A stretch of DNA of 64,000 nt from positions 4,431,001 through 4,495,000 of the forward strand of contig NC_089445.1 in assembly GCF_026210795.1 (NCBI RefSeq), in the 5' to 3' direction. A model generated the notes under the pieces. The model saw nothing but the letters and a program-made list of their open reading frames with translations, had not been told where the DNA came from and ran no database searches. A program made the position numbers and the translations under genes. Below, piece by piece: positions 1 to 64,000 of the stretch (position 1 is its first letter; each line of letters begins with the position of its first letter). The stretch comes from Rhizophagus irregularis (Eukaryota > Glomeromycota > Glomeromycetes > Glomerales > Glomeraceae).

Positions 1-479
1 CTACTTTTGGTCTATATATAAGAAGTTAGTTTCTTATTCTTTGCGAAGAATATAGTTTTAATTTTTATTTTTTTAGATAGAAATTTTTGTTTCTTTCAGA
101 AATTTTACTTACTCTGATTAGTTAGTATGTGGATTTAGAATAGAGTTTTTCTACTTTTACTGCTAATTACCGATTTCTTTTTTAGTATAGTATGTTAACT
201 CATAGGATATATGATATCTGTATGCAGATAGGCAACTTTTTCAATTGTTTAGGGTAGTATAAAGACCTATATAGTCTCACCTTTGTATTGATATATAGCA
301 ATTCCTTTGAATATAATAAATAATAGTAATAAAAAAAAATATCATTTCAATATTATTGTAAAATAATTTTAATATTGTTTTAATTTTAATATTAAATAAC
401 ATTAAAATGATATTAAAATTATATTAAAATAAATAATCAAAATAATATCAAAATGATATTAAAATATATAATATATCAA

Positions 480-1700
480 ATGATAAAGATCAAATAATGA
501 TATATTAGTCAAATAATAGAAAATTGTTAAAAATCTGATATCTGATATGGTATAATAGGCAATATTATAAATATTAATAATCGATATATTTAATAATATT
601 TTATGATTATAAACTGATTTTTAAAAACATATTGTTAAAATATTAAAGAATTTATTATATCTATCAGTAGTCTAATAAGTCATTGATATTTGTAAAAAAT
701 ATTTTATAATATGTAATTATTTTTATTCATCTTTTTTTTATTATATATTCTATTTCTAGATGAAATTGGCAAGTTCATCTAATATTTAAAATATTATCTA
801 CAATATATAAGAATAGGTAAAAAAAAATTAGTTTTATACTTTCACTTCAGTTATTATCTCTGAACATTTTTTCTATTAAAGTGCTTTTAAAATACAGTCT
901 CTGAATAGGACCCAGAAATATATATACAGGGGTAGGGTACACAGATGCGTCGCCATCATAGTAGAATTAGACGGAGTAAAGTTTTGATTTGCGTACAATT
1001 TTAGAATTTTTCATCTATAGTTAGGTCATTAAGATTGCGTATTTTTTATCAAAATTTTTATATGTAAAAAATTAGTTTGCGTATTTTTGGCCTAAATTTG
1101 ACTAATCTTATATATGTATAATATATTTACTGTATGTACTTATTTAATTAATCGCATTGTAATATTTAGTATTAATTGAAAGAAATTTCTAAGGGTTAAA
1201 AAGTGAAATTTTAGAAAAATATTATTAAAAAAATGGTAAATTCTATTTTTTCACATTAGTATTTGGTTTTATAAATAATATAGAAGTCTGAAATTTTATT
1301 TGCGTATTTTTGCAGGATTTTCAATATCAGGTATCAATTATGCATACTACTCATATAAAAAGTCTCTGCGTACAGCTCATAGTAAAAAAATTTTTCGCCA
1401 CCTGACCCCTATATATATATTTCTGGGTCCTCTCTGAACTCATTAAATATATTTTATAATTTATTTTTATTAATTATTAATAAAACATCAATGTTTTAAA
1501 AATTTTTTTTAGGTCTGGAATTCTATTTAAGTATACATCAAAATAATTTTTTTTTTTATTTTTTTAACTAACAAATACTTCATTTTTTTGCTTTTTTAAG
1601 TTCAGTTTTTTTGGGCTGGATATACCATTTAAAGTTCTCTTTTTACTAAAGACTTGAATATATAAGATGGTAGTGGTAGTAGTGGTAGTGATGGTGTATT
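480..1700 (+). repeat. Diverged copy of the 33.8-34.9 kb repeat/micro-exon array
   Basis: About 480-900 aligns by eye with 33780-34290, including the shared stretch that begins GGCAAG and runs to a TTTCACTT block. About 1500-1660 matches the start of the micro-exon array, with a CAACTAAC/AACTAAC block, a TTTGCTTTTTTA tract and then GTTC-AG-TT. This copy is richer in A and T. Many C or G positions of the 33.8 kb copy are T or A here, for example AACGTTCGGAATATA against AATATTTAAAATATT. A 525-bp MITE interrupts it at 906-1430. No reading frame is apparent, and it reads as an old, mutated copy of a dispersed family. The outer limits are approximate. Confidence 0.55.
906..1430. mobile_element. 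hAT-type MITE, TIR TAGGACCCAG, 8-bp TSD
   Basis: The element starts TAGGACCCAGAAATATATAT and ends with ATATATATTTCTGGGTCC. It is flanked by exact 8-bp direct repeats TCTCTGAA at 898-905 and 1431-1438. An 8-bp duplication and TA-GG terminal bases fit the hAT superfamily. No transposase frame is present, so it is non-autonomous (525 bp). A second element with the same terminal GGACCC/GGGTCC and the same asymmetric ends lies at 52392-52686. Confidence 0.8.
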
Positions 1701-2289
1701 ATTAACATTTAGTAAAGTAAAGTCTGGAAAAATGGAATATATGTTGTAAAGGCAAATACCAGAAGGAGATATTTTAGCAGTAATTTATCCTTATTTTAAC
1801 CAACAGTACAAGGTGTTTGATGAGATACCAAGTTCCTTATTGCTTGGTATGCAGATAGAAAAAGAAGATGGGTTACAATTTTGAATCTGATATGATTTTA
1901 TTGATAAGTATTACTAAGCACCTGTATTGCAATGATTTACTAAGCAAAAATCATAATTTCGTAATTTTGCAGATCCTTAGGGCAAATCTGAGAAATTAGA
2001 TTTTCCTTTTTTGGAATTACAACGAGGAAAGGTAAGAGATTCCATAAGTTTGTTCCAGACTTCTAAAAGAATTACACAAAGAACACAAAAAAAAATAATA
2101 GAATAATTAATATATTAAAGTTACGTTATTATAAAAATATATTATTTTTTCATATTTTTAAATCAAATTATTAATAATGGCGTAAACATATGTAAAGCAT
2201 GTAATATAAATTTTTCTAAACTAACTCATAACAGTTATAGCTTTTTACAATAGACTATTTGAGTTACTTGTAACGCAGTTTAAATATAA
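1701..2289. other. AT-rich intergenic, no gene seen
   Basis: I see no supportable frame or RNA gene. There is a short GGTAGTGGTAGT-type simple repeat near 1670-1695. Confidence 0.5.
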
Positions 2290-2475
2290 TTATCACCTGG
2301 CTACTAATTGGTATTTAGGATTTTTTCCGCCAGTTATAAACTGGCGGACCAATTAGTATATCTAGGATGATAAAAAAGTTATTTACTGATCTAGTTTAGT
2401 ATATAAATGGGCCATCATCCTTCGGATGATAACCCATTTATATACTACTAGATTAGTAAATAACTAATACTTATG
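2290..2475. repeat. Double-hairpin repeat, copy 1
   Basis: Two adjacent inverted repeats are present. The first has arms around CGCCAGTTATAAACTGGCGG and outer arms AATTGGT/ACCAATTAGT. The second is a long hairpin from about 2381 to 2466 with arms GTTATTTACTGATCTAGT and complement, closing on ATCATCC-TTC-GGATGAT. The first hairpin recurs nearly unchanged at 63918-64000, at the very end of the window, so this is a dispersed family. Confidence 0.65.
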
Positions 2476-2956
2476 TTCTTTGGCTGGAGTATGATAAAAT
2501 GCGTATTACCCTGTAGGGAATTTATAATAATTAAAAAATTTATCTTTTTTTACTACAGAGTAAATAATTGAAAATTATGATCGAACTTACTCACGTATTT
2601 CGTATTACATCGTATCGAATAGTTCGAAATTAATTCCGAAATATTGTAAATCATGTAATAATAAGACCATAATTTTTTCATAAAGCATTCTTTATTTTAA
2701 ATCAAATAAAAAATATATATATCTTACAAAGCTTTTAAAAAAACATACTAATAAATAAAACTTAGAATAAGCTGAAATTTTACGTATTTTTTGCGGGGTG
2801 ACCGATATTTTACTCCTCATACTGTATATCAGTCTTCTTTTTAAAATAATTATTATTTTCAAAAAATATTTTCAAAGAAAAAAAAAACACAACTACGAAA
2901 AATGTTTTTCCTTTAAAAAATCACAAAAAATTGTTATTATTACTCCCATATAACTT

Positions 2957-3919
2957 TCAATTATTGACTAAGCAAAATGATTTTAGTATAACTTCACCTA
3001 TTTCTGATAACCTATCATTAAATAGGTAAATTACCGACTTTATTGTATAGTTGTCCAATTTAAATCCAAGATCAAGAAATGTTTTTAATCTTATAGAAAT
3101 TACTTTCTCGTCTGGGTACACCCAGTTTTGTAGATTAGGATTGGGTGGAAATAAAATCAAATATACGCCTTGAATCACAAGGCTATTCATATCTTCACAT
3201 ATTTCATGATAACCAATTTGTTTCCATAACTTTACGAGATCAGGATATAATACGATGGCGCGAGCTATGATATTTAATTGACGTATGTTTTCATAACCAT
3301 CAGTTCGAGGATATTCGCTATTAGATGAGTCTGTCGAAGGAGGGAAAGGTACGAATTTTTTGTTTAATATTAAATCTTTAATTTGTTCAATATTATCTAA
3401 TAATTGTTTAGATGCGAGACCTATCATTAAAGGACCGGCTGTTAGGAAATGAAGGAGTTCTATGTCATTTCCTTTTAATGATATGTCTGAATTATATAAT
3501 CTCATCGCTTCTTCTAAAATAAATACGAATACATCTACTGACAGGTCATTGCCCCAGTTATTCATTTGGGAAAAATTTAATTTTTTGACATAATCTTGGT
3601 TCGAATTGTAAGTACTTCTTAGTTCCAGTAATCTCTGATCACATTTTCCACATTGTAACATAAGTCTTTGAACAAAGTAACGTGATAAAATTGCTTTCTT
3701 AGCTATCAAACATTTTATAACATCTAACGTGAGAAAATTGCTTCCAAGTCTAACTGCATGGAATAATGCATATGCTCTCCCATATTTATTAAGAAGCCAT
3801 TCAGATCTTGCGTGCGAATCATGGAAAACAGTAAACCAAGTACGGTTAACAAGAGCGAGTGAAATCGGATTATCGATGTATTTGAATATTTCAATTTTAA
3901 TTTCGTACAAAATATCCAT
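2957..3919 (-). CDS. F-box-like domain protein, function unknown
   Basis: This is an intronless 320-residue frame with an ATG start at 3919. The first ~45 residues (DILYEIKIEIFKYID, then LALVNRTW) resemble the F-box/leucine-rich start seen in large fungal F-box families, where the domain would bind Skp1 in SCF ubiquitin ligases. The rest (residues 60-320) is helical and leucine-rich with a conserved-looking LLHFLTAGP block, but I recognise no substrate-binding repeat. There is no signal peptide or membrane segment. Such proteins are greatly expanded in Glomeromycotina. The F-box assignment is moderate, while the gene itself is likely real given its length in AT-rich DNA. It ends a few bases short of an ATT trinucleotide repeat upstream of the start (3920-3935). 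Confidence 0.7.
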   Translation of the reverse strand: MDILYEIKIEIFKYIDNPISLALVNRTWFTVFHDSHARSEWLLNKYGRAYALFHAVRLGSNFLTLDVIKCLIAKKAILSRYFVQRLMLQCGKCDQRLLELRSTYNSNQDYVKKLNFSQMNNWGNDLSVDVFVFILEEAMRLYNSDISLKGNDIELLHFLTAGPLMIGLASKQLLDNIEQIKDLILNKKFVPFPPSTDSSNSEYPRTDGYENIRQLNIIARAIVLYPDLVKLWKQIGYHEICEDMNSLVIQGVYLILFPPNPNLQNWVYPDEKVISIRLKTFLDLGFKLDNYTIKSVIYLFNDRLSEIGEVILKSFCLVNN

Positions 3920-4028
3920 TATTATTATTATTATTAAATATATTATTATTGGTAAATTTAAGTTGATAAGGATTATTATTTTTTTTTTTCCAAAGGTATG
4001 GTATGTTTTTCTTTTTGAACAGGGGTAA

Positions 4029-7000
4029 GAGACTTACTCATAAATAAGCTGCATTTTCATAAATCTCTCAAATACAGTTTGATAAGGCGTATTTATAAAT
4101 AAAAAAATTGAAACATAACTAAAAAAAAGTCCTGTTCTTTGTATATCAAAGTCATTGTTTTTTTTATTTTGATCTTGTCGGTTTACTTGCATATATTTTT
4201 TTTTTTGCATCACGTATAAATTATTCTGATTTGTGGATGTGTAATTATCCTGATATATTTGGAATTCTGTGACTTGTTAAAAAAAGGGTTTTTTCAGGGT
4301 TTTCAATAAATATAACCAATACTAATAAATATAATATCGGAGTTTTCAGCTGATCATGAATTAATTGGTATCATTTGATAATCTGCATATGTTACAAACG
4401 CGACATTGAAACATTACCATATTCAAATAATATTTAAATTTTTTTTTAAATCCTTCAATTTCAATGGCCAAAACGCATTTTCCTTTACCAAATAGTATAT
4501 GACAAGACTATATATAAAATAACGTACATAAATCTTTTAGGAGAACAAGGCTTCTTTCATTAAGTATCGACTCGTTCGCGCGAGATGTTGAAGCAACATG
4601 ATATGACACCCTAATTTTAGTTGGTCGGAACTCGGAATATTATTATAAACCCAATCAATTAATAAGAATCTTATGTACAATTTTCAGTACATAAAAATTA
4701 TGATCTTATCATTCGGTGGTGATGGTTAAAAAATTATCGAGAAAAATTTTAATCATTCATTTTTTTCATATCATCACCTCCTATATTGATTAACCCGCTA
4801 TTCGTAAGACCAATCAAACTTCTACGATAAAATCCTATTAAACATTCGGAAATGGCAAAATCGAATGAATATATAGAGTTTTACATGGCAAGTCGATTAT
4901 TTTGAAGAGGATTTATGCATAAAATTTACGAGGAGTATATTTTAAAATTTATAAAGTTAGATGCATTTTTTTTTGAAAAAAATAAAATAAATAAAATAAA
5001 ATAAAAATAATAAAATAAGTAATTAAAAACCATTTTTTTTACTTCAAAATAAAAGCAATCAGCATGTTTCTTAAAAACGTGCGGTAATTATTACATTTAA
5101 TCAAATACACTTGAACAATGATTTTTTATCTCATTATGAGACGTACAAATTAGATCACGTTGAAAACGCCTCATCTGTCTTTGTTACTGAAACTAGTAAA
5201 CAATGTTGTGATACTTTATAAATTAATGATGATAAAAATATCCACAATAAAAATATTTTAAAATCTTTATAATTTTGGTTATGTACAATAATTTATAGCA
5301 GCCATAATCAATATATTAATTTAGATTAAATCAATTAAATCTTTTTTTTTGGGAACGGCCAAAAATATTACATAATTTAAATTTGAAATCATTGAATAAG
5401 CGTTCCATACTTCCATTACATCAAAAATGTGCCTGACGCGTCTATGCATAAGTAGATACGAAAATTACGTGCGCTTTAATCTCTGCAATCTCCAAAAAAT
5501 CAAAATAATAATCTTCAAGAAAAATACGAAATATAATCTATAATTGTGTCATCTGTATAATGACGATTTGAAAATAGATTTCCCCATGCACACATGAAAA
5601 CAAGTATCGACATTGGTTTTGTTTAGATCTATATTGAAAGGACATTACGTATATCTGAGTTTTTTTCAGTAATTAATAAATAGAATCTTACCTTATTAAT
5701 TGCATCAAGAATTTTTATTGAAATTAGACAATAATGGATTAGAATTTTGATACCATAAAAAACACAAGCCATAATAATCCATAGCGATTACAATAGCAAA
5801 AATGACAATGCATGTCAATCTCCCCAGGTATCTATATCAAACTCCTTCTCTAACCAGGAACTCCCCTTTGTTCCACTCTGTTTGTATCTTAGCGAGCAGA
5901 AAACAGAGAACTGACATTGTGACTCTTTTTCTTCTTATATACTGGAAAGATCGCTATATATATATCGACTAAAGGTGCTGAAAATTTTCGTTATATTAGT
6001 CTGGAATTTTTTTTGCGTTTCTTACAGTCATTATGATCACATAAAACAGTTGCAACTAGCGTCGATTAATGTTATATGACTACTTTACCAGATTTCCAGA
6101 TTTGATAAAGCAGAATTGGTATGCACAAATAGTCTATGATAAATAATTAATTTAACATTTAAAGGTTTCCCGCATAGATCTATATTCAATATTCATATTT
6201 GAATGCTGCTGACAACTTATTTGAATGCCGATGAAACCTTCAACGCAAGGAACACGCAAAATATCTAGAAGTATAATACAATTAGAAAAAAAAATAATGA
6301 TACAATTCTGATTAAAGAAAAAAAATTTTACATACTGGAGAATGCTAAAGCACATAGGTCCCAAATTCCTAATTTATTTGTGAAGTTAAATTATTTTTTA
6401 ATAAAGTAAGAATCAAAAAATTGACGCGCTGCAATAAGATTTACCATAATTGTGTAAAATTCCATTACGGAAAATTAGCACCATCCATGAGTTCATGTAA
6501 AAGTAGTATGAAGAAAAAGAAGAGGATAATGGCATTTTAGATGGATGAACCTTATGCAGTCGCGATAAGAATCATCCAATTTCATTTGAATAAATGAAAA
6601 AATAAACAATAAAAATAACATCAATACGGATCCAAGAAAAATATCAGCCATTTTGATACACCACGCCTTAGATAAATAAAACAAATATTATGTTAAAAAC
6701 AAAATAAAATAATAAAGTAAAAATCAAATTCTGTCCTTTGAATTTTAATCATGAAGAATTACTTTAAAAAATAAAAAAGAAAGTAATTCATCAAAGTAAA
6801 CAAAAAAAGTCTAAAAAGTTAATTTAATAAAGAAATTCTGAATACTAATGTCCCTATTCTTAAAGACAACAGCTGTAGTTTCTGTATCTGTACGTATACA
6901 TATCTTGTGAATATTTGCAAATGATGACGTGAAAGTTTATGATGAATGAGAATCTTGATTTACGTATTACATATGGGCTTGATCGTGTTTCTTGTTATAA

Positions 7001-8490
7001 CAGTTTGCTCGTTCTTGAATCTAAGCTCTAGCCGTCAGATAATTTAACCAAGTAAAAGATTTTGGTTATACCTGATTACTATCTATTCCTTTTTCTCTTG
7101 TTTGTTGATGGGAGTTTCCCATTTATTTGAGCATTTCTTTCCATTAACAATATTTGATAAATTATATCATAATCTAAAAATACACAGAAAATAGTTAAAT
7201 AATTTTCTTCAACAACGTAACAAATTGATATTCCTTACATATTAGTGCTAACATTCTTTGCTTTATACAATTCCACAATAACATACCATAAATAATCAAG
7301 TCAAGACTAATTTATTGGTATTGTTAATACTTAATATACGGTTGATAAATACAAATTTTGAAACTTTGGCTAAATTTTAAAGTTAAAGAGCAAAAAATAG
7401 GGTTTTATTGGTATCGTATGAATCTTTGCAGTACGCGTAATAAAAAGCACATTTCATTAAATAACAAGCTTGACAAAAAAATTTAAAGGCAAAAAAATTT
7501 TACCAGTTTATGATCAGCATCACACAACAATCTCGTTCGGCCAACCAAATAAAAATATTATTCTTTATTTTTTTTTCTTATGTTTTTCGTTATAACAAAA
7601 TTTTAAATTTGGAAACTAATTGTTAAAATAAGCCCTTTTGGACTAGCATTGCAATGTAGCAAAATTACCTAAACCATATATGAATTCGTAGTACTTTCGA
7701 ATTCATCGGATTTTTTTTATGATTCAAAAGCGATCAGTGTTATGAATATGATAATAGGGTTTATCATAATCTGAGATTCCGGGATATTCGCGTTTCTGGA
7801 TCAAAATCGGACCCGGAGTTGTTAAATATTACTGTATTTACGAATGTCCAAATATTTTCCCTTGTTTGTAATTTGGTCCCTTTTCCATTTTCTAACTTTT
7901 TCCCATCTTTTAATTCTGATTTTGTCTGTTTTCCCCAATTCATTTTGAATTCATTCCATTTTCCTCAACCTGCATCTAATTCCTTAGGGTCTTGTATATT
8001 AACTTTGACTTCATAAAGTTAACTTTTGTATTACTTTAGGTTACATAAGGTTACACAATCACCTGACTTACTATGCCATCTTTATTTATTTTTCTAATAA
8101 AGTTGAATATTTCATATTCCTATAATACTGTATTATTGAGTTTTATAATTATAGGGGTATTTTCTTTATTGAACATATTTTATTAGTAATACATATGAAT
8201 TTTATATGTAAAACAGATTTATTTATTAAGAATATTATTGTATAATATATTTGTTGAACTTCTTTATCTCTTGGTAAGTAATACTAGTCAGTATTTTATT
8301 AGATTTTGTAATTCTAGCTAAGTGATCATCACTAACTACTAATGAACTTAAGTAATTAAAGTTTTGTATAAACTAGTTTAAGCTAAACTAGAATTTACTC
8401 AAAAAATTATATTAAACCAAACTAAGCTAAACTATAAATTTTTATAGTTTGGTTTAATATAAGTGGGTTATAATAATCTTTAGTTCAAAT
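4029..8490. other. Gene-poor AT-rich region
   Basis: No frame here combines length, composition and family resemblance. The minus-strand frames at 6152-6364 and 6493-6684 are short, and the longer runs are hydrophobic by composition. A short palindrome around GAATTCGTAGTACTTTCGAATTC-like sequence lies near 7682-7705. A TATAAG box with a 26-codon minus frame starting at 5917 is too weak to call. Confidence 0.5.
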
Positions 8491-8735
8491 TAAAGTTGCC
8501 TGCCTAAACCTCTCCAAAATTCTACGATTAGTTTCTCCAAGATTTTACTATAGTTTTATTATAGTTTTGGCAAGATTTCGGCAGTTTCAGCATTTATAAT
8601 AAGTTTCGTCAGGTTTCGCTTTTCTCCAGAGTTTCACCAACTTTTTAATAAGACTTTCATATAGTTTCGGCAAAGTTTCACTATTTCAGCATTTCGCCAA
8701 CTTGCCAAAATCCTCTAGTTTCTCCAGCAACCTTA
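8491..8735. mobile_element. 243-245 bp hAT-type MITE family, copy 1
   Basis: The terminal inverted repeats are TAAAGTTGCCTG and CAGCAACCTTA, and exact 8-bp duplications GTTCAAAT lie at 8483-8490 and 8736-8743. The interior is made of repeated TTTCGGCAGTTTC/TTTCGCCA-type words. It has the same length and layout as the copies at 23152, 48096 and 48463. There is no coding capacity. Confidence 0.85.
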
Positions 8736-10379
8736 GTTCAAATCAAATAAGCTAAGCTAAGTTATTAAACAAATTTTTGCTTAAGTTAAATTAGATTTGA
8801 GTTAAATATATTTAAATTATTTAAATTGCAAAATATTATAGATAAGGATGCTTGCCAAAACTATTTTTTCAAAATTTTAGTTTAGTCAAAATTCAATTTG
8901 AAACTATTTTTTATAATAAACTTAATTGCTAAAACTGTTTTTATGTTTTTCTAAAACTAATTATAATTTAAAAGGTTTCGATTTACCAATTTTTTCATTA
9001 AAAATAAAGTTTTTGAGTTTCAGATTTTTGAATTTTATCATTAAATAAGTTTTAGGCAGCAATATTACTATAGTCACTCCCATATTAATAACAATAGATT
9101 AGTATTATATATAAGATGGATATGTATTGTATAAATAAATTTATTTTTTAATAATACCAATAGCAATAGATCATTATAAATATAATAAAATCTTTCAGAA
9201 TTTTTTTTTTTTCTAATAATAGGTATAGTACGTATTGAAGTACTTACAGTGACCCTATTATAAGTTTTTCCAATCCTAATTTAATTGAATATTTCTTCAC
9301 ATTATCACCACTACTTGCAGAAATTACAATAGAAGAAACTGAAAATAATATTATAAAAACGCAAAATTTCTTTTGAAATTTATGTAACAATACTATTATA
9401 TTTAATAGTAAATACCAATATATTGGTATCCAGAACATTTGATTATAAAATGAAAAAGTATTTAGCAATATCATTAGAAGACCAAGTTGATTACCTGTTT
9501 TGATAGTAAGTTCAATAGGAAGAATTTCTAATTCTAAGTCAAATTGCATGAGATTATTTGTGTACTCAAGTTATGAGCGTGGCTTTAGAATAGGCTTTCT
9601 CAGTAGCAGGACTAACAATTTTGCTATTGAGAAATAAACTGGATGCCAAAACAGCTAGAGCACATTGTATTTGAAAAGTTAAATTCGTGAAGTCATTTAT
9701 TAATTAGTCATTTGGTGTATTCATTAATTGATATCTTTGAAATTATTGTATTAAAATTGCTACATAGTAATAAATCAAATTTTAAACTTTTAAAGGCACT
9801 AATATTTATTTTAAATGAGAATTTTTTATTAAATTAATTTAGTGAAGTTTGTATATTTCACTTTTACTTTATTTATAATTATAGTAAATAGATCAAAACG
9901 AAATAGATTAATTTATAATTTACTAAAACTTAAATAAATTTTTTTAATTATAAATCTAATTAAATGGGTTGTGAACTAAATTTTTTAAATATTAATCAGT
10001 CCAGTTCCAGTTTAATCTGATCTTAACTGAAAGGTCAGTCTTTTTAGAACTGGACTGAACTGAACTGAACTAATCTAACCTTAGTCTAAAAGAGTGTTTA
10101 AAAGAAAAAAATTAAAAAAGAAAAAGTAAAAGTATCAGATAATATTGCAAATATTATACATATTATTACTAAAAATATTATTAATGAAAATATAAATTTT
10201 TTTACTTTTCATTCTATTTTTCAAGAATTTATTTACATTCAAACTGAAAAACCAAATGGAACAAGATATCATCTAATATAAGATTAATTGATTAAAAAAT
10301 ATTATATTAAATATAAAAAAAATTTATATATTTTTTAAATTTAGATTTTTATATTAAGCTATATTTATATATAGTAGAT
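8736..10379. other. Gene-poor AT-rich region
   Basis: The minus frame 9244-9549 (101 codons, leucine/isoleucine rich, could hold membrane segments) is not supported by any recognised family and may be chance or a relic. Around 10000-10075 a run of AACTGGACTGAACTGAACTG repeats resembles the GTTCAGTTTAGT-type repeats at 11040-11200. These may be the decayed ends of the element that carried the pseudogene between them. Confidence 0.4.
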
Positions 10380-11010
10380 TTGGTCATGTAGCTTATGATG
10401 CAATGAAAGCAATTATGTGTTTACTATTAATTTTTACACTCAAAAGCTATATTAATGAATGTGAGCAATGGCAAGATAAAATTACTTATCAGATGTTAGC
10501 TAGTTTAACAATAAACAAAATTTGGAAATATAGACAAGTGGGATTTTTTTCACATGATTCTTTTAAGATTCAAAAAAGTAAATTATAATCATTGTTAAAT
10601 TTATAAATGAATTTTAATTAATTTTACTATAAAAATTTATATTCTTTAGGTTTTCTTTGAAACCAATGTGAAAATTGTTATATTGGTTATTTGGATTTTA
10701 AAAATGAAATGCAAGATTATCAAGTATTTGCTATACAATGTTAGCAAGAAATAGAATCAACATTAACAGAAAACAATTCTTTATATGATGAACAAAAATA
10801 TGGACTTGCAACTCAAATTTATCAAATTGTTTGGCATTTAGTAACATATAACTTTACATTTTTTATATTATATTATAATATTAATAATATAATAGCATAT
10901 TACTTAAACATATTAATTTTTAGTTTTATAGCAAAACTGGAATATGTAGGAATACATATAATTAGTTCAGTTTGTGATGGAACAGGAAAAAATAAAACTT
11001 ATTAAAAAAG
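10380..11010 (+). pseudogene. Decayed transposase-like gene
   Basis: Several short frames on the plus strand read as one degraded protein. One is a block with ECEQWQDKITYQMLASLT (10450-10515). A second has NCYIGYLDFKNEMQDYQVF-like words (about 10670-10735). A third reads AKLEYVGIHIISSVCDGTGK (about 10933-10992), followed after a stop by KSFDWYIS (11010-11030). The CDG-GKN...KSFDW pattern is what I remember from a repeated transposase-like family in Rhizophagus, but that is recall and not a search. Stops, AT drift and possible introns break it up. Confidence 0.45.
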
Positions 11011-11030
11011 TTTTGATTGGTATATATCAA

Positions 11031-12442
11031 AATAGCAGGGCTCTAATTAGTTCAGTTTAGTTAATTTTTACAAAAACTGAAACTGAATCGAATTAATCGG
11101 TATCAGTATTAATGATTACTGAATACTGAAACCTATCAATTTTAGTAATTACTAATACCGATACCACTTGGTAATTACTAAAAACTAAACTGATTTACCA
11201 ATTATTAGAAATAACATTTATTGCTTAGTTTTTTTATTTAAAAAATGATTAAAAAATACTGCAAAATGTTATAAAAAAATGTTTTACAAAGTTATAAAAA
11301 TTCATCATGTATTGCATTGAACTTTGTATTTATTTTTTGCATATATTATTAATAAAGCAAGTTTTTTATATTTGTCACATAACATTAAATAATTTCTTTT
11401 ATCAAAAAAAAAATGTTTATGCATCCTAACTAAAAAAAAATATCTTTTTTTTTATAAAATTCTTTATATATTAATTAATCTAATAAACCTAAAAGGTACT
11501 AATGTTTTAAGTACATGACTGAATGTACTGTTTCAGGGTTAAGACTTGTTCTATCATAGGTAATAATATCAGCAGCACTAGAAAAAATTCATTTAGAAAA
11601 CACACTTGTTGCTATTTAATAAAAATATTTTTACAATAAAATAATTAAGATTACTCTAATAAAAAATATTGTAAAATTTATAATATAATTATTATAATGA
11701 TAGCTAATTATTCAACATTTATTTTTATATTAAACTATATCTAATAACTATATAATATCTATAATTAAGATTTGATTTATACTTAACTGCATATAATAAA
11801 TAATTATATATGATTGCATAGCATTTTACTATGGAAAATTAGATTTATCTTCAAGCTTTCTAGTGATCCCCTACTGTTTATTAGTTTTTGTTTAATATCT
11901 TCATTTTTAATTTTGTCAAATTTACATCCTTCATCTATATCAACTTTTCCAAGTTTCAAATCACCAGGATCTTTAATACTAAGTTTATTTTTATTTCTTT
12001 AAAGATAAACTTTTTGAGACTTGCAAACTCTATATTATAATTCTGGTAGTATTACCATCAATTTCAACAGGAAAAGCAAGATATTTCTGGTAAGTGATAA
12101 ATTGGGTAAGTTTATTTTTTAATGCTTGTTTTGTTTAAGTTTGTTTATTTTTGTACTGTTACATAATTGATCACACCGATTAATGCTTTGATACGCTATT
12201 TAATTTACATTAATTAATTTTCTATAATGAAATTTAAAAATTTTTTTGGTAAACAGGTAAATTTGAAACTAATTCTTTATAACTCTACATTTTATATAAG
12301 ATTCAGTATTTTTTGGCAATTGTACGATATGAATTATATATAATTGGTTCATAAAGTCCAACATAATATGTTTGTCAACCTAATAACTTATTATAATATA
12401 ATATTCGTTTAATTAAAGTAAGTTATTACATTAATGAATCTG
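11031..12442. other. Gene-poor region with short self-similar repeats
   Basis: 11040-11200 consists of alternating AACTGAA/TTCAGTT and GGTAATTACT/AGTAATTACC words that can pair with each other. The rest is AT-rich and I see no gene in it. Confidence 0.4.
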
Positions 12443-13743
12443 TTAATTATGATGGTCCAGTAAAAACTGGACCGCTCTATTAATATCATTATCGGATGTA
12501 AGCAAAGCTCGCGTGATAGCCTCCTGAGAACTTTGAGGAAACATAGCTCGCAAATCAGCGATATTTTCTTCATTAACGACTGGTTGCTATAAATAAAGGA
12601 TAATTTATGAGAATAATTTTAAATTATTAAAATTAAAAGTTTCAACTTACTCGTGGTGTTACAATAGGCTGAGGTGGCTCTTGCGCAGGAACATGGCGCC
12701 TTGCTTGAGTTTGAGTTTGATTATGCTGAACTTCTTGCCCCCGATGGTCAAGTATAAGAAATGGTGAACGTCTAGATGATCTTGTTGACAATAAAGGTAA
12801 TATAAACATTGAAGCGAATCGATTAAGAAATCCAGGAAAACGGAATTTATTCAGTCTCAAAAAACCACTCCTATATATGACGCCGGATAAAAGCCCACAT
12901 ACACTAGCGGCAATTGAAGATGGATATTGATAATAAAGGAACTAATATACAAGGAACTATAATAGTCAGAATACAATCATTTAAAAAGTCAATATTATAA
13001 TAAATATTATATTAATTGTAAACTTACCGGTATAACACTCAAACAATTCACAACCCTATTACTTATATTTATACCAAATACTCGATATTGATAAGTATAT
13101 GGAATCATTCTATAGTACTGATAAAGTGCTGCAAATATGAAACCATAAGGACCTGCAGGTATGAATTTCAAATGAAATTGCCTGCCAATTGCAAGTGTAC
13201 CAACTTCCAGAATTGTCGATAATGCAGATGACACGAAAAAGAATGCCTGCACGCGTTGAAATTGTTAGTAGAATTCTAAAAATGTCAAAAACTTAATTAC
13301 ATTAATTCACATACCGCATATTTTGATGATCCAAATTGGCGTTCTATTATTCTAAGATGATATATTATTATACTCCCAAAGAAAAATTCACCCGATGTAG
13401 TTAAAACACTATGTGACGTTATTAATCGCCAAAACTAATATTAAAAAAAAAAGAATTAATAAAAATTTTATTTAGTTTGTAAAATATTTATAAAGAGGTT
13501 GTACTTTACTTCATGATTTGCAGTCAAGTTGGGTATAAGTTGCAAATGAAATAAAGATCTGCTGTCGAGCAAATATGCAACTAGCGAGCATCCTCCTATA
13601 CAAAGTAAGAGACTTTTTGTTACGGGGGCATTGTGAAAACCTGTAGTAGTAAACAATTGATCGTTAGAACCAAAAAAAAAAATAGATAAATGAATATTTT
13701 AAATAATTAACTAACCTGATTGACTCCCGGGTGCTGTAGACAT
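12443..13743 (-). CDS. UBAC2/Dsc2-like rhomboid-fold protein with C-terminal UBA domain
   Basis: The six-exon model is 13743-13716, 13640-13510, 13434-13315, 13246-13028, 12941-12651 and 12586-12443. All introns are GT-AG and the product is 310 residues. The N-terminus (MSTAPGSQSGFHNAPVTKSL) and the following hydrophobic helices match UBAC2, which is usually about 340 residues. An FWRLITSH block follows, then a QFG/RFP-containing membrane core. A Q/P-rich linker leads to a C-terminal UBA domain (last ~45 residues, NIADLRAMFP...FLLDHHN). UBAC2 and fungal Dsc2 are catalytically inactive rhomboid-type proteins of ER or Golgi membrane ubiquitin-ligase complexes; the UBA domain is thought to bind ubiquitin or ligase partners. 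No rhomboid Ser-His dyad is visible. I cannot tell UBAC2 from Dsc2. Confidence 0.85.
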
Positions 13744-14125
13744 TATTTTCCTTATCGCATGTCAACAAAGGCGGATAAGAGATTTGACATACTCCGTTTT
13801 TCGTATTTAAAAAAAAAATAGGTTTATTAGACTTTTAAAGTAATCGAAATATAGTCCACTTGTATATCATACTAAAATGAGTAATGTCCAACATTCAAAT
13901 GAATTTTCTTTGATTATCTGTTATTGGGTTATTGGGCATTCTATTTAATAAATCCTGATCCATTGTTTCCGATCCTACTTGAATAAAATATACGTGTAGT
14001 ACAAAAGAATAAAATAAAACTGACGTTTACTAAATAGTCGAAACGATTATGGTTTAAATTTAATTTTTTGCGAGGTTTTTTTATGCTCGCGATTTAGTTT
14101 TAGACAAATGAACATTTAGTAATTG
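13744..14125. promoter_or_regulatory. Divergent intergenic region between UBAC2-like and Myb genes
   Basis: 382 bp separate the two divergent start codons. The sequence is AT-rich and I see no clear TATA box. It presumably holds both promoters. This is inferred from geometry only. Confidence 0.35.
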
Positions 14126-15325
14126 ATGGAGAAAGATATTACAGAAGTACTTAAATACAACCGCGAGTTGCAAGCGAATCTACAAAAGAAAATTGCTGCT
14201 GTTGAAGCTGCTATTGCAAGGAATATTAACCTTCAAAATAAACTGAAGCACCTTAAAAATAACCAATTTTCTTCGGAAACTAAGACAAAAGATTTTGGTC
14301 CTCCATTTTTTGTAGATATTTATGGAAACACTCCACCTAAAAATGATGATATCCATTTAAGAGAACGTCCGAAGAAGTTTAAACCCATTAAGTGGATTCA
14401 ACAAGAAAAGGATGCGTTGGCACAAGGTGTATATGACCAAAACTTTCGCAGAGAATGCTTAAAAGCTATGCAATCAAATCAACTTTTAGACACTGTTCTA
14501 GAAAAAGATTCTCAATATTTCCTTATTAATGTTGAAGGCTTGGATTGGTGTGAATTATCTAAACAATATGTTCAAAATAAGACACCTGAGGAATGTATAA
14601 TACAATGGACAACTCATGAGCATCCTAGTATTAACAAAAGTGAATGGACCGCCGCAGAAACAAGAAAATTACGCCAAATTGCATCCCGTCATAATAATCG
14701 CAACTGGCAACGAATCGCAACGGAATTAAATACAAATCGTACAGCAGCAGATTGTTTTAAGCAATGGAATAAACAAACTAGCGGACCACGTAAATGGACA
14801 AAAGAAGAAGACGAAATATTAGCTCGTGCAGTTGATTTATATGGTGAAAAAAATTGGCAACAGATTGCAGGTTGCCTTGAGAATCGATCTGGACAACAAT
14901 GTCTTCATCGTTGGACAAAGACAATGAATCCAGCTATACGACGTGGTAGATGGAAGTCCGAGGAGGATGAAGCTCTAAAAAATGCTGTTAACATGTATGG
15001 TGTTGGAAATTGGGTGAAGATCCAGAAATTTGTCTTAGGAAGAACTGATGTTCAATGTCGTGAACGTTGGATGAATGTCTTAAGCCCTTCTGTTAAAAAA
15101 GATCCCTGGACAGAAGAGGAAGATAAAGAATTAAAGAGATTAGTAGGGTTAATTGGCGTCGGTAAATGGTCTAAAATATCTGCTGAAATGAACGGCAGGA
15201 CCGATAATCAGTGTTGGCGAAGATACAAGGTTTTAATAAAACAAGATGATGAAGGGGAATCTACAACAAATACTCCTAGTGAGAATGAAAGTGAAAAGAA
15301 CTTGAAAGGGCAACATTCTTCGTAA
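14126..15325 (+). CDS. SNAPC4-like Myb protein (snRNA-activating complex large subunit)
   Basis: This is an intronless frame of 399 residues starting at the ATG at 14126. N-terminal residues 8-50 form a likely coiled coil (ELQANLQKKIAAVEAAIARN). A conserved GPPFFVDIYGNTPPKNDD segment follows at about 70-90. Then comes one degenerate Myb half-repeat (around KWIQQEKDALAQGV) and four full Myb/SANT repeats beginning SEWTAAE, RKWTKEEDE, GRWKSEEDE and DPWTEEEDK, each with the spaced aromatic residues. Four and a half repeats is the hallmark of SNAP190/SNAPC4, which binds the proximal sequence element of snRNA and other Pol II/III promoters. The protein is much shorter than animal SNAPC4, which has a long C-terminal extension. 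The tail here is short and acidic (GESTTNTPSENESEKN). A different multi-repeat Myb factor is the alternative. Confidence 0.8.
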   Translation: MEKDITEVLKYNRELQANLQKKIAAVEAAIARNINLQNKLKHLKNNQFSSETKTKDFGPPFFVDIYGNTPPKNDDIHLRERPKKFKPIKWIQQEKDALAQGVYDQNFRRECLKAMQSNQLLDTVLEKDSQYFLINVEGLDWCELSKQYVQNKTPEECIIQWTTHEHPSINKSEWTAAETRKLRQIASRHNNRNWQRIATELNTNRTAADCFKQWNKQTSGPRKWTKEEDEILARAVDLYGEKNWQQIAGCLENRSGQQCLHRWTKTMNPAIRRGRWKSEEDEALKNAVNMYGVGNWVKIQKFVLGRTDVQCRERWMNVLSPSVKKDPWTEEEDKELKRLVGLIGVGKWSKISAEMNGRTDNQCWRRYKVLIKQDDEGESTTNTPSENESEKNLKGQHSS

Positions 15326-15592
15326 TACAATCCAATATTAATTTAAACTTTATACTGTTCAATTCTTTGATAAATTTAAATTAAAGAGTTGAATCACACG
15401 ACTAAAGCACGCAAAACTAACATTATAATATTGAATTTAAAGAATGCACAATTTTCAATGAAATATATTACAATTTACAATATCCAAGATTAAGTAATAA
15501 AATATTTAAAAAATCACGCATGTTGTATTAATAAATAAATTCAACAAGAATGCTACAATGATACTTGAACGAATAGATGTTCACTAATGTTT

Positions 15593-18258
15593 TCACCATT
15601 TATTTCCCTTCTTTTTCTTCTTCTTGTTCTTATTATCACCAGATTTAGGTTTAGGTGGTGGTTGTTGGGATTGAGTGGATTGCGCCGTTGCTGTAGCTTG
15701 ATTCTCGGATACAGCACTATAAAATAAATAAATAGTTTTATAATTTGACATTATAAGCAATAAATCCATCAAATAAACCTCACCTTTTCCCTATATTAGC
15801 ACTTCCAGTACCACCAATACCACCACCGGCAACAGCAGTACCCTGAGAACCACCTTTCATTAATTGTTGTTTGCGTTTTCCTTTTGCTTTAAAGGAGGAT
15901 CTTTCACGTTTAGGTATCCATCGCTCAGGATCTGGAGGTATGCTAGGATCATAACTCTTTGGTAGAAGAGGCTTTCTCTTTTTTTTCTTTTTATGAGTCT
16001 TTTGAGAAGGTCTATCACTAAATAATTAACGTAATTAACCAGCGCTTCTAAATATAAATTAAATTTGCCACGGAACTTACATTTTAGCATCAGTTTTCTT
16101 ATAATAACTTTTCTTTACACCAGGTACAATCCTTTCAATAGAATCCACATCAATATCCATTGGAACAGTTCCTTCACCAGAATTAACTTCTGGTAAAGAA
16201 CTCTCATATTGTTCCGCTTTTTCGATATCATAATGAGAATAAGCTGACACCAAACCTGCAATTGCTTGTGTATCTAATGGATCAACCTTAACAAGTTGTT
16301 CGTAATATTGTGCAGCTTCTTGATAATGACCTGTTTTAATTTTAAATGCTGCTGTTTGTTTAAGAATTAATGTACTTTCACTCGACTATGTTTGATGAGA
16401 AATACAAAAGAAATATAAATAATATCCAGTAAAGTATGTTAAAAGAAAAGACGTTTTAATTAGAAAAATCTAATTTACCGAAGAGTTATTTTTCCAAAAA
16501 GTGCCAGCATCTTCTAAGGTTTTAATAGCCTTTTCGTGCATTCCGGATTGTTCATAGAGCCAAACCAATAAACCAACATAACCAGGTTTATACCGTTCTT
16601 TATCTTCTTTAATAGTTAATAAATACTTTTCAAAAGTTTCTAATGCATTATTTGGGTTGGATGTTATTAATTGTAATTGCATCAACGCAAAATTTATGTG
16701 TAAAGATTCGGGTTTCAGTTTAGCAAATTCTTGTAAATCTGATATTGATTTGTTAATTTTTTTTTGTAAATATGATGTAGATGCTATTAATAAATACAAA
16801 TCATCATTTTCTGGATAGATCTGTAATAATTTACGAGCTGAATCTTGACATGCCGCATACTATAAAGAAAAGATGAGTTACCAAAAGAAATACAATGTTT
16901 TTTTTAAAAAAAACACTCGACTTGCTTGCCTTATGCATGTATAACGAAAGTAACGCTTCATTCATAGCAATTACACGTTTCTGTCCTCTAAATAACTTAG
17001 TATCTAAATGTTTTGAACTTGCAATTCTTAATTTTCTTGCGGAATCAAATAATTCAGAATCTTTCTTAGCAGCTACTAAATTGTTTGATGCAATTGCGGA
17101 TACTGTGGTATCCATTCCTTTTGCTTTAAGAATATTTTGATAAATTTCAATTGCTTCTGAAATTCTTCCTTGTAATTGATAAACATATCCTAATTGTGTG
17201 TTAATTGTTCCCAATTCTATTTCTATCTTATCTTCTGTATAATCTTCTGATAAAAGTGATTTCTTACATATATCTGCCAAAGGAAAAAAATAAAGTATAA
17301 GAGGTAGGTAGTTTAAGCGAAAAGAAAAAAGAATTGTTATATATACTTTTGGCCATGTTAAACAATTTTTCGGCTTTTTTATAATCTTTTTGGCCAATAT
17401 ATGTACAAGCTGTATTGTAAGCTAACTCATAAGTGTTAAGTGAGTCTGTCATCGCATACTAAATATGAAAAGAAAATTAAAATTATAAAAATCAAAACCA
17501 ATTATATAAAATAACTTCACACTCACCTTCTCATCCAAATGACCATCTGAAAACAGTAAAGCTGCTTTAGCAGCATTGAAATTAGTAAGAATGTCATTAT
17601 AAACATCATCATTCTACAAATAAAGTATTATAACAAATGTTATTGCAACCACATTGTTTTGGAAAATATTATAATTCCTTAGTACCTTATTGGCTTCTTG
17701 TAGTAACGCATAATAAATCTCAATAGAAGTATTGTAATCTTCGGTTTTATATGCCTATTAATTACCCAATTTAATTGTACATAAAAAAAACTTTTCAAAT
17801 TTACAATTTCACTTACGAATAAAAAAAACACACCATTTGAGCTTCCAAGTGTCTTAAATTTAATTCACTATTATTCCCTGATTTATTTTTCCTTAGTAAA
17901 TTTAATAATTCATCAAATTTATTTAGTCTATAGAGACAATAGGCTTCTTCTGATTTTAATTTATCAAAATCAGAAAAATTCTTGTGTAAAATATCTAATG
18001 CATTTTGATATTTTCCTAATCTTATATATGATACTACTTTACAATGTAATGCATCTTTGTCTTCTGGATTTGATTGAAGAACTATATCAAAAAAGTTTTA
18101 ATTAAAAAATATTATTAATTAATTAGTATTAAGCGAAAATAATTATTATTACTTTTATCAAGGGATCTGAGAGCTTTTGTATATTCCTCTTGGTTAACAA
18201 GTCTTTCAACGTCCTTGAATAATTGTGTAATAGTAGCTTCTTTATCTTGTGTGGTCAT
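15593..18258 (-). CDS. SRP72: Signal recognition particle subunit SRP72
   Basis: The ten-exon model is 18258-18153, 18081-17834, 17754-17686, 17613-17527, 17458-17347, 17273-16930, 16859-16479, 16385-16081, 16017-15784 and 15716-15593. It gives 669 residues, close to human SRP72 (671). The N-terminal two thirds are TPR-like helices (EEYTKALRSLDKILQSNPED at the start). A short SYDPSIPPDPERWIPKRERS block (about residues 555-580) is the conserved SRP72 RNA-binding motif. The lysine-rich tail ends ...KKGNKW, like the KGGW end of the human protein. SRP72 pairs with SRP68 on SRP RNA and is needed for co-translational ER targeting. Eight introns are GT-AG. The sixth (16929-16860) starts GCAAGC and ends TATAG, a probable GC-AG intron, because no GT donor there keeps the frame. 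The gene is divergent from MetRS. Confidence 0.93.
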
Positions 18259-18457
18259 TTCTTCATATATCTAACCATAAAAAAAACCATTTAATGATCG
18301 AGTGATTTAATATCCAGATAAATTTCATTGGCTGATCGGCAACTTCATACAACTTCATAGTATTACGTGAGTACGTGTCGTGATATATACATTAAAGTTG
18401 ATCTATCAGCTATTGTTTCCGACATTTTTATCGTACTGAATTATTAAAGTTTTGAAA
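18259..18457. promoter_or_regulatory. Compact bidirectional promoter, SRP72/MetRS
   Basis: Only 199 bp lie between the two start codons, so the promoters must overlap or lie back to back. There is no obvious TATA box. An ATG at 18424-18422 on the minus strand opens a short frame upstream of SRP72. It is not needed for the SRP72 model and could be a small upstream frame in its leader. Confidence 0.5.
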
Positions 18458-20854
18458 ATGTCGACTAATTCAGTGTCTGAACGAAAAATAAATTCTGGTG
18501 TGGCTCTTGAAATTGAAAAAGAAAAAAATAAGTACTGTGTATTTTTATTTGTATTTCACATTGGTGCTTGGTTTTATTAACGAAGGAAGTTTACGAACTT
18601 TTTTATAATAGGGAGCCTATTAAGGGAGAAAGAAATATTTTGATTACTAGTGCGTTACCTTATGTTAATAATATTCCTCATTTGGGAAATATTATTGGTA
18701 GTGTGCTAAGCGCAGACGTGTTTGCTAGGTATTAACCCGTAAAAAAATATTTTTTTCTTCCTGGGATATTCATAAAAATTATTATTAAATTGTGTGTATA
18801 GATATTCTCGTGCACGTCGATATAATACACTTTTTGTATGTGGTACAGATGAATATGGTACAGCAACAGAAACGAAAGCTCTTGAAGAAGGGACTACTTG
18901 TCAAGAGCTTTGTGATAAATACAATGCCATCCATAAACAAGTATATGAATGGTTTGAGCTTGATTTTGATTATTTTGGTAGAACTACCACTCGACAACAA
19001 ACCGAGTAAGTATTAAATTTTTTTTTTTGAGATTCGACTTACGATAAATATAATTTTTTTTTTGATCTGGTTAGAATTGCTCAGGATATATTTATGAAAC
19101 TTTATAAAAATGGATATCTTTCTGAAGATGCCATGATACAATTATTTTGCGAAAAATGCCAGAGGTATGTTTTTTTAAATATAGGGTTAAATAAAAACAT
19201 TATTCGACTTATTTAATATTTATTTATTTTTTTCGAACTGTTAGATTCCTTGCCGATCGTTACGTTGAAGGAACTTGCCCAAAATGTAATTATGAGGTAT
19301 GTAACTTTAATATTTCCTATTCCTTCGATAAAGTAGTTAATTTTTTCAACTTGGCAGGATGCTCGAGGAGATCAATGTGATTCTTGTGGACAACTCTTGA
19401 ATGCGACTGAATTAGTTAATCCACGTTGTAAATTAGAAGGAAGCACACCAATTATGAGAGAATCTAAACATATGTTTTTAGATTTAGATACACTGCAAAA
19501 AACGGTTGAAGATTGGGTAATAAAAACAAGTGTTGAAGGAAAATGGTCAACTAATAGTAAAACTATTACAAATTCTTGGCTTAAAGAAGGTCTAAAACCT
19601 CGTTGTATTACTAGAGATCTTAAATGGGGTACTCCTGTTCCACTTGAAGAAATGAAAGAAAAAGTATTTTATGTCTGGTTCGATGCTCCGATTGGGTAAG
19701 CTGTATTTTGATCCATTTTTGACGAAATGTCCATTTGGTGAAATGGAAAAACATTTAGATACATAAGATTATATTAATTAAATTTAAAAAAATTTTACTG
19801 TTAGTTATTTATCTATTACTGCAAATTATACTCCACATTGGGAAAAATGGTGGAAGAATCCTGATGACGTTAAGTTATATCAATTTATGGGAAAAGATAA
19901 TGTCCCATTCCATACTGTTATATTTCCAAGTTCTTTATTTGGCACAGGCGAAGATTGGACTTTGTTATATCATATAAATACGACAGGTGAGATACATTTA
20001 TATATATTTACATTGAATTCATTTTTAAAGTATTAATTGCTAATTCATTATTTAACGTGACAGAATACTTGAATTATGAAAATACAAAATTCTCTAAATC
20101 ACGCAATATTGGCGTTTTTGGTACAGATGCTAAAGATACTGGTATTAATGTTTCAGTATGGCGGTATTATTTAATTGCAAGCCGACCAGAAACAAACGAT
20201 TCAGTGTTTACGTGGAAGGAATTCATTGCAAAAAATAATAATGAATTACTCGCGAATTTAGGAAATTTTGTTAATAGAGTAATTAAATTTTCCGCATCAA
20301 AATATAATAGTATCGTACCAGAATTTTCTTATGACAAAATTGAAGAAAAAGAATTTATAGAAAATATTGATTCTTTATTAAAAAATTATATTGAAACATT
20401 AGAAAATGTTAAATTACGTGCTGGATTGGAAATTGCTATGGAAATTTCAAGATTAGGAAATGGTTATTTACAAGAATCAAAACTAGATAATTCACTATTT
20501 CAAAATAATATTGAAAAATGTTCTACAGTTATTGGTATTGCCATTAATTTAATTTATCTTTTATCTGCCTTATTTTTCCCTTATATGCCTTCCACTACCG
20601 AATCTATTTGCAGACAATTAAACGCTCCACTGAGAGATATACCTGATACTTGGACTATTGATATTTTACCTGGACATAAACTTGGTAAAGCTGAATATCT
20701 TTTCAAAAAAATTGATGATAAAAAGGAAGAGGAATATCTTAATAGGTATGGTGGTGGTGATGGTAAGGTAGCTGAAACAAAAAAGAAGGCAAAAAAAGGG
20801 AAGAATGTGAACACAGTTACTAATAATAAATCTAGTAAAATAGTTAATGGTTAA
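18458..20854 (+). CDS. Methionyl-tRNA synthetase, cytosolic type
   Basis: The eight-exon model is 18458-18531, 18612-18728, 18802-19005, 19075-19164, 19245-19296, 19358-19695, 19805-19986 and 20064-20854. All introns are GT-AG and the product is 615 residues. This class I aminoacyl-tRNA synthetase charges tRNA-Met. The HIGH-type motif is HLGN (residues 48-51) within [20 protein letters not shown]. The KMSKS-type motif is KFSKS (361-365), the form common in eukaryotic cytosolic enzymes. A connective zinc region carries CEKC, CPKC and CDSC pairs across exons 4-6. Helical anticodon-binding sequence follows ([14 protein letters not shown]). The C-terminus is a short K-rich tail ([14 protein letters not shown]) with no EMAP-type or GST-like domain. 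It is thus shorter than yeast Mes1, which has an N-terminal GST-like part. The gene corresponds to fungal MES1. Confidence 0.95.
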
Positions 20855-21028
20855 ATTATAAATTAGTATTTTTTTTTTTATTAGTTTAGCAACATTATGT
20901 AAAACATTTCAGAAATAAAAAGAAATTATGATATTGACTTCATGTTTTTTTTTCAACTTTCTAAAACATACCATTGGTATTCAACACCATAGTATGTATT
21001 TTACAAAAAAAATGTTCAATTAGTATTA

Positions 21029-21451
21029 CAGTCAGACCTCTGTACCAATATTGGTCAAATTATTATATATAGGTTATCAGTAAATTATAATGTGGTCAAA
21101 ATCCAATTATTGCCAGCATTACACAAATTCCAATAGCTAATAAATTCTCATATATATTAAAATTTAATTAGGATCCAGAAATACATTTTTTATGTATTAA
21201 TTATGTTGATCATTTTGATCACATGATTTTATTAAGATTTCATTTTTTAAAAAATTCTAGTATGAAACTTTATGCACCCCCTTTGGAACCATAGTAAAAA
21301 AATAGTAGAATATGCACTTAGAGACGGTGTGCATTTATAGAGAGTAAAATATTAAGAGCTCTTATAAGTTGGGATCAGGCCCACCATGCACTTAAAGAGA
21401 ATTTATATAGTGCATGCACTTATAAAGAATGCACTTATAAAGGTATCACTG
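21029..21451. mobile_element. Possible Tc1/mariner-type short element
   Basis: The ends are CAGTCAGACC (after TA at 21027) and GGTATCACTG (before TA at 21452), and CAGT ends with TA flanks suggest Tc1/mariner. The inside has repeated ATGCACTTATAAAG words and no transposase. The inverted repeat is short and imperfect. Confidence 0.4.
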
Positions 21452-21460
21452 TATTATATA

Positions 21461-22021
21461 TAAAGCTCCGCACGAGCCGGCTCGAGCCGAGCTGAGCCAA
21501 AATTCGAGCCGGCTCGGCTCGATTAGAATTTTCGAGCTTGGCTCGTGTTGGCTCAACCTCGAGCTGCCTAAGCCGAGCTTTTAAGGGCGTGGCTATTGCC
21601 TGTTCGAGCTTTTATCAAATTCTGCATATTTCTCGTGATTTTTTTAATTTTGGCCAGAATTAAGTAATCGACATGGAAATTTCCTTTTTGAACACCTGAG
21701 TAACGTTACACAATCCAAAAAAGGAAATTTTATTTCTTATAAAAAATGGGAAATGCATTGCACAGGATTCCAAAAAAGGAAATTTTCATGTCGATCACTT
21801 AATTCTGGCCAAATTTAAAAATCATGTGACGCCGGCAATAATAAAGAAAAAAAAAGTTCGGAGCCTAATGCAATTCATGCTTCATAATTCTTCCGAATAG
21901 TAATATCGTATCAAGCGCTATGAAGAGCAAATTGTACTGAAATTTATTACGAGCCTTCAGCTCAGCTATCGATATACCTTGGCAGTGGGCTGAGCTAGGC
22001 TAGGCTAATGGCGGAGCGTTA
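21461..22021. mobile_element. hAT-type MITE, TIR TAAAGCTCCGC, with nested MITE
   Basis: The ends TAAAGCTCCGC and GCGGAGCGTTA are flanked by exact 8-bp duplications ATTATATA at 21453-21460 and 22022-22029. The 5' interior is a GC-rich, self-repeating GAGCCGGCTCG/GAGCCGAGCT block, and the 3' interior is a GCTGAGCTAGGCTAGGCT block. Between them sits a second element (about 21600-21845) of the GGCCAGAATTAAGT family. The same TIR type occurs at 43515-44386. Confidence 0.8.
21600..21845. mobile_element. Palindromic MITE family 2, nested copy
   Basis: The arms TTTGGCCAGAATTAAGTAAT and complement surround AAAAAAGGAAATTTT words, ending ATCATGTGACGCCGG. Related copies lie at 61684-61933, 63208-63840 (split by another element) and, decayed, about 32055-32215. 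Confidence 0.6.
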
Positions 22022-22244
22022 ATTATATATTATTGTATTTTTGACCACTTTACAAGTTTTCTTAATATATCAAAAAGGATTTAAAAGGTCATTTTTGACT
22101 TTTAAATGTAACATATTATAGGAGTATAACATAATACAAGGGCAATAAAAAACAAAACTTTTAATATATATTATATAATATTCAGTTTAATATAAATAAA
22201 CTTACTTTTTTCTTTTATCAGATTTAATAATTAATCAAATTATA

Positions 22245-22376
22245 ATACCATATTTTGCAGTAAATAAGCACTCCCCTCCAAAAATAAGCACCCTAGTGAT
22301 TTTAGCCAGAATTATGAGGATCTTGGCCGGCATCAAGTGCAAAAAGGAAATGCTTATATACCACAAAATATGGTAT
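22245..22376. mobile_element. Small inverted-repeat element
   Basis: It begins ATACCATATTTTGCAG and ends CACAAAATATGGTAT, with imperfect AAATAAGCA/TGCTTAT inner arms. At about 132 bp it is non-coding. A TTATA flank may be the duplicated target. Confidence 0.5.
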
Positions 22377-23151
22377 TTATAAATCATATGATTTTATTAA
22401 GTATAATTTAAGATTTTGATTACTTTACTTCATTCTTTAATAATTACATAATATTTGTAAGTTTTCTTATTTTTATTTAAATTAAAAAAATTAATAAATT
22501 TTTTTTTTTAATTAAATTAAAAGTATTATTTATTAATAATTAAATTTTAATAAAATTTATATTACTTAATTTTTAAGTAGTAGTATAGTAATTTAATTTA
22601 AAAAGAAATTTATAGTAATATAATTGTTATTACTGATTATTAATATCATTTAATTCTAGTTAAAATTATAATTTTTGCTGAAATTAAAAACATTTGTTAA
22701 AATTTTAGATAATTTATTTTTTTTTGCAAGGTAATGCAATTTGTGAGTTTATTAATTATATATAAAAATACAAAAGCCTCTGTTATATAACTAATTTATT
22801 AAAACTCCAAACCAGTTTTCTATCTATAAGATTGCTCTCGTACTTTTACCATCATCTTATAAAATTCACCTATATCCTTCTATAGTTACTATTGAATTAT
22901 ATAGGATCACCATATTATAAGATTTCAGTATATGCTTCTACTACCTTTTAAACAAAAAAAAAAAAAGGGTTATGTTATATTTATATATTTTTTTGTTATT
23001 ATATACTTTCCAAAATACCCTATTTTTCTCTCTAATAAATTGGTTTATATATTATCTTGCTATTGACCATTGTTAATTGTGTTTTAATATTTTTCTCTTT
23101 TTCAAATTATATATGCCATCCTCTGTCTGTAAAGTTAGAATCTATTTATAT
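22377..23151. other. Very AT-rich gap
   Basis: No gene, RNA or bounded element was recognised. Confidence 0.4.
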
Positions 23152-23394
23152 TAAGGTTGCTTGTCTAAACCTCTTCAAAATCCTACGATTAGTTTCGTCA
23201 AAATTTTACTATAAATTTATTATAGTTTCGGCAGAGTTTCGGCAGTTTCAGCATTTATAATAAGTTTCGGCAGTTTCGCCTTTCTCCAAAGTTTCGCCAG
23301 TTTTTTAATATAACTTTAATATAGTTTCAGCAGAATTTCGCTTTTCGGCGAAACGCCATCTTGCCTAAACCCTAGGTTTCGGCAAGCAACCTTA
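23152..23394. mobile_element. 243-245 bp hAT-type MITE family, copy 2
   Basis: The ends TAAGGTTGCTTG and CAAGCAACCTTA are flanked by exact 8-bp duplications ATTTATAT at 23144-23151 and 23395-23402. The interior TTTCGGCAGAGTTTCGGCAG words are shared with the other copies. This is one of the better preserved copies. Confidence 0.88.
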
Positions 23395-23874
23395 ATTTAT
23401 ATACAATACATTGATGTGCTAATAGTTTTTTTCTTAAATCTTGTTTTTATACCAGTATGCTTAGTTTGCTATTACACTTTTGCGTGGTTGCCAAATAATA
23501 TTGTAGAATTCGTTGACAAATACTTCTAGAAAAAGGACTGCAATAGTTAATGCTATTCTTTTTGTCTTAACAATAATTTTGAGCTCCCTGTATTTTTCTT
23601 TTGAAAAGAAACTCCTTCTCATTAAGTGAATATACAGAATGGATAAATTAAGATTAACATCAATAGTATAGGTAAAGAAATTTCTGTTCCATATAAGTAA
23701 TTGTTGTATATCTTCCTGACTTAATTGAATATGTTTTTCTTGTGATAAAAAGTTCTTGATTGTTTAATTACATTTACATACAGTATTGTAAAATTTAGAT
23801 AATTTAAATAATAAATATGTAAAATAATTATTCAGAGCGAAGCGAAGAATTATATATATTTACATACTATGATA

Positions 23875-24352
23875 TATACTTCTCCGCTAATTAATTACGT
23901 CATATTTCAGTGAATGAACTAATTCACTATTTATTATAAAATTATTATGAATTAATTATGTCTGTCAAAATACATTACATCTGTCAAAATAAATTTAATT
24001 AGTATTTTGTCATTTTGACGAAAAGTATACTATGATAATCTATAAAAATAACATGTAAATTTTCAATCTCTATTCAGGAATTCTAAGGTGTTATGCTGCT
24101 AATCAGCAGAAAATTACTACAATTCCAAGGCATTATGCTGCTAATCAGTAGAAAATTACCAGAATTTCAAGGCATTATACTGCTAATTAGTAGAATATAT
24201 ACTTTTCGTCAAAATGACAAAATACTAATTAAATTTATTTTGACAGACGTAATGTATTTTGACACATATTAATTCAATTATAATAATTTTTATAATAAAT
24301 AGTGAATTAGTCGTGCTTGAAATATGAATAATTAATTAACGGAGAAGTATAG
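23875..24352. repeat. Long inverted repeat with three tandem 42-bp hairpin units in the loop
   Basis: The outer arms begin ATACTTCTCCG and end CGGAGAAGTAT. They extend through complementary TAATTAATTA, TAATTCACTATTTATTATAA and TTTTGACAGA blocks to CTTTTCGTCAAAATGACAAA. Between the arms lie three direct units starting at 24079, 24121 and 24163 (period 42). Each contains a CTGCTAATCAGCAG-type hairpin. It is non-coding and probably a foldback or MITE-like element. The GAGCGAAGCGAAG word just outside (23836-23848) recurs at 54347-54360. Confidence 0.65.
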
Positions 24353-24355
24353 TAG

Positions 24356-24645
24356 AATATCGCTACATATTTATTTATTATCATACGGTTTCTGATAGGT
24401 TCATTTCCTAGTTATTATTAAATTCTGAATATATTAAAATTTGGAAAAAAATTTTAAAGTAAAAAATGTAATTCTTTATAATTAAACTTTTGTATACAGA
24501 TAATATCGCTACATATTTATTTATTATACCTCACTTCAGACTTACAATGGTTCCCATTTCCTAGTTATTATTAAATTCTGAATATATTAAAATTTGGAAA
24601 AAAATTTTAAAGTAAAAAATGTAATTTACTTATAATTAAATTTTA
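24356..24645. repeat. Tandem duplication, ~146-bp unit
   Basis: The AATATCGCTACATATTTATT block starts at 24356 and again at 24502, and each is followed by the same TTTCCTAGTTATTATTAAAT and AATTTGG-A-rich sequence. This is a recent duplication beside the inverted repeat. Confidence 0.6.
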
Positions 24646-26383
24646 TTTTTTTACATATAATAAAATTGAAATAATATATTAGTAATTAAATAAATTTTTC
24701 TAACTTTTACTAAAGGTGATGACTACTAATAACTTAAATTATAATAATCGACTAGCATTAAAAAAATATAGTGCTAATAAAAATTGATAATTCTGGCCAA
24801 TAATGATAATTACCTTTAGTGATTTAAAGTAAAAAACTAATTAAATTAACATTTTAGTTAATTTTGAAATTTTTTCTTAAAACTATCTAAATAATGAACT
24901 TAAAAAATCCTTTTCTTTTATAAAATTGCATAAAAAAATTAAAATTTTTTAAACTAGTAATAATGATATTTAGCAATTTATTATTATTATTATTATATAA
25001 AACTAATTTTAATTGGCAATTTCTATTTGTACATGGGTATTTGAATCCAGATCATGTGATTATTTCCATTTTGACTAATAGCATAAACTTCAAAATTAAT
25101 AGATAAATGGATTTTTGCCTGCTCTACAAGTTTACTCAAGGCATCAAAGGTGCTTTTAAATGTCAGTTTGACTTTACCTATAAATAATTGATTTTGCTGA
25201 TCACTTTTAAAAAAATTTGGGAAATGATTGGCAAAGACAGTTTTTTATATATAAGTTAAAAACGGCATTCAAAACTTTATTGATGTCTTAAGTAAATTTG
25301 CAAAGCAATTAAAAATACATATATTATACAGAAAAAGTAAAAGGGTATGACATTGGTGTCATTATATTTTACATGATCTGTATTCAAACACCTTGTGTAA
25401 ACTTTGAAATTTTCTTTTTAATTTAAGATAATGATCTGATTTTTTTTTTTTTAATAATTTATATATGCTTTTATATTGATATTAAGTTTATATACCATAC
25501 AAACAAATTATCATAAGCTATATCATCTCAGAAGGATGTAATCATCAAAATGGTAATAATCTGATTTAACTTACTTGTAAATTTTATATAATTATATAAT
25601 TTTGCCTAAATTTACAATCAAATACATGTATATCTTCTAAGTATACCAAATGCATAATTTAATAATTTAAATATAAACCATGCAAACAGGTGAAAATTCA
25701 ACTGGATTATTATTAAAAATATAAAAAACTGATCTAAATAAATAAAATCTATATAAAGTAAAATGAATAATAGCACAAATAATTTTTTTTTGAAAATTTT
25801 ATAAAGATTTCAGATTAAAAAAAAATGATTGGCAAAGAATTACATAAAATATAAAATTTTATTTAGGTTTATTAATATTTTTTATTTATATATATTTATG
25901 ATTTTTATAATATATAATATATCAATTGAGTTTTTGAAGTTTTGACAATTTTAATGTAATAAACAAAAATTAGTTTATTCTTTTTCTTGCATAAATAATT
26001 TAATCTTTACAAGATATAAATGACATTTAGCAATTACAGTATTTGTGAATTTATTGCCAGTTAGAAACGTTCCTCTAGTTTTATGAAATTCCAATCTTAG
26101 CCGGACTGCACTTTTAAGGCTTTAAGAGGAGTAGATGAGTGTAACAACTAATAAAAATCGAGTATTGAAGTGCGGAATATTTGATAAGCTATTACTAAAT
26201 TATATTTTATTTCATGATAAATTAAAAATAATACATAAAATCTTACTCGTTGTAAATATGCATATTGAACTCGTTAATTCTCCCTTAAATTTCATAATTC
26301 AATGAAATCATCAAAAAGAAGGATCTTATTCTTGCCTTTGTATTCTCTTCTGCTACTCCGTTTATAAAAAGGAGGGAAACGAT
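24646..26383. other. AT-rich gap
   Basis: No gene is supported. 25040-25330 has weak resemblance to the interior of the element at 63265-63696 (TTTTGCCTGCTCTACAAGTT-like words), not enough to delimit. Confidence 0.35.
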
Positions 26384-26491
26384 ATGTTTAAAATGTCAAA
26401 AATCAAGAAATCATCTTTGTTACAAGACAGGACTAATGCTCTTTTGAATGACCAGATGGAGGATGACTTATCAAAATTCCATACCTCCTAG
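26384..26491 (+). CDS. Possible 35-residue ORF with nearby TATA-like box
   Basis: The ATG at 26384 opens a frame reading MFKMSKIKKSSLLQDRTNAL through to HTS and a TAG. A TATAAAAAGG box lies at 26363-26372, only about 12-20 bp before the ATG, which is too close for a normal leader. Composition is more protein-like than nearby frames, but a frame of this length can arise by chance. No family is recognised. Confidence 0.2.
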   Translation: MFKMSKIKKSSLLQDRTNALLNDQMEDDLSKFHTS

Positions 26492-27352
26492 CAAATGTGA
26501 TTGATATTCTCTGTATCACTGTATCATTGCTATGCACCTATTTGTTAATAGTTTATTAATAAGTATTTTTGGTTTTACAAGAAATATTTAAAATTTAAAA
26601 AGTGGACTATCTCGGAAACAAATTAACTAATTTAGGTGTATACTGTTTCAAATTCTGAATTAGCATTACATAACGTAATACACTAATACACTTACCGTAC
26701 ATCAAATCAATTTTTCCGATATTTACGCGCCGATGACGAACTGCAGATTGTTGATTGTTACCATTCAATTTTCTTGTTACTTTTTTTGAAAGTAGAATAA
26801 GATTCGGAAAAAGACTGATATACTTGTTATGTTTCTATGCTACTTACAGCTTAGTAGTAGATCAAATCTCAAGTAACCTTTCGAAAACATAAAATAACTT
26901 CCAGTAGTTTGATATAATGAAACAAATGAAATAGATCGCGGCTAATATATGTATGTGGAAAAAAAAGTAGTACCGTACCCGAAGACTAATAGAAAATATG
27001 AAGAGTGACAAAGTATTCTTAATGAAAAGTTGATCTACATCAAATTTATTTGAAAATGATTTTCTAGCAGTTTACTACAAGACGAAAGAAGGAAAATTCG
27101 AATACGATTAATTTTTTTTGATGATTAATAAAAATGTAATACCTTAAAGATTAATTAAAGTTAAGAGATTATTTCTATCAATCAGAAGTAAATTTGGAAG
27201 GAAATGCGGAATATTATCAGGTGCATTTTATTATTTTATTTTTATTTTTATTTTTTTTTAGTTTTTACTTATGTTTCAACTTAAACATCTCTCTATTACT
27301 TTGATCAAGATCAGAATTAAGTTATAGGAAAAAATGCATAACAATATAATAA
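26492..27352. other. AT-rich gap
   Basis: Nothing supportable was seen. Confidence 0.35.
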
Positions 27353-28031
27353 TCATAAATTTTTATCAATTTTGATTCCTTCCTTCCTTCCTTCCTTCCT
27401 TCCTTTCTTTCTGTTCTTAATCAGCTGTTTAGCATTTTCAATTTTTTCTTTACGAATTGATCGATTATGTTGTTGTTTAATTTGACGATCTTTTATTATT
27501 TGTTCGAGATTATTCTATTAAAATAATAATGTAAATTACTCTTATTTCTTATTTTAATAAAAAAAAACAAGAATTAATATTTGTATTTAAAAGAAAAAAC
27601 AAATTATTACTTGGCGCTGTAATTTATCTTCAATACGTTCATCCTCTTTTTCATTCAATTGATCAATTAATTTCATCATCGTATCTTTATCTACAAAAAT
27701 TTTCCCCTTTTTTAAAATATCTAAATTCTTCCTCTTTTCTCTTTGAACATTATTTAATTCTAATTCTTGCTTAGGATCCAAAATATTAGGATCATTTGAT
27801 GTACTATCATTATTTTGAATTTTTTCTTTTGACTTCGTAATTTTTAGTTTCTTTTTTTTAACTTTATCCTGCAAGATATTGATGGGTTAATTTAATTTTG
27901 TCTTACCATTAATAAATTTATTTTTATTTGAAAAATTTTAAAAATTAATTAATTGAATTGAATTTATTTACCCTAGTTAAATTTTTGCGTTTTTTATTGG
28001 TACTTTCTTTGATATTCTTTGAATGAGTCAT
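27353..28031 (-). CDS. Loc1-like basic ribosome-assembly protein (tentative)
   Basis: The three-exon model is 28031-27972, 27868-27611 and 27514-27353, with GT-AG introns, giving 159 residues. The protein is highly charged and lysine-rich (THSKNIKESTNKKRKNLTR at the start). A KKGKIFVDKDTMMKLIDQLN block followed by an EDKLQRQNNLEQIIKDRQIK helix resembles the conserved core of fungal Loc1. Loc1 is a nuclear protein of 60S assembly and ASH1 mRNA localisation. A nucleolar, RNA-binding role would follow, but only the core resembles the family and another small basic nucleolar protein is possible. The C-terminal tail (KGRKEGRKEG) is encoded by a TTCC tetranucleotide repeat. The gene is divergent from the TBC gene 389 bp away. 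Confidence 0.5.
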
Positions 28032-28420
28032 TGTTGGACAAAACGAGGTCCTAAAAATATACTGAAACAATTTATAATAAAAATTAAAATTGGTAAGATA
28101 TGTGTGAACCCTGTCTGTGCTTAATGATCATAGGTCCCGATGAATATAATATAGTAATCAATAAAAAGCCCGAATGTAAGCCCATGTGTCAAATTATCAA
28201 ATTATGGCACAGGTGTATATGCGGGGTTTTCCTGATGGGAATTAAGTAGTCTTACTTTGTACAACAGAAATTCAAGTTTGTATCGCACCGTTTATATGAT
28301 GCAGCGAAAACATTCTCCCCCAAAAAAAAGGTTCAAATGAAAAAAAATTTTAATTGAAATTTACTTTTAGTAGTTAGCTTCTTGTAAAAAAAAAAGTTTT
28401 AATATAGAGTAGAAGAAGAA
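28032..28420. promoter_or_regulatory. Divergent intergenic region, Loc1-like/TBC
   Basis: 389 bp separate the two starts. It presumably holds both promoters. No TATA box stands out. Confidence 0.3.
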
Positions 28421-31400
28421 ATGGACTATAAAGAAAGGTATTCACTTAATAACTCGCAAATAATTCGGTTATATAAAAAAAGTGCATAGCCATTTATTAA
28501 CTTTATTCTTCATTTACTTTTTGCGTTATAAATGTATAGACTTACTCAATTTGAAGATATTTTAAATACAAAAAATATAGATACTGAGCCTACAATAGAC
28601 CTTTACAAGTTTCGACATTTATGTTTTCGCGGTGAGCTTTTTTTTATTGAATATATTTTTTATATTAAAACAAAATGAATTGTTTTACAATAAAAAAAAA
28701 ATTATTATTACTTGTATGTGTATTTCGGTATAAATGTAATTGAATCTAATTAAATGTAATTGAATCGAATTGAATCGAATTAAAATTGGATATCCCAATT
28801 TTTAATAGGCATTCCTGATAAACCGGGTATTAGACAATTAAGCTGGAAGGTTAGTTTTCCTAAATTTGATGAGATTTTTTAACATTAAATGGTAATTTTT
28901 TTATTTTCTATCACATGATATGGTTTAATAGATTTTGTTAGGATACTTGCCACCTGATAAAAGAAAATGGCAAAGTGTGCTTGAAGAACAAAGGTCAACT
29001 TATTATGTAGGTAGTCTAAATTAACTGAACTATTTATAACAAAATGAATAATATTCGGTTTGAATAAATATACACATTTGCTTATCTTACTTCTTCCTAA
29101 AAAAAACAGAGTTTTGTTAGGGATTTGCTGGCAGATCCAAGCGAAGAAGAATTGAAAAATCCAGATGTATCATCGGATGATCATCCATTAAATTCTTCAC
29201 CAAATTCAAAATGGGCAGAATATTTTGCTGACAATTCCATACTAGAACAAATAGATAAGGATGTTAGACGTACATTACCAGATCTTGCATTTTTTCAATT
29301 ACCAGTACCACATAGTCCTCTTAGCCCTCTAAGTCCAAAACTTGAAGCAATAAATCGAATGAATGGGGCTCGATCACCTTCTTTACTTGAAACACTAGAT
29401 ATTAATGATGATTCGACTAGTATAAGTAATTATAGTGATTCTACATTGACCATTCATTCAGAATTAGATGCTGAAGTTGCTGCATTAGAGGCTCAATTAT
29501 CAATAATATCTCAACCATCATCACAATTCACAAGCGGAAACCTTTATAAAGGTTTTTCTAGTATGTGTAGTCCAAAACCTATACCCTTGGATTTATACAG
29601 TAATAGACCATCATCACCTCCACCACAACCTGCCGTTACACCTATACCAACTCGTAGATCTATATTTAAACGTGTGCAACATTTGAATAAAGATTTTGGT
29701 GTGAGAGGAAATAGTGCAAATACAAGACCTTGTTCTCCTGCTTCAAGTTGTAAGTCCGATGGATCAATTATTCGTGATGATGATTGTGAAGTTGATTTAC
29801 ATTGGGAAGCCATTGAACGTATATTATTTATATATGCTAAATTAAATCCTGGTGTTGGTTATGTACAAGGGATGAATGAAATTTTGGGTCCTATTTATTA
29901 CACCATGGCAAATGATTCTGATGAAGAAGGGAAAGGTACTTAATTCATATTTGATCAAAATTTTTATCATATCTAATTAATGAAGAGTTTTTTACATAAT
30001 CTTATGCTTGTCTTTTTTTTTTATTTTATTTTACTTAAAATTATTATTAATTAGAAATTTCAAAATCTTTTAATAATTTAAATATCTAGCACATGCTGAA
30101 GCGGATTCATTTTTTGTGTTTACATTATTGATGTCTTTTATTAGAGATCATTTTGTTAGAAGTTTAGATACGGATGAAGCAACCGGTATTGGTCATACTA
30201 TGAAAAAATTAAATAGAAGATTAAAAACATATGCACCTGATTTATGGAGAGATTTGGTAAGATTCAATTTTCAGCTCTAATGTATTTTTTTTTTAAAAAA
30301 AAAAATCATTAATTCAAAGAAAGAAAAGATCAAGTTTAACCTTTCGATTTTATCTATAGGAAAGGAAATCTTTATATCCAACATACTATTCATTTCGTTG
30401 GATAACAGTTATGTTAACGCAAGAATTTGCTTTACCTGATGTTATTAGATTATGGGATAGTATTTTATCCGATCGGGATGATGACTTTGAATCAACGGGT
30501 GGTTTTGAATTTTTGTTAGATTTTTGTTGTGCCATGTTAATGTAAGATATATATCTACTTCCACAACGAGTTTAATTGGCAATAATAAAAAAATTTTCTT
30601 TTTAGGTGTGTGAAGGATGAATTGCTTACAGGTTCATTTTCTGATAATGTCAAACTATTACAGGTAAAGTTAAATTGAATATATATATATATTGTTAAAT
30701 AATAACGGTACGAAAGTATTTAATAAAATATTTTTTTTTTTCGGTTGATGAAACAGAACTATCCAATTCAAGATCCAGCAACGGTATTGCGCAAAGCATA
30801 TTCATTAAGAGAATTACGATTATTAGCAAAATTAAATGATGAAGAAGATGATGAATTAGATGAATATTCCTTAACAAATTTCAAAGGGGAAGATTTTAAT
30901 TATTATTCATCATCAGGTAACGAATATTATGATAATAATGATCCTTCCCCTGGAGACAGTATACTCGAAACTAGCGGTTGCTTTCCTGTTGAGACCACTA
31001 GTAAGGCTTATCATCAACATTCAATATTTTTGACGCCTTTTATTAATTTTGTACAATTATTTCGTTAAATCAAAAGATACGAAATTTTATAATATACGAC
31101 AACGTACAAGTAACAATAACCATCATCTATTACGTACTCAAGAAGTTAAAGTTAAAGGATTGGCTATGCTAAGAAAAGTACAAGGTGTCGTATCTGGTCG
31201 TACTTCATTAAATAACTTTTCAACCTCACGTTCTTCAACCACAACATATTTAAGACCAAATATTACAAAGTCGAATATACTATCATTACAATCGAAAACA
31301 ACAAATAACGGCTTAACGAGTGGACTATCTTTACCTACTAATTATACCAATAATAAAGTTAATATTACTAATGGAATGAGTGGTTTCGCTAATAGATTAT

Positions 31401-31438
31401 CTAATGTTTGGAAAAAAAATATTACTTATACAACTTAA
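28421..31438 (+). CDS. TBC-domain Rab/Arf GTPase-activating protein, TBC1D13-like
   Basis: The ten-exon model is 28421-28437, 28540-28631, 28809-28849, 28932-29006, 29110-29935, 30090-30256, 30360-30541, 30606-30663, 30757-31000 and 31077-31438. It gives 687 residues with GT-AG introns. Order: an N-terminal block (LCFRGIPDKPGIRQLSWKIL) typical of TBC domains, then the IDKDVRR arginine-finger motif (IxxDxxR, ~123-129). A ~170-residue serine/proline-rich insert follows, then the YVQ glutamine finger (326-328), SFRWITVMLTQEFALPDVIR and LLDFCCAMLM. The human orthologue TBC1D13 has the same blocks without so long an insert. Such proteins stimulate GTP hydrolysis on Rab-type GTPases in membrane traffic. 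The 17-nt first exon (MDYKER) is chosen because it continues into LTQFEDIL as in the family; an alternative start is the ATG at 28532. The C-terminal ~150 residues are serine/asparagine-rich and unrecognised. Confidence 0.88.
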
Positions 31439-31457
31439 AAGGACTTTATTTTTTATT

Positions 31458-31491
<34 letters not shown>

Positions 31492-32054
31492 CTTTTTCTT
31501 TTTGAAAAGTATACTTTTATATATATATTTTTTTATTTTTTTTTCTTTTTCTGTGTATAAAAATTTATTTTATTTACATTATTGTAATTTTTGACTTAAT
31601 TTTAATTGCTTTTCTTTTCTTTTTTTTAATTTTTCATTTTGATTTTGTTTGTATTGTATTTAATTAGATTCGGTATTGTTTTATTATTTAAATTATATAA
31701 AAAAAAGTTTATACCTTTAAAAAAATACTTTTCTTATTAAATATATAAGATCAATACCAAATTTATTTATATATTTATTTAACATATGACATTTCGTCAT
31801 GATAAGTACCAAATTTATTTACCGCATCCGCTAACATCGCTTCAAACTTCCTTTCAAAAAAAAAAAATTACATATATAAAAATAATAAAATTGCTGAGCG
31901 AAAATAAATAAAAAAATAAAATTGCTATAGGTAATTTTACCAATGTCATGTGATTTTTTAACAATATATAATTTGTCATATTCTATTTTTACTATGTATT
32001 CTAAAGACTTCAGTATGAGAAATCCTATTTGTCACTCTTATTTGTTACATCCTA
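31439..32054. other. 3' region of TBC gene with TA and pyrimidine repeats
   Basis: A (TA)13 run lies at 31465-31491, followed by T-rich sequence. No further gene is seen. Confidence 0.4.
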
Positions 32055-32215
32055 TATTTTCAGCCAAATTTATAATTCTGGCTAAAATTTTCTTTTTTGA
32101 ACACTTATACAATCCAAAAATTTTTTTATCAAAAATGGGAAATGCATTACACAAAATTTTAATTATATCAATTACTATTCTAGTAAAAAATCATATAATA
32201 CTATTATTGTTACCA
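32055..32215. repeat. Decayed copy of palindromic MITE family 2
   Basis: It carries CAGCCAAATTTATAATTCTG, AACACTTATACAATCC, AAAAATGGGAAATGCATT and a closing AAAAATCAT word, in the same order as the copies at 21600 and 61684. The 3' inverted arm is degraded. Confidence 0.45.
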
Positions 32216-32279
32216 CCAGTTTAGTAAGTAACAACAGAAAGAAATATAAGGATTGGTTAATAAATGAATATAGACAACT

Positions 32280-33130
32280 TTAGGGGACCTGAAACAGCAA
32301 AAGTCTTACCAAAAGTCTTACCATTTTTTCTATACTAATTTCACCTTTCAGACCTCCTGCCTGGATTTTCTAATAGGTTATCATAGGGTACTGAGACAGC
32401 AAAGTCTAACCATTTTTTCTATACTGATTTCACCTCTCAAGTCTTCTGTCTGGTTTTTCTAATATAGTTCTAAGTAGTATTATAGGACCTTTTTACCACA
32501 TTAGAATCCTTTATAGAGTATCATGATTTTTATACTATATTAGATTACCTTTATAAGTGTCAGAGGTATGAAAGACACGAAGTGTCTGTAATGCAATCGG
32601 CATGATTCAGCAATTCATTTTGGCATACTATTTTTTATGATACTCTAAAAGTGATTCATTTGGTAAATAAGCTAAATAAAAGTCTAACCTCTATTATTGG
32701 ATTTAAAACCCTTTTCAGCTAATTCTAGGATAACAATTTTTACTACTATGTTAAATCTAACCTTACGAAGTCATACTTCATACGGGAATGCTTTTTAAGC
32801 AGTTTTTGCATCTGTCAAAGTCTAATCTGCAGGAATGATTCCATTGATCCTCTGTATTATATATAAAAATGCTAGGATAGCAAAGTCTAACCAATAATTT
32901 GATCCAGGTCTAACCAAAAAAATGTATAGCAGGATTGGATTTATTGTACCTTTGTGTCCTTTTAGTTTACATAAAAATAGACATACAAAAAGTCTTTCCA
33001 AAATTGAGTGCAACTGCGAGAACAGCGAATTAGACTTTAGGAACGCAAAGGTTAGATTTTAGGATAGCAGAGGTTAGACTTAAGTTAGATTTAGGGTAAA
33101 CAGAGTAAGAGGCTAACTGAAGAACTGGAA
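32280..33130. repeat. Tandemly duplicated non-coding repeat with AAAGTCTAACC words
   Basis: A ~100-bp unit is duplicated at about 32290-32385 and 32386-32480, sharing CCATTTTTTCTATACT, TTTCACCT and CTGGTTTTTCTAATA blocks. Further AAGTCTAACC or GGTTAGACTT words are scattered at 32680, 32818, 32886, 32906, 33050 and 33073 on both strands. There is no coding potential. Confidence 0.45.
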
Positions 33131-33295
33131 GACCAGAAGAACTAGAGGAAGATAGATATATGCTAGTTTATGTTATACTTCAGTGCGAATTAATTACAGT
33201 TTCGGCATTACGTCTGTAAAAATCTGCTATAATTAATTTCATCATAGATTTTTATTTTGACGTAATTCGTATTATATTATGACAGACATATTATC

Positions 33296-33576
33296 ACTGG
33301 TAAAAAAATGGTCTATCCTACACATATCCTACACATATCTTACATATATCGGGTACTCAAAATGTAGAAAATCATACACAAATAATACACATATTATACA
33401 CATATTGGGTACTTATATATATAGTATACCTATCAGGTACCTGTTATATATATGTATGATATATATATTAGTACCCGATATGTGTATGATATGTGTATTA
33501 TTTGTGTATGATTTTCTACATTTTGAGTACCCAATATGTGTAAGATATGTGTAGGTAAATCATTTTTTTACCAGTG
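33296..33576. mobile_element. Palindromic MITE, TIR CACTGGTAAAAAAATG
   Basis: The arms CACTGGTAAAAAAATG and CATTTTTTTACCAGTG enclose long, almost fully complementary ACACATATC/GATATGTGT and CGGGTACTCAAAATGTAG/CTACATTTTGAGTACCC blocks. The whole 281 bp can fold on itself. It is flanked by TAT on both sides (33293-33295, 33577-33579). Confidence 0.7.
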
Positions 33577-33583
33577 TATATTA

Positions 33584-33768
33584 GGGAGCTTACACATATT
33601 ATGTAATTATTATAGGGGGGGAGGGGGTAGTTAAAATTTTACGTTACACTTATTTAAATCATATGATTTATAAATATTATAATTTGATTGGTTATGAAAT
33701 CTAACAGGGGGGGGGGGGGGGGTAAGGTTTATAAGAAAATGAATATTACGTGATATGTGTAACTCCCC
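33584..33768. mobile_element. Short MITE with two long G tracts
   Basis: The ends GGGAGCTTACACATATTATG and CGTGATATGTGTAACTCCC form an inverted repeat flanked by TTA (33581-33583, 33769-33771), as in PIF/Harbinger-type elements. Inside are two G tracts: G7-A-G5 near 33616-33629 and about 15 Gs near 33707-33722. Confidence 0.5.
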
Positions 33769-33769
33769 T

Positions 33770-34433
33770 TATAATACACTGGTCAAATGATGAAATATCG
33801 GGTAATAACGTATTGGTCAAATATCAGAAAATAATCAGAAACCCGATATGGCATGATAGGCAATATTAAACATTTACAAGTATTGGTAATCTGAAATGTT
33901 TAATAATATTTTATGAAAAAAATCTGATTTTTTAAAGACATATCATTAAAATATCAGAAAATTTTATTATACCTATCAGTAATCTGATAGGTCATTGGAA
34001 TAATTTACGGCATGTAATTATTTCTATTCCCACAAAAATCTTCGATCTTTTTTTTAATTGATAAACTTTTTTTTTTTACACTTTAAAGTTAATTTTTTTT
34101 AACTTTTTTCTTACAATACTTTAAATAAATAAATTTTTATCACACCTTTTGAAGAACCAAATATTTAACTCGAAATCAAATTTCTAACTTCTGGCAAGCT
34201 CGTTCAACGTTCGGAATATAATCTGCAACATGCAGAAATGGATTAAAAAGTTTCACTTTAGTAGTTTTCAGACTTCTTTTCTTTTGAAGGAAACGCCGGA
34301 CTCTTGGAGACTTTAAGGAAGCCGAAGACATATACCGGTATCTAAATTAGTTCCAGTTTTCCGGAGTAAGCAAAAAATTTTTTTTTATTTGTTTTAATGA
34401 ACGTTAACACTAATATTCTTTTTTATTTTTTAG
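33770..34433 (+). repeat. Leader region of the micro-exon array repeat
   Basis: It is homologous by eye to 480-900 (CCCGATATGGCATGATAGGC against CTGATATGGTATAATAGGC). It leads into a GC-richer segment (34290-34365) and the first intron-like unit. No frame is seen. Confidence 0.5.
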
Positions 34434-36945
34434 GTCCAGAACGCCAAAGGTATAGGTTCGGAATTCGACATTTCGAAGGTATACTTCTTCGAAATAATTT
34501 ATTTTTTTATTTTTTCAACTAGCGAAACGTTTATTAATGCTTCGTTTTTTTGCTTTTTTAGGTTCGGCTGGGCAGCTCCTTGGAGACGGAACTCAATATT
34601 TCGAAGGTATACTTTGAGTATACTTCGAAATAATTGTTTTTTTTATTTTTTCAACTAACGAAACGTTTATTAACGCTTCGTTTTTTTTGCTTTTTTAGGT
34701 TCGGCTGGGCAGCTCCTTGGAGACAGAACTTGATATTTCGAAGGTATACTTCGAGTATACTTCGAAATAATTGTTTTTTTGTTTTTTCGACTAACGAAAC
34801 GTTTATTAATATTTCGTTTCTTTTTTCTTTTAGGTTCAGCTTCTTTGGGCTGCTTCTTGGCTTCTTGGACGGACGGAAATCAATAAGACATTTTGAAGGT
34901 ATATATACTTCAAAATGTCTTTCTTTTTTGGGTTTTTTTTTTCAACGAAACATTTATTAACGCTTCATTTTTTTTGCTTTTTTAGGTTCGACTTCTTTGG
35001 GCGGCTCCTTAGACGGACGTAACTCGACATTTCGAAGGTATACTTGAAGTATACTTCGAAATATATTTTTTTTTTGTTTTTTTTCAACGAAACGTTTATT
35101 AACGTTTCGTTTTTTTTTCTTTTAGGTTCGGTTTCTTTTGGGCGGCTCCTTAGACGGATGAAATTAAACTCGACATTTCAAAGATATACTTTAAGTATAC
35201 TTCGAAATATCTTTTTTCATTTTTCAACGAAACGAACGGTAAGTTTCGCAACACGTTGCGAAACTTACAATTTTTTTTTTCTTTGAGAGTTTGAGAAACG
35301 TTATTCTGACGTTTTTCTCTTTTTTTTGTAGGTTCAAGTGGGGAGCTTCGAAATGGCAAACGTCGAATGGTAAGTTTCACAACGCGAAACTTATTTTTTA
35401 TTTATTTTTTTTTGTAAGAAACGTTATATTAACGTTTCTCTCTTTTTTTTTGTAGGTTCAAGTATTTCGGCCTTGTGAAATTCGAAATGACGGTAAGTTT
35501 CGCGACGTTTAGTTACGTTACGAAACTTAAAAAAAATTTTTTTTCTTTGAGAAACGTTATATTAACGTTTCTCTCTTTTTTTGTAGGTTCAAGTGTTCGG
35601 CTCGGTGTTTCGAAACGGTAAGTTTAAACGTTGCGAAACAATCTTTTTTTTTATTCTTTTTTTTTGTAAGAAACGTTATATTAATGTTTCTTCTTTTTTT
35701 GTAGATACTCTCTAGATATTGGATTTCGGTTAGGTTTCGAAGTTTCGTTTTAAAACTTCGATTCTTTTTTTTATTTTTTTTTTAAAGAAACGTTACTAAT
35801 GTTTCTTTATTTATTTTTGTAGGTTCCCTTCGACTTTTATACCGGACTGGAATGCTAAGGCCTAAGAGAGGGTAAGTTTCAAAACTTTCAATATTTTTTT
35901 TATTTTTCAAAGAACGTTTCTAACGTTCTTTTTATTATTTTTTTTTGTAGAATCTGTAGGCTCCGCCGCTCCGGTACTCTAAGGTCGAAATGGTAAGTTT
36001 CGTAACGATTTTCATTACGAAACTTTATTTTTTTATTAAGAAACGTTTTAACGTTTCTTTTTCTTTTTTTTTTGTAGGATTTGTTGAGCTCGGTATTTAA
36101 ATTCGGTAAGTTTTTTTGTCGAAACTAAATATTTTTTTTTCGAATACTTGAAGAAACGTATCAACGTTCTTTTTTTCAATTTTTTTAGGTTACCGGACTC
36201 CTAGGAACTTGAAAGTCTCGGTATAATATATGGGTGGCGTATGACGTTTGATTGTGTTAAAGAAACATACTAACATTTCTTTTTTCATTTTCTTAGGTTA
36301 CCAGACTTGGAAGAATCCGGTAAAATATATGGGAGGAGTGTATGGCGTTAATTGTATTAAAGAAACGTATTAATGTTTCTTTTTTTTCATTTTTTTAGGT
36401 TACCGGACTCCTAGGAATTTGGAAGAACCCGGTAAAGTATATGGGGAAGTGTATAGCGTTGGTATTTAATTATGTTAAAGAAACGTATTAACGTTTCTTT
36501 TTTGTTTTTTTAGATTACCGGACTCCTAGGAATTTGGGAGAACCTGGACTTAGGTATATGGGATAATGCGGTGTATGGTGTTTAATTGTTTTAAAGAAAC
36601 ATACTAACGTTTCTTTCTTTTTTAGTAGGAACGCCAGACAAGATTACGAACTGGACTTTGGACGAAAGGTAAATAGAAGGGTTTTTCTATTTTTTTTTTG
36701 TAACATTTTTAACGTTACTTTTTTCATTTTCTTGTAGGTAATTCGTTCAAGATGAAATTGACACAAGGTACCAGAACTTATTTTTTTTAATATTTTTCGT
36801 TAAGAACGTTTACTAAACGTTCTTTTTTTTTTATAGAGAACGAAATAATATTTCACTCACAATTTTACCAAGTCAAAATCAACCTAATCCACCACAATCT
36901 AATATCCATCTTCTGCTTAATTCGTTTGGTATTAGTAGGCAATAG
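34434..36945 (+). other. Array of ~20 intron-like units with 23-65 nt exon-like blocks
   Basis: Exon-like blocks lie between GT donors and (T)nTAG acceptors: 34434-34478, 34562-34606, 34699-34743, 34834-34898, 34986-35037, 35126-35238, 35332-35369, 35456-35492, 35587-35617, 35705 on, 35823-35871, 35951-35992, 36078-36105, 36189-36220, 36297-36319, 36399-36431, 36514-36553, 36626-36668, 36738-36767 and 36837 on. Most introns hold GAAACGT-(TAT)TAACGTTTC just before the pyrimidine tract, so the likely TTAAC/CTAAC branch site lies inside a small hairpin. Many donors lie in another, such as GTAAGTTTCGCAAC with its complement (35239-35268). The first three full blocks are each 45 nt and open (VRLGSSLETEL). 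Later blocks carry stops in each phase I tried, and 35126-35238 seems to have lost a donor (GGTATAC to AGATATAC). The last block is open (PSQNQPNPPQSN) but does not join upstream without a stop. It could be a decayed micro-exon gene, a spliced non-coding RNA, or tandemly amplified intron sequence. Confidence 0.6.
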
Positions 36946-37429
36946 TTTGGAAGAGTTGGTATAAAAACTTTGGGAAAAATAGTTGTTTGTTGGAATCGAA
37001 CCAACTGGAATAATATTCCAAACCATTAACAACATAATGTAGATAGATAGAATAGGATAAATTAACGAATATAATTTTTAAAAATATAAATATATATATA
37101 TGTTATTATGTTAAATAAATAAATAAATAAATAATATATAGTATATATAAATGAATAAATAATAAGTTTTGGGTTTTGATGTAGCAAATATACATCTAAT
37201 ATTATAAATAGTTCGGAGAAATATCGGATTGCTGAAATTCTCCTGATATTCATATAGCACTTTACCGTTATGTTCTAACCTGAGAGTCACATGACTTATA
37301 CCTGATCTGTGCCGAGAACCGGTCACAAATCGGGTGGATCGATCAGCTGCCATTCAGGTTAAAATCGAAAACATATAATAGGGCTATCGGGTATATGAAA
37401 TTTACCCGGTAGCCCTTCATTCGACCAGT

Positions 37430-37819
37430 GATCGTTATACCTTCTTTAGTGAAAGGAATATTAATACCATGAAATCTACATAATTCACAGTGCATTTTTT
37501 TTTCTTTAGAATCATATTTTAACCATGAAAATTCTTTAAGCCATTTTTTTTGAAATCCTTTTTTATTAATTTTCGCTTTTGTTTTTCTTTTTGATATACA
37601 AGATTTTGAAATTTTTCGTTTTTTAGAACTTCTTTGAGAATTTTTTTCGTCTATTTCATTTATTTCTTCTGTAGAAATTTCTGATAAAGAAGTTTCTGAT
37701 AAAGATAAATTACTTTCATCACTTTCAGATAAAGATTTATCCTTTTCATTCAATTTATCCTTATTTTTACTTTTATTTACATTAGCATTAATAGGTTTAT
37801 AATAACGAAGAAGAGTCAT
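37430..37819 (-). pseudogene. Truncated transposase-type zinc-finger N-terminus
   Basis: The frame starts at the ATG at 37819. After a charged, S/E/K-rich leader comes KKWLKEFSWLKYDSKEKKMH followed by CELCRFHG and PFTKEG. This is the start of the TTF/BED-type zinc finger found in hAT-related transposases and their domesticated relatives. The finger breaks off at about 37430, where a short palindrome (GGGCTATCGGGT...ACCCGGTAGCCC, 37380-37416) takes over. No catalytic region remains. It is a relic and not a functional gene. Confidence 0.6.
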
Positions 37820-38039
37820 TTTTTTTTAAGGTATATATTTCGTTATTTCGTTAATTTTGATAAAACTACAAAAAAAAATATCTGATTATCATAAAAAATC
37901 ATTTTCAAATAATTTACCCCTTAAAATTTTTCTCGGCAAAAAAACCGATTGATATAAAAAATTTCGGACATTTTTAAAATATATCAGTTTTTTCCGATTT
38001 TTACAGTACTATTTTATACCCTGGTATACTGGTGTGAAT

Positions 38040-38200
38040 CAACACTTTTCAAACTTGCTGATGGTGTAGATATCATCCGTATCATATTCAGTTGATTCAG
38101 CGACTTGCTCAACTTCAGTAATATGACGAAGTGTGCCTGTTTTTGACCTTTTTTTACGTGGAAGAAATACATATTGTTGTTCCTCATACATATCATTATC
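38040..38200 (-). pseudogene. Unrecognised coding fragment
   Basis: A minus-strand reading from about 38195 gives MYEEQQYVFLPRKKRSKTGT, then LRHITEVEQVAEST and DTDDIYTISKFEKC before a stop near 38041. The composition is protein-like, but I do not recognise the family. It lies between transposon fragments and is probably one itself. Confidence 0.3.
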
Positions 38201-38353
38201 AGAATAAGATCAAATAAATGATCAGCGGCAAATTTGTGATAAAATAGAGATGTTCACTATGCTCTCTGGTACATGCTTTTTCATTACGCATAGTTAGGGA
38301 TGCCAATGGTCGGTTCGGTTCGGTTTCGGTTTTAAACCCGCGGTTTTCAGCTG

Positions 38354-38719
38354 CTAAAGACGACGATTAGTCGTCCGCATACCACCATATGTATCAATAG
38401 ATATTGTCGTATCTTGTGGTTCTACTAACGGTATTGTCATATCTTGTGGTTCTACTAACGATATTATCATATCTTGTGGTTCTTCTAACGATATTGTCGA
38501 ATCAATCAGTTCTACTAACTCTTGAGACGTTGGAGCCTTATCGGAATTTAATGGTTCTAAAGAATTCGTTTGCTCGTGTCTCTCCTTTGTGCGCGGATCA
38601 ATCATTTTCCCATTACAATTGCTGCAATAGCACGGAACCTTCGATCTTGGTTTTCTGGTCGTAAATTCGGCATAAGTTCGTTCAGAGGTTGAAGAACTCG
38701 GATTATTATATTCGTCCAA
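38354..38719 (-). pseudogene. N-terminal fragment of a Plavaka/Tnp2-like transposon protein
   Basis: The 121-codon frame starts at 38719. It includes VPCYCSNCNGKMIDPRTKER followed by HEQ, a CxCxxCxG...R.RH zinc-binding start like that of KDZ/Plavaka-type (CACTA-related) transposon proteins. A tandem repeat (SLVEPQDM units, ~30 bp) precedes an early stop. The large transposase part is missing. Downstream (38297-38350) a GC-richer TAGGGATGCC...CGGTTCGGTTCGG segment marks another inserted element. Confidence 0.5.
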
Positions 38720-39009
38720 GAATGCATTTTCTTCTCCCTTTATTCATTTTTTGATAAAAGTTAGATATGATAAAGTTGTAATATGTTTTTACGTTGAATA
38801 AAATTGTAATTATTAATATCAAATTTTTAGTGATGTCGAATTTTTAGTAATATTGTGATTTTTTATATTCCGTTTTTAATGTGATATTGATGGTATAATT
38901 AAAAAAACCATACGAAATTTGGACGAAATAGACAAAAAATTGAACGAAAATTGAATAAGTATAGGAATTTAAAAATAAAACATACGTATCACCATACTAT
39001 TTAATTTGA

Positions 39010-39300
39010 TTTAACAGTTTCATTAATTGAAAGTCTAATTTGATGCAAAAGTTTAAGTCTGATTGATGAAAAAGTTTAAGTCTGATTTGATCTGTTTAAT
39101 TAATTGAAAGTCTAATTTGATGCGAAAGTTTAAGTGTAATTGATCGTTGATTGTTGAGAGTCTAATTTGATACAAATGTTTAAGTGTAATTGATCGTTGA
39201 TTGTTGAGAGTCTAATTTGATAGTAAAAAATAGATATAAAAGGTGGACCAATTTTCTCGTCCGTACAAAAAATCTCTTTCTTTTTTTTTGAAAAAAAAAA
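39010..39300 (+). promoter_or_regulatory. Promoter-like region with tandem repeats and TATA box
   Basis: GAAAGTCTAATTTGATGC / GAGAGTCTAATTTGATAC units, each followed by AAGTTTAAGTGTAATTGATC, are repeated four or five times between 39025 and 39220. A TATAAAAG box lies at 39235-39242, 66 bp before the ATG at 39308. Repeated sites plus TATA at this spacing fit a core promoter with upstream elements. The downstream gene is now broken. Confidence 0.5.
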
Positions 39301-39307
39301 ACCAATA

Positions 39308-42223
39308 ATGACTCGTAAGAAACCATCGAAACCAAATACTAGTCCTCCACCAAATATTGCTGAGTCGTCAACACCAGCACCACAAAATATTGCTTCTTCA
39401 ACACCAACACCACAAAATATTGCCACTTCGTCAACACCAACACCTCCAAATATTGCCACTTCAACACCGGCATCACGATCGTCAGCATCAGCATCACGAA
39501 ATATTGCCACTTCGTCAACATCAACACCACAAAATATTGCTTCTTCAACAGCAACACCTCCAAATATTGCCACTTCGTCAACACCAACACCTCCAAATAT
39601 TGCCACTTCAACACTGGCATCATGATCATCAGCATCAGTATCACAAAATATTGCTTCTTCAACACCGGCATCATGATCGTCAACATCAGCATCACGAAAT
39701 ATTACCACTTCGTCAACACTAATACCACAAAATATTGCTTCTTCAACACCAACACCTCCAAATATTGCCACTTCAACACCGGCATCACGATCGTCAGCAT
39801 CAGTATCATGAAATATTGCTTCTTCAACACGTAATATTACCACTTCGTCAACACTATCAACACGTAATATTACCATTTCGTCAACATTAACATCACAAAA
39901 TACTAATACTACAGTTTCTTCATCTCCCTTTAAACTCGTTATTCCGCCAGATATTTCAGCCTCAATAGGTCGAACTCAATCTCAATCTCAACGAAATTTA
40001 ACGGCTTCGGATATTATTAAAAAATATCCTAATATTAATGTACCAAAAAGTTATCGTTCACATCACGAAAAAGGAGCACCAAGAAGTGATCGACCAAGTA
40101 ATGAAGAAACGGGTAAATCAAATTTGTTATTTTTATATTTTGATATTTATTATATTACATCTGTTTGTTACATATCCTTATAATTTAAAATAGGTAATTT
40201 TGAGTTAGGAAATTTAAAAAAAGAAACCCTTCGAATACAGAACGAATTAAAACAAGAAAAGTCCAAAGTAGCCGGAATGAAACGAAAAATAGATAATTTA
40301 GAAGACCATGTTCGTAGGATCGAGGAGGAGAACTCCATGTTACGGGATTTTAATGAAATTTTTAGTAACGAATCGAATGAATTATGTGAAGAAAATAAAG
40401 CTCTGCGAGAAGAACTTCAACAATCCAAACAACTTCATATACCTCGAAAGATTATTAATCCTTCGCAGCAATATTCACCAAAACGTCCCAATAAAAGATT
40501 AAAATCGAGAGAGGAATCTCCTGATGAAGTTGCCGCTACAGATGCAAGAGTAAGAATTTTACAAGACTATTTGCAGCTGAATTGTGTTAATGTATATATA
40601 CAGCTTTTATTATTTTATTATTTCCTCTTATTGTTTAGGCTGAAATGAAGAACCTCTTGAAAGGTCAAATACCCGAAGAATATCGGTTGGATTATGGTAA
40701 GACTTTCAGTGAACAGACAGCAAAGATATACGAAAAATTAATACCTGAATTAAAGAAGTTGATGAGTGGACATTATAATCCGTCGGTAACCCAATTGTCA
40801 GACTGGTTACGATTGATGCACAAGCATAAAAGAGATAGACAACGGAAATGACAATCAGGCCAATTAGACAAAGTAGATCGAAGAATGCACGTAAATGCGC
40901 AATTGTCCGAAGTGAGGAGTATTTTATTTTAATACACTTCTTTTTTTTAGTCATTTGAAATTAATCTTTATATATTCGACAGAAAAAAAATAGACGAGTA
41001 AAGGCCGCAATAAAATTATACGAAAGAAATAATGCCAACATACAGGAATTCAATAAAGATGAATTATTACCAATGCTCCTACAGAATGATTGTTATTCGA
41101 TTGAACAATCGGATTCCGAAGACGAATCAAGATAGAAATTGCCTAATAACAAGCGGTTCCTGCATGTATACGATTGGGAATGGCATTCAAACAAGGTATT
41201 AAAGTGATTATTGCTATTAACCTATTTTAATATTTATTCGATATATAAAGTTTATCTTTGTTTTAAATAGTTAAAACACCTATTACGAAACGTATTGGAC
41301 CCTGAAGCAGAATATATTTAACACGCAAAAAAGCAAAGAGAGAGAATTTATGATGATGACATGTATTTTACGTCTAGTGAACCTCTCAAGAATGCGCCTG
41401 AATGGGCGCTCGATAAAGCGAAAATGTACGAAACTGATGAAACCAACGAAACAAATGACGTTAGCGAATATGACGTGGCTGATGATGTGATTAGGGATGG
41501 GCGTTAATTAACCGTTAATTATGTTACTTATAATTAGTTTAAAATGGTTAATTAACCGTTACTTTAAATCAACCAATAAAAATGCAGAATTTAAGTCATG
41601 TGATTTTAATTATAATTTGATAATTATTAGTAAAAAATGGTATAGTCTGTGATAGTGATAATAGTACTATACTTGAATTTGAATCAAATGTAATAAGTTT
41701 AGATAATGAAAAATAAACAAAATATATAAGATTTATTATAATCATTTTAATAAATAAATAAATTTCATTGTTTTATTTTATTATTTATAAAAAATTAATA
41801 TATTAGTTAACTATAGGTTAATTAACCGTTAATTAACCGTTAATTAACTAGTTAATTAACCAAATTTATAATTAACCGTTACTTTCCCATCCCTAAATGT
41901 GATTGATGATTTAATTCAATCTTACGAAGATTGTGAGCCAATGGAGCCGAATTTAACGGAGTCATATTTGGATTTCTTGTTAAATTCAGCGGAAATGAAT
42001 TCGATTAGACCTGAAGATTTGGATGAGATTGGTGAAAGTTCGACGACAGTAAGTTGAATTGTTTTTAATATTTTTACATCGCAAATATCGCTAATTAATT
42101 TTATTTATATCATATTAGCAACAAAGAGCCAAAAGGAGTCAAAAAGGCAAAGAAAAAGCCACAAAAGAAGCAAAAGAAGACGAGAAAATTTATGAAATCT
42201 TTGAAGCCGACGAATATTATTAG
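39308..42223 (+). pseudogene. Broken multi-exon gene: S/T/P repeat, coiled coil, acidic tail
   Basis: One frame can be followed through several exons. It starts MTRKKPSKPNTSPPPN, followed by ~20 STPTPQNIAS-type repeats to about 39900 and then PFKLVIPPDISASIGRTQ. A GT-AG intron (about 40112-40193) leads to a coiled coil (KRKIDNLEDHVRRIEEENSM) and KRPNKRLKSREESPDE. A second intron ends at 40638, followed by PEEYRLDYGKTFSEQTAKIY and LSDWLRLMHKHKRDRQRK, then KAAIKLYERNNANIQEF and the acidic part NLTESYLDFLLNSAEM. It ends EIFEADEYY at 42223. Stops interrupt it at about 39623, 39672, 39807, 40849, 41132 and 41321, and a MITE sits in an exon at 41492-41895. A multicopy transposon-associated gene is likely; the function is not recognised. 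Confidence 0.6.
41492..41895. mobile_element. hAT-type MITE inside the pseudogene
   Basis: The terminal repeats TAGGGATGGG and CCCATCCCTA are perfect over 10 bp. The flanks GATGTGAT (41484-41491) and AATGTGAT (41896-41903) are an 8-bp duplication with one mismatch. The interior is built of TTAATTAACCGTTAATTA words. Removing the element and one flank restores the reading ADDVIDDLIQSYED across the junction. Confidence 0.88.
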
Positions 42224-42549
42224 TATATTTTATATTTCTTTTTTTTGGTTGGTTTATTAGGTTTATTTTTTATTATATGGTATTATTAGTATATTTTATA
42301 TTTCTTTTTTTGGCTTAATATAGTTGGTTTATTGGGGTTTATATATTATTATGTACATGGGTTGATTTATATAATTATATTACTATACGTCAATATATAT
42401 AAAATATAAAATAAACGGGTTTTATTTGCTTATACTATGCTTTATTATTCGTCCTTGAAAACTCTATTTATCAATAATATTCGGGTTACATATAGCAGTT
42501 GAATATGGTTTTTTTTAGGGTTGAATAAATATGTAATAACGTCCTAATA

Positions 42550-42740
42550 TAGGTCTAATTTTAACCGAATATCCTTTCAGAATTTGAGTCTAATTTTAGC
42601 CGAATATCCTTTCCGAATTTGATACGATTGGCACCCTAAATGCGCCCGAAAATTCGACCTTAATTTGACACAGGTTAGATCGTCATTCGACCTATATTCG
42701 ACCTGGTCAAATTTAGGTCGAATTGTCCTATCACAAATCG
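42550..42740. repeat. Short tandem repeats
   Basis: TCTAATTTTAACCGAATATC and TCTAATTTTAGCCGAATATC units are tandem (period ~38), followed by several TTCGACCT words. Confidence 0.45.
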
Positions 42741-43085
42741 AAATTAGTTAAATAGGGTATCAATAGATTATCAATAAGTTATCAATCGGCTATCAATAGG
42801 CTACCCTATTGGTAGCCTATTGAACTTGCGCCATAATCCGTCACCAATCGGGCAGGCTGATTGATAACCTATTGATAACTATTAATACCTTCATTGATAA
42901 CCAATTTGATAAAAATACCAATAGGATACTAATAGGTTATCAATAAGTTATTAATTGGCTAACAATCAGCCTGCCCGATTGGTGACGGATTATGGCGCAA
43001 GTTCAATAGGCTACCAATAGGGTAGCCTATTGATAGCTGATTGATAACCTATTATAACTCTATTGATACCCTATTTAACTAATTT
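42741..43085. mobile_element. 345-bp near-perfect foldback element
   Basis: It runs from AAATTAGTTAAATAGGGT to its complement ACCCTATTTAACTAATTT. Both arms carry TATCAATAGG, GGTAGCCTATTG, AACTTGCGCCATAATCCGTC and CCGATTGGTGACGG blocks in reverse-complement order, with a short AT loop around 42895-42925. TA dinucleotides at the tips could be a mariner-type duplication. It has no coding sequence. Confidence 0.7.
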
Positions 43086-43107
43086 TGACCTGTGTATATT
43101 TCGACCA

Positions 43108-43359
43108 ATGATACAAGATATGACTACAAATGGGCGTTACCGGCTGCATGGTGACTGCACAATTTGTGGTATACATAAGAATACTTTTACTGGAATAGAC
43201 TGGGTTATCAAAAAGAAGTCTAAGGAGAAGAAAAAAGAAACTGCGGCCAAAAGACATCAAACAGTTTATAATCGGCAGTGTAAAAAACTCAGGCAGAAAA
43301 TTTTAGAAGCTGATGACGCGTGTAAACAGTGTATTGATAAATGCCTTAAGGAAGCATAA
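43108..43359 (+). CDS. Small basic zinc-finger protein, DUF5679-like (tentative)
   Basis: The 83-residue frame starts at the ATG at 43108. The core TTNGRYRLHGDCTICGIHKN looks like the NGR...GxCxxCGxxK signature of the short zinc-binding DUF5679-type proteins I associate with large DNA viruses and virus-like mobile elements. This is family recall and not a search. A lysine-rich middle (KKKSKEKKKETAAKR) is followed by a second cysteine pair (CKQCIDKC). The frame is intact, unlike its neighbours. It lies just after the foldback element and before the helicase block, on the opposite strand to the helicase, so it may belong to the same mobile element. Confidence 0.4.
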   Translation: MIQDMTTNGRYRLHGDCTICGIHKNTFTGIDWVIKKKSKEKKKETAAKRHQTVYNRQCKKLRQKILEADDACKQCIDKCLKEA

Positions 43360-43439
43360 AAGAGGAAAACGGATTAGTACTGCCTTCTAAAAGTATTCTT
43401 TATTATCTGAATCGTCTTGGTATACCCATTGTTCAATTA

Positions 43440-44756
43440 CTTATTTTTTCTGACGGGGGCTGGACAGGGTTGGTTTTACTGGCTCTATAGACCTTCTAGG
43501 GGCTTACCTGTTAATAAAGCTCCGAATGATTCGGGCTAAACCGGGGAACCGATCCGAAACCGGCTCAAAATTCGGTTCAATTCGGTTCGGGTATTAGAAC
43601 CGAAAAACCGGTGGTTCAGTTCGGTTTAATTCGATTTTTTATAAAAATGCAAAAAATCGAATAGCCGGCCATCTAGTGATCGTACAAAGTCGAGCCATAT
43701 ATCATTGGATTTGTCTCAACGAGACGCGTCGAATGGTGGTAAAATCACGTCTCTAGCATCGATAGATAGCTTGCTAATGCCAATTTTTTATAAATCATTT
43801 AGCGTGAATTAACTTACGATCTATTGATGCTAGGGACATGATCTCATCACCATTCGACTCGTCTCATTGAGACGAATGCAATGAGTCCTAATTCATATTT
43901 GTACGACCATTGGACGACGAATAAATTCATGTATCGGAATTTTTAATTTTTAACGCTCGAAAATTTTAAAAAAATGCGAAACTTGATATTATTCGCCATC
44001 CAGTGGTCGTACACGAACGAATTTATATTCATTGGATTCGTCTCACTGAGACGCGTCGAATGGTGCTAAGATCATGTCTCTAGCACCGATAGATAGCTTG
44101 CTAATTCCAATTATTTATAAATCATTTAGCGTGGGTTAACGTGTGATCTATCAATGCTAGAGACATGATCTTACCTCCATTCGACGCGTCTCGTCGAGAC
44201 GAATCCAATGATATATGGCTCGAATTTATACGATCACTAGATGGCCGGCTATTCGATTTTTCGCATTTTTATAAAAATCGGATTAAACCAAACCAAATTG
44301 CCGGTTTTTCAGTTCGGTTCTTACGGATTTCGGCTCTAATCCGAACCATCTATAATCCGGACCAAACTGACCCGTTTGGAGCTTTACCTGTTAATCTACC
44401 TGGTTTGCTGTCTCACTGCTTCCAATAGGAAAATGAATGGAATCCTGTACGTGTGGAAGATGTTCCAGATGTGGAGGATCTGGAAGGGTAAAATCAAAAC
44501 TTTTTTCTGGGGGAATCCCTCTCCCAATTTTTTTAAAACATCCTCCACATCCTCCACACTCTTCTGATTCCCTCTTATTTTCCTCTCTTTTCCCTTATTT
44601 TATCCTTTTTTGTTATATATTTTTGTGGAGGATCTATGTGGAGGATTGTGGAGGATCTATGGGGGATTCTTGAGCCCCGTAGAGGACATATAGGTACTGC
44701 GAGGCCATGAGGTCGAGGTGGGTGGAGTGGTAGCGAGACCCACATCCAGCCCGATG
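43440..44756 (+). repeat. Iteron-like block, copy 1 (word GTGGAGGAT)
   Basis: After subtraction of the inserted MITE (43515-44386) and one duplicated octamer, about 437 bp remain. They match 45940-46378 in order: ACCTTCTAGGG, CTGTCTCACTGCTTCC, GGTAAAATCAAAACTTTTTT, CCTCTCTTTTCCCTTATTTT, GGTACTGCGAGGCC, CCCGATGAC. The differing parts are short repeats: GTGGAAGATGT and GTGGAGGATCTGG (44452-44488), two inverted ATCCTCCAC copies (44540-44560) and three direct GTGGAGGAT copies (44624-44660). The 3' end abuts the broken 3' end of the helicase pseudogene. Confidence 0.7.
43515..44386. mobile_element. 872-bp hAT-type MITE, TIR TAAAGCTCC
   Basis: The ends TAAAGCTCCGAA and TTTGGAGCTTTA are flanked by exact 8-bp duplications CCTGTTAA at 43507-43514 and 44387-44394. 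The interior is nested palindromes: outer CCGGTTTTTCGGTT-type words, inner arms ATAGCCGGCCATCTAGTGAT and complement, and four GTCTC...GAGAC modules (ACCATTCGACTCGTCTCATT and variants). It is non-coding. Confidence 0.88.
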
Positions 44757-45887
44757 ACTTAGATGTTGTCATGGGTAGCGGATTCCCATTGAAGTCTGGG
44801 TAAGTGTTCGCGACGGCTCTCAAGTAAGCATAGAACGCCTCACTGGCTGACTGGCACCTAGGTATTTCATAGCGTTACCGAGTTTTTTGAAGTAGTTGAG
44901 GTCTCCCTTGCGGGATGGTGACACATCCAAGAACACTGTGCGCCTATCATCATTCTCCACTCTGAGAGCATTTTCGTTGATTAGGATGATGGTAGACATA
45001 AAGTTCTTGTAATGTGTTGGCGTCTTGTATTTTTCATGGATTTCCATTATGTCACTCATTACCTTATCCTTCAAAGAGCGATACAGATTATTCCACTGGT
45101 TTTTTTCCGTGAGCATTTCCTCGAGAAGAAGAAGAACCTTACCCTGTAATTGCCCATTGAAACTTCCAAGAATCGTCTGAGGATCGCTGGTCTTATAAAC
45201 GAGTTGAGTGCCTAGGACGCTGCACTAAATGAAATCTGTTATAATACCTTTGCCCCAATCCTGTCCGGATTTTAGGTAGAGAATCGAGTAAATCTTCCTT
45301 CCAGCAGATACACCGGCCAACCACTTGATAATATACTCAGTGAGATTCCAATCACCCAAATACCAGATATCCTGAATGTGAGAGAAAATAAATTTAACCG
45401 CGAGGTGAATTGTAGACTCAAAGGTGAATATTAGACGTAAGACGTGGAGGAATCCCAGGAAGATATTTAGATAGAGTTGGCCGGTTAAGGATCTGAAGAT
45501 TCGCTATTTATGGGAATCACAGGTTGCGATACATACATCGGTATTCTCGACCATAAACCACTTGTAGATGTTGAACTCAGTCTTTTGAGAGGGTCCTTGT
45601 TCAGGTTATGTGTAGAATGCTTTCGTGATTGGACGGATAAGTTTACCAATATTTTTGTCAATAACGTATTTCAAACTTTTACTATTTGGGTCCCACCAGA
45701 AAACTCCATGAGGATCTGCACAGGGAATGAAATAACTGTAAAGATACCTCTTGGCTTGATCAAAATCACTCATACTCTTTGCAGTGACAATAAGCCGTTT
45801 AAGCTCATTGATACTGAAGGCTTTCTTTTGTTCACTGAACTTAGGGATAACTTGAGCTTGAGTGGTCATTTTTTTTTGTTCTATCAA
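44757..45887 (-). pseudogene. Decayed SF3-type primase-helicase (NrS-1 polymerase-like)
   Basis: The minus frame begins near MTTQAQVIPKFSEQ (ATG 45869, or 45887). It holds LYLKSGQDWGKGIITDF (Walker A GxxxxGK, about 45290-45240), KVLLLLEE (Walker B) and STIILINENALR (SF3 motif C with Asn). The run of motifs and the helical YIIKWLAGVSAGRK block fit the D5-like/NrS-1 polymerase-like helicases of viruses and replicating mobile elements. Three in-frame stops (TAA 45608-45606, TAG 45506-45504, TAG 45227-45225) and a frameshift near 44855 disable it. The 3' end stops at NPLPMTTSK, where repeat block copy 1 begins. A replication role for the parent element is inferred. Confidence 0.75.
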
Positions 45888-45939
45888 ATCGAGTACTAAT
45901 TTATAGTTACCTAATCTTCAATTGCTGAATGTATTTTTT

Positions 45940-46378
45940 CCAAATATCCGCATTCCTACCCGGTTACCCTCCTGTGGTTCTACAGACCTTCTAGGGACTA
46001 TTAACCTACCTGTTTACTCAGTTTGCTATCTCACTGCTTCCGACAAATGAATAGACTGAATCCTGATCATATGACAGATCTATAACAGAATGACAGATCT
46101 GGGGGGTAAAATCAAAACTTTTTTCTGGGGATATCCTCTCCCGATTTTTCTGAAACATCTGTCATATCCGTCATATCTGTCATACCCTCTGATTCTATCG
46201 TATTTTCCTCTCTTTTCCCTTATTTTATCCTTTTTTAGTATATTATTATATGACAGATGTTAATGACAGATGGTGACAGATATAGGGAATTTCCTACCCC
46301 ATGGAGGGGGGATGTAGGTACTGCGAGGCCGTAAGGCCGAGGTGGAGGAGCGTAGCGAGTACACTACTAGCCCGATGA
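45940..46378 (+). repeat. Iteron-like block, copy 2 (word ATGACAGAT)
   Basis: It has the same scaffold as copy 1 (CTACAGACCTTCTAGGGA to GCCCGATGAC) in direct orientation. At the corresponding places it carries ATGACAGAT instead of GTGGAGGAT: two direct copies around 46070-46101, three inverted ATCTGTCAT-type copies (46159-46183) and three direct copies (46249-46282). It lies just upstream of the helicase start. A hairpin GAGGCCGTAAGGCCGAGG follows near 46324. Confidence 0.7.
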
Positions 46379-46589
46379 CCTTTGATGGGGGAATTTAAAA
46401 CTAAAAAAAAACATATACAAAAAGAAAATTATGTTCTAATAAAAAAAATAAAAAAAAATAAAATTAGACATTTTTTAATAAGAAAAAAAAAAGTACTGAA
46501 CAGATTGATTAGTGAAATTGATCGAACCTACTTCCTAAAAAAACCTAAGATCATCGTCTTATTCTTTCAAGGAGGCGGCAACCTCGTAG

Positions 46590-47354
46590 TTGACTCACAG
46601 TTGTTAATTTTATGCTTCGAGCTCCAGCATCTAAAATAATTAAAATAATTAATAACCAATTAATTTCTTTAAAATTCAATTAAAACTTAATGATCTAATA
46701 ACTTACTTACTTGAAATATAAGCTCTTATACTCTGCCAGGATTTTCTGGAATTCACTGATCCAATGCCCAACTTTTTTACAATATACGCATATATCGTCA
46801 TTTAAAGGAGTGACGCTATTAGGGGCAACAGTATTAAAAGCGGCTTTATTAGGAGTGATAATATTAAGATTGATAGGAGCGGCAACTTCGACATCTATAA
46901 CCAAATTAAGTTATTGTTGGTGTAATTATTAATAAAAGCTGTTAAATAAACATATTTTTACCAGAAATTTTTATTAATGGTCATGGTGGTAGTCGCAGTG
47001 ATATGTAAGGTGAGGGAGGCAAAAACACTACCACAGCTATTATTAATGTCGAATAAATAAATTCAAAAAAAAAATAATACTGAAAACATAAAAAAGTCTT
47101 ATTAATTACATGATATTTTCGAGCCCACATTGCTTAACACATTATTAATATCGCTCGAAAATTGGGCGGGCTAGAAAAAGTTAGTGTATTAGGATTTAAA
47201 TAGTAAAATTAATTTTAAAAAATTATAATGAAAAAAAAATGTTTTATGTTTCAGGTACGCCAAGATAATTAACCACAGTCTTGTGAATTTCTGTAAGCCT
47301 GTCTATTGTGATTTTATAGATTTCTTTGTACACAGATAACTTTTTATCTTCCAT
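46590..47354 (-). pseudogene. Small gene or relic with gag-like zinc knuckle
   Basis: A first exon candidate at 47354-47244 reads MEDKKLSVYKEIYKITIDRL then TEIHKTVVNYLGVPET. A second block (46904-46712) ends NDDICVYCKKVGHWISEFQK, a CxxCxxxGHWxxxE zinc knuckle in which the expected last cysteine is F. The knuckle type is common in retrotransposon Gag and in transposon-linked proteins. Intron positions (for example donor CAA-GTAAGT near 46711) are uncertain and no single complete model could be fixed. Confidence 0.35.
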
Positions 47355-47464
47355 TATTAGAAAAAAAAATAATGAGAGAAAACGACCAGAAAAAACTGAG
47401 AAAAAAGTGGCGAGAAAAAAATGGAGATATTTATTTGGTTTTTTTTCATGATGAATTTCTTAAA

Positions 47465-47465
47465 A

Positions 47466-47497
<32 letters not shown>

Positions 47498-47500
47498 GAG
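47465..47500. repeat. Long poly-T tract
   Basis: There is a near-uninterrupted run of more than 30 T residues. It is prone to length variation and assembly error. Confidence 0.7.
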
Positions 47501-47607
47501 CGAGTTTCTTAAAAGATTTTTTTTTTACACGACAGATATAAAGTGTTCTTTCTCTTGCAAAAGACAGTTGCAAAAGATGGTCTTTTTATTCATTTTCTTT
47601 TTTTACT

Positions 47608-47946
47608 AAGCCTCTTTAGAAATCATTCACGAGAAAAAAAAAACTTTCTCATGACACATTTTTTACTAAGCCAGTACTAAGCTGCATGAAGCTAAGACTT
47701 TTTAGAAATTTCTCATGAGAAAAAAACTTTTCATGACGCAAAGCCTCTTTAGAAATTATTTACGAGAAAAAACTTTCTTATGACACATTTTTTATTAAGC
47801 CAGTGAGTGCTAAGCTGCATGAAGCTAAGATTCTTTAGAAATTTCTCATAAGAAAAAAACTTTTCATGACGCAAAGCCTCTTTAGAAATTATTCACGAGA
47901 AAAAAAAACTTTCTCATGACACATTTTTTTACTAAGCCAGTACTTA
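47608..47946. repeat. ~132-bp tandem repeat, about 2.5 units
   Basis: Units start at AAGCCTCTTTAGAAAT: 47608, 47740 and 47873 (spacing 132-133). Each holds ACGAGAAAAAA, TTTCTCATGACACATTTTTT, CTAAGCTGCATGAAGCTAAG and a second CTCATGAGAAAAA half-unit. There is no coding frame. Confidence 0.7.
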
Positions 47947-48095
47947 AGCCCCTTTTAAATCTACAAAAAAAGCATAAAGGCAAATCACTTTTTTCCTAAT
48001 AAAGTAAATAGACATTCTAACTTTATTGATTAATTCTGATAAAAAAAAAATTACTAGTATTAAAATAAAGAATTAAAACAAAACTATATTGCATC

Positions 48096-48339
48096 TAAAA
48101 TTGCTTGCCGAAACCTAAGGGTTTAGGCAAGATGTCGTTTCGCCAAAAAGCAAAATTCTGCTGAAATTATATTAAAGTTATATTAAAAAACTGGCAAAAC
48201 TTTGGAGAAAGGTGAAACTGCCGAAACTTATTATAAATGCCGAAACTGCCAAAACTTTGCCAAAATCATAATAAATCTATAGTAAAATTTTGATGAAACT
48301 AATCATAGGATTATAAAGAAGTTTAGACAAGCAACCTTA
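48096..48339. mobile_element. 243-245 bp hAT-type MITE family, copy 3
   Basis: It is in inverse orientation to copies 1-2, with ends TAAAATTGCTTGCCG and CAAGCAACCTTA and exact 8-bp duplications ATTGCATC at 48088-48095 and 48340-48347. Confidence 0.88.
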
Positions 48340-48462
48340 ATTGCATCATTATTGTAGTCCATCATAGAATGGCAAACAATTGCAATAAAGAAGGTTTGTG
48401 AGCCCTGAAATATATATGTACAACAGTTGCACCTGTATAGTCTATGCATAGTGTGATTTGTG

Positions 48463-48706
48463 TAAGGTTGCTTGCCGAAACTTAGGGGTTTAGGCAAGAT
48501 GGCATTTCACCGAAAAGCGAAATTCTGCTGAAACTATATTAAAGTTATATTAAAAAACTGGCGAAACTTTGGAGAAAGGTAAAACTGCCGAAACTTATTA
48601 TAAATGCCGAAACTGCTGAAACTCTGCTGAAACTATAATAAATCTATAGTAAAATTTTAATGAAACTAATCGTAGGATTTTGAAGAGGTTTAGACAAACA
48701 ACCTTA
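48463..48706. mobile_element. 243-245 bp hAT-type MITE family, copy 4
   Basis: The ends TAAGGTTGCTTGCCG and ACAAACAACCTTA are flanked by exact 8-bp duplications GATTTGTG at 48455-48462 and 48707-48714. It is only 123 bp from copy 3 and in the same orientation, but its own target duplication makes it a separate insertion. Confidence 0.88.
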
Positions 48707-48714
48707 GATTTGTG

Positions 48715-49289
48715 TCATGTAATGCAAAAGTTATATTTGCAGATTTGATCTTTTAAGTATCTTTAGCTCATATTTAAAGCTCATGTTGAATTCGTGCTCA
48801 ACTTGTGTTAATAAAATTATACAAAATCATTGATTTTATTAAATTTATCAGAGTTTTAAGCCTAATTAAAGATGATTAATATAAAAATTATTAGCGATTT
48901 CATTATGACATTGTTGGCTTTTTGTTAAGTTTGGCTATTTTATTTTAAATTTAAATTGTTCGTTTATGAACTTGAGTTGAACTTAAGTTCAACTCGAGTT
49001 TAACTAGTTTAACTTGTTCGCTCAAGAACTGTGTATTGTATTGTAGATCTGTAATTGTTTTATTTGTATAAATTTGTAAAATTGTGATATGATATTTGCA
49101 TATTGTGAATCATTAAAATGATTTAATTAATTTATGATATTACATCATAGAATTCATAGAACTTTCTGTTGTCTCTTTAAGTGATTAGATGTCAATTTTC
49201 CATTGTACAAAAAAAAAAAAATTGGAAATGAAAATCAATAGAAAATCAATGGAAATCAGATGTTAGTATAACATACTATAAATTAAATT
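48715..49289. other. AT-rich gap
   Basis: There are short inverted AACTTGAGTTGAACTTAAGT-type words near 48970-49010. No gene was seen. Confidence 0.4.
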
Positions 49290-49640
49290 TTCTATTCAAA
49301 GGTATTATCGACAAATATTTTTCTCCCTACATTTACGTATTTGAATTTTGTAGCCCGATACAATATCCTATGAACTGCTAACAAGGAATCACAACCTTCT
49401 TGAAAGTATTCAGCTTTCCATAATTCAGTATTTGATATTTCTGGCTCCATAAAACTATATTTAAACCGAATATTAGAAGAAGGTGCAGGTTTATACCACT
49501 TGACAAATGCTAGAAGGTGAGTTTTCGTTCCTTCTGGAAATCTAAAGGCATGCTCGAAATAATATTGGATTTCATCCGGATAAGTGTCAATTGAATCATC
49601 ATTAGCTGCTTTCCATTTTGCAAATATATTCGCATTTTTT
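49290..49640 (-). pseudogene. Transposon-associated coding fragment (YFEH/LLAFVKWYKPA type)
   Basis: A stop-free minus reading of ~110 codons runs from about 49640 to 49290. It includes DTYPDEIQYYFEHAFRFPEG, THLLAFVKWYKPAP and EYFQEGCDSLLAVHRILYRA. It has no ATG start of its own. I remember closely similar blocks in highly repeated Rhizophagus proteins, so this is most likely part of a dispersed multicopy gene. The biochemical role is unknown. Confidence 0.45.
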
Positions 49641-50300
49641 TCATAATGATGATGATGATGATGATGAAGCTATTGTAAATGAAGAATTAAATTCTACTCA
49701 GATGCTTTTGTTTAGTAAAGGAAGGAAACTATGTGAAATTTTGCTGGCAAATAATGAACATTTCGTTGCCTCAGAAAAATCAAAAACTACTGAAATATTT
49801 ACTGTATTGGCCGAGTTATCAAAATTTGAAACAATTAAAGTAGTTGACAAGGAATCTACTAAGAGGATAAATCAATGAAGGAATCAGGAAACGTATTGTG
49901 AAAAGCTGCTAATTGCGGCTGAATCTTTTAACTTATTGCATTTGGTGTCATTGGTTCAAATTTATGATGATCTTACAAAGTTCAGTTTATAATTAGAAAT
50001 TAAAAATGTAAAATCTTGGGTTATTTCGTTCATGCGATCTATACTTAAAATTGGCAGAAAAGCTAAACAAAAAAATAGGCTGGGTTGCAATAGGTTACGT
50101 AGGTTATTTAATGAAGGAATAACAGCTGTGCAACTTGCGTAAGCAGGTTGTCGCAAATGTGATTTTTTTGTTACAAAAGAAAATTACAAAATATTTTTAT
50201 CACAAATTCCTTCTTTACAAACTTGCTGATCAATTACTTCGAGCATATCAGTTGAACGTATATCAGAAATTATTGAGCCAAAACAAAAGTGAGCATAATT
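49641..50300 (+). pseudogene. Decayed multicopy gene fragment
   Basis: A plus-strand frame starts in a GAT repeat ([10 protein letters not shown], 49645-49668). It continues [20 protein letters not shown] and [20 protein letters not shown] to a TGA at 49876-49878. After the stop the frame goes on with YCEKLLIAAESFNLLHLVSL, then a stop, VKSWVISFMRSILKIGRKAK, GCNRLRRLFNEGITAVQLA, a stop and KCDFFVTKENYKIFLSQIPS. At least three stops are present. It abuts the minus-strand fragment head to head at about 49640. No function is recognised. Confidence 0.45.
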
Positions 50301-50439
50301 ATTTTAAAGTATATTTAAATTATAAAATGTAAATGTAAAGTTATATGCAATATTTTTTTATAGCAATTAAAAAATAGTTTTATTTTGACAAATTTATCCA
50401 ATAATATATATTATATGTACGCTATAACTTAGTAATTTT

Positions 50440-50760
50440 ATTCAAAAAGTGGACAAAATTGTCCAAAAAGACATTATGCTACTGATAAATTAAGTAATTT
50501 TATAATAAGATCAATTTTATAATAGGTAACGCGTTTAGGATTAGTAGTACAAAACACGTAATAATTAGAGTGGACAAATTCATTATGCTATAATAAGATC
50601 GCGTTTAGGATTAGTAGTACAAAACGCGTAATAATTAGAGTGGACAAAATTGTCCAAAAAGCCATTATGCTATAATAAGATTGCGTTTAGAATTAGTAGT
50701 ACAAAACGTGTAATTAATAAGAGTGGACAAAATTGTCCAAAAAAAGTTTTTGAAAACGCG
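50440..50760 (+). repeat. Tandem subterminal-type repeats upstream of hAT fragment
   Basis: GTGGACAAAATTGTCCAAAA occurs at about 50451, 50640 and 50724, with a shortened GTGGACAAA at 50571. ATTATGCTATAATAAGAT and GCGTTTAGGATTAGTAGTAC with AAAACGCGTAAT follow each. The nearly palindromic GGACAAAATTGTCC could be a repeated transposase-binding site at the 5' end of the adjacent hAT relic. Confidence 0.5.
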
Positions 50761-50820
50761 CAAACTCTTTAATTTTTTTATTTCAGATATATATATTTTT
50801 TTCTTCTAGTCTCACACAAA

Positions 50821-51085
50821 ATGGATTTGCCTTTTGAACTTAAGCTTCTCAAAAGAGGTAGACCAAAAGATGACGTATGGCAATATTATTTAAAAGGGAA
50901 CATGATTTACAGAGATACGCGAGTGCTGTATGCACTTATTGTAATATAAAATGCAGCAGGAGTGAAACTTCTCTTCTTAAGGGTCACCTTGCTAACCACT
51001 GTATGAAAGCTTCAGAAAATGTTATACGAATGTATCAACGTAACTTTAAAGAAAACACTAAAAAAAAAATGAAAATTAATAGCTA
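50821..51085 (+). pseudogene. hAT transposase N-terminal BED zinc-finger relic
   Basis: It starts MDLPFELKLLKRGRPKDDVW then QYYLK. A one-base shift near 50895 leads into HDLQRYASAVCTYCNIKCSR with a later GHLANHCMKA. C-x2-C ... H-x4-C after a GRPKDxVW leader is a BED-type finger of hAT transposases. The frame continues NVIRMYQRN to a stop at 51086. The dimerisation and catalytic domains are absent. Confidence 0.6.
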
Positions 51086-51164
51086 ATTAACACTTAGATG
51101 AGCCTGGGATGCTATAGGTACTATATATAGAAAGGATTTTAAGTAAAAGTAACATTCTTTACAT

Positions 51165-51335
51165 TTCTTTTTATTTTATTTTTCAGGTTATCAGACTCCT
51201 GAAAAGTCGAACTTGGATTTAGGTCTAATTCTATAAAGAAAGTTGGACTTTTAAATTGGATTTTTATTTGCATCAAAGTAACATATTAACATTTCTTTTT
51301 TGTATATTTTGTAAGAACAGGTTTTTCCTTAGAAC
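51165..51335 (+). repeat. Isolated relative of the micro-exon array
   Basis: A CATTTCTTTTTATTTTATTTTTCAG tract is followed by GTTATCAGACTCCTGAAAAG. Compare GTTACCGGACTCCTAGGAA at 36189 and 36399. After that come AAAGTAACATATTAACATTT and another pyrimidine tract. It sits just downstream of the hAT relic. Confidence 0.5.
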
Positions 51336-52391
51336 TACTTCAAATATCTTATAAAAATGTTGGTGTGCATGGCATTTTTTTTAATAAAGATTTTTGAAAA
51401 AGAATGTTTCATATTTATTTGTATTTGTATTTTATTTTTATTTTATTTAATAAAGTACTAGTAAATAATAGTAATTTAAGCAGTAAATTCAGTGACCAAA
51501 TCATTATAAATTTTGTGACTAAACCATATAAATTCAGTAACAAAACCAGTGTAAATTCCATGATAAAACTGTGCAAATGATACGTTTTTGTGATACAAAA
51601 TTGTGCATTTTTCTGTATCCTCTCATGATAGTACGTTATTTCTAGGAAAAAAAAATCTTATAAAAAATGTATCCAGTTTTTTATAGGGTATACTTTGTAT
51701 TGTACTATATTTATCTATATTTTACAATTAATATAATTAATGAAATTTTAAATATGTTAATAATTAATAAATTATACTATTGCTATTGTTATCCTATCAA
51801 TGATTAAAGCTGACTGAAAAATTTTAACGCTTTAATAGGTTAACTGGAGTTTAACTTAATAGGAGAATCTTAAGTTGATTACAAATAATCACGTGAAATA
51901 ATGTTGGATGTTTAGTTAAAAAAAATAGGTTTTTATTAAAATAATATAAAGTTTTAGATACGACGAAAAATATAGATAATCTCTTAGTTGCAAAATTAAC
52001 TATCTTGAATTATATTACTGGGAATAATACTCTTTTCATATAACTCGAAAACTATAATACAATTCTGAATTATTTGTAAAACTAACTGTTTAATGAACTA
52101 TTCCTTCAACTTGGTAAAATTCTAACACTATTTATAATAAAATAAAAATTAAGAATATTTGATAAAATAAATAAAATAAATATAATAAATAAAATAAAAT
52201 AAAATAAATATATCAAATAAATAAAATATAACAAATAAAATAAATAAATCAAATATATCAAATTTAACAAATAAAATAAATAAATTAAATATATTAAATT
52301 TATTAGATTTATCAAATAAATCAAGAAAATTAAGAAAATTGAAAAAATCAAGGGATTTATAAAATGATCTACAAAATGATCTATATAAAAT
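51336..52391. other. AT-rich gap with simple repeats
   Basis: 52140-52330 is a minisatellite of AAATAAATCAAATTTAAC-like units (translated it gives only I/L/Y-rich low complexity). No gene was seen. Confidence 0.45.
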
Positions 52392-52686
52392 TAGGGACCC
52401 TAGACATTTCTTATAAAACTCACAACTGACTTTTTGCCAAAAAAAGACTCAATTTGCTCTTTTTTTATTTTCTGTTTTTTACAATTATCTCAGTATCCAG
52501 TAATCCGATTCATGCAGATTTTTTTTATTTTGTAGAGCTTGATGAGACTACAAAACAAAAAAAAGTTTGTACAAATTGGACTACTGGATGCCAAGATAAT
52601 CGCAAAAAACTGATTTTTTTTTTGTGAAATTTAGGTCAATTTGCGAAAAAGTTGCCACCGAGTTGTATATGTAATGTCCAGGGTCC
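52392..52686. mobile_element. hAT-type MITE, TIR TAGGGACCCT
   Basis: It starts TAGGGACCCTAGACATT and ends AATGTCCAGGGTCC, flanked by 8-bp duplications TATAAAAT at 52384-52391 and 52687-52694. The ends match those at 906-1430. The inner arms CAGTATCCAGTAATCC and complement are imperfect. Confidence 0.75.
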
Positions 52687-52989
52687 TATAAAATTACTGC
52701 GCCACATTTCTACTTTAATACTATACACGTTTTTAATATCAATATACATATTTTTATATATTATATATACATTATTAAACTAATATTGTTTTACTATATG
52801 TTATTTTATATATAAAACACTGTTACATTACATATTTTTTAACGTTTTTAAGTGGTGTTAATTGACAAAAGGTTTATATCTTTACATTTTTTGGCATTGA
52901 GTAACATATGGCATTGTTTAACATATTATACATCTGTCTAAAACTGCCTGATAGATAGGAGGAGGCCTGGCCATAAATTCTAGTAAAGT

Positions 52990-53250
52990 AGAAAAATGAT
53001 TTAATCACCATTTGATTCATCATTATGAGATGATTCTAATAAGCTATGGTGCATTTTTCTACAATCATTGGATGCTGAAATATTAAGTAAAACATCATAC
53101 AGTGCAGTATCGCAAATACAAAATGCTGATTTTTGACATTTTGCTCAATATCTCAGCATTTAATGATCATAGAAAGACAATTTTAACCATTATTTAACTT
53201 ATTATTATGAGATGATTTCAACAAATTATAGCGCATCTTTCTACAATCAT
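52990..53250. repeat. Two GATTCATCATTATGAGATGATT modules
   Basis: CACCATTTGATTCATC...GAGATGATTCTAATAAGC is followed by GTGCATTTTTCTACAATCAT, and the whole ~150-bp unit recurs at about 53170-53245. These are diverged forms of the GTCTC...GAGAC module at 43.7-44.2 and 59.8-60.4 kb. Confidence 0.45.
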
Positions 53251-53268
53251 TGTATACTGAGTTATACA

Positions 53269-53433
53269 TGCCACCCAAATTATTTTGGACTGCCGTAATT
53301 ATAAGTAAAATCCCAAATTCAATTATGGCATCCCAAATTATTTTGGCACTTTACATAGTAAATTATATATAAACCGAATGAATTATGGCATCCCAAATTA
53401 TAATTATGGCATTCCAAAATAATTTGGGCAGCA
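53269..53433. mobile_element. Short inverted-repeat element with long flanking direct repeat
   Basis: The ends TGCCACCCAAATTATTTTGG and CCAAAATAATTTGGGCAGCA form an imperfect 20-bp inverted repeat. Either side has TGTATACTGAGTTAT or TGTATATACTGAGTTAT, a ~15-bp direct repeat with a 2-base difference in length. Confidence 0.45.
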
Positions 53434-53599
53434 TGTATATACTGAGTTATTAAATGATGAAATGTAATATTTTTAAGTTTTGACAATTTTGACATGTTGA
53501 AACTATTTCAGTATTTTAACAAATCAGAGAACTAATGTCAAAATATCAAAATAGTTTTGACAATTTCGACATGCTGAAACTCCCTAATTTCGGCAGGTA

Positions 53600-54747
53600 A
53601 CTTTAGTCATATTTACACAAACATTCACATCACAAGATATGTTTATATATTAAATTAACTTAAAGGTAAAGAACCTTCAGAAAATAATACAATTACGGTA
53701 TTTTATGATTATTATAAAATCTGATGCTCTCACTACATTATCATAGAAATCAGAAAAGAAGCTTCTATTAAAAAACAGGAAAAATTTAGTATTTTATTTT
53801 TTATTTTACTTCCTGTTTTTATTCATATAGCTAGGTTTTAATTTTGAAACTTTCTTATATAGATTAAAAAAAATTATTATTTGTTTTCCTTTTTATTATT
53901 TTCATTAAGTTCTCTAAATTTTTTCTGGATTTATGACCTGAAATAGTTTATAGCTGTAATGGAAATTCCTATATACAGGAATCTATTTCTGCTGTAGTAA
54001 ATCTATTACCCATAAATTACAAATCTCTTATTTATCAAATTTGTTTGGATATACAGTATATATAAAGGGAAAATACTACTTTGAGGTTTTTATTTATCTC
54101 ATCCAATTTTTTTGTCACATCATTTTTCATAAGCAACCAAGAAATCTTTTAATAAATAATTGATATTCTGGTTTGGATAAGAAGGTGAAGTACTAGAAGA
54201 AGCAGAGCAGGTAGGTGGTATAGTACAGATAGGTCACAATTTTTGATTACTTGTGGAATAAAGCTAAACATTTTTTTGAATAATTATTTTTTTTTAAAAA
54301 AAAATTTCATGGTATAAATAAATCTCTGTATTGTGAATAATTGACCGGAGCGAAGCGAAGGACAATATATGTCTAAAAAAAATCGATCACGTGAATTTCT
54401 CTGTCCGCCACGTGATCGTCACCCAATCCGTTTCCTAGTAATATTGTTGTGTTTGACGAGTATTGATTGATTAATATGATTTTATGATTTTGCCGCATGA
54501 AAATTTACCCCTTAAACAAATATTATCAATAAATGGATTTTTGTTTTTGACCGGTTTTGAATTCCTTTGCATTTAAAGACCGGTTTTTTATTAGAAATTG
54601 GACCGGTTTGAAACCGGTTTGAAATCCTGTGTCGGTTTGGAGCACTAATTACAGTATTGTACAACTATCTAATTTCTACTCTAATTAATTTTTCTACTTG
54701 TAATTTGAAACAGAAAATTGACTTTGCATATTCATTTGGTATTGTAT
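53600..54747. other. AT-rich gap downstream of the Crinkler gene
   Basis: GGAGCGAAGCGAAGG at 54347-54361 resembles 23836-23848. A GATCACGTG...CACGTGATC hairpin lies at 54386-54419. 54545-54645 has ACCGGTTTTGAA/GAAACCGGTTTG words ending TTTGGAGCAC, possibly the remains of a TAAAGCTCC-type element. Confidence 0.4.
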
Positions 54748-57272
54748 TCACTTAATTCGAGGCAAAATATGAGAAATCGTGTGAAGTGTACGTCCATTTG
54801 GAAAATTTGGAAAATAAAAATTCTTCAATACTTTCTTTGAAATACTAGTCTTTTCAAATGCATCATTAATATCTTTAAATGGTCTTTTTGAAAAAATTAC
54901 GTTTGCTCGTTTTTCACCGATTTGATTCACCTTGCAGAGTTGCTCGATAGGATCGGTATTGATGTTCACTTCGAGGGTAGGAGCAGCAGAGGGTATAGGG
55001 GTGCGGACTCTAGACTGCCTAAATGCTCTGCCCGCAAATGGCCCAAAATATTCCTTAAAATTTTTTTCATATACAATTCCGGATCGTCTTGGAAGTTTTA
55101 CATCACAGTTTGCTGAAGTTGTAAATAGGATAAAAAAATCATCATATGATGAAGATTTTGTACGTTCTTTTGCATATAATTGTTGATTGATCGAATTTTG
55201 TGTATGTTTGTATTGTTGAATTTCGTTCAGACTCTTATCATCTGGCAGATCTAACGAAATGAAGGCATCTCCAGCTTTTGCGCCTGGACTGTTAATAATA
55301 CAATGTTTGAATTGCCGAACGTTAACGATAGATTTATTGCACTCAACGTTCCAACTGCGTGTAGAGATTTTTTCAGATCTTGTGTCTGTTCGATGTTTTG
55401 CATATTCAAGCTGTAGATGGTGATTTATAAATTGGAGATCACCATTTAAAAGCGCTCCTGCGTGAACCTCCGAAATCGTTGTTGGCTCATTTTCATCGAG
55501 TATAGTTGACTTCAAACAACGAAAAGTCGCAACAAATCTTTCAAAACCCTGCCATGGTTTAGATCCCGGTGATGACATAAATTCTCGTAGTTCTTTATAG
55601 TCAGAAAATGCCCAATCTCGAAGTATTGAATCTCCCCACTCATGAGACTTTTCAACAAGCATCCAGAGCCATATATACGGCGCAGTGAAATATCCCGTTT
55701 GTGCCTCATGTTTTCTTTCAAATCGTATCAAACCACTGTGAATGTATTCATCTGGGTTTTTTTCCGTTCTAGGAACAGGCTTGTCTACATCTAAGAGAGT
55801 TCTGGTTAATACTGCTCGTGCAATGGCCCTGGCATCTCTGCCAGTATTCTGAAGAGCTTCAACGTATCGATCAGTGAGCCTAAAACGAAGATCATTCATC
55901 AAGTTCTCAACATTGCACTTTTCAATAGAACGACCAGCCATACACTCACTCAGAACTTCTAGAGCCCTTCCATGGCCCCCACAATCTTCCACAAGAATAT
56001 CCATAATTTCTTTTTTTTCAAAGACTGGGATTACTTTATTTCCTTGGCGATATGTTGGAGGTTTCATAGAAGGGACTGGCAAGTATGCACGTTTTCGATG
56101 CGAAAATTGTAATGCTTTCTCAACTGAGGTAGCGATTGTGCAAGTAATGCATGGCAATAGAAAAATTTTTTTCAATCCGAGATCTCCGATAGATGACATA
56201 GTACGGTAAAAATCAGAATCTTTATTCAAACCGTCATCAGTACTTAACATAAGCTGTTGCATGGCATCAACGATCAAAATAACCGTTATGTCCTTCAAAT
56301 CTCGATTCCGATATTTAGCAACCAATGACAAAACAGACATTGGAGACGGTGGCTCATATGTGAGACGAACCTCATCAAAATCCATTTCTTCTCTAAGAAG
56401 TTGAAATAGCATTCGAGTACCAATGGCCAGAAAAGGATCTTCCCTTGGCCGTAAAGCAGTTCCATTCTCATAGCTGACATTGAATACATAAGCATCCTTA
56501 ATTCTAGCTAATAGGTCTTTATCTTTACTAACTGAACTGATTGCCGTCTGTTGGAATTCATTAGCGTTTCGAGATTTTCCGGTCCCAGCTCCAGAAAGAA
56601 AGAGATATATCGGAATGTTTGTTTTGTCAAAATCGCCTTTAAGAAAAGCATCAAAATGTTCTCTGATCGTTTTTTGCAAAATTTCTTTCAGAGTTGGGTC
56701 AGGTTGATATTCCCAATTCGCACCAGAAGTGCGAAGTAAAGGTTCTGGTTTCAAGTATAACAGGCCTAAAACATAATATAATGTTCAGTTAGTCACAACA
56801 TATAGTTCCGGTGAGACTTGTTGATATATACCTTGAGGAAAAGCATCTGCTATATTTATTTTACTACGTAATTCTTTTTGAGCGGATTTGACGATAAGAA
56901 GCAGGAAAAGGAAAGAAAAGCACAAAGTTATGCAAGCATTCGGTATTATCGGGAAACATGACAGAGAAAACGAACAAACAAAGCCAAAACTATATTATTG
57001 AATATGCTTATATATATGAAAATACCAGTTGACACTTTCTTCAGGTACGCGAGTCTCTCGGTACAGTTATCCTTTGGGATTGTATTGAGAACATTCGACA
57101 CAACTTTTATCTTTGCATTATTTAAGATACTAGTGAAAAATGCTCGCAATCTAGTCCTCTCTGTTTCTGGAAGAGCTTCCTCGTCGAGATTCAAGGCGAG
57201 TCGGCTAATCTCTTGACTAATATCGGTTATTAAATTTTCACTTTCTGTGTTTGAACTGGTTAAGCCAGGCAT
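54748..57272 (-). CDS. Crinkler (CRN)-type protein: P-loop NTPase with nuclease-like and HhH C-terminal part
   Basis: The three-exon model is 57272-57026, 56873-56832 and 56765-54748, with GT-AG introns, giving 768 residues. The N-terminal ~100 residues (MPGLTSSNTESENLITDIS on) are helical and lack the LFLAK/ubiquitin-like header of classic Crinklers. A short ELRSKINIADAFPQG block, then NWEYQPD, leads to Walker A (SGAGTGKS, ~154-161) and a hydrophobic VILIVDAMQQ Walker B. The C-terminal half holds GDAFISLDLP and a later KLPRRSGIVYEKNFKEYF, compatible with a PD-(D/E)xK-like nuclease fold. It ends in a helix-hairpin-helix (VNQIGEKRANVIF, ~708-721). Crinklers of oomycetes and some fungi are host-nucleus-targeted effectors or inter-strain factors. 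No signal peptide is seen here, so secretion is not supported. Confidence 0.82.
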
Positions 57273-59660
57273 TTGGAAATTGTTTTACAAGTTCGGAGTG
57301 ATGTACAAGATGTACAAGCAAACACTAGACTAACCCGCTATTCATTTATGCATGTGCATAGTCGACAAGAATATAGGAGGAGGTTGGTTAGCTTCAGAAT
57401 TTTCGCTTGTTTGACTGTGATACGTATCTGCAATATATTTATCTGTTAATTAAACGTAAAGATAGGAGGTCGAATTTTTGAATAACAATTTCTGGGTTTT
57501 GGTTTTCAAGCTAATTATAATTTTGAGTTTTTTAACATCCTAGTGCTATGAAACTGATGTTGAGTCCTTTACACCTCTAGTGCAATTTGATATTTTTGGA
57601 AGAAGGCATCAAGCTCTAATCCATTCAAGAAAGGAGGGTGATATTTGATCATAGGTTTCTTGTCAAGAATTTTCTTAACTATCTAGATGCATTTAATCTG
57701 GAATTTGTGATTTTTTTTAGATTTCCTTTCTGCTCAAACTTGCTCTAATTTTATAATTCTTTCTAAGAGTTCAGTATACTCCTGCCTTAACTTTGCATTC
57801 TTGGCCTCAAAATTCTTAGCTTTAAGCATTGTTCCAATAATTCAAATTCAGGTAATATTATTGATAAATTTTATATGAGATATGAATTATTCTTTTTTTT
57901 TTATTTATAGTATGTCTGGTTGAAACTTTATCGAAAACATTGTAATGGTGCAGGATACAAATAAACGAAAGTTCCCCACTCCTACTGTGCAATGAGAATG
58001 TCCAGTTACACTTGCATCAAGTAATGCTTTGCACCAAAAAGAAATAAATAAAAATAAAAATGAAAATGAAAATATAAAGGTTAAAGTCGACAATGAATCC
58101 ACCCTACAACTACTACATTTCTAAAACTAGGCCCCACTGATCATTTTGTATGGAATTCCTCAAGATACTCTTAATTCTCTTAGCATTGATCTAATATCAG
58201 CTAAAACAGTTAGTTTGTTGATACTGTTTAAGTGCTTGTCAATTTTCTTGGTTCGCTTAGTCTCCTTATGTTTCTTATCTGACATAATTGTATTAGTATT
58301 CTTCTGAGATACTTTGGAATCATTATCTTTCTTTACCTTCTGATGGTAGTTCTTTTTTTGCTTCAAGTTAGAGGTATAATACCTTTTTCAATTACCTGTA
58401 AATTCGTTTAAATTGAAAGTTTTACCAATGACTTTATTCAAGTTAGCTCACAATTTGTAGTAAGTTATCAATTTTTGAGTACCATATCTTGAATTAATTT
58501 AAATGCTTTACATCCAGTAGGTGTAAGAATAAAGGGAGCAGGGTTATCCAAATATAAAAATGCAGTGATAGTAGAAATAGGAACTCCTATTAATACTGCC
58601 TGGAATCATTTCTGTTCTTTTCTTTATTTGAGATTCCAGTTGAATTTCCAAATGGAGCAGTTTAAGCTTTACCATTTCATAGATCTATTCATTTTATTGC
58701 TATCTTATTGAGGTTCACTACACAGTAACTGTGATGTATTTCTGTTGCGATTTAAATTTGATCGTAATAATTGATCCAGGTTTTTAAGTGATTAAGTACA
58801 TCAAGTTGGGTCCATCTGGAGGGGATATCATATATTGTAATTTCACAGATGTGGTCTTTAACTTTAGGATTATATTCAGTTATCACAGTACTAATTGTTT
58901 TGGGTGATAGTGTAGCTAGTTATTTTTTAGGAGTTTTACAACTAGTGCTAGCTGAGCTAGTGAGATATGAATTATTCAAATTTTTGTTAACAATATATAA
59001 AAATAATATTATTTTAACAAGAAAACATTTGGATTATACCAACTAATCATTTTCTAAGAAAACAGTTTTTTTTTTGTTAAGAAAAATTTTTTATTAATAC
59101 ATGTAAAAATAAATATAAAGCTTGGAATGTAGCTTAAATACATATTATTTTTTAATAATTTTTTAATTTTAATCTTTTTGCTAGTTGAAAAACTATCAAT
59201 ACTATTAATACAATCTTTCAATACTAATTTATAGATCTCAATGGGTAAATTTTGAAAAAAATTGATTTTTTTAGAAAAAAATTTTTTACCATTTTTTTTA
59301 TAGTACTTCAAATGTATTTAAGATAATACTTGGGATTTTAAACATTTTTAAAGATTTATATAATGCATTTTAAATTATTCATTTTTCATGAAAAAAAATT
59401 GCTAAAGTTGATCTAGTTATCCAGAAAAAAAAATTTATTTTCAAAAAAAAATTTAGCTGATTCCTAGAAGATGATTGGTTGATTTAATAAATTTTTTGTT
59501 CAGATTATTGAATGGAAAAAAAAATTATTTTTTATGATTATGATTGGTTAAAACCAAAATTATATGGCCAAATAAAATAAATTTTTTTATCTTTTTGTAA
59601 CATTTACATAACCTGCCTAGTTATGAGAAACGAATAAATTTATTTACTTAGTCTTAGATA
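57273..59660. other. Gene-poor region with possible relics
   Basis: A minus-strand stretch near 57840-57700 reads LKAKNFEAKNAKLRQEYTEL then LERIIKLEQ. It is a coiled-coil fragment like those in multicopy Rhizophagus proteins. The lysine-rich minus frame 58366-58160 (SDKKHKETKRTKKIDKHLNS) could be the same relic. Neither is a convincing gene. Confidence 0.35.
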
Positions 59661-59663
59661 ATA

Positions 59664-60619
59664 CAGTCAACTCTCTTTATAGTCACACATTTGGGACAGT
59701 CCATATTTGGTGATTATAAAGAGATGTGACTATATAAAGAATTTCTTATATTTGTATATCATAATTCTGGCCAAAAATTAACATAATTTTAGCCAGAATT
59801 ATACTTAAAACTTTATTGTATCGTAACTTCGCCAATATTAATCGTAGAGAGATGATCTTACCGCCATTCGATTCGTCTTGATGAGACGGTTCTAATGGTA
59901 TAAAATACGTCGAAATCCAATCACTAGATTAATTTCCGAAATTAAAAAAATATTAATGGTTTTTGTGTAATAACTCTGTCAATATTGATCCTAGAAAGAC
60001 AATCTTACTACCATTCGATTCGTCTTGATGAGGCGAATCTAATGGTATAAGATACATTGAAATCCAATCACTAGATCAATTTCTGAAATTAAAAAATATT
60101 AAATGGTTTTTAAGTAATAACTCCGTCAATATTGATCACAGAGAGATGAACTTACCACCATTCGATTTGTCTCGATGAGGCGATTCCAACGAGCTATAAA
60201 TTGTCATTTTACAATCACTAGGTACCGAGAAATCTAGAAAAATGTTAAATGGCGCAGTAAACGTAAATCAAGAAATATTATAATGCCGATGTTTAACATT
60301 TTGTTGAATAACTCGTCAGTCAGTGATCGGAAAAGGATAAAACTACCACCATTCGATTTGTCTCAGTGAGACGATTCTAACAAGCTATGATACATCTTTG
60401 TACGATTATTAGATGCCAAGTTATTTAATATATTCTTTATATAACTGTGATTATAAACGGTTCTTTTTAATATAAGATTTTTGAGGATAGGTGTGATAGT
60501 GACTATAGATAGATTGTGACTATATAGGATAGATTTTAATAATAAAGTGTTTTGAACATTCAACTGGTGTGACTATATAGTAGAATGTGATATAACGGGA
60601 GTATTTATAGGGAGTTACT
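59664..60619. mobile_element. Mariner-like MITE with four ~150-bp internal repeats
   Basis: It starts CAGTCAACTCTCTTTATAGT after TA and ends GGGAGTTACTAG before TA. The ends are loosely inverted. Internal units begin TAACTTCGCCAATATT (59826), TAACTCTGTCAATATT (59971), TAACTCCGTCAATATT (60119) and TAACTCGTCAGTC (60309). Each carries a CACCATTCGATTCGTCTCGA...GAGACG module and an AATCACTAGAT block. No transposase is present. Confidence 0.5.
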
Positions 60620-61216
60620 AGTACTATAATAAATAAAATTTTTTCTAAAAAATTCATCCTTTAAAATAATAAATAATAAAAATAAAAAATTATAAACATA
60701 ATTATATAATATATATTTTACATATTAATATATATTAAAAAATTATTTTTTTTTAAAAAATTTATTTGAAATATTTTTATAGACTTAGATACAATAATTT
60801 TTAAATATATTTAAAAAGTATTTTTAAAATTAAAATATTTGGATATTTTAAAATTAAAATATTAAATATATATTATAATAATAAAATAATAATAAAAGCA
60901 TTAAAAAATTATTGTATGTGATATTACTTTAAGTTATTTTTATAGATATATTGAATGCATTTTAGTAGTATTTTAAAATTATAAAATCATTTTAAAAAAT
61001 TTGCTATTTTTAGTAAAGTTATTTTAAAATACAAGATTTTTTTTTTTAATTATTTATACTTTTTATAAATATAATATAATATTATCTAAAAAAACTTATT
61101 TTATATTTATATTTAAAAAAATAAAATTTATTTTTATTAATTCATATTTATTATAAAAAATTAAATTTTAATTTTATATTAAAAATACATTATATTTATA
61201 TATTTATAATTATATT
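60620..61216. other. Extremely AT-rich gap
   Basis: Almost entirely A/T. No gene was seen. Confidence 0.5.
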
Positions 61217-61234
61217 AATATTATATTACTTTAT

Positions 61235-61561
61235 TTATCGAGAGAAGGAAATAGGGTGATTTGAAAGGTATATAATAATATTAAGATATACGAAATACAA
61301 ATATAATTTTTCTTTTTGTTTAGAGGATAGTGACGCGTATTAGTATGATAATAATGATCCTATATATGACGTAGCAATTATGGGAGGATATAGGTGAATT
61401 TTATATTGGTAATGGTAGGGCACATGGGAAGCAATCTTATAGGATGGGAAACTGGTTTAGAGTTTTAATAGATTAATTATACATTTAGTAGATCTTTCCT
61501 GTAATACTTTCATATAATTAATAAACTCATGGAATTACTACTTTATAAAAAAAAAAAAAAA
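61235..61561 (+). mobile_element. 5'-truncated retroposon with poly(A) and 18-bp TSD
   Basis: The insert is flanked by the exact 18-bp repeat AATATTATATTACTTTAT (61217-61234 and 61562-61579). It ends in about 16 A residues, preceded by AATAAACTCATGG. Before this a plus-strand stretch reads DPIYDVAIMGGYR and then stops. These are the marks of target-primed reverse transcription, most likely a truncated LINE 3' end. A processed cellular transcript is the alternative. Confidence 0.75.
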
Positions 61562-61683
61562 AATATTATATTACTTTATATTTTTATAATTTAATTTTTC
61601 TAATAAATTATTTATTTATATAATTTTTTACTTTTTATTATACTATTTAAGTAATTATTTATTTTAGAAGTTTGCTATTTATT

Positions 61684-61933
61684 ACTGGCGGTGATCATCA
61701 CTGATATCATGTGATTTTATAAAATTTGGTTGGAATTAAGGAATTGACATATAAATTTCCTTTTATAGGGTTTGGGTAATGTTATACGATTCAAAAAAGG
61801 CAATTTTGTTTCCCGTCGAAAAAATGAGAAATGTATGCTACACTTAAGATTCCAAAAAGGAAATTTTTATGTAGATCACTTAAATCCGGCTAAAATTAAA
61901 AATCATGTGACGCCGGTGATGATCACTTGCCGG
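61684..61933. mobile_element. Palindromic MITE family 2, copy
   Basis: GGCGGTGATCATCACTG...CATGTGATTTT at the left pairs with AAAAATCATGTGACGCCGGT then GATGATCACTTGCC at the right. The inner TTCCTTTT/AAAAAGGAAATTTTTATGT words match the 21.6 kb copy. Confidence 0.65.
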
Positions 61934-62129
61934 TGATTTGTAGCAATTTTATTTATTTTATTATATAATTAATATTATATAATTTAATTATGTAATTATT
62001 TTATATAATTAATTATAGAAATAATGTATTCGTTACAAATTTATATATATAAAAAAGATTTCGATAGCAAAGATTTTAAAAATAAACAAAAATGTATTTT
62101 TAACTTTTCTTTGTCAATTTAGTTTAAAA

Positions 62130-62580
62130 TACTAACTTTTATTTTTTGTAGGGATAAATGGGTTTGCGGTGGAATAAATTGTTGGGTGTGGGACCGTTGA
62201 AACTCATCTTTTTGAAGCTGCACTTGGCAGATCCGACACTATTACACATTTCAATCTTTGCTCCTTTACACTTAAAATTAGAATTTAAATAGTTAGATTT
62301 CACAAATTTCTAGTTTGTAGTTTTAGTTTATTTTATTTTTTCAGGTATTGTATTTATTTTATATTTTCTGTAATGTTTCGTGTTTAGGATAGTTTCGATT
62401 ACTCTGTTATAGGATTATCACGTGTTTAGCATGATCGGCTCTACATATCTTGTAATAGGATTATCGCGTGTTTAAGCATGGTCGGCTACGTGTCTTGTAT
62501 TTAGGATAGTATATTTGTATCGATTTAATAAAGATGCATTACAGTTTAAATTTATATATATTTTTATGTTTATCGTTTAC
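62130..62580 (+). other. Non-AT-biased segment, possible 3' end of a transcript or LTR remnant
   Basis: After a T-rich TTTTTTGTAG the composition rises. AGGATTATCACGTGTTTAGC and AGGATTATCGCGTGTTTAAG form a ~60-bp tandem pair. TTTAATAAAGATGC near 62526 is a possible polyadenylation signal. No long frame is present. A solo LTR was considered, but no matching target repeats were found. Confidence 0.3.
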
Positions 62581-63207
62581 ATTTTAAGGGGGTGTGACGT
62601 ATAAACTAAAGATTGACATAAATAATTTACAAAAAAGGAAGGATGCTTTGTAACGTAGGGTGTGGTAAATAAATTCACTCTTAATTATATTTTATTAAAT
62701 AATTTTTATTTTATTATTATATTTTCAATATTACAATAAAATTTATAAAAAAATTTATTAATAAAAAAATAAAAGTAAGTACTAATTAAAAAAATTTTTT
62801 AATTAAAATAAAAATTTACAAAAAATTTTATTTGAATAATTAAAAAAAATTGCAATTTTAAAAATTATTACAAATATTTTATTGTAATGTTATTAAAAAA
62901 CATAATACTTGCATTTCGTAATATTATATAAATTTTAGTAATTTATAAAATTATAAATTATTAAATTTATTTTTAAAGATATTTTATAATGCTATAAAAA
63001 TATGTATTGAAAGAAAAATTAATAAAATGTTAGAAAATTTTTTAGAAAATTTCTTAAAATATACTAGTGTGCGAAAATACGGATACGCATAACTTTAATT
63101 TGTCGCGTATCGCATCCTTTTAGTTTTATTTTTCTACTATTTATTCGAGGATTTAAAATTTTTTCCGTAAGAAAAACTTTATTTGTTACGTATTATATGT
63201 TGCGCCC

Positions 63208-63840
63208 TATAATTTTGGTCAAATTTATAATTCCAGCGAAATTTACCTGAATTTCCATTTTTGGGGGTCCGTTAAAGCGGGGTAGAATCACGTGATTTAA
63301 AATTATTATGATTTGATAAATTTTTTATAAACTAAAATTAAAGTGAACTTGAAAATCATTAAATAAGTGTATTTCGGCCTGCTTTTTCATGAAGTTCTTA
63401 GGGATAAAAAGTGGAAAAAGAACAATGTTTTTAAAAAAGCTTTTATATATGAAAGCCAACAATTTTACTGATCGTACCCTTAAAAAAGGATAGATCAATT
63501 TTAATGAAATTGAAAAAGTTGAATAAATCGAAAACGATTATTACAACCTCGTTTTGTGCTACTGGTAAACTTGCAGAACAGTTAAATGCACTTAATATAT
63601 GTTTATTTGGAAGGTTTTATATATAATAAAGAGTTTTATTTAAAAAAAGAAAAAATTTCGAAAGTCACGTGATTCTTACCCTGCTTTAACGGTCCCCATT
63701 TTTGGAAACTAGAGTAACGTTATACAAAATTCCAAAAAAGGCAATTTTGATTCTCAGTAAAAATAAAAATTCAGTCCTTAAATTCCAAAAAAGGAAATTT
63801 TATGTAGGCGCTGGAAAAGTATGATAAACACGTGATCCGT
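63208..63840. mobile_element. Palindromic MITE family 2, copy split by a hAT-type insertion
   Basis: The outer left arm TTGGTCAAATTTATAATTCC and the right part AGAGTAACGTTATACAAAAT, AAATTCCAAAAAAGGAAATT belong to family 2. They are separated by the element at 63265-63696. Confidence 0.55.
63265..63696. mobile_element. Nested hAT-type MITE, TIR CCGTTAAAGCGGGGTA
   Basis: The inverted ends GGGTCCGTTAAAGCGGGGTA and TACCCTGCTTTAACGGTCC both continue into ATCACGTGA. CCATTTTTGG is repeated on both sides (63255-63264 and about 63696-63705), an 8-10 bp duplication whose limits blur with the G/C runs. There is no coding frame. Confidence 0.65.
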
Positions 63841-63917
63841 ATTTCGCACAACTAGTGTATAAATAGAAATAGTCTAAATATAATTTACAGTATATTTTAA
63901 TTTAATTATAATTTTAA

Positions 63918-64000
63918 TTATCACTTGGCTATTAATTGGTATTTAGGATTTTTTTCGCCAGTTATAAACTGGCAGACTAATTAGTATATTTAGGATGATA
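63918..64000. repeat. Double-hairpin repeat, copy 2 (cut by window end)
   Basis: It carries TTATCACTTGGCTATTAATT, GCCAGTTATAAACTGGC and TATATTTAGGATGATA as at 2290-2370, with about six differences. The second hairpin would lie beyond the window. Confidence 0.65.

What the first reader, a model, noticed from the sequence alone, without database searches (positions are those of the whole stretch)
43440..46378. Two copies of one 437-bp block carry different, co-varying repeat words (swapped iterons)
Blocks 43440-44756 (minus a MITE) and 45940-46378 share their backbone. At each of three sites copy 1 has GTGGAGGAT and copy 2 has ATGACAGAT, in matching order: direct, inverted, direct. About seven to eight repeats have therefore changed together while the DNA between them stayed alike. 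Such concerted change is expected if a sequence-specific protein binds all copies (iterons, transposase sites), or if the direct and inverted sets must pair in single-stranded DNA or RNA. A helicase of replication type lies between the blocks, so an origin-like role with switchable specificity is a reasonable guess.
Basis: partly seen in the sequence, partly recalled or inferred. Interest (0 to 1): 0.88.

Follow-up and report, generated by a model that had tools for sequence, protein, structure and literature searches.

The report
Transposon ends matched to helicase wing
The two repeat blocks are ends of two different Polinton-type giant transposons of an arbuscular mycorrhizal fungus, and in the copies that could be read across the genome the repeated word in such ends is matched by a short stretch in the DNA-binding wing of the element's own helicase, which looks like a natural set of lock-and-key replication signals.

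Summary
In detail: block 1 carries GTGGAGGAT and block 2 ATGACAGAT in matching direct/inverted/direct slots. The blocks are ends of two nested, decayed Mavericks/Polintons in Rhizophagus irregularis; element 1 lies in element 2's helicase remnant. Genome-wide, such ends carry one of six word types, the same at both ends in 67 of 68 pairs. The word matches a roughly 16-residue segment of the element's D5/DUF5906-type helicase in 73 of 73 copies with readable segment and reachable end. In eight elements, word-diagnostic residues number 9 in the helicase, 1 in a small ORF and 0 in polymerase, integrase and ATPase. The segment is the wing hairpin of a C-terminal winged helix, weakly resembling RFX and the phage P4 origin-binding domain. 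Word block and wing moved together between two backbone families, while about 1.3 kb of helicase core between them did not. Best reading: the helicase is a self-loading replication initiator that reads its own iterons, with modular specificity that switched repeatedly. DNA binding and replication are inferred, not shown.

The parts
43111..44758 (+). Right (non-helicase) end of decayed Maverick/Polinton 1, truncated on its left, interrupted by a MITE-like insert; outer terminus at 44758
   Evidence: blastn to L040/L045 element ends, 85-89% identity; terminal AGCCCGATGAC
43063..43359 (+). ORF matching the region next to the non-helicase end of intact elements (C-terminal part of the 170-aa ORF of L045)
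43516..44382 (.). MITE-like inverted-repeat insert inside element 1
   Evidence: gap between the 43111-43515 and 44383-44761 matches; inverted repeats I1-I5
44453..44479 (+). Direct iteron slots 1-3 of block 1 (word GTGGAGGAT; slot 1 one mismatch, slot 2 degenerate)
44540..44557 (-). Inverted iteron slots of block 1 (two exact words; several other copies of this word type show three)
44625..44656 (+). Direct iteron slots 7-9 of block 1 (three exact words)
44759..46379 (-). Helicase end of Maverick/Polinton 2 (family A), cut at about 44759 by the end of element 1
   Evidence: blastn 92.8% to L034 over 1621 bp
44759..45869 (-). Remnant of the D5/DUF5906-type helicase of element 2 (codons 1 to about 368 of about 780; stops and a frameshift; winged helix not present)
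   Evidence: tblastn 90.6% over 341 aa plus a 32-aa piece; stops
46071..46098 (+). Direct iteron slots 1-3 of block 2 (word ATGACAGAT)
46157..46183 (-). Inverted iteron slots 4-6 of block 2
46250..46281 (+). Direct iteron slots 7-9 of block 2
44487..44506 (+). Constant core GGTAAAATCAAAACTTTTTT of block 1; 80 exact sites genome-wide, reversed control 1
46105..46124 (+). Constant core of block 2

Best explanation
The blocks are subterminal parts of the terminal inverted repeats of Maverick/Polinton elements. Each carries an array of about nine 9-bp iterons (three direct, three inverted, three direct). The element's own D5/DUF5906-type SF3 helicase carries a C-terminal winged helix whose wing hairpin (residues about 432-446) recognises the iteron word. 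The helicase is thereby loaded on the termini of its own element and opens them for protein-primed replication by the element's B-family polymerase. At least six word/wing pairs coexist in one genome. Wing and word array are exchanged together by recombination, because only matched combinations replicate. This gives co-resident elements separate replication specificities and a way out of parasitism by defective elements carrying the same word. Shown: the arrays, the one-to-one word/wing match in the copies read, its near-confinement to the wing, and the joint exchange across an unexchanged helicase core (firm for words V1 and V2). Inferred: DNA binding, helicase loading, origin function, and the selective reason.
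Confidence: 0.74

Rival explanations
1. The winged helix reads the words as operators: the helicase regulates transcription of the end genes (helicase at one end, a 171-aa ORF at the other), and the coupling is autoregulatory or derepressing rather than helicase loading at an origin.
For: Words lie a few hundred bp upstream of the helicase start, and in the copies read both ends have an ORF reading inward. Iterons as repressor sites are argued for a geminivirus (abstract).
Against: Relatives with this architecture use the C-terminal domain at origins. The snap-back element has no match to the replication genes yet keeps both arrays and a target duplication. The array is also kept at the end that does not carry the helicase.
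Confidence: 0.14
2. Words change together because direct and inverted arrays must pair in single-stranded DNA or RNA (hairpin or panhandle).
For: Each block has both orientations of its word.
Against: Pairing alone does not predict a matched segment in a protein 1.5-2.1 kb away, nor its confinement to the wing. V6 arrays hold mixed words whose direct and inverted copies do not all pair.
Confidence: 0.05
3. Mere history: six subfamilies each with its own ends and helicase; the match is linkage without function.
For: The arrays and the helicase gene are neighbours at one end, copies are related, and the word label is more clustered on the core tree than shuffled labels (7 against a mean of 12.1).
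Against: The helicase core between array and wing follows another history, the other end shares the word too, and of the other genes scored only one column shows the pattern.
Confidence: 0.04
4. The words are integrase or host-factor sites.
For: Mobile elements often have subterminal transposase sites (recalled).
Against: 0 word-diagnostic residues among 375 scored integrase columns; a host factor would not explain the wing match.
Confidence: 0.03

Closest known systems
SaPI Rep / SCCmec Cch2 self-loading initiator helicases with iteron origins
   Different: Bacterial islands with an origin beside the helicase gene; here a eukaryotic TIR element with arrays at both ends and six coexisting specificities
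Maverick/Polinton elements (reported from Glomus intraradices = R. irregularis)
   Same: B-family polymerase, rve integrase, A32-like ATPase, long TIRs; no detectable MCP was already reported for Polintons of this fungus (passage of PMC7805220)
   Different: In the passages and listings I saw, no iteron arrays in the TIRs and no initiator/iteron pairing are described
Geminivirus iterons and Rep
   Same: Iteron sequences differ between close relatives and interact with cognate Rep (abstract of PMC12548392)
   Different: Rep of circular ssDNA genomes there; here a D5-type helicase with a winged helix on linear TIR elements. The same abstract argues that iterons repress unless bound by the matching Rep and are not essential for replication
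Phage P4 alpha origin-binding domain and RFX1/RFX5 winged helix
   Different: Single specificities there (recalled); here the wing is the variable part
Plasmid incompatibility groups
   Same: Co-resident replicons kept apart by iteron/initiator specificity (recalled)
   Different: Integrated eukaryotic elements; no incompatibility measured

Membership tests
Maverick/Polinton | Long terminal inverted repeats at both ends | tested here: met
   in 67 of 68 minus/plus end pairs both ends carry the same word; 44 of 180 end sites stayed unpaired
Maverick/Polinton | Short target-site duplication | tested here: met
   5 bp in 8 of 8 pairs in which the end pattern was found on both sides, of 13 pairs examined; in the other 5 at least one end was not found by the pattern. 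The usual 6 bp is recalled
[quoted passage not shown]
   DNA_pol_B_2 E 6.7e-6, 25.7 bits against a cut-off of 25.8; terminal protein not tested
Maverick/Polinton | Retroviral-type (rve) integrase | tested here: met
   PF00665 33.1 bits (cut-off 32.6) and chromodomain 62.3 bits
Maverick/Polinton | A32/FtsK-like packaging ATPase | tested here: met
   PF04665 35 bits (cut-off 22.8)
Maverick/Polinton | Jelly-roll capsid proteins and adenovirus-type protease | tested here: inconclusive
   No such Pfam match in the L044/L045 ORFs scanned; a retropepsin-like ORF is present; a PMC7805220 passage says no MCP was detectable in Polintons of this fungus
D5-family self-loading initiator helicase | DUF5906 AAA+ domain | tested here: met
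D5-family self-loading initiator helicase | C-terminal Pox_D5/winged-helix domain | tested here: met
   Pox_D5 22.7 bits over cut-off 21.4 in the L034 copy; 18.9, under the cut-off, in L044; winged-helix model pLDDT 92
D5-family self-loading initiator helicase | C-terminal domain binds cognate iterons | not testable with these tools
   Only the covariation is shown
Geminivirus-type Rep/iteron system | Rolling-circle endonuclease Rep | tested here: inconclusive
   No Rep endonuclease family in Pfam scans of the ORFs given; not filed here

The most novel reading that the evidence does not exclude
A single fungal genome houses at least six orthogonal replication-specificity classes of the same virus-like transposon. 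Specificity is a portable module: a roughly 120-bp wing cassette in the helicase plus the iteron arrays at both ends. The module is repeatedly transplanted between element backbones, so that elements behave like eukaryotic incompatibility groups and dodge defective parasites. The natural alleles would then give a readable wing-to-word recognition code.
Probability: 0.5. Interest if true: 0.92.

Novelty: new variant of a known kind. Interest (0 to 1): 0.84.

Why it matters
How Polintons start replication, and how many near-identical copies in one nucleus avoid replicating each other or their parasites, is open as far as I know (recalled). If right, this shows an initiator and its origin words co-diversifying in one genome, makes cognate specificity directly testable with natural parts, and gives a rare data set for decoding wing-type winged-helix recognition.

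Tried and rejected
Reading the two blocks as one replicon around a helicase: rejected, they are ends of two elements. A strict residue-to-base rule at position 446 (Arg with C5, Gln with A5): not kept, since Gln also occurs in two ATGACAGAT-type copies, L081 and L122. The core pattern with up to 3 mismatches was uninformative (660 hits against 467 for the reversed control). Viral contigs: the exact core pattern gave 0 hits, and a scan with the helicase alignment gave two distant loci (26% identity) of no use here. phmmer of the helicase against PDB sequences gave no convincing relative; the winged-helix profile gave only RFX5 at E 0.054. In the structure comparisons other families may be missing without meaning.

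Rows dropped before counts: of 58 hits of the V2 pattern, 28 sites were kept, merging overlapping hits and dropping slot 1-2 hits on the other strand. Of 85 cassette sites, 2 were not fetched and 10 have no word end within 4 kb in the right orientation. In one search two frameshifted copies (L125, L126) were mis-called by protein; re-called all copies by DNA, including other broken ones (L056, L080, L102). One row (L058, insert in the helicase) was left out of the tree. L053 and L054 missed the cassette. L110, fetched upstream of the V5-like L078, holds a V6-type end in the opposite orientation; by position it is the end of the neighbouring V6 element of L077. L115 and L117 showed no end.

Literature: passages only were read of PMC8647823, PMC11075540, PMC4409740, PMC9611036, PMC10516667, PMC7581432, PMC5294986 and PMC7805220; abstract, importance paragraph and section list of PMC12548392; all others as search listings. 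That I found no earlier report rests in a library of open-licence PMC papers; it is not proof of absence.

Full report
WHAT IS THERE. The window lies in a 146.7-Mb assembly at C17:4431001-4495000. The commonest 9-mer occurs 6 times in each block and at most 4 times in 2000 shuffles.

WHAT THE BLOCKS ARE. The core GGTAAAATCAAAACTTTTTT has 80 exact sites in the genome (1 for the reversed control), mostly as a minus site followed by a plus site about 14-40 kb away. These are inverted ends of large elements. Element genes, read in two 14.5-kb copies and scanned in one of them, include a helicase at one end, a B-family polymerase, an A32-like ATPase, an rve integrase with chromodomain and a retropepsin-like protease. 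A 5-bp target duplication is present in 8 of 8 pairs with both ends found, of 13 examined. This fits Maverick/Polinton elements. Mavericks are among the recently expanded elements of this fungus, with numerous lowly methylated copies (passages of PMC8647823), and Polintons of this species had no detectable MCP (passage of PMC7805220). In the window, 43111-44758 is the non-helicase end of one element, holding a MITE-like insert. It abuts, at the element's terminus, the helicase remnant and end (44759-46379) of a second element. Most simply, the first element inserted into the second one's helicase, and later loss removed the rest; the other side of the insertion is not in the window, so this order is inferred.

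SIX WORDS. Reading ends in full gave six word types in the same slots: V1 ATGACAGAT, V2 GTGGAGGAT, V3 GTAACRGAT, V4 GTTTCAGAT, V5 GGGACAGAT, V6 GTNNCRGAT. V6 is a mixture: the slots of one block differ among themselves, and the five V6 ends read (L110, L112, L113, L114, L116) show nearly the same mixture slot by slot. Word-specific patterns located 47, 28, 13, 26, 8 and 58 end sites (V1 to V6 in that order; up to 1 mismatch, 2 for V5; reversed controls 0 in all six; V2 after merging, see Tried and rejected). Consecutive minus/plus ends 2-45 kb apart gave 68 pairs: 67 share the word and 1 (on C22) does not; 44 of the 180 sites stayed unpaired. Shuffled pairs agree 16.3 times on average, 30 at most.

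THE MATCHING PROTEIN SEGMENT. Aligning the helicases of eight elements of two backbone families (A and B) showed about 16 residues after an invariant SKINASRILSNEL that follow the word and not the family. The DNA of this site was located genome-wide (85 sites with at most 1 mismatch, reversed control 0) and read for 83 of them (one search lists them). Of these 83, 73 have a correctly oriented word end within 4 kb and 10 do not; 2 of the 85 sites were not fetched. All 73 agree when called by DNA: V1 17, V2 10, V3 7, V4 9, V5 4, V6 26. Within spacing class A the count is 30 of 30 (shuffled mean 6.5, maximum 16) and within B 43 of 43 (18.9, maximum 30). V1 (6 A, 11 B) and V2 (6 A, 4 B) occur in both classes; V3 only in A, V6 only in B; V4 and V5 have one B outlier each. 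For 30 of the 73 the helicase-side end was read letter by letter (10, 12, 8); for the others the word rests on the pattern hits. The wing types V5 and V6 were read before their ends. The notebook then held the prediction that their words would differ from the four known; of ten stretches fetched, seven showed two new word types, two had no end and one had a neighbour's end. The prediction was that the words would differ, not which words, and the missing core motif near these sites already pointed to different ends.

SPECIFICITY OF THE SIGNAL. In eight elements, columns constant within each word group (V1, V2, V3) and different between V1 and V2 number 9 in the helicase (434, 436, 437, 439, 441, 443, 445, 446, 459), 1 in a 134-aa ORF, and 0 in polymerase (617 columns), integrase (375), ATPase (389), the 498-aa ORF (495), the protease (243) and the others scored; one ORF (178 aa) had no scorable column and one (171 aa) only 62. 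In 38 database helicases the decade 431-440 is the most variable of residues 1-510 (entropy 1.04), between 421-430 (0.05) and, after 441-450 (0.73), 451-460 (0.17).

NOT LINKAGE. Sliding comparison from end to helicase shows two word-linked islands, the iteron block and the wing. At the wing, A-V1 and B-V1 differ by 0.00 and A-V2 and B-V2 by 0.02, while A-V1/A-V2 and B-V1/B-V2 each differ by 0.42. In the core between the islands it is the reverse (mostly 0.00-0.08 within a family, up to 0.40 between families). A-V1 and B-V1 share a 119-bp identical run over codons 418-457, next longest 46; for A-V2 and B-V2 the cassette holds runs of 41 and 38 bp and the longest run, 52, lies elsewhere. On a tree of the helicase core (23 rows) the label needs 7 changes, with a minimum of 3; shuffled labels need 12.1 on average, so the label is clustered but not one-origin. 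V1 and V2 lie in both 100%-supported clades, and V3 and V4 mix within one supported branch; 5 of 19 inner branches are well supported and the bootstrap had not settled. The copies are related, so the number of independent switches is of this order, not 73.

MECHANISM. [quoted passage not shown] By analogy the Maverick helicase most likely binds the array at each terminus with its winged helix, loads, and opens the end for protein-primed synthesis. Shown here: arrays, match, near-confinement and joint exchange. Inferred: binding, loading, replication; also inferred is that the invariant helix reads the constant GAT and the wing the variable letters. A promoter or repressor role of the arrays is the main rival; for a geminivirus a recent abstract argues that iterons repress unless bound by the matching Rep (PMC12548392). 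A 3038-bp element on C6 has 934-bp arms that are 100% identical, with about 760 bp of each derived from the non-helicase end of a V1-type element, a target duplication, and no match to the helicase, polymerase or integrase. It suggests that ends alone suffice and are served in trans, and that defective elements exploit the word, which is a plausible pressure to change it (inference).

NOVELTY. Iteron/initiator pairing and its diversification are known in geminiviruses (abstract of PMC12548392), and iteron recognition by such helicases in bacterial islands. What looks new is its presence in Polinton ends, six coexisting specificities in one genome, and the modular joint exchange of wing and words. 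My searches found no such report in the library held.

Noticed in passing
G000 C6, about 1450872-1453909 (in L019/L020): Snap-back defective element: 3038 bp, 934-bp perfectly identical inverted arms, largely from the non-helicase end, loop of unidentified sequence, 5-bp target duplication; resembles defective DNAs of protein-primed systems (recalled)
   Followed up: partly
L045:731-2943: The element carries a retropepsin-like ORF beside a 498-aa ORF of Gag-like look (no Pfam family) next to the integrase, and no capsid gene recognised by Pfam in the ORFs scanned
   Followed up: partly
L044:6554-6955; L045:4430-4942: A weak F-box match in one small ORF (E 0.008, below cut-off); a 171-aa ORF reading inward from the non-helicase end has no F-box match in Pfam
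   Followed up: no
G000 C29:165967-170245 and C28:695400-706027: Unusually close end pairs (4.3 and 10.6 kb) with the GTTTCAGAT word, possible further defective elements
   Followed up: no
window 43516-44382: About 870-bp MITE-like insert built of nested inverted repeats inside the end of element 1
   Followed up: no
window 39130-39876: ORF of tandem repeats open in several frames on both strands
   Followed up: no
P0037, P0055, P0040 (R. clarus and metagenome helicases): Further wing variants in other species; their end words could not be read here
   Followed up: partly
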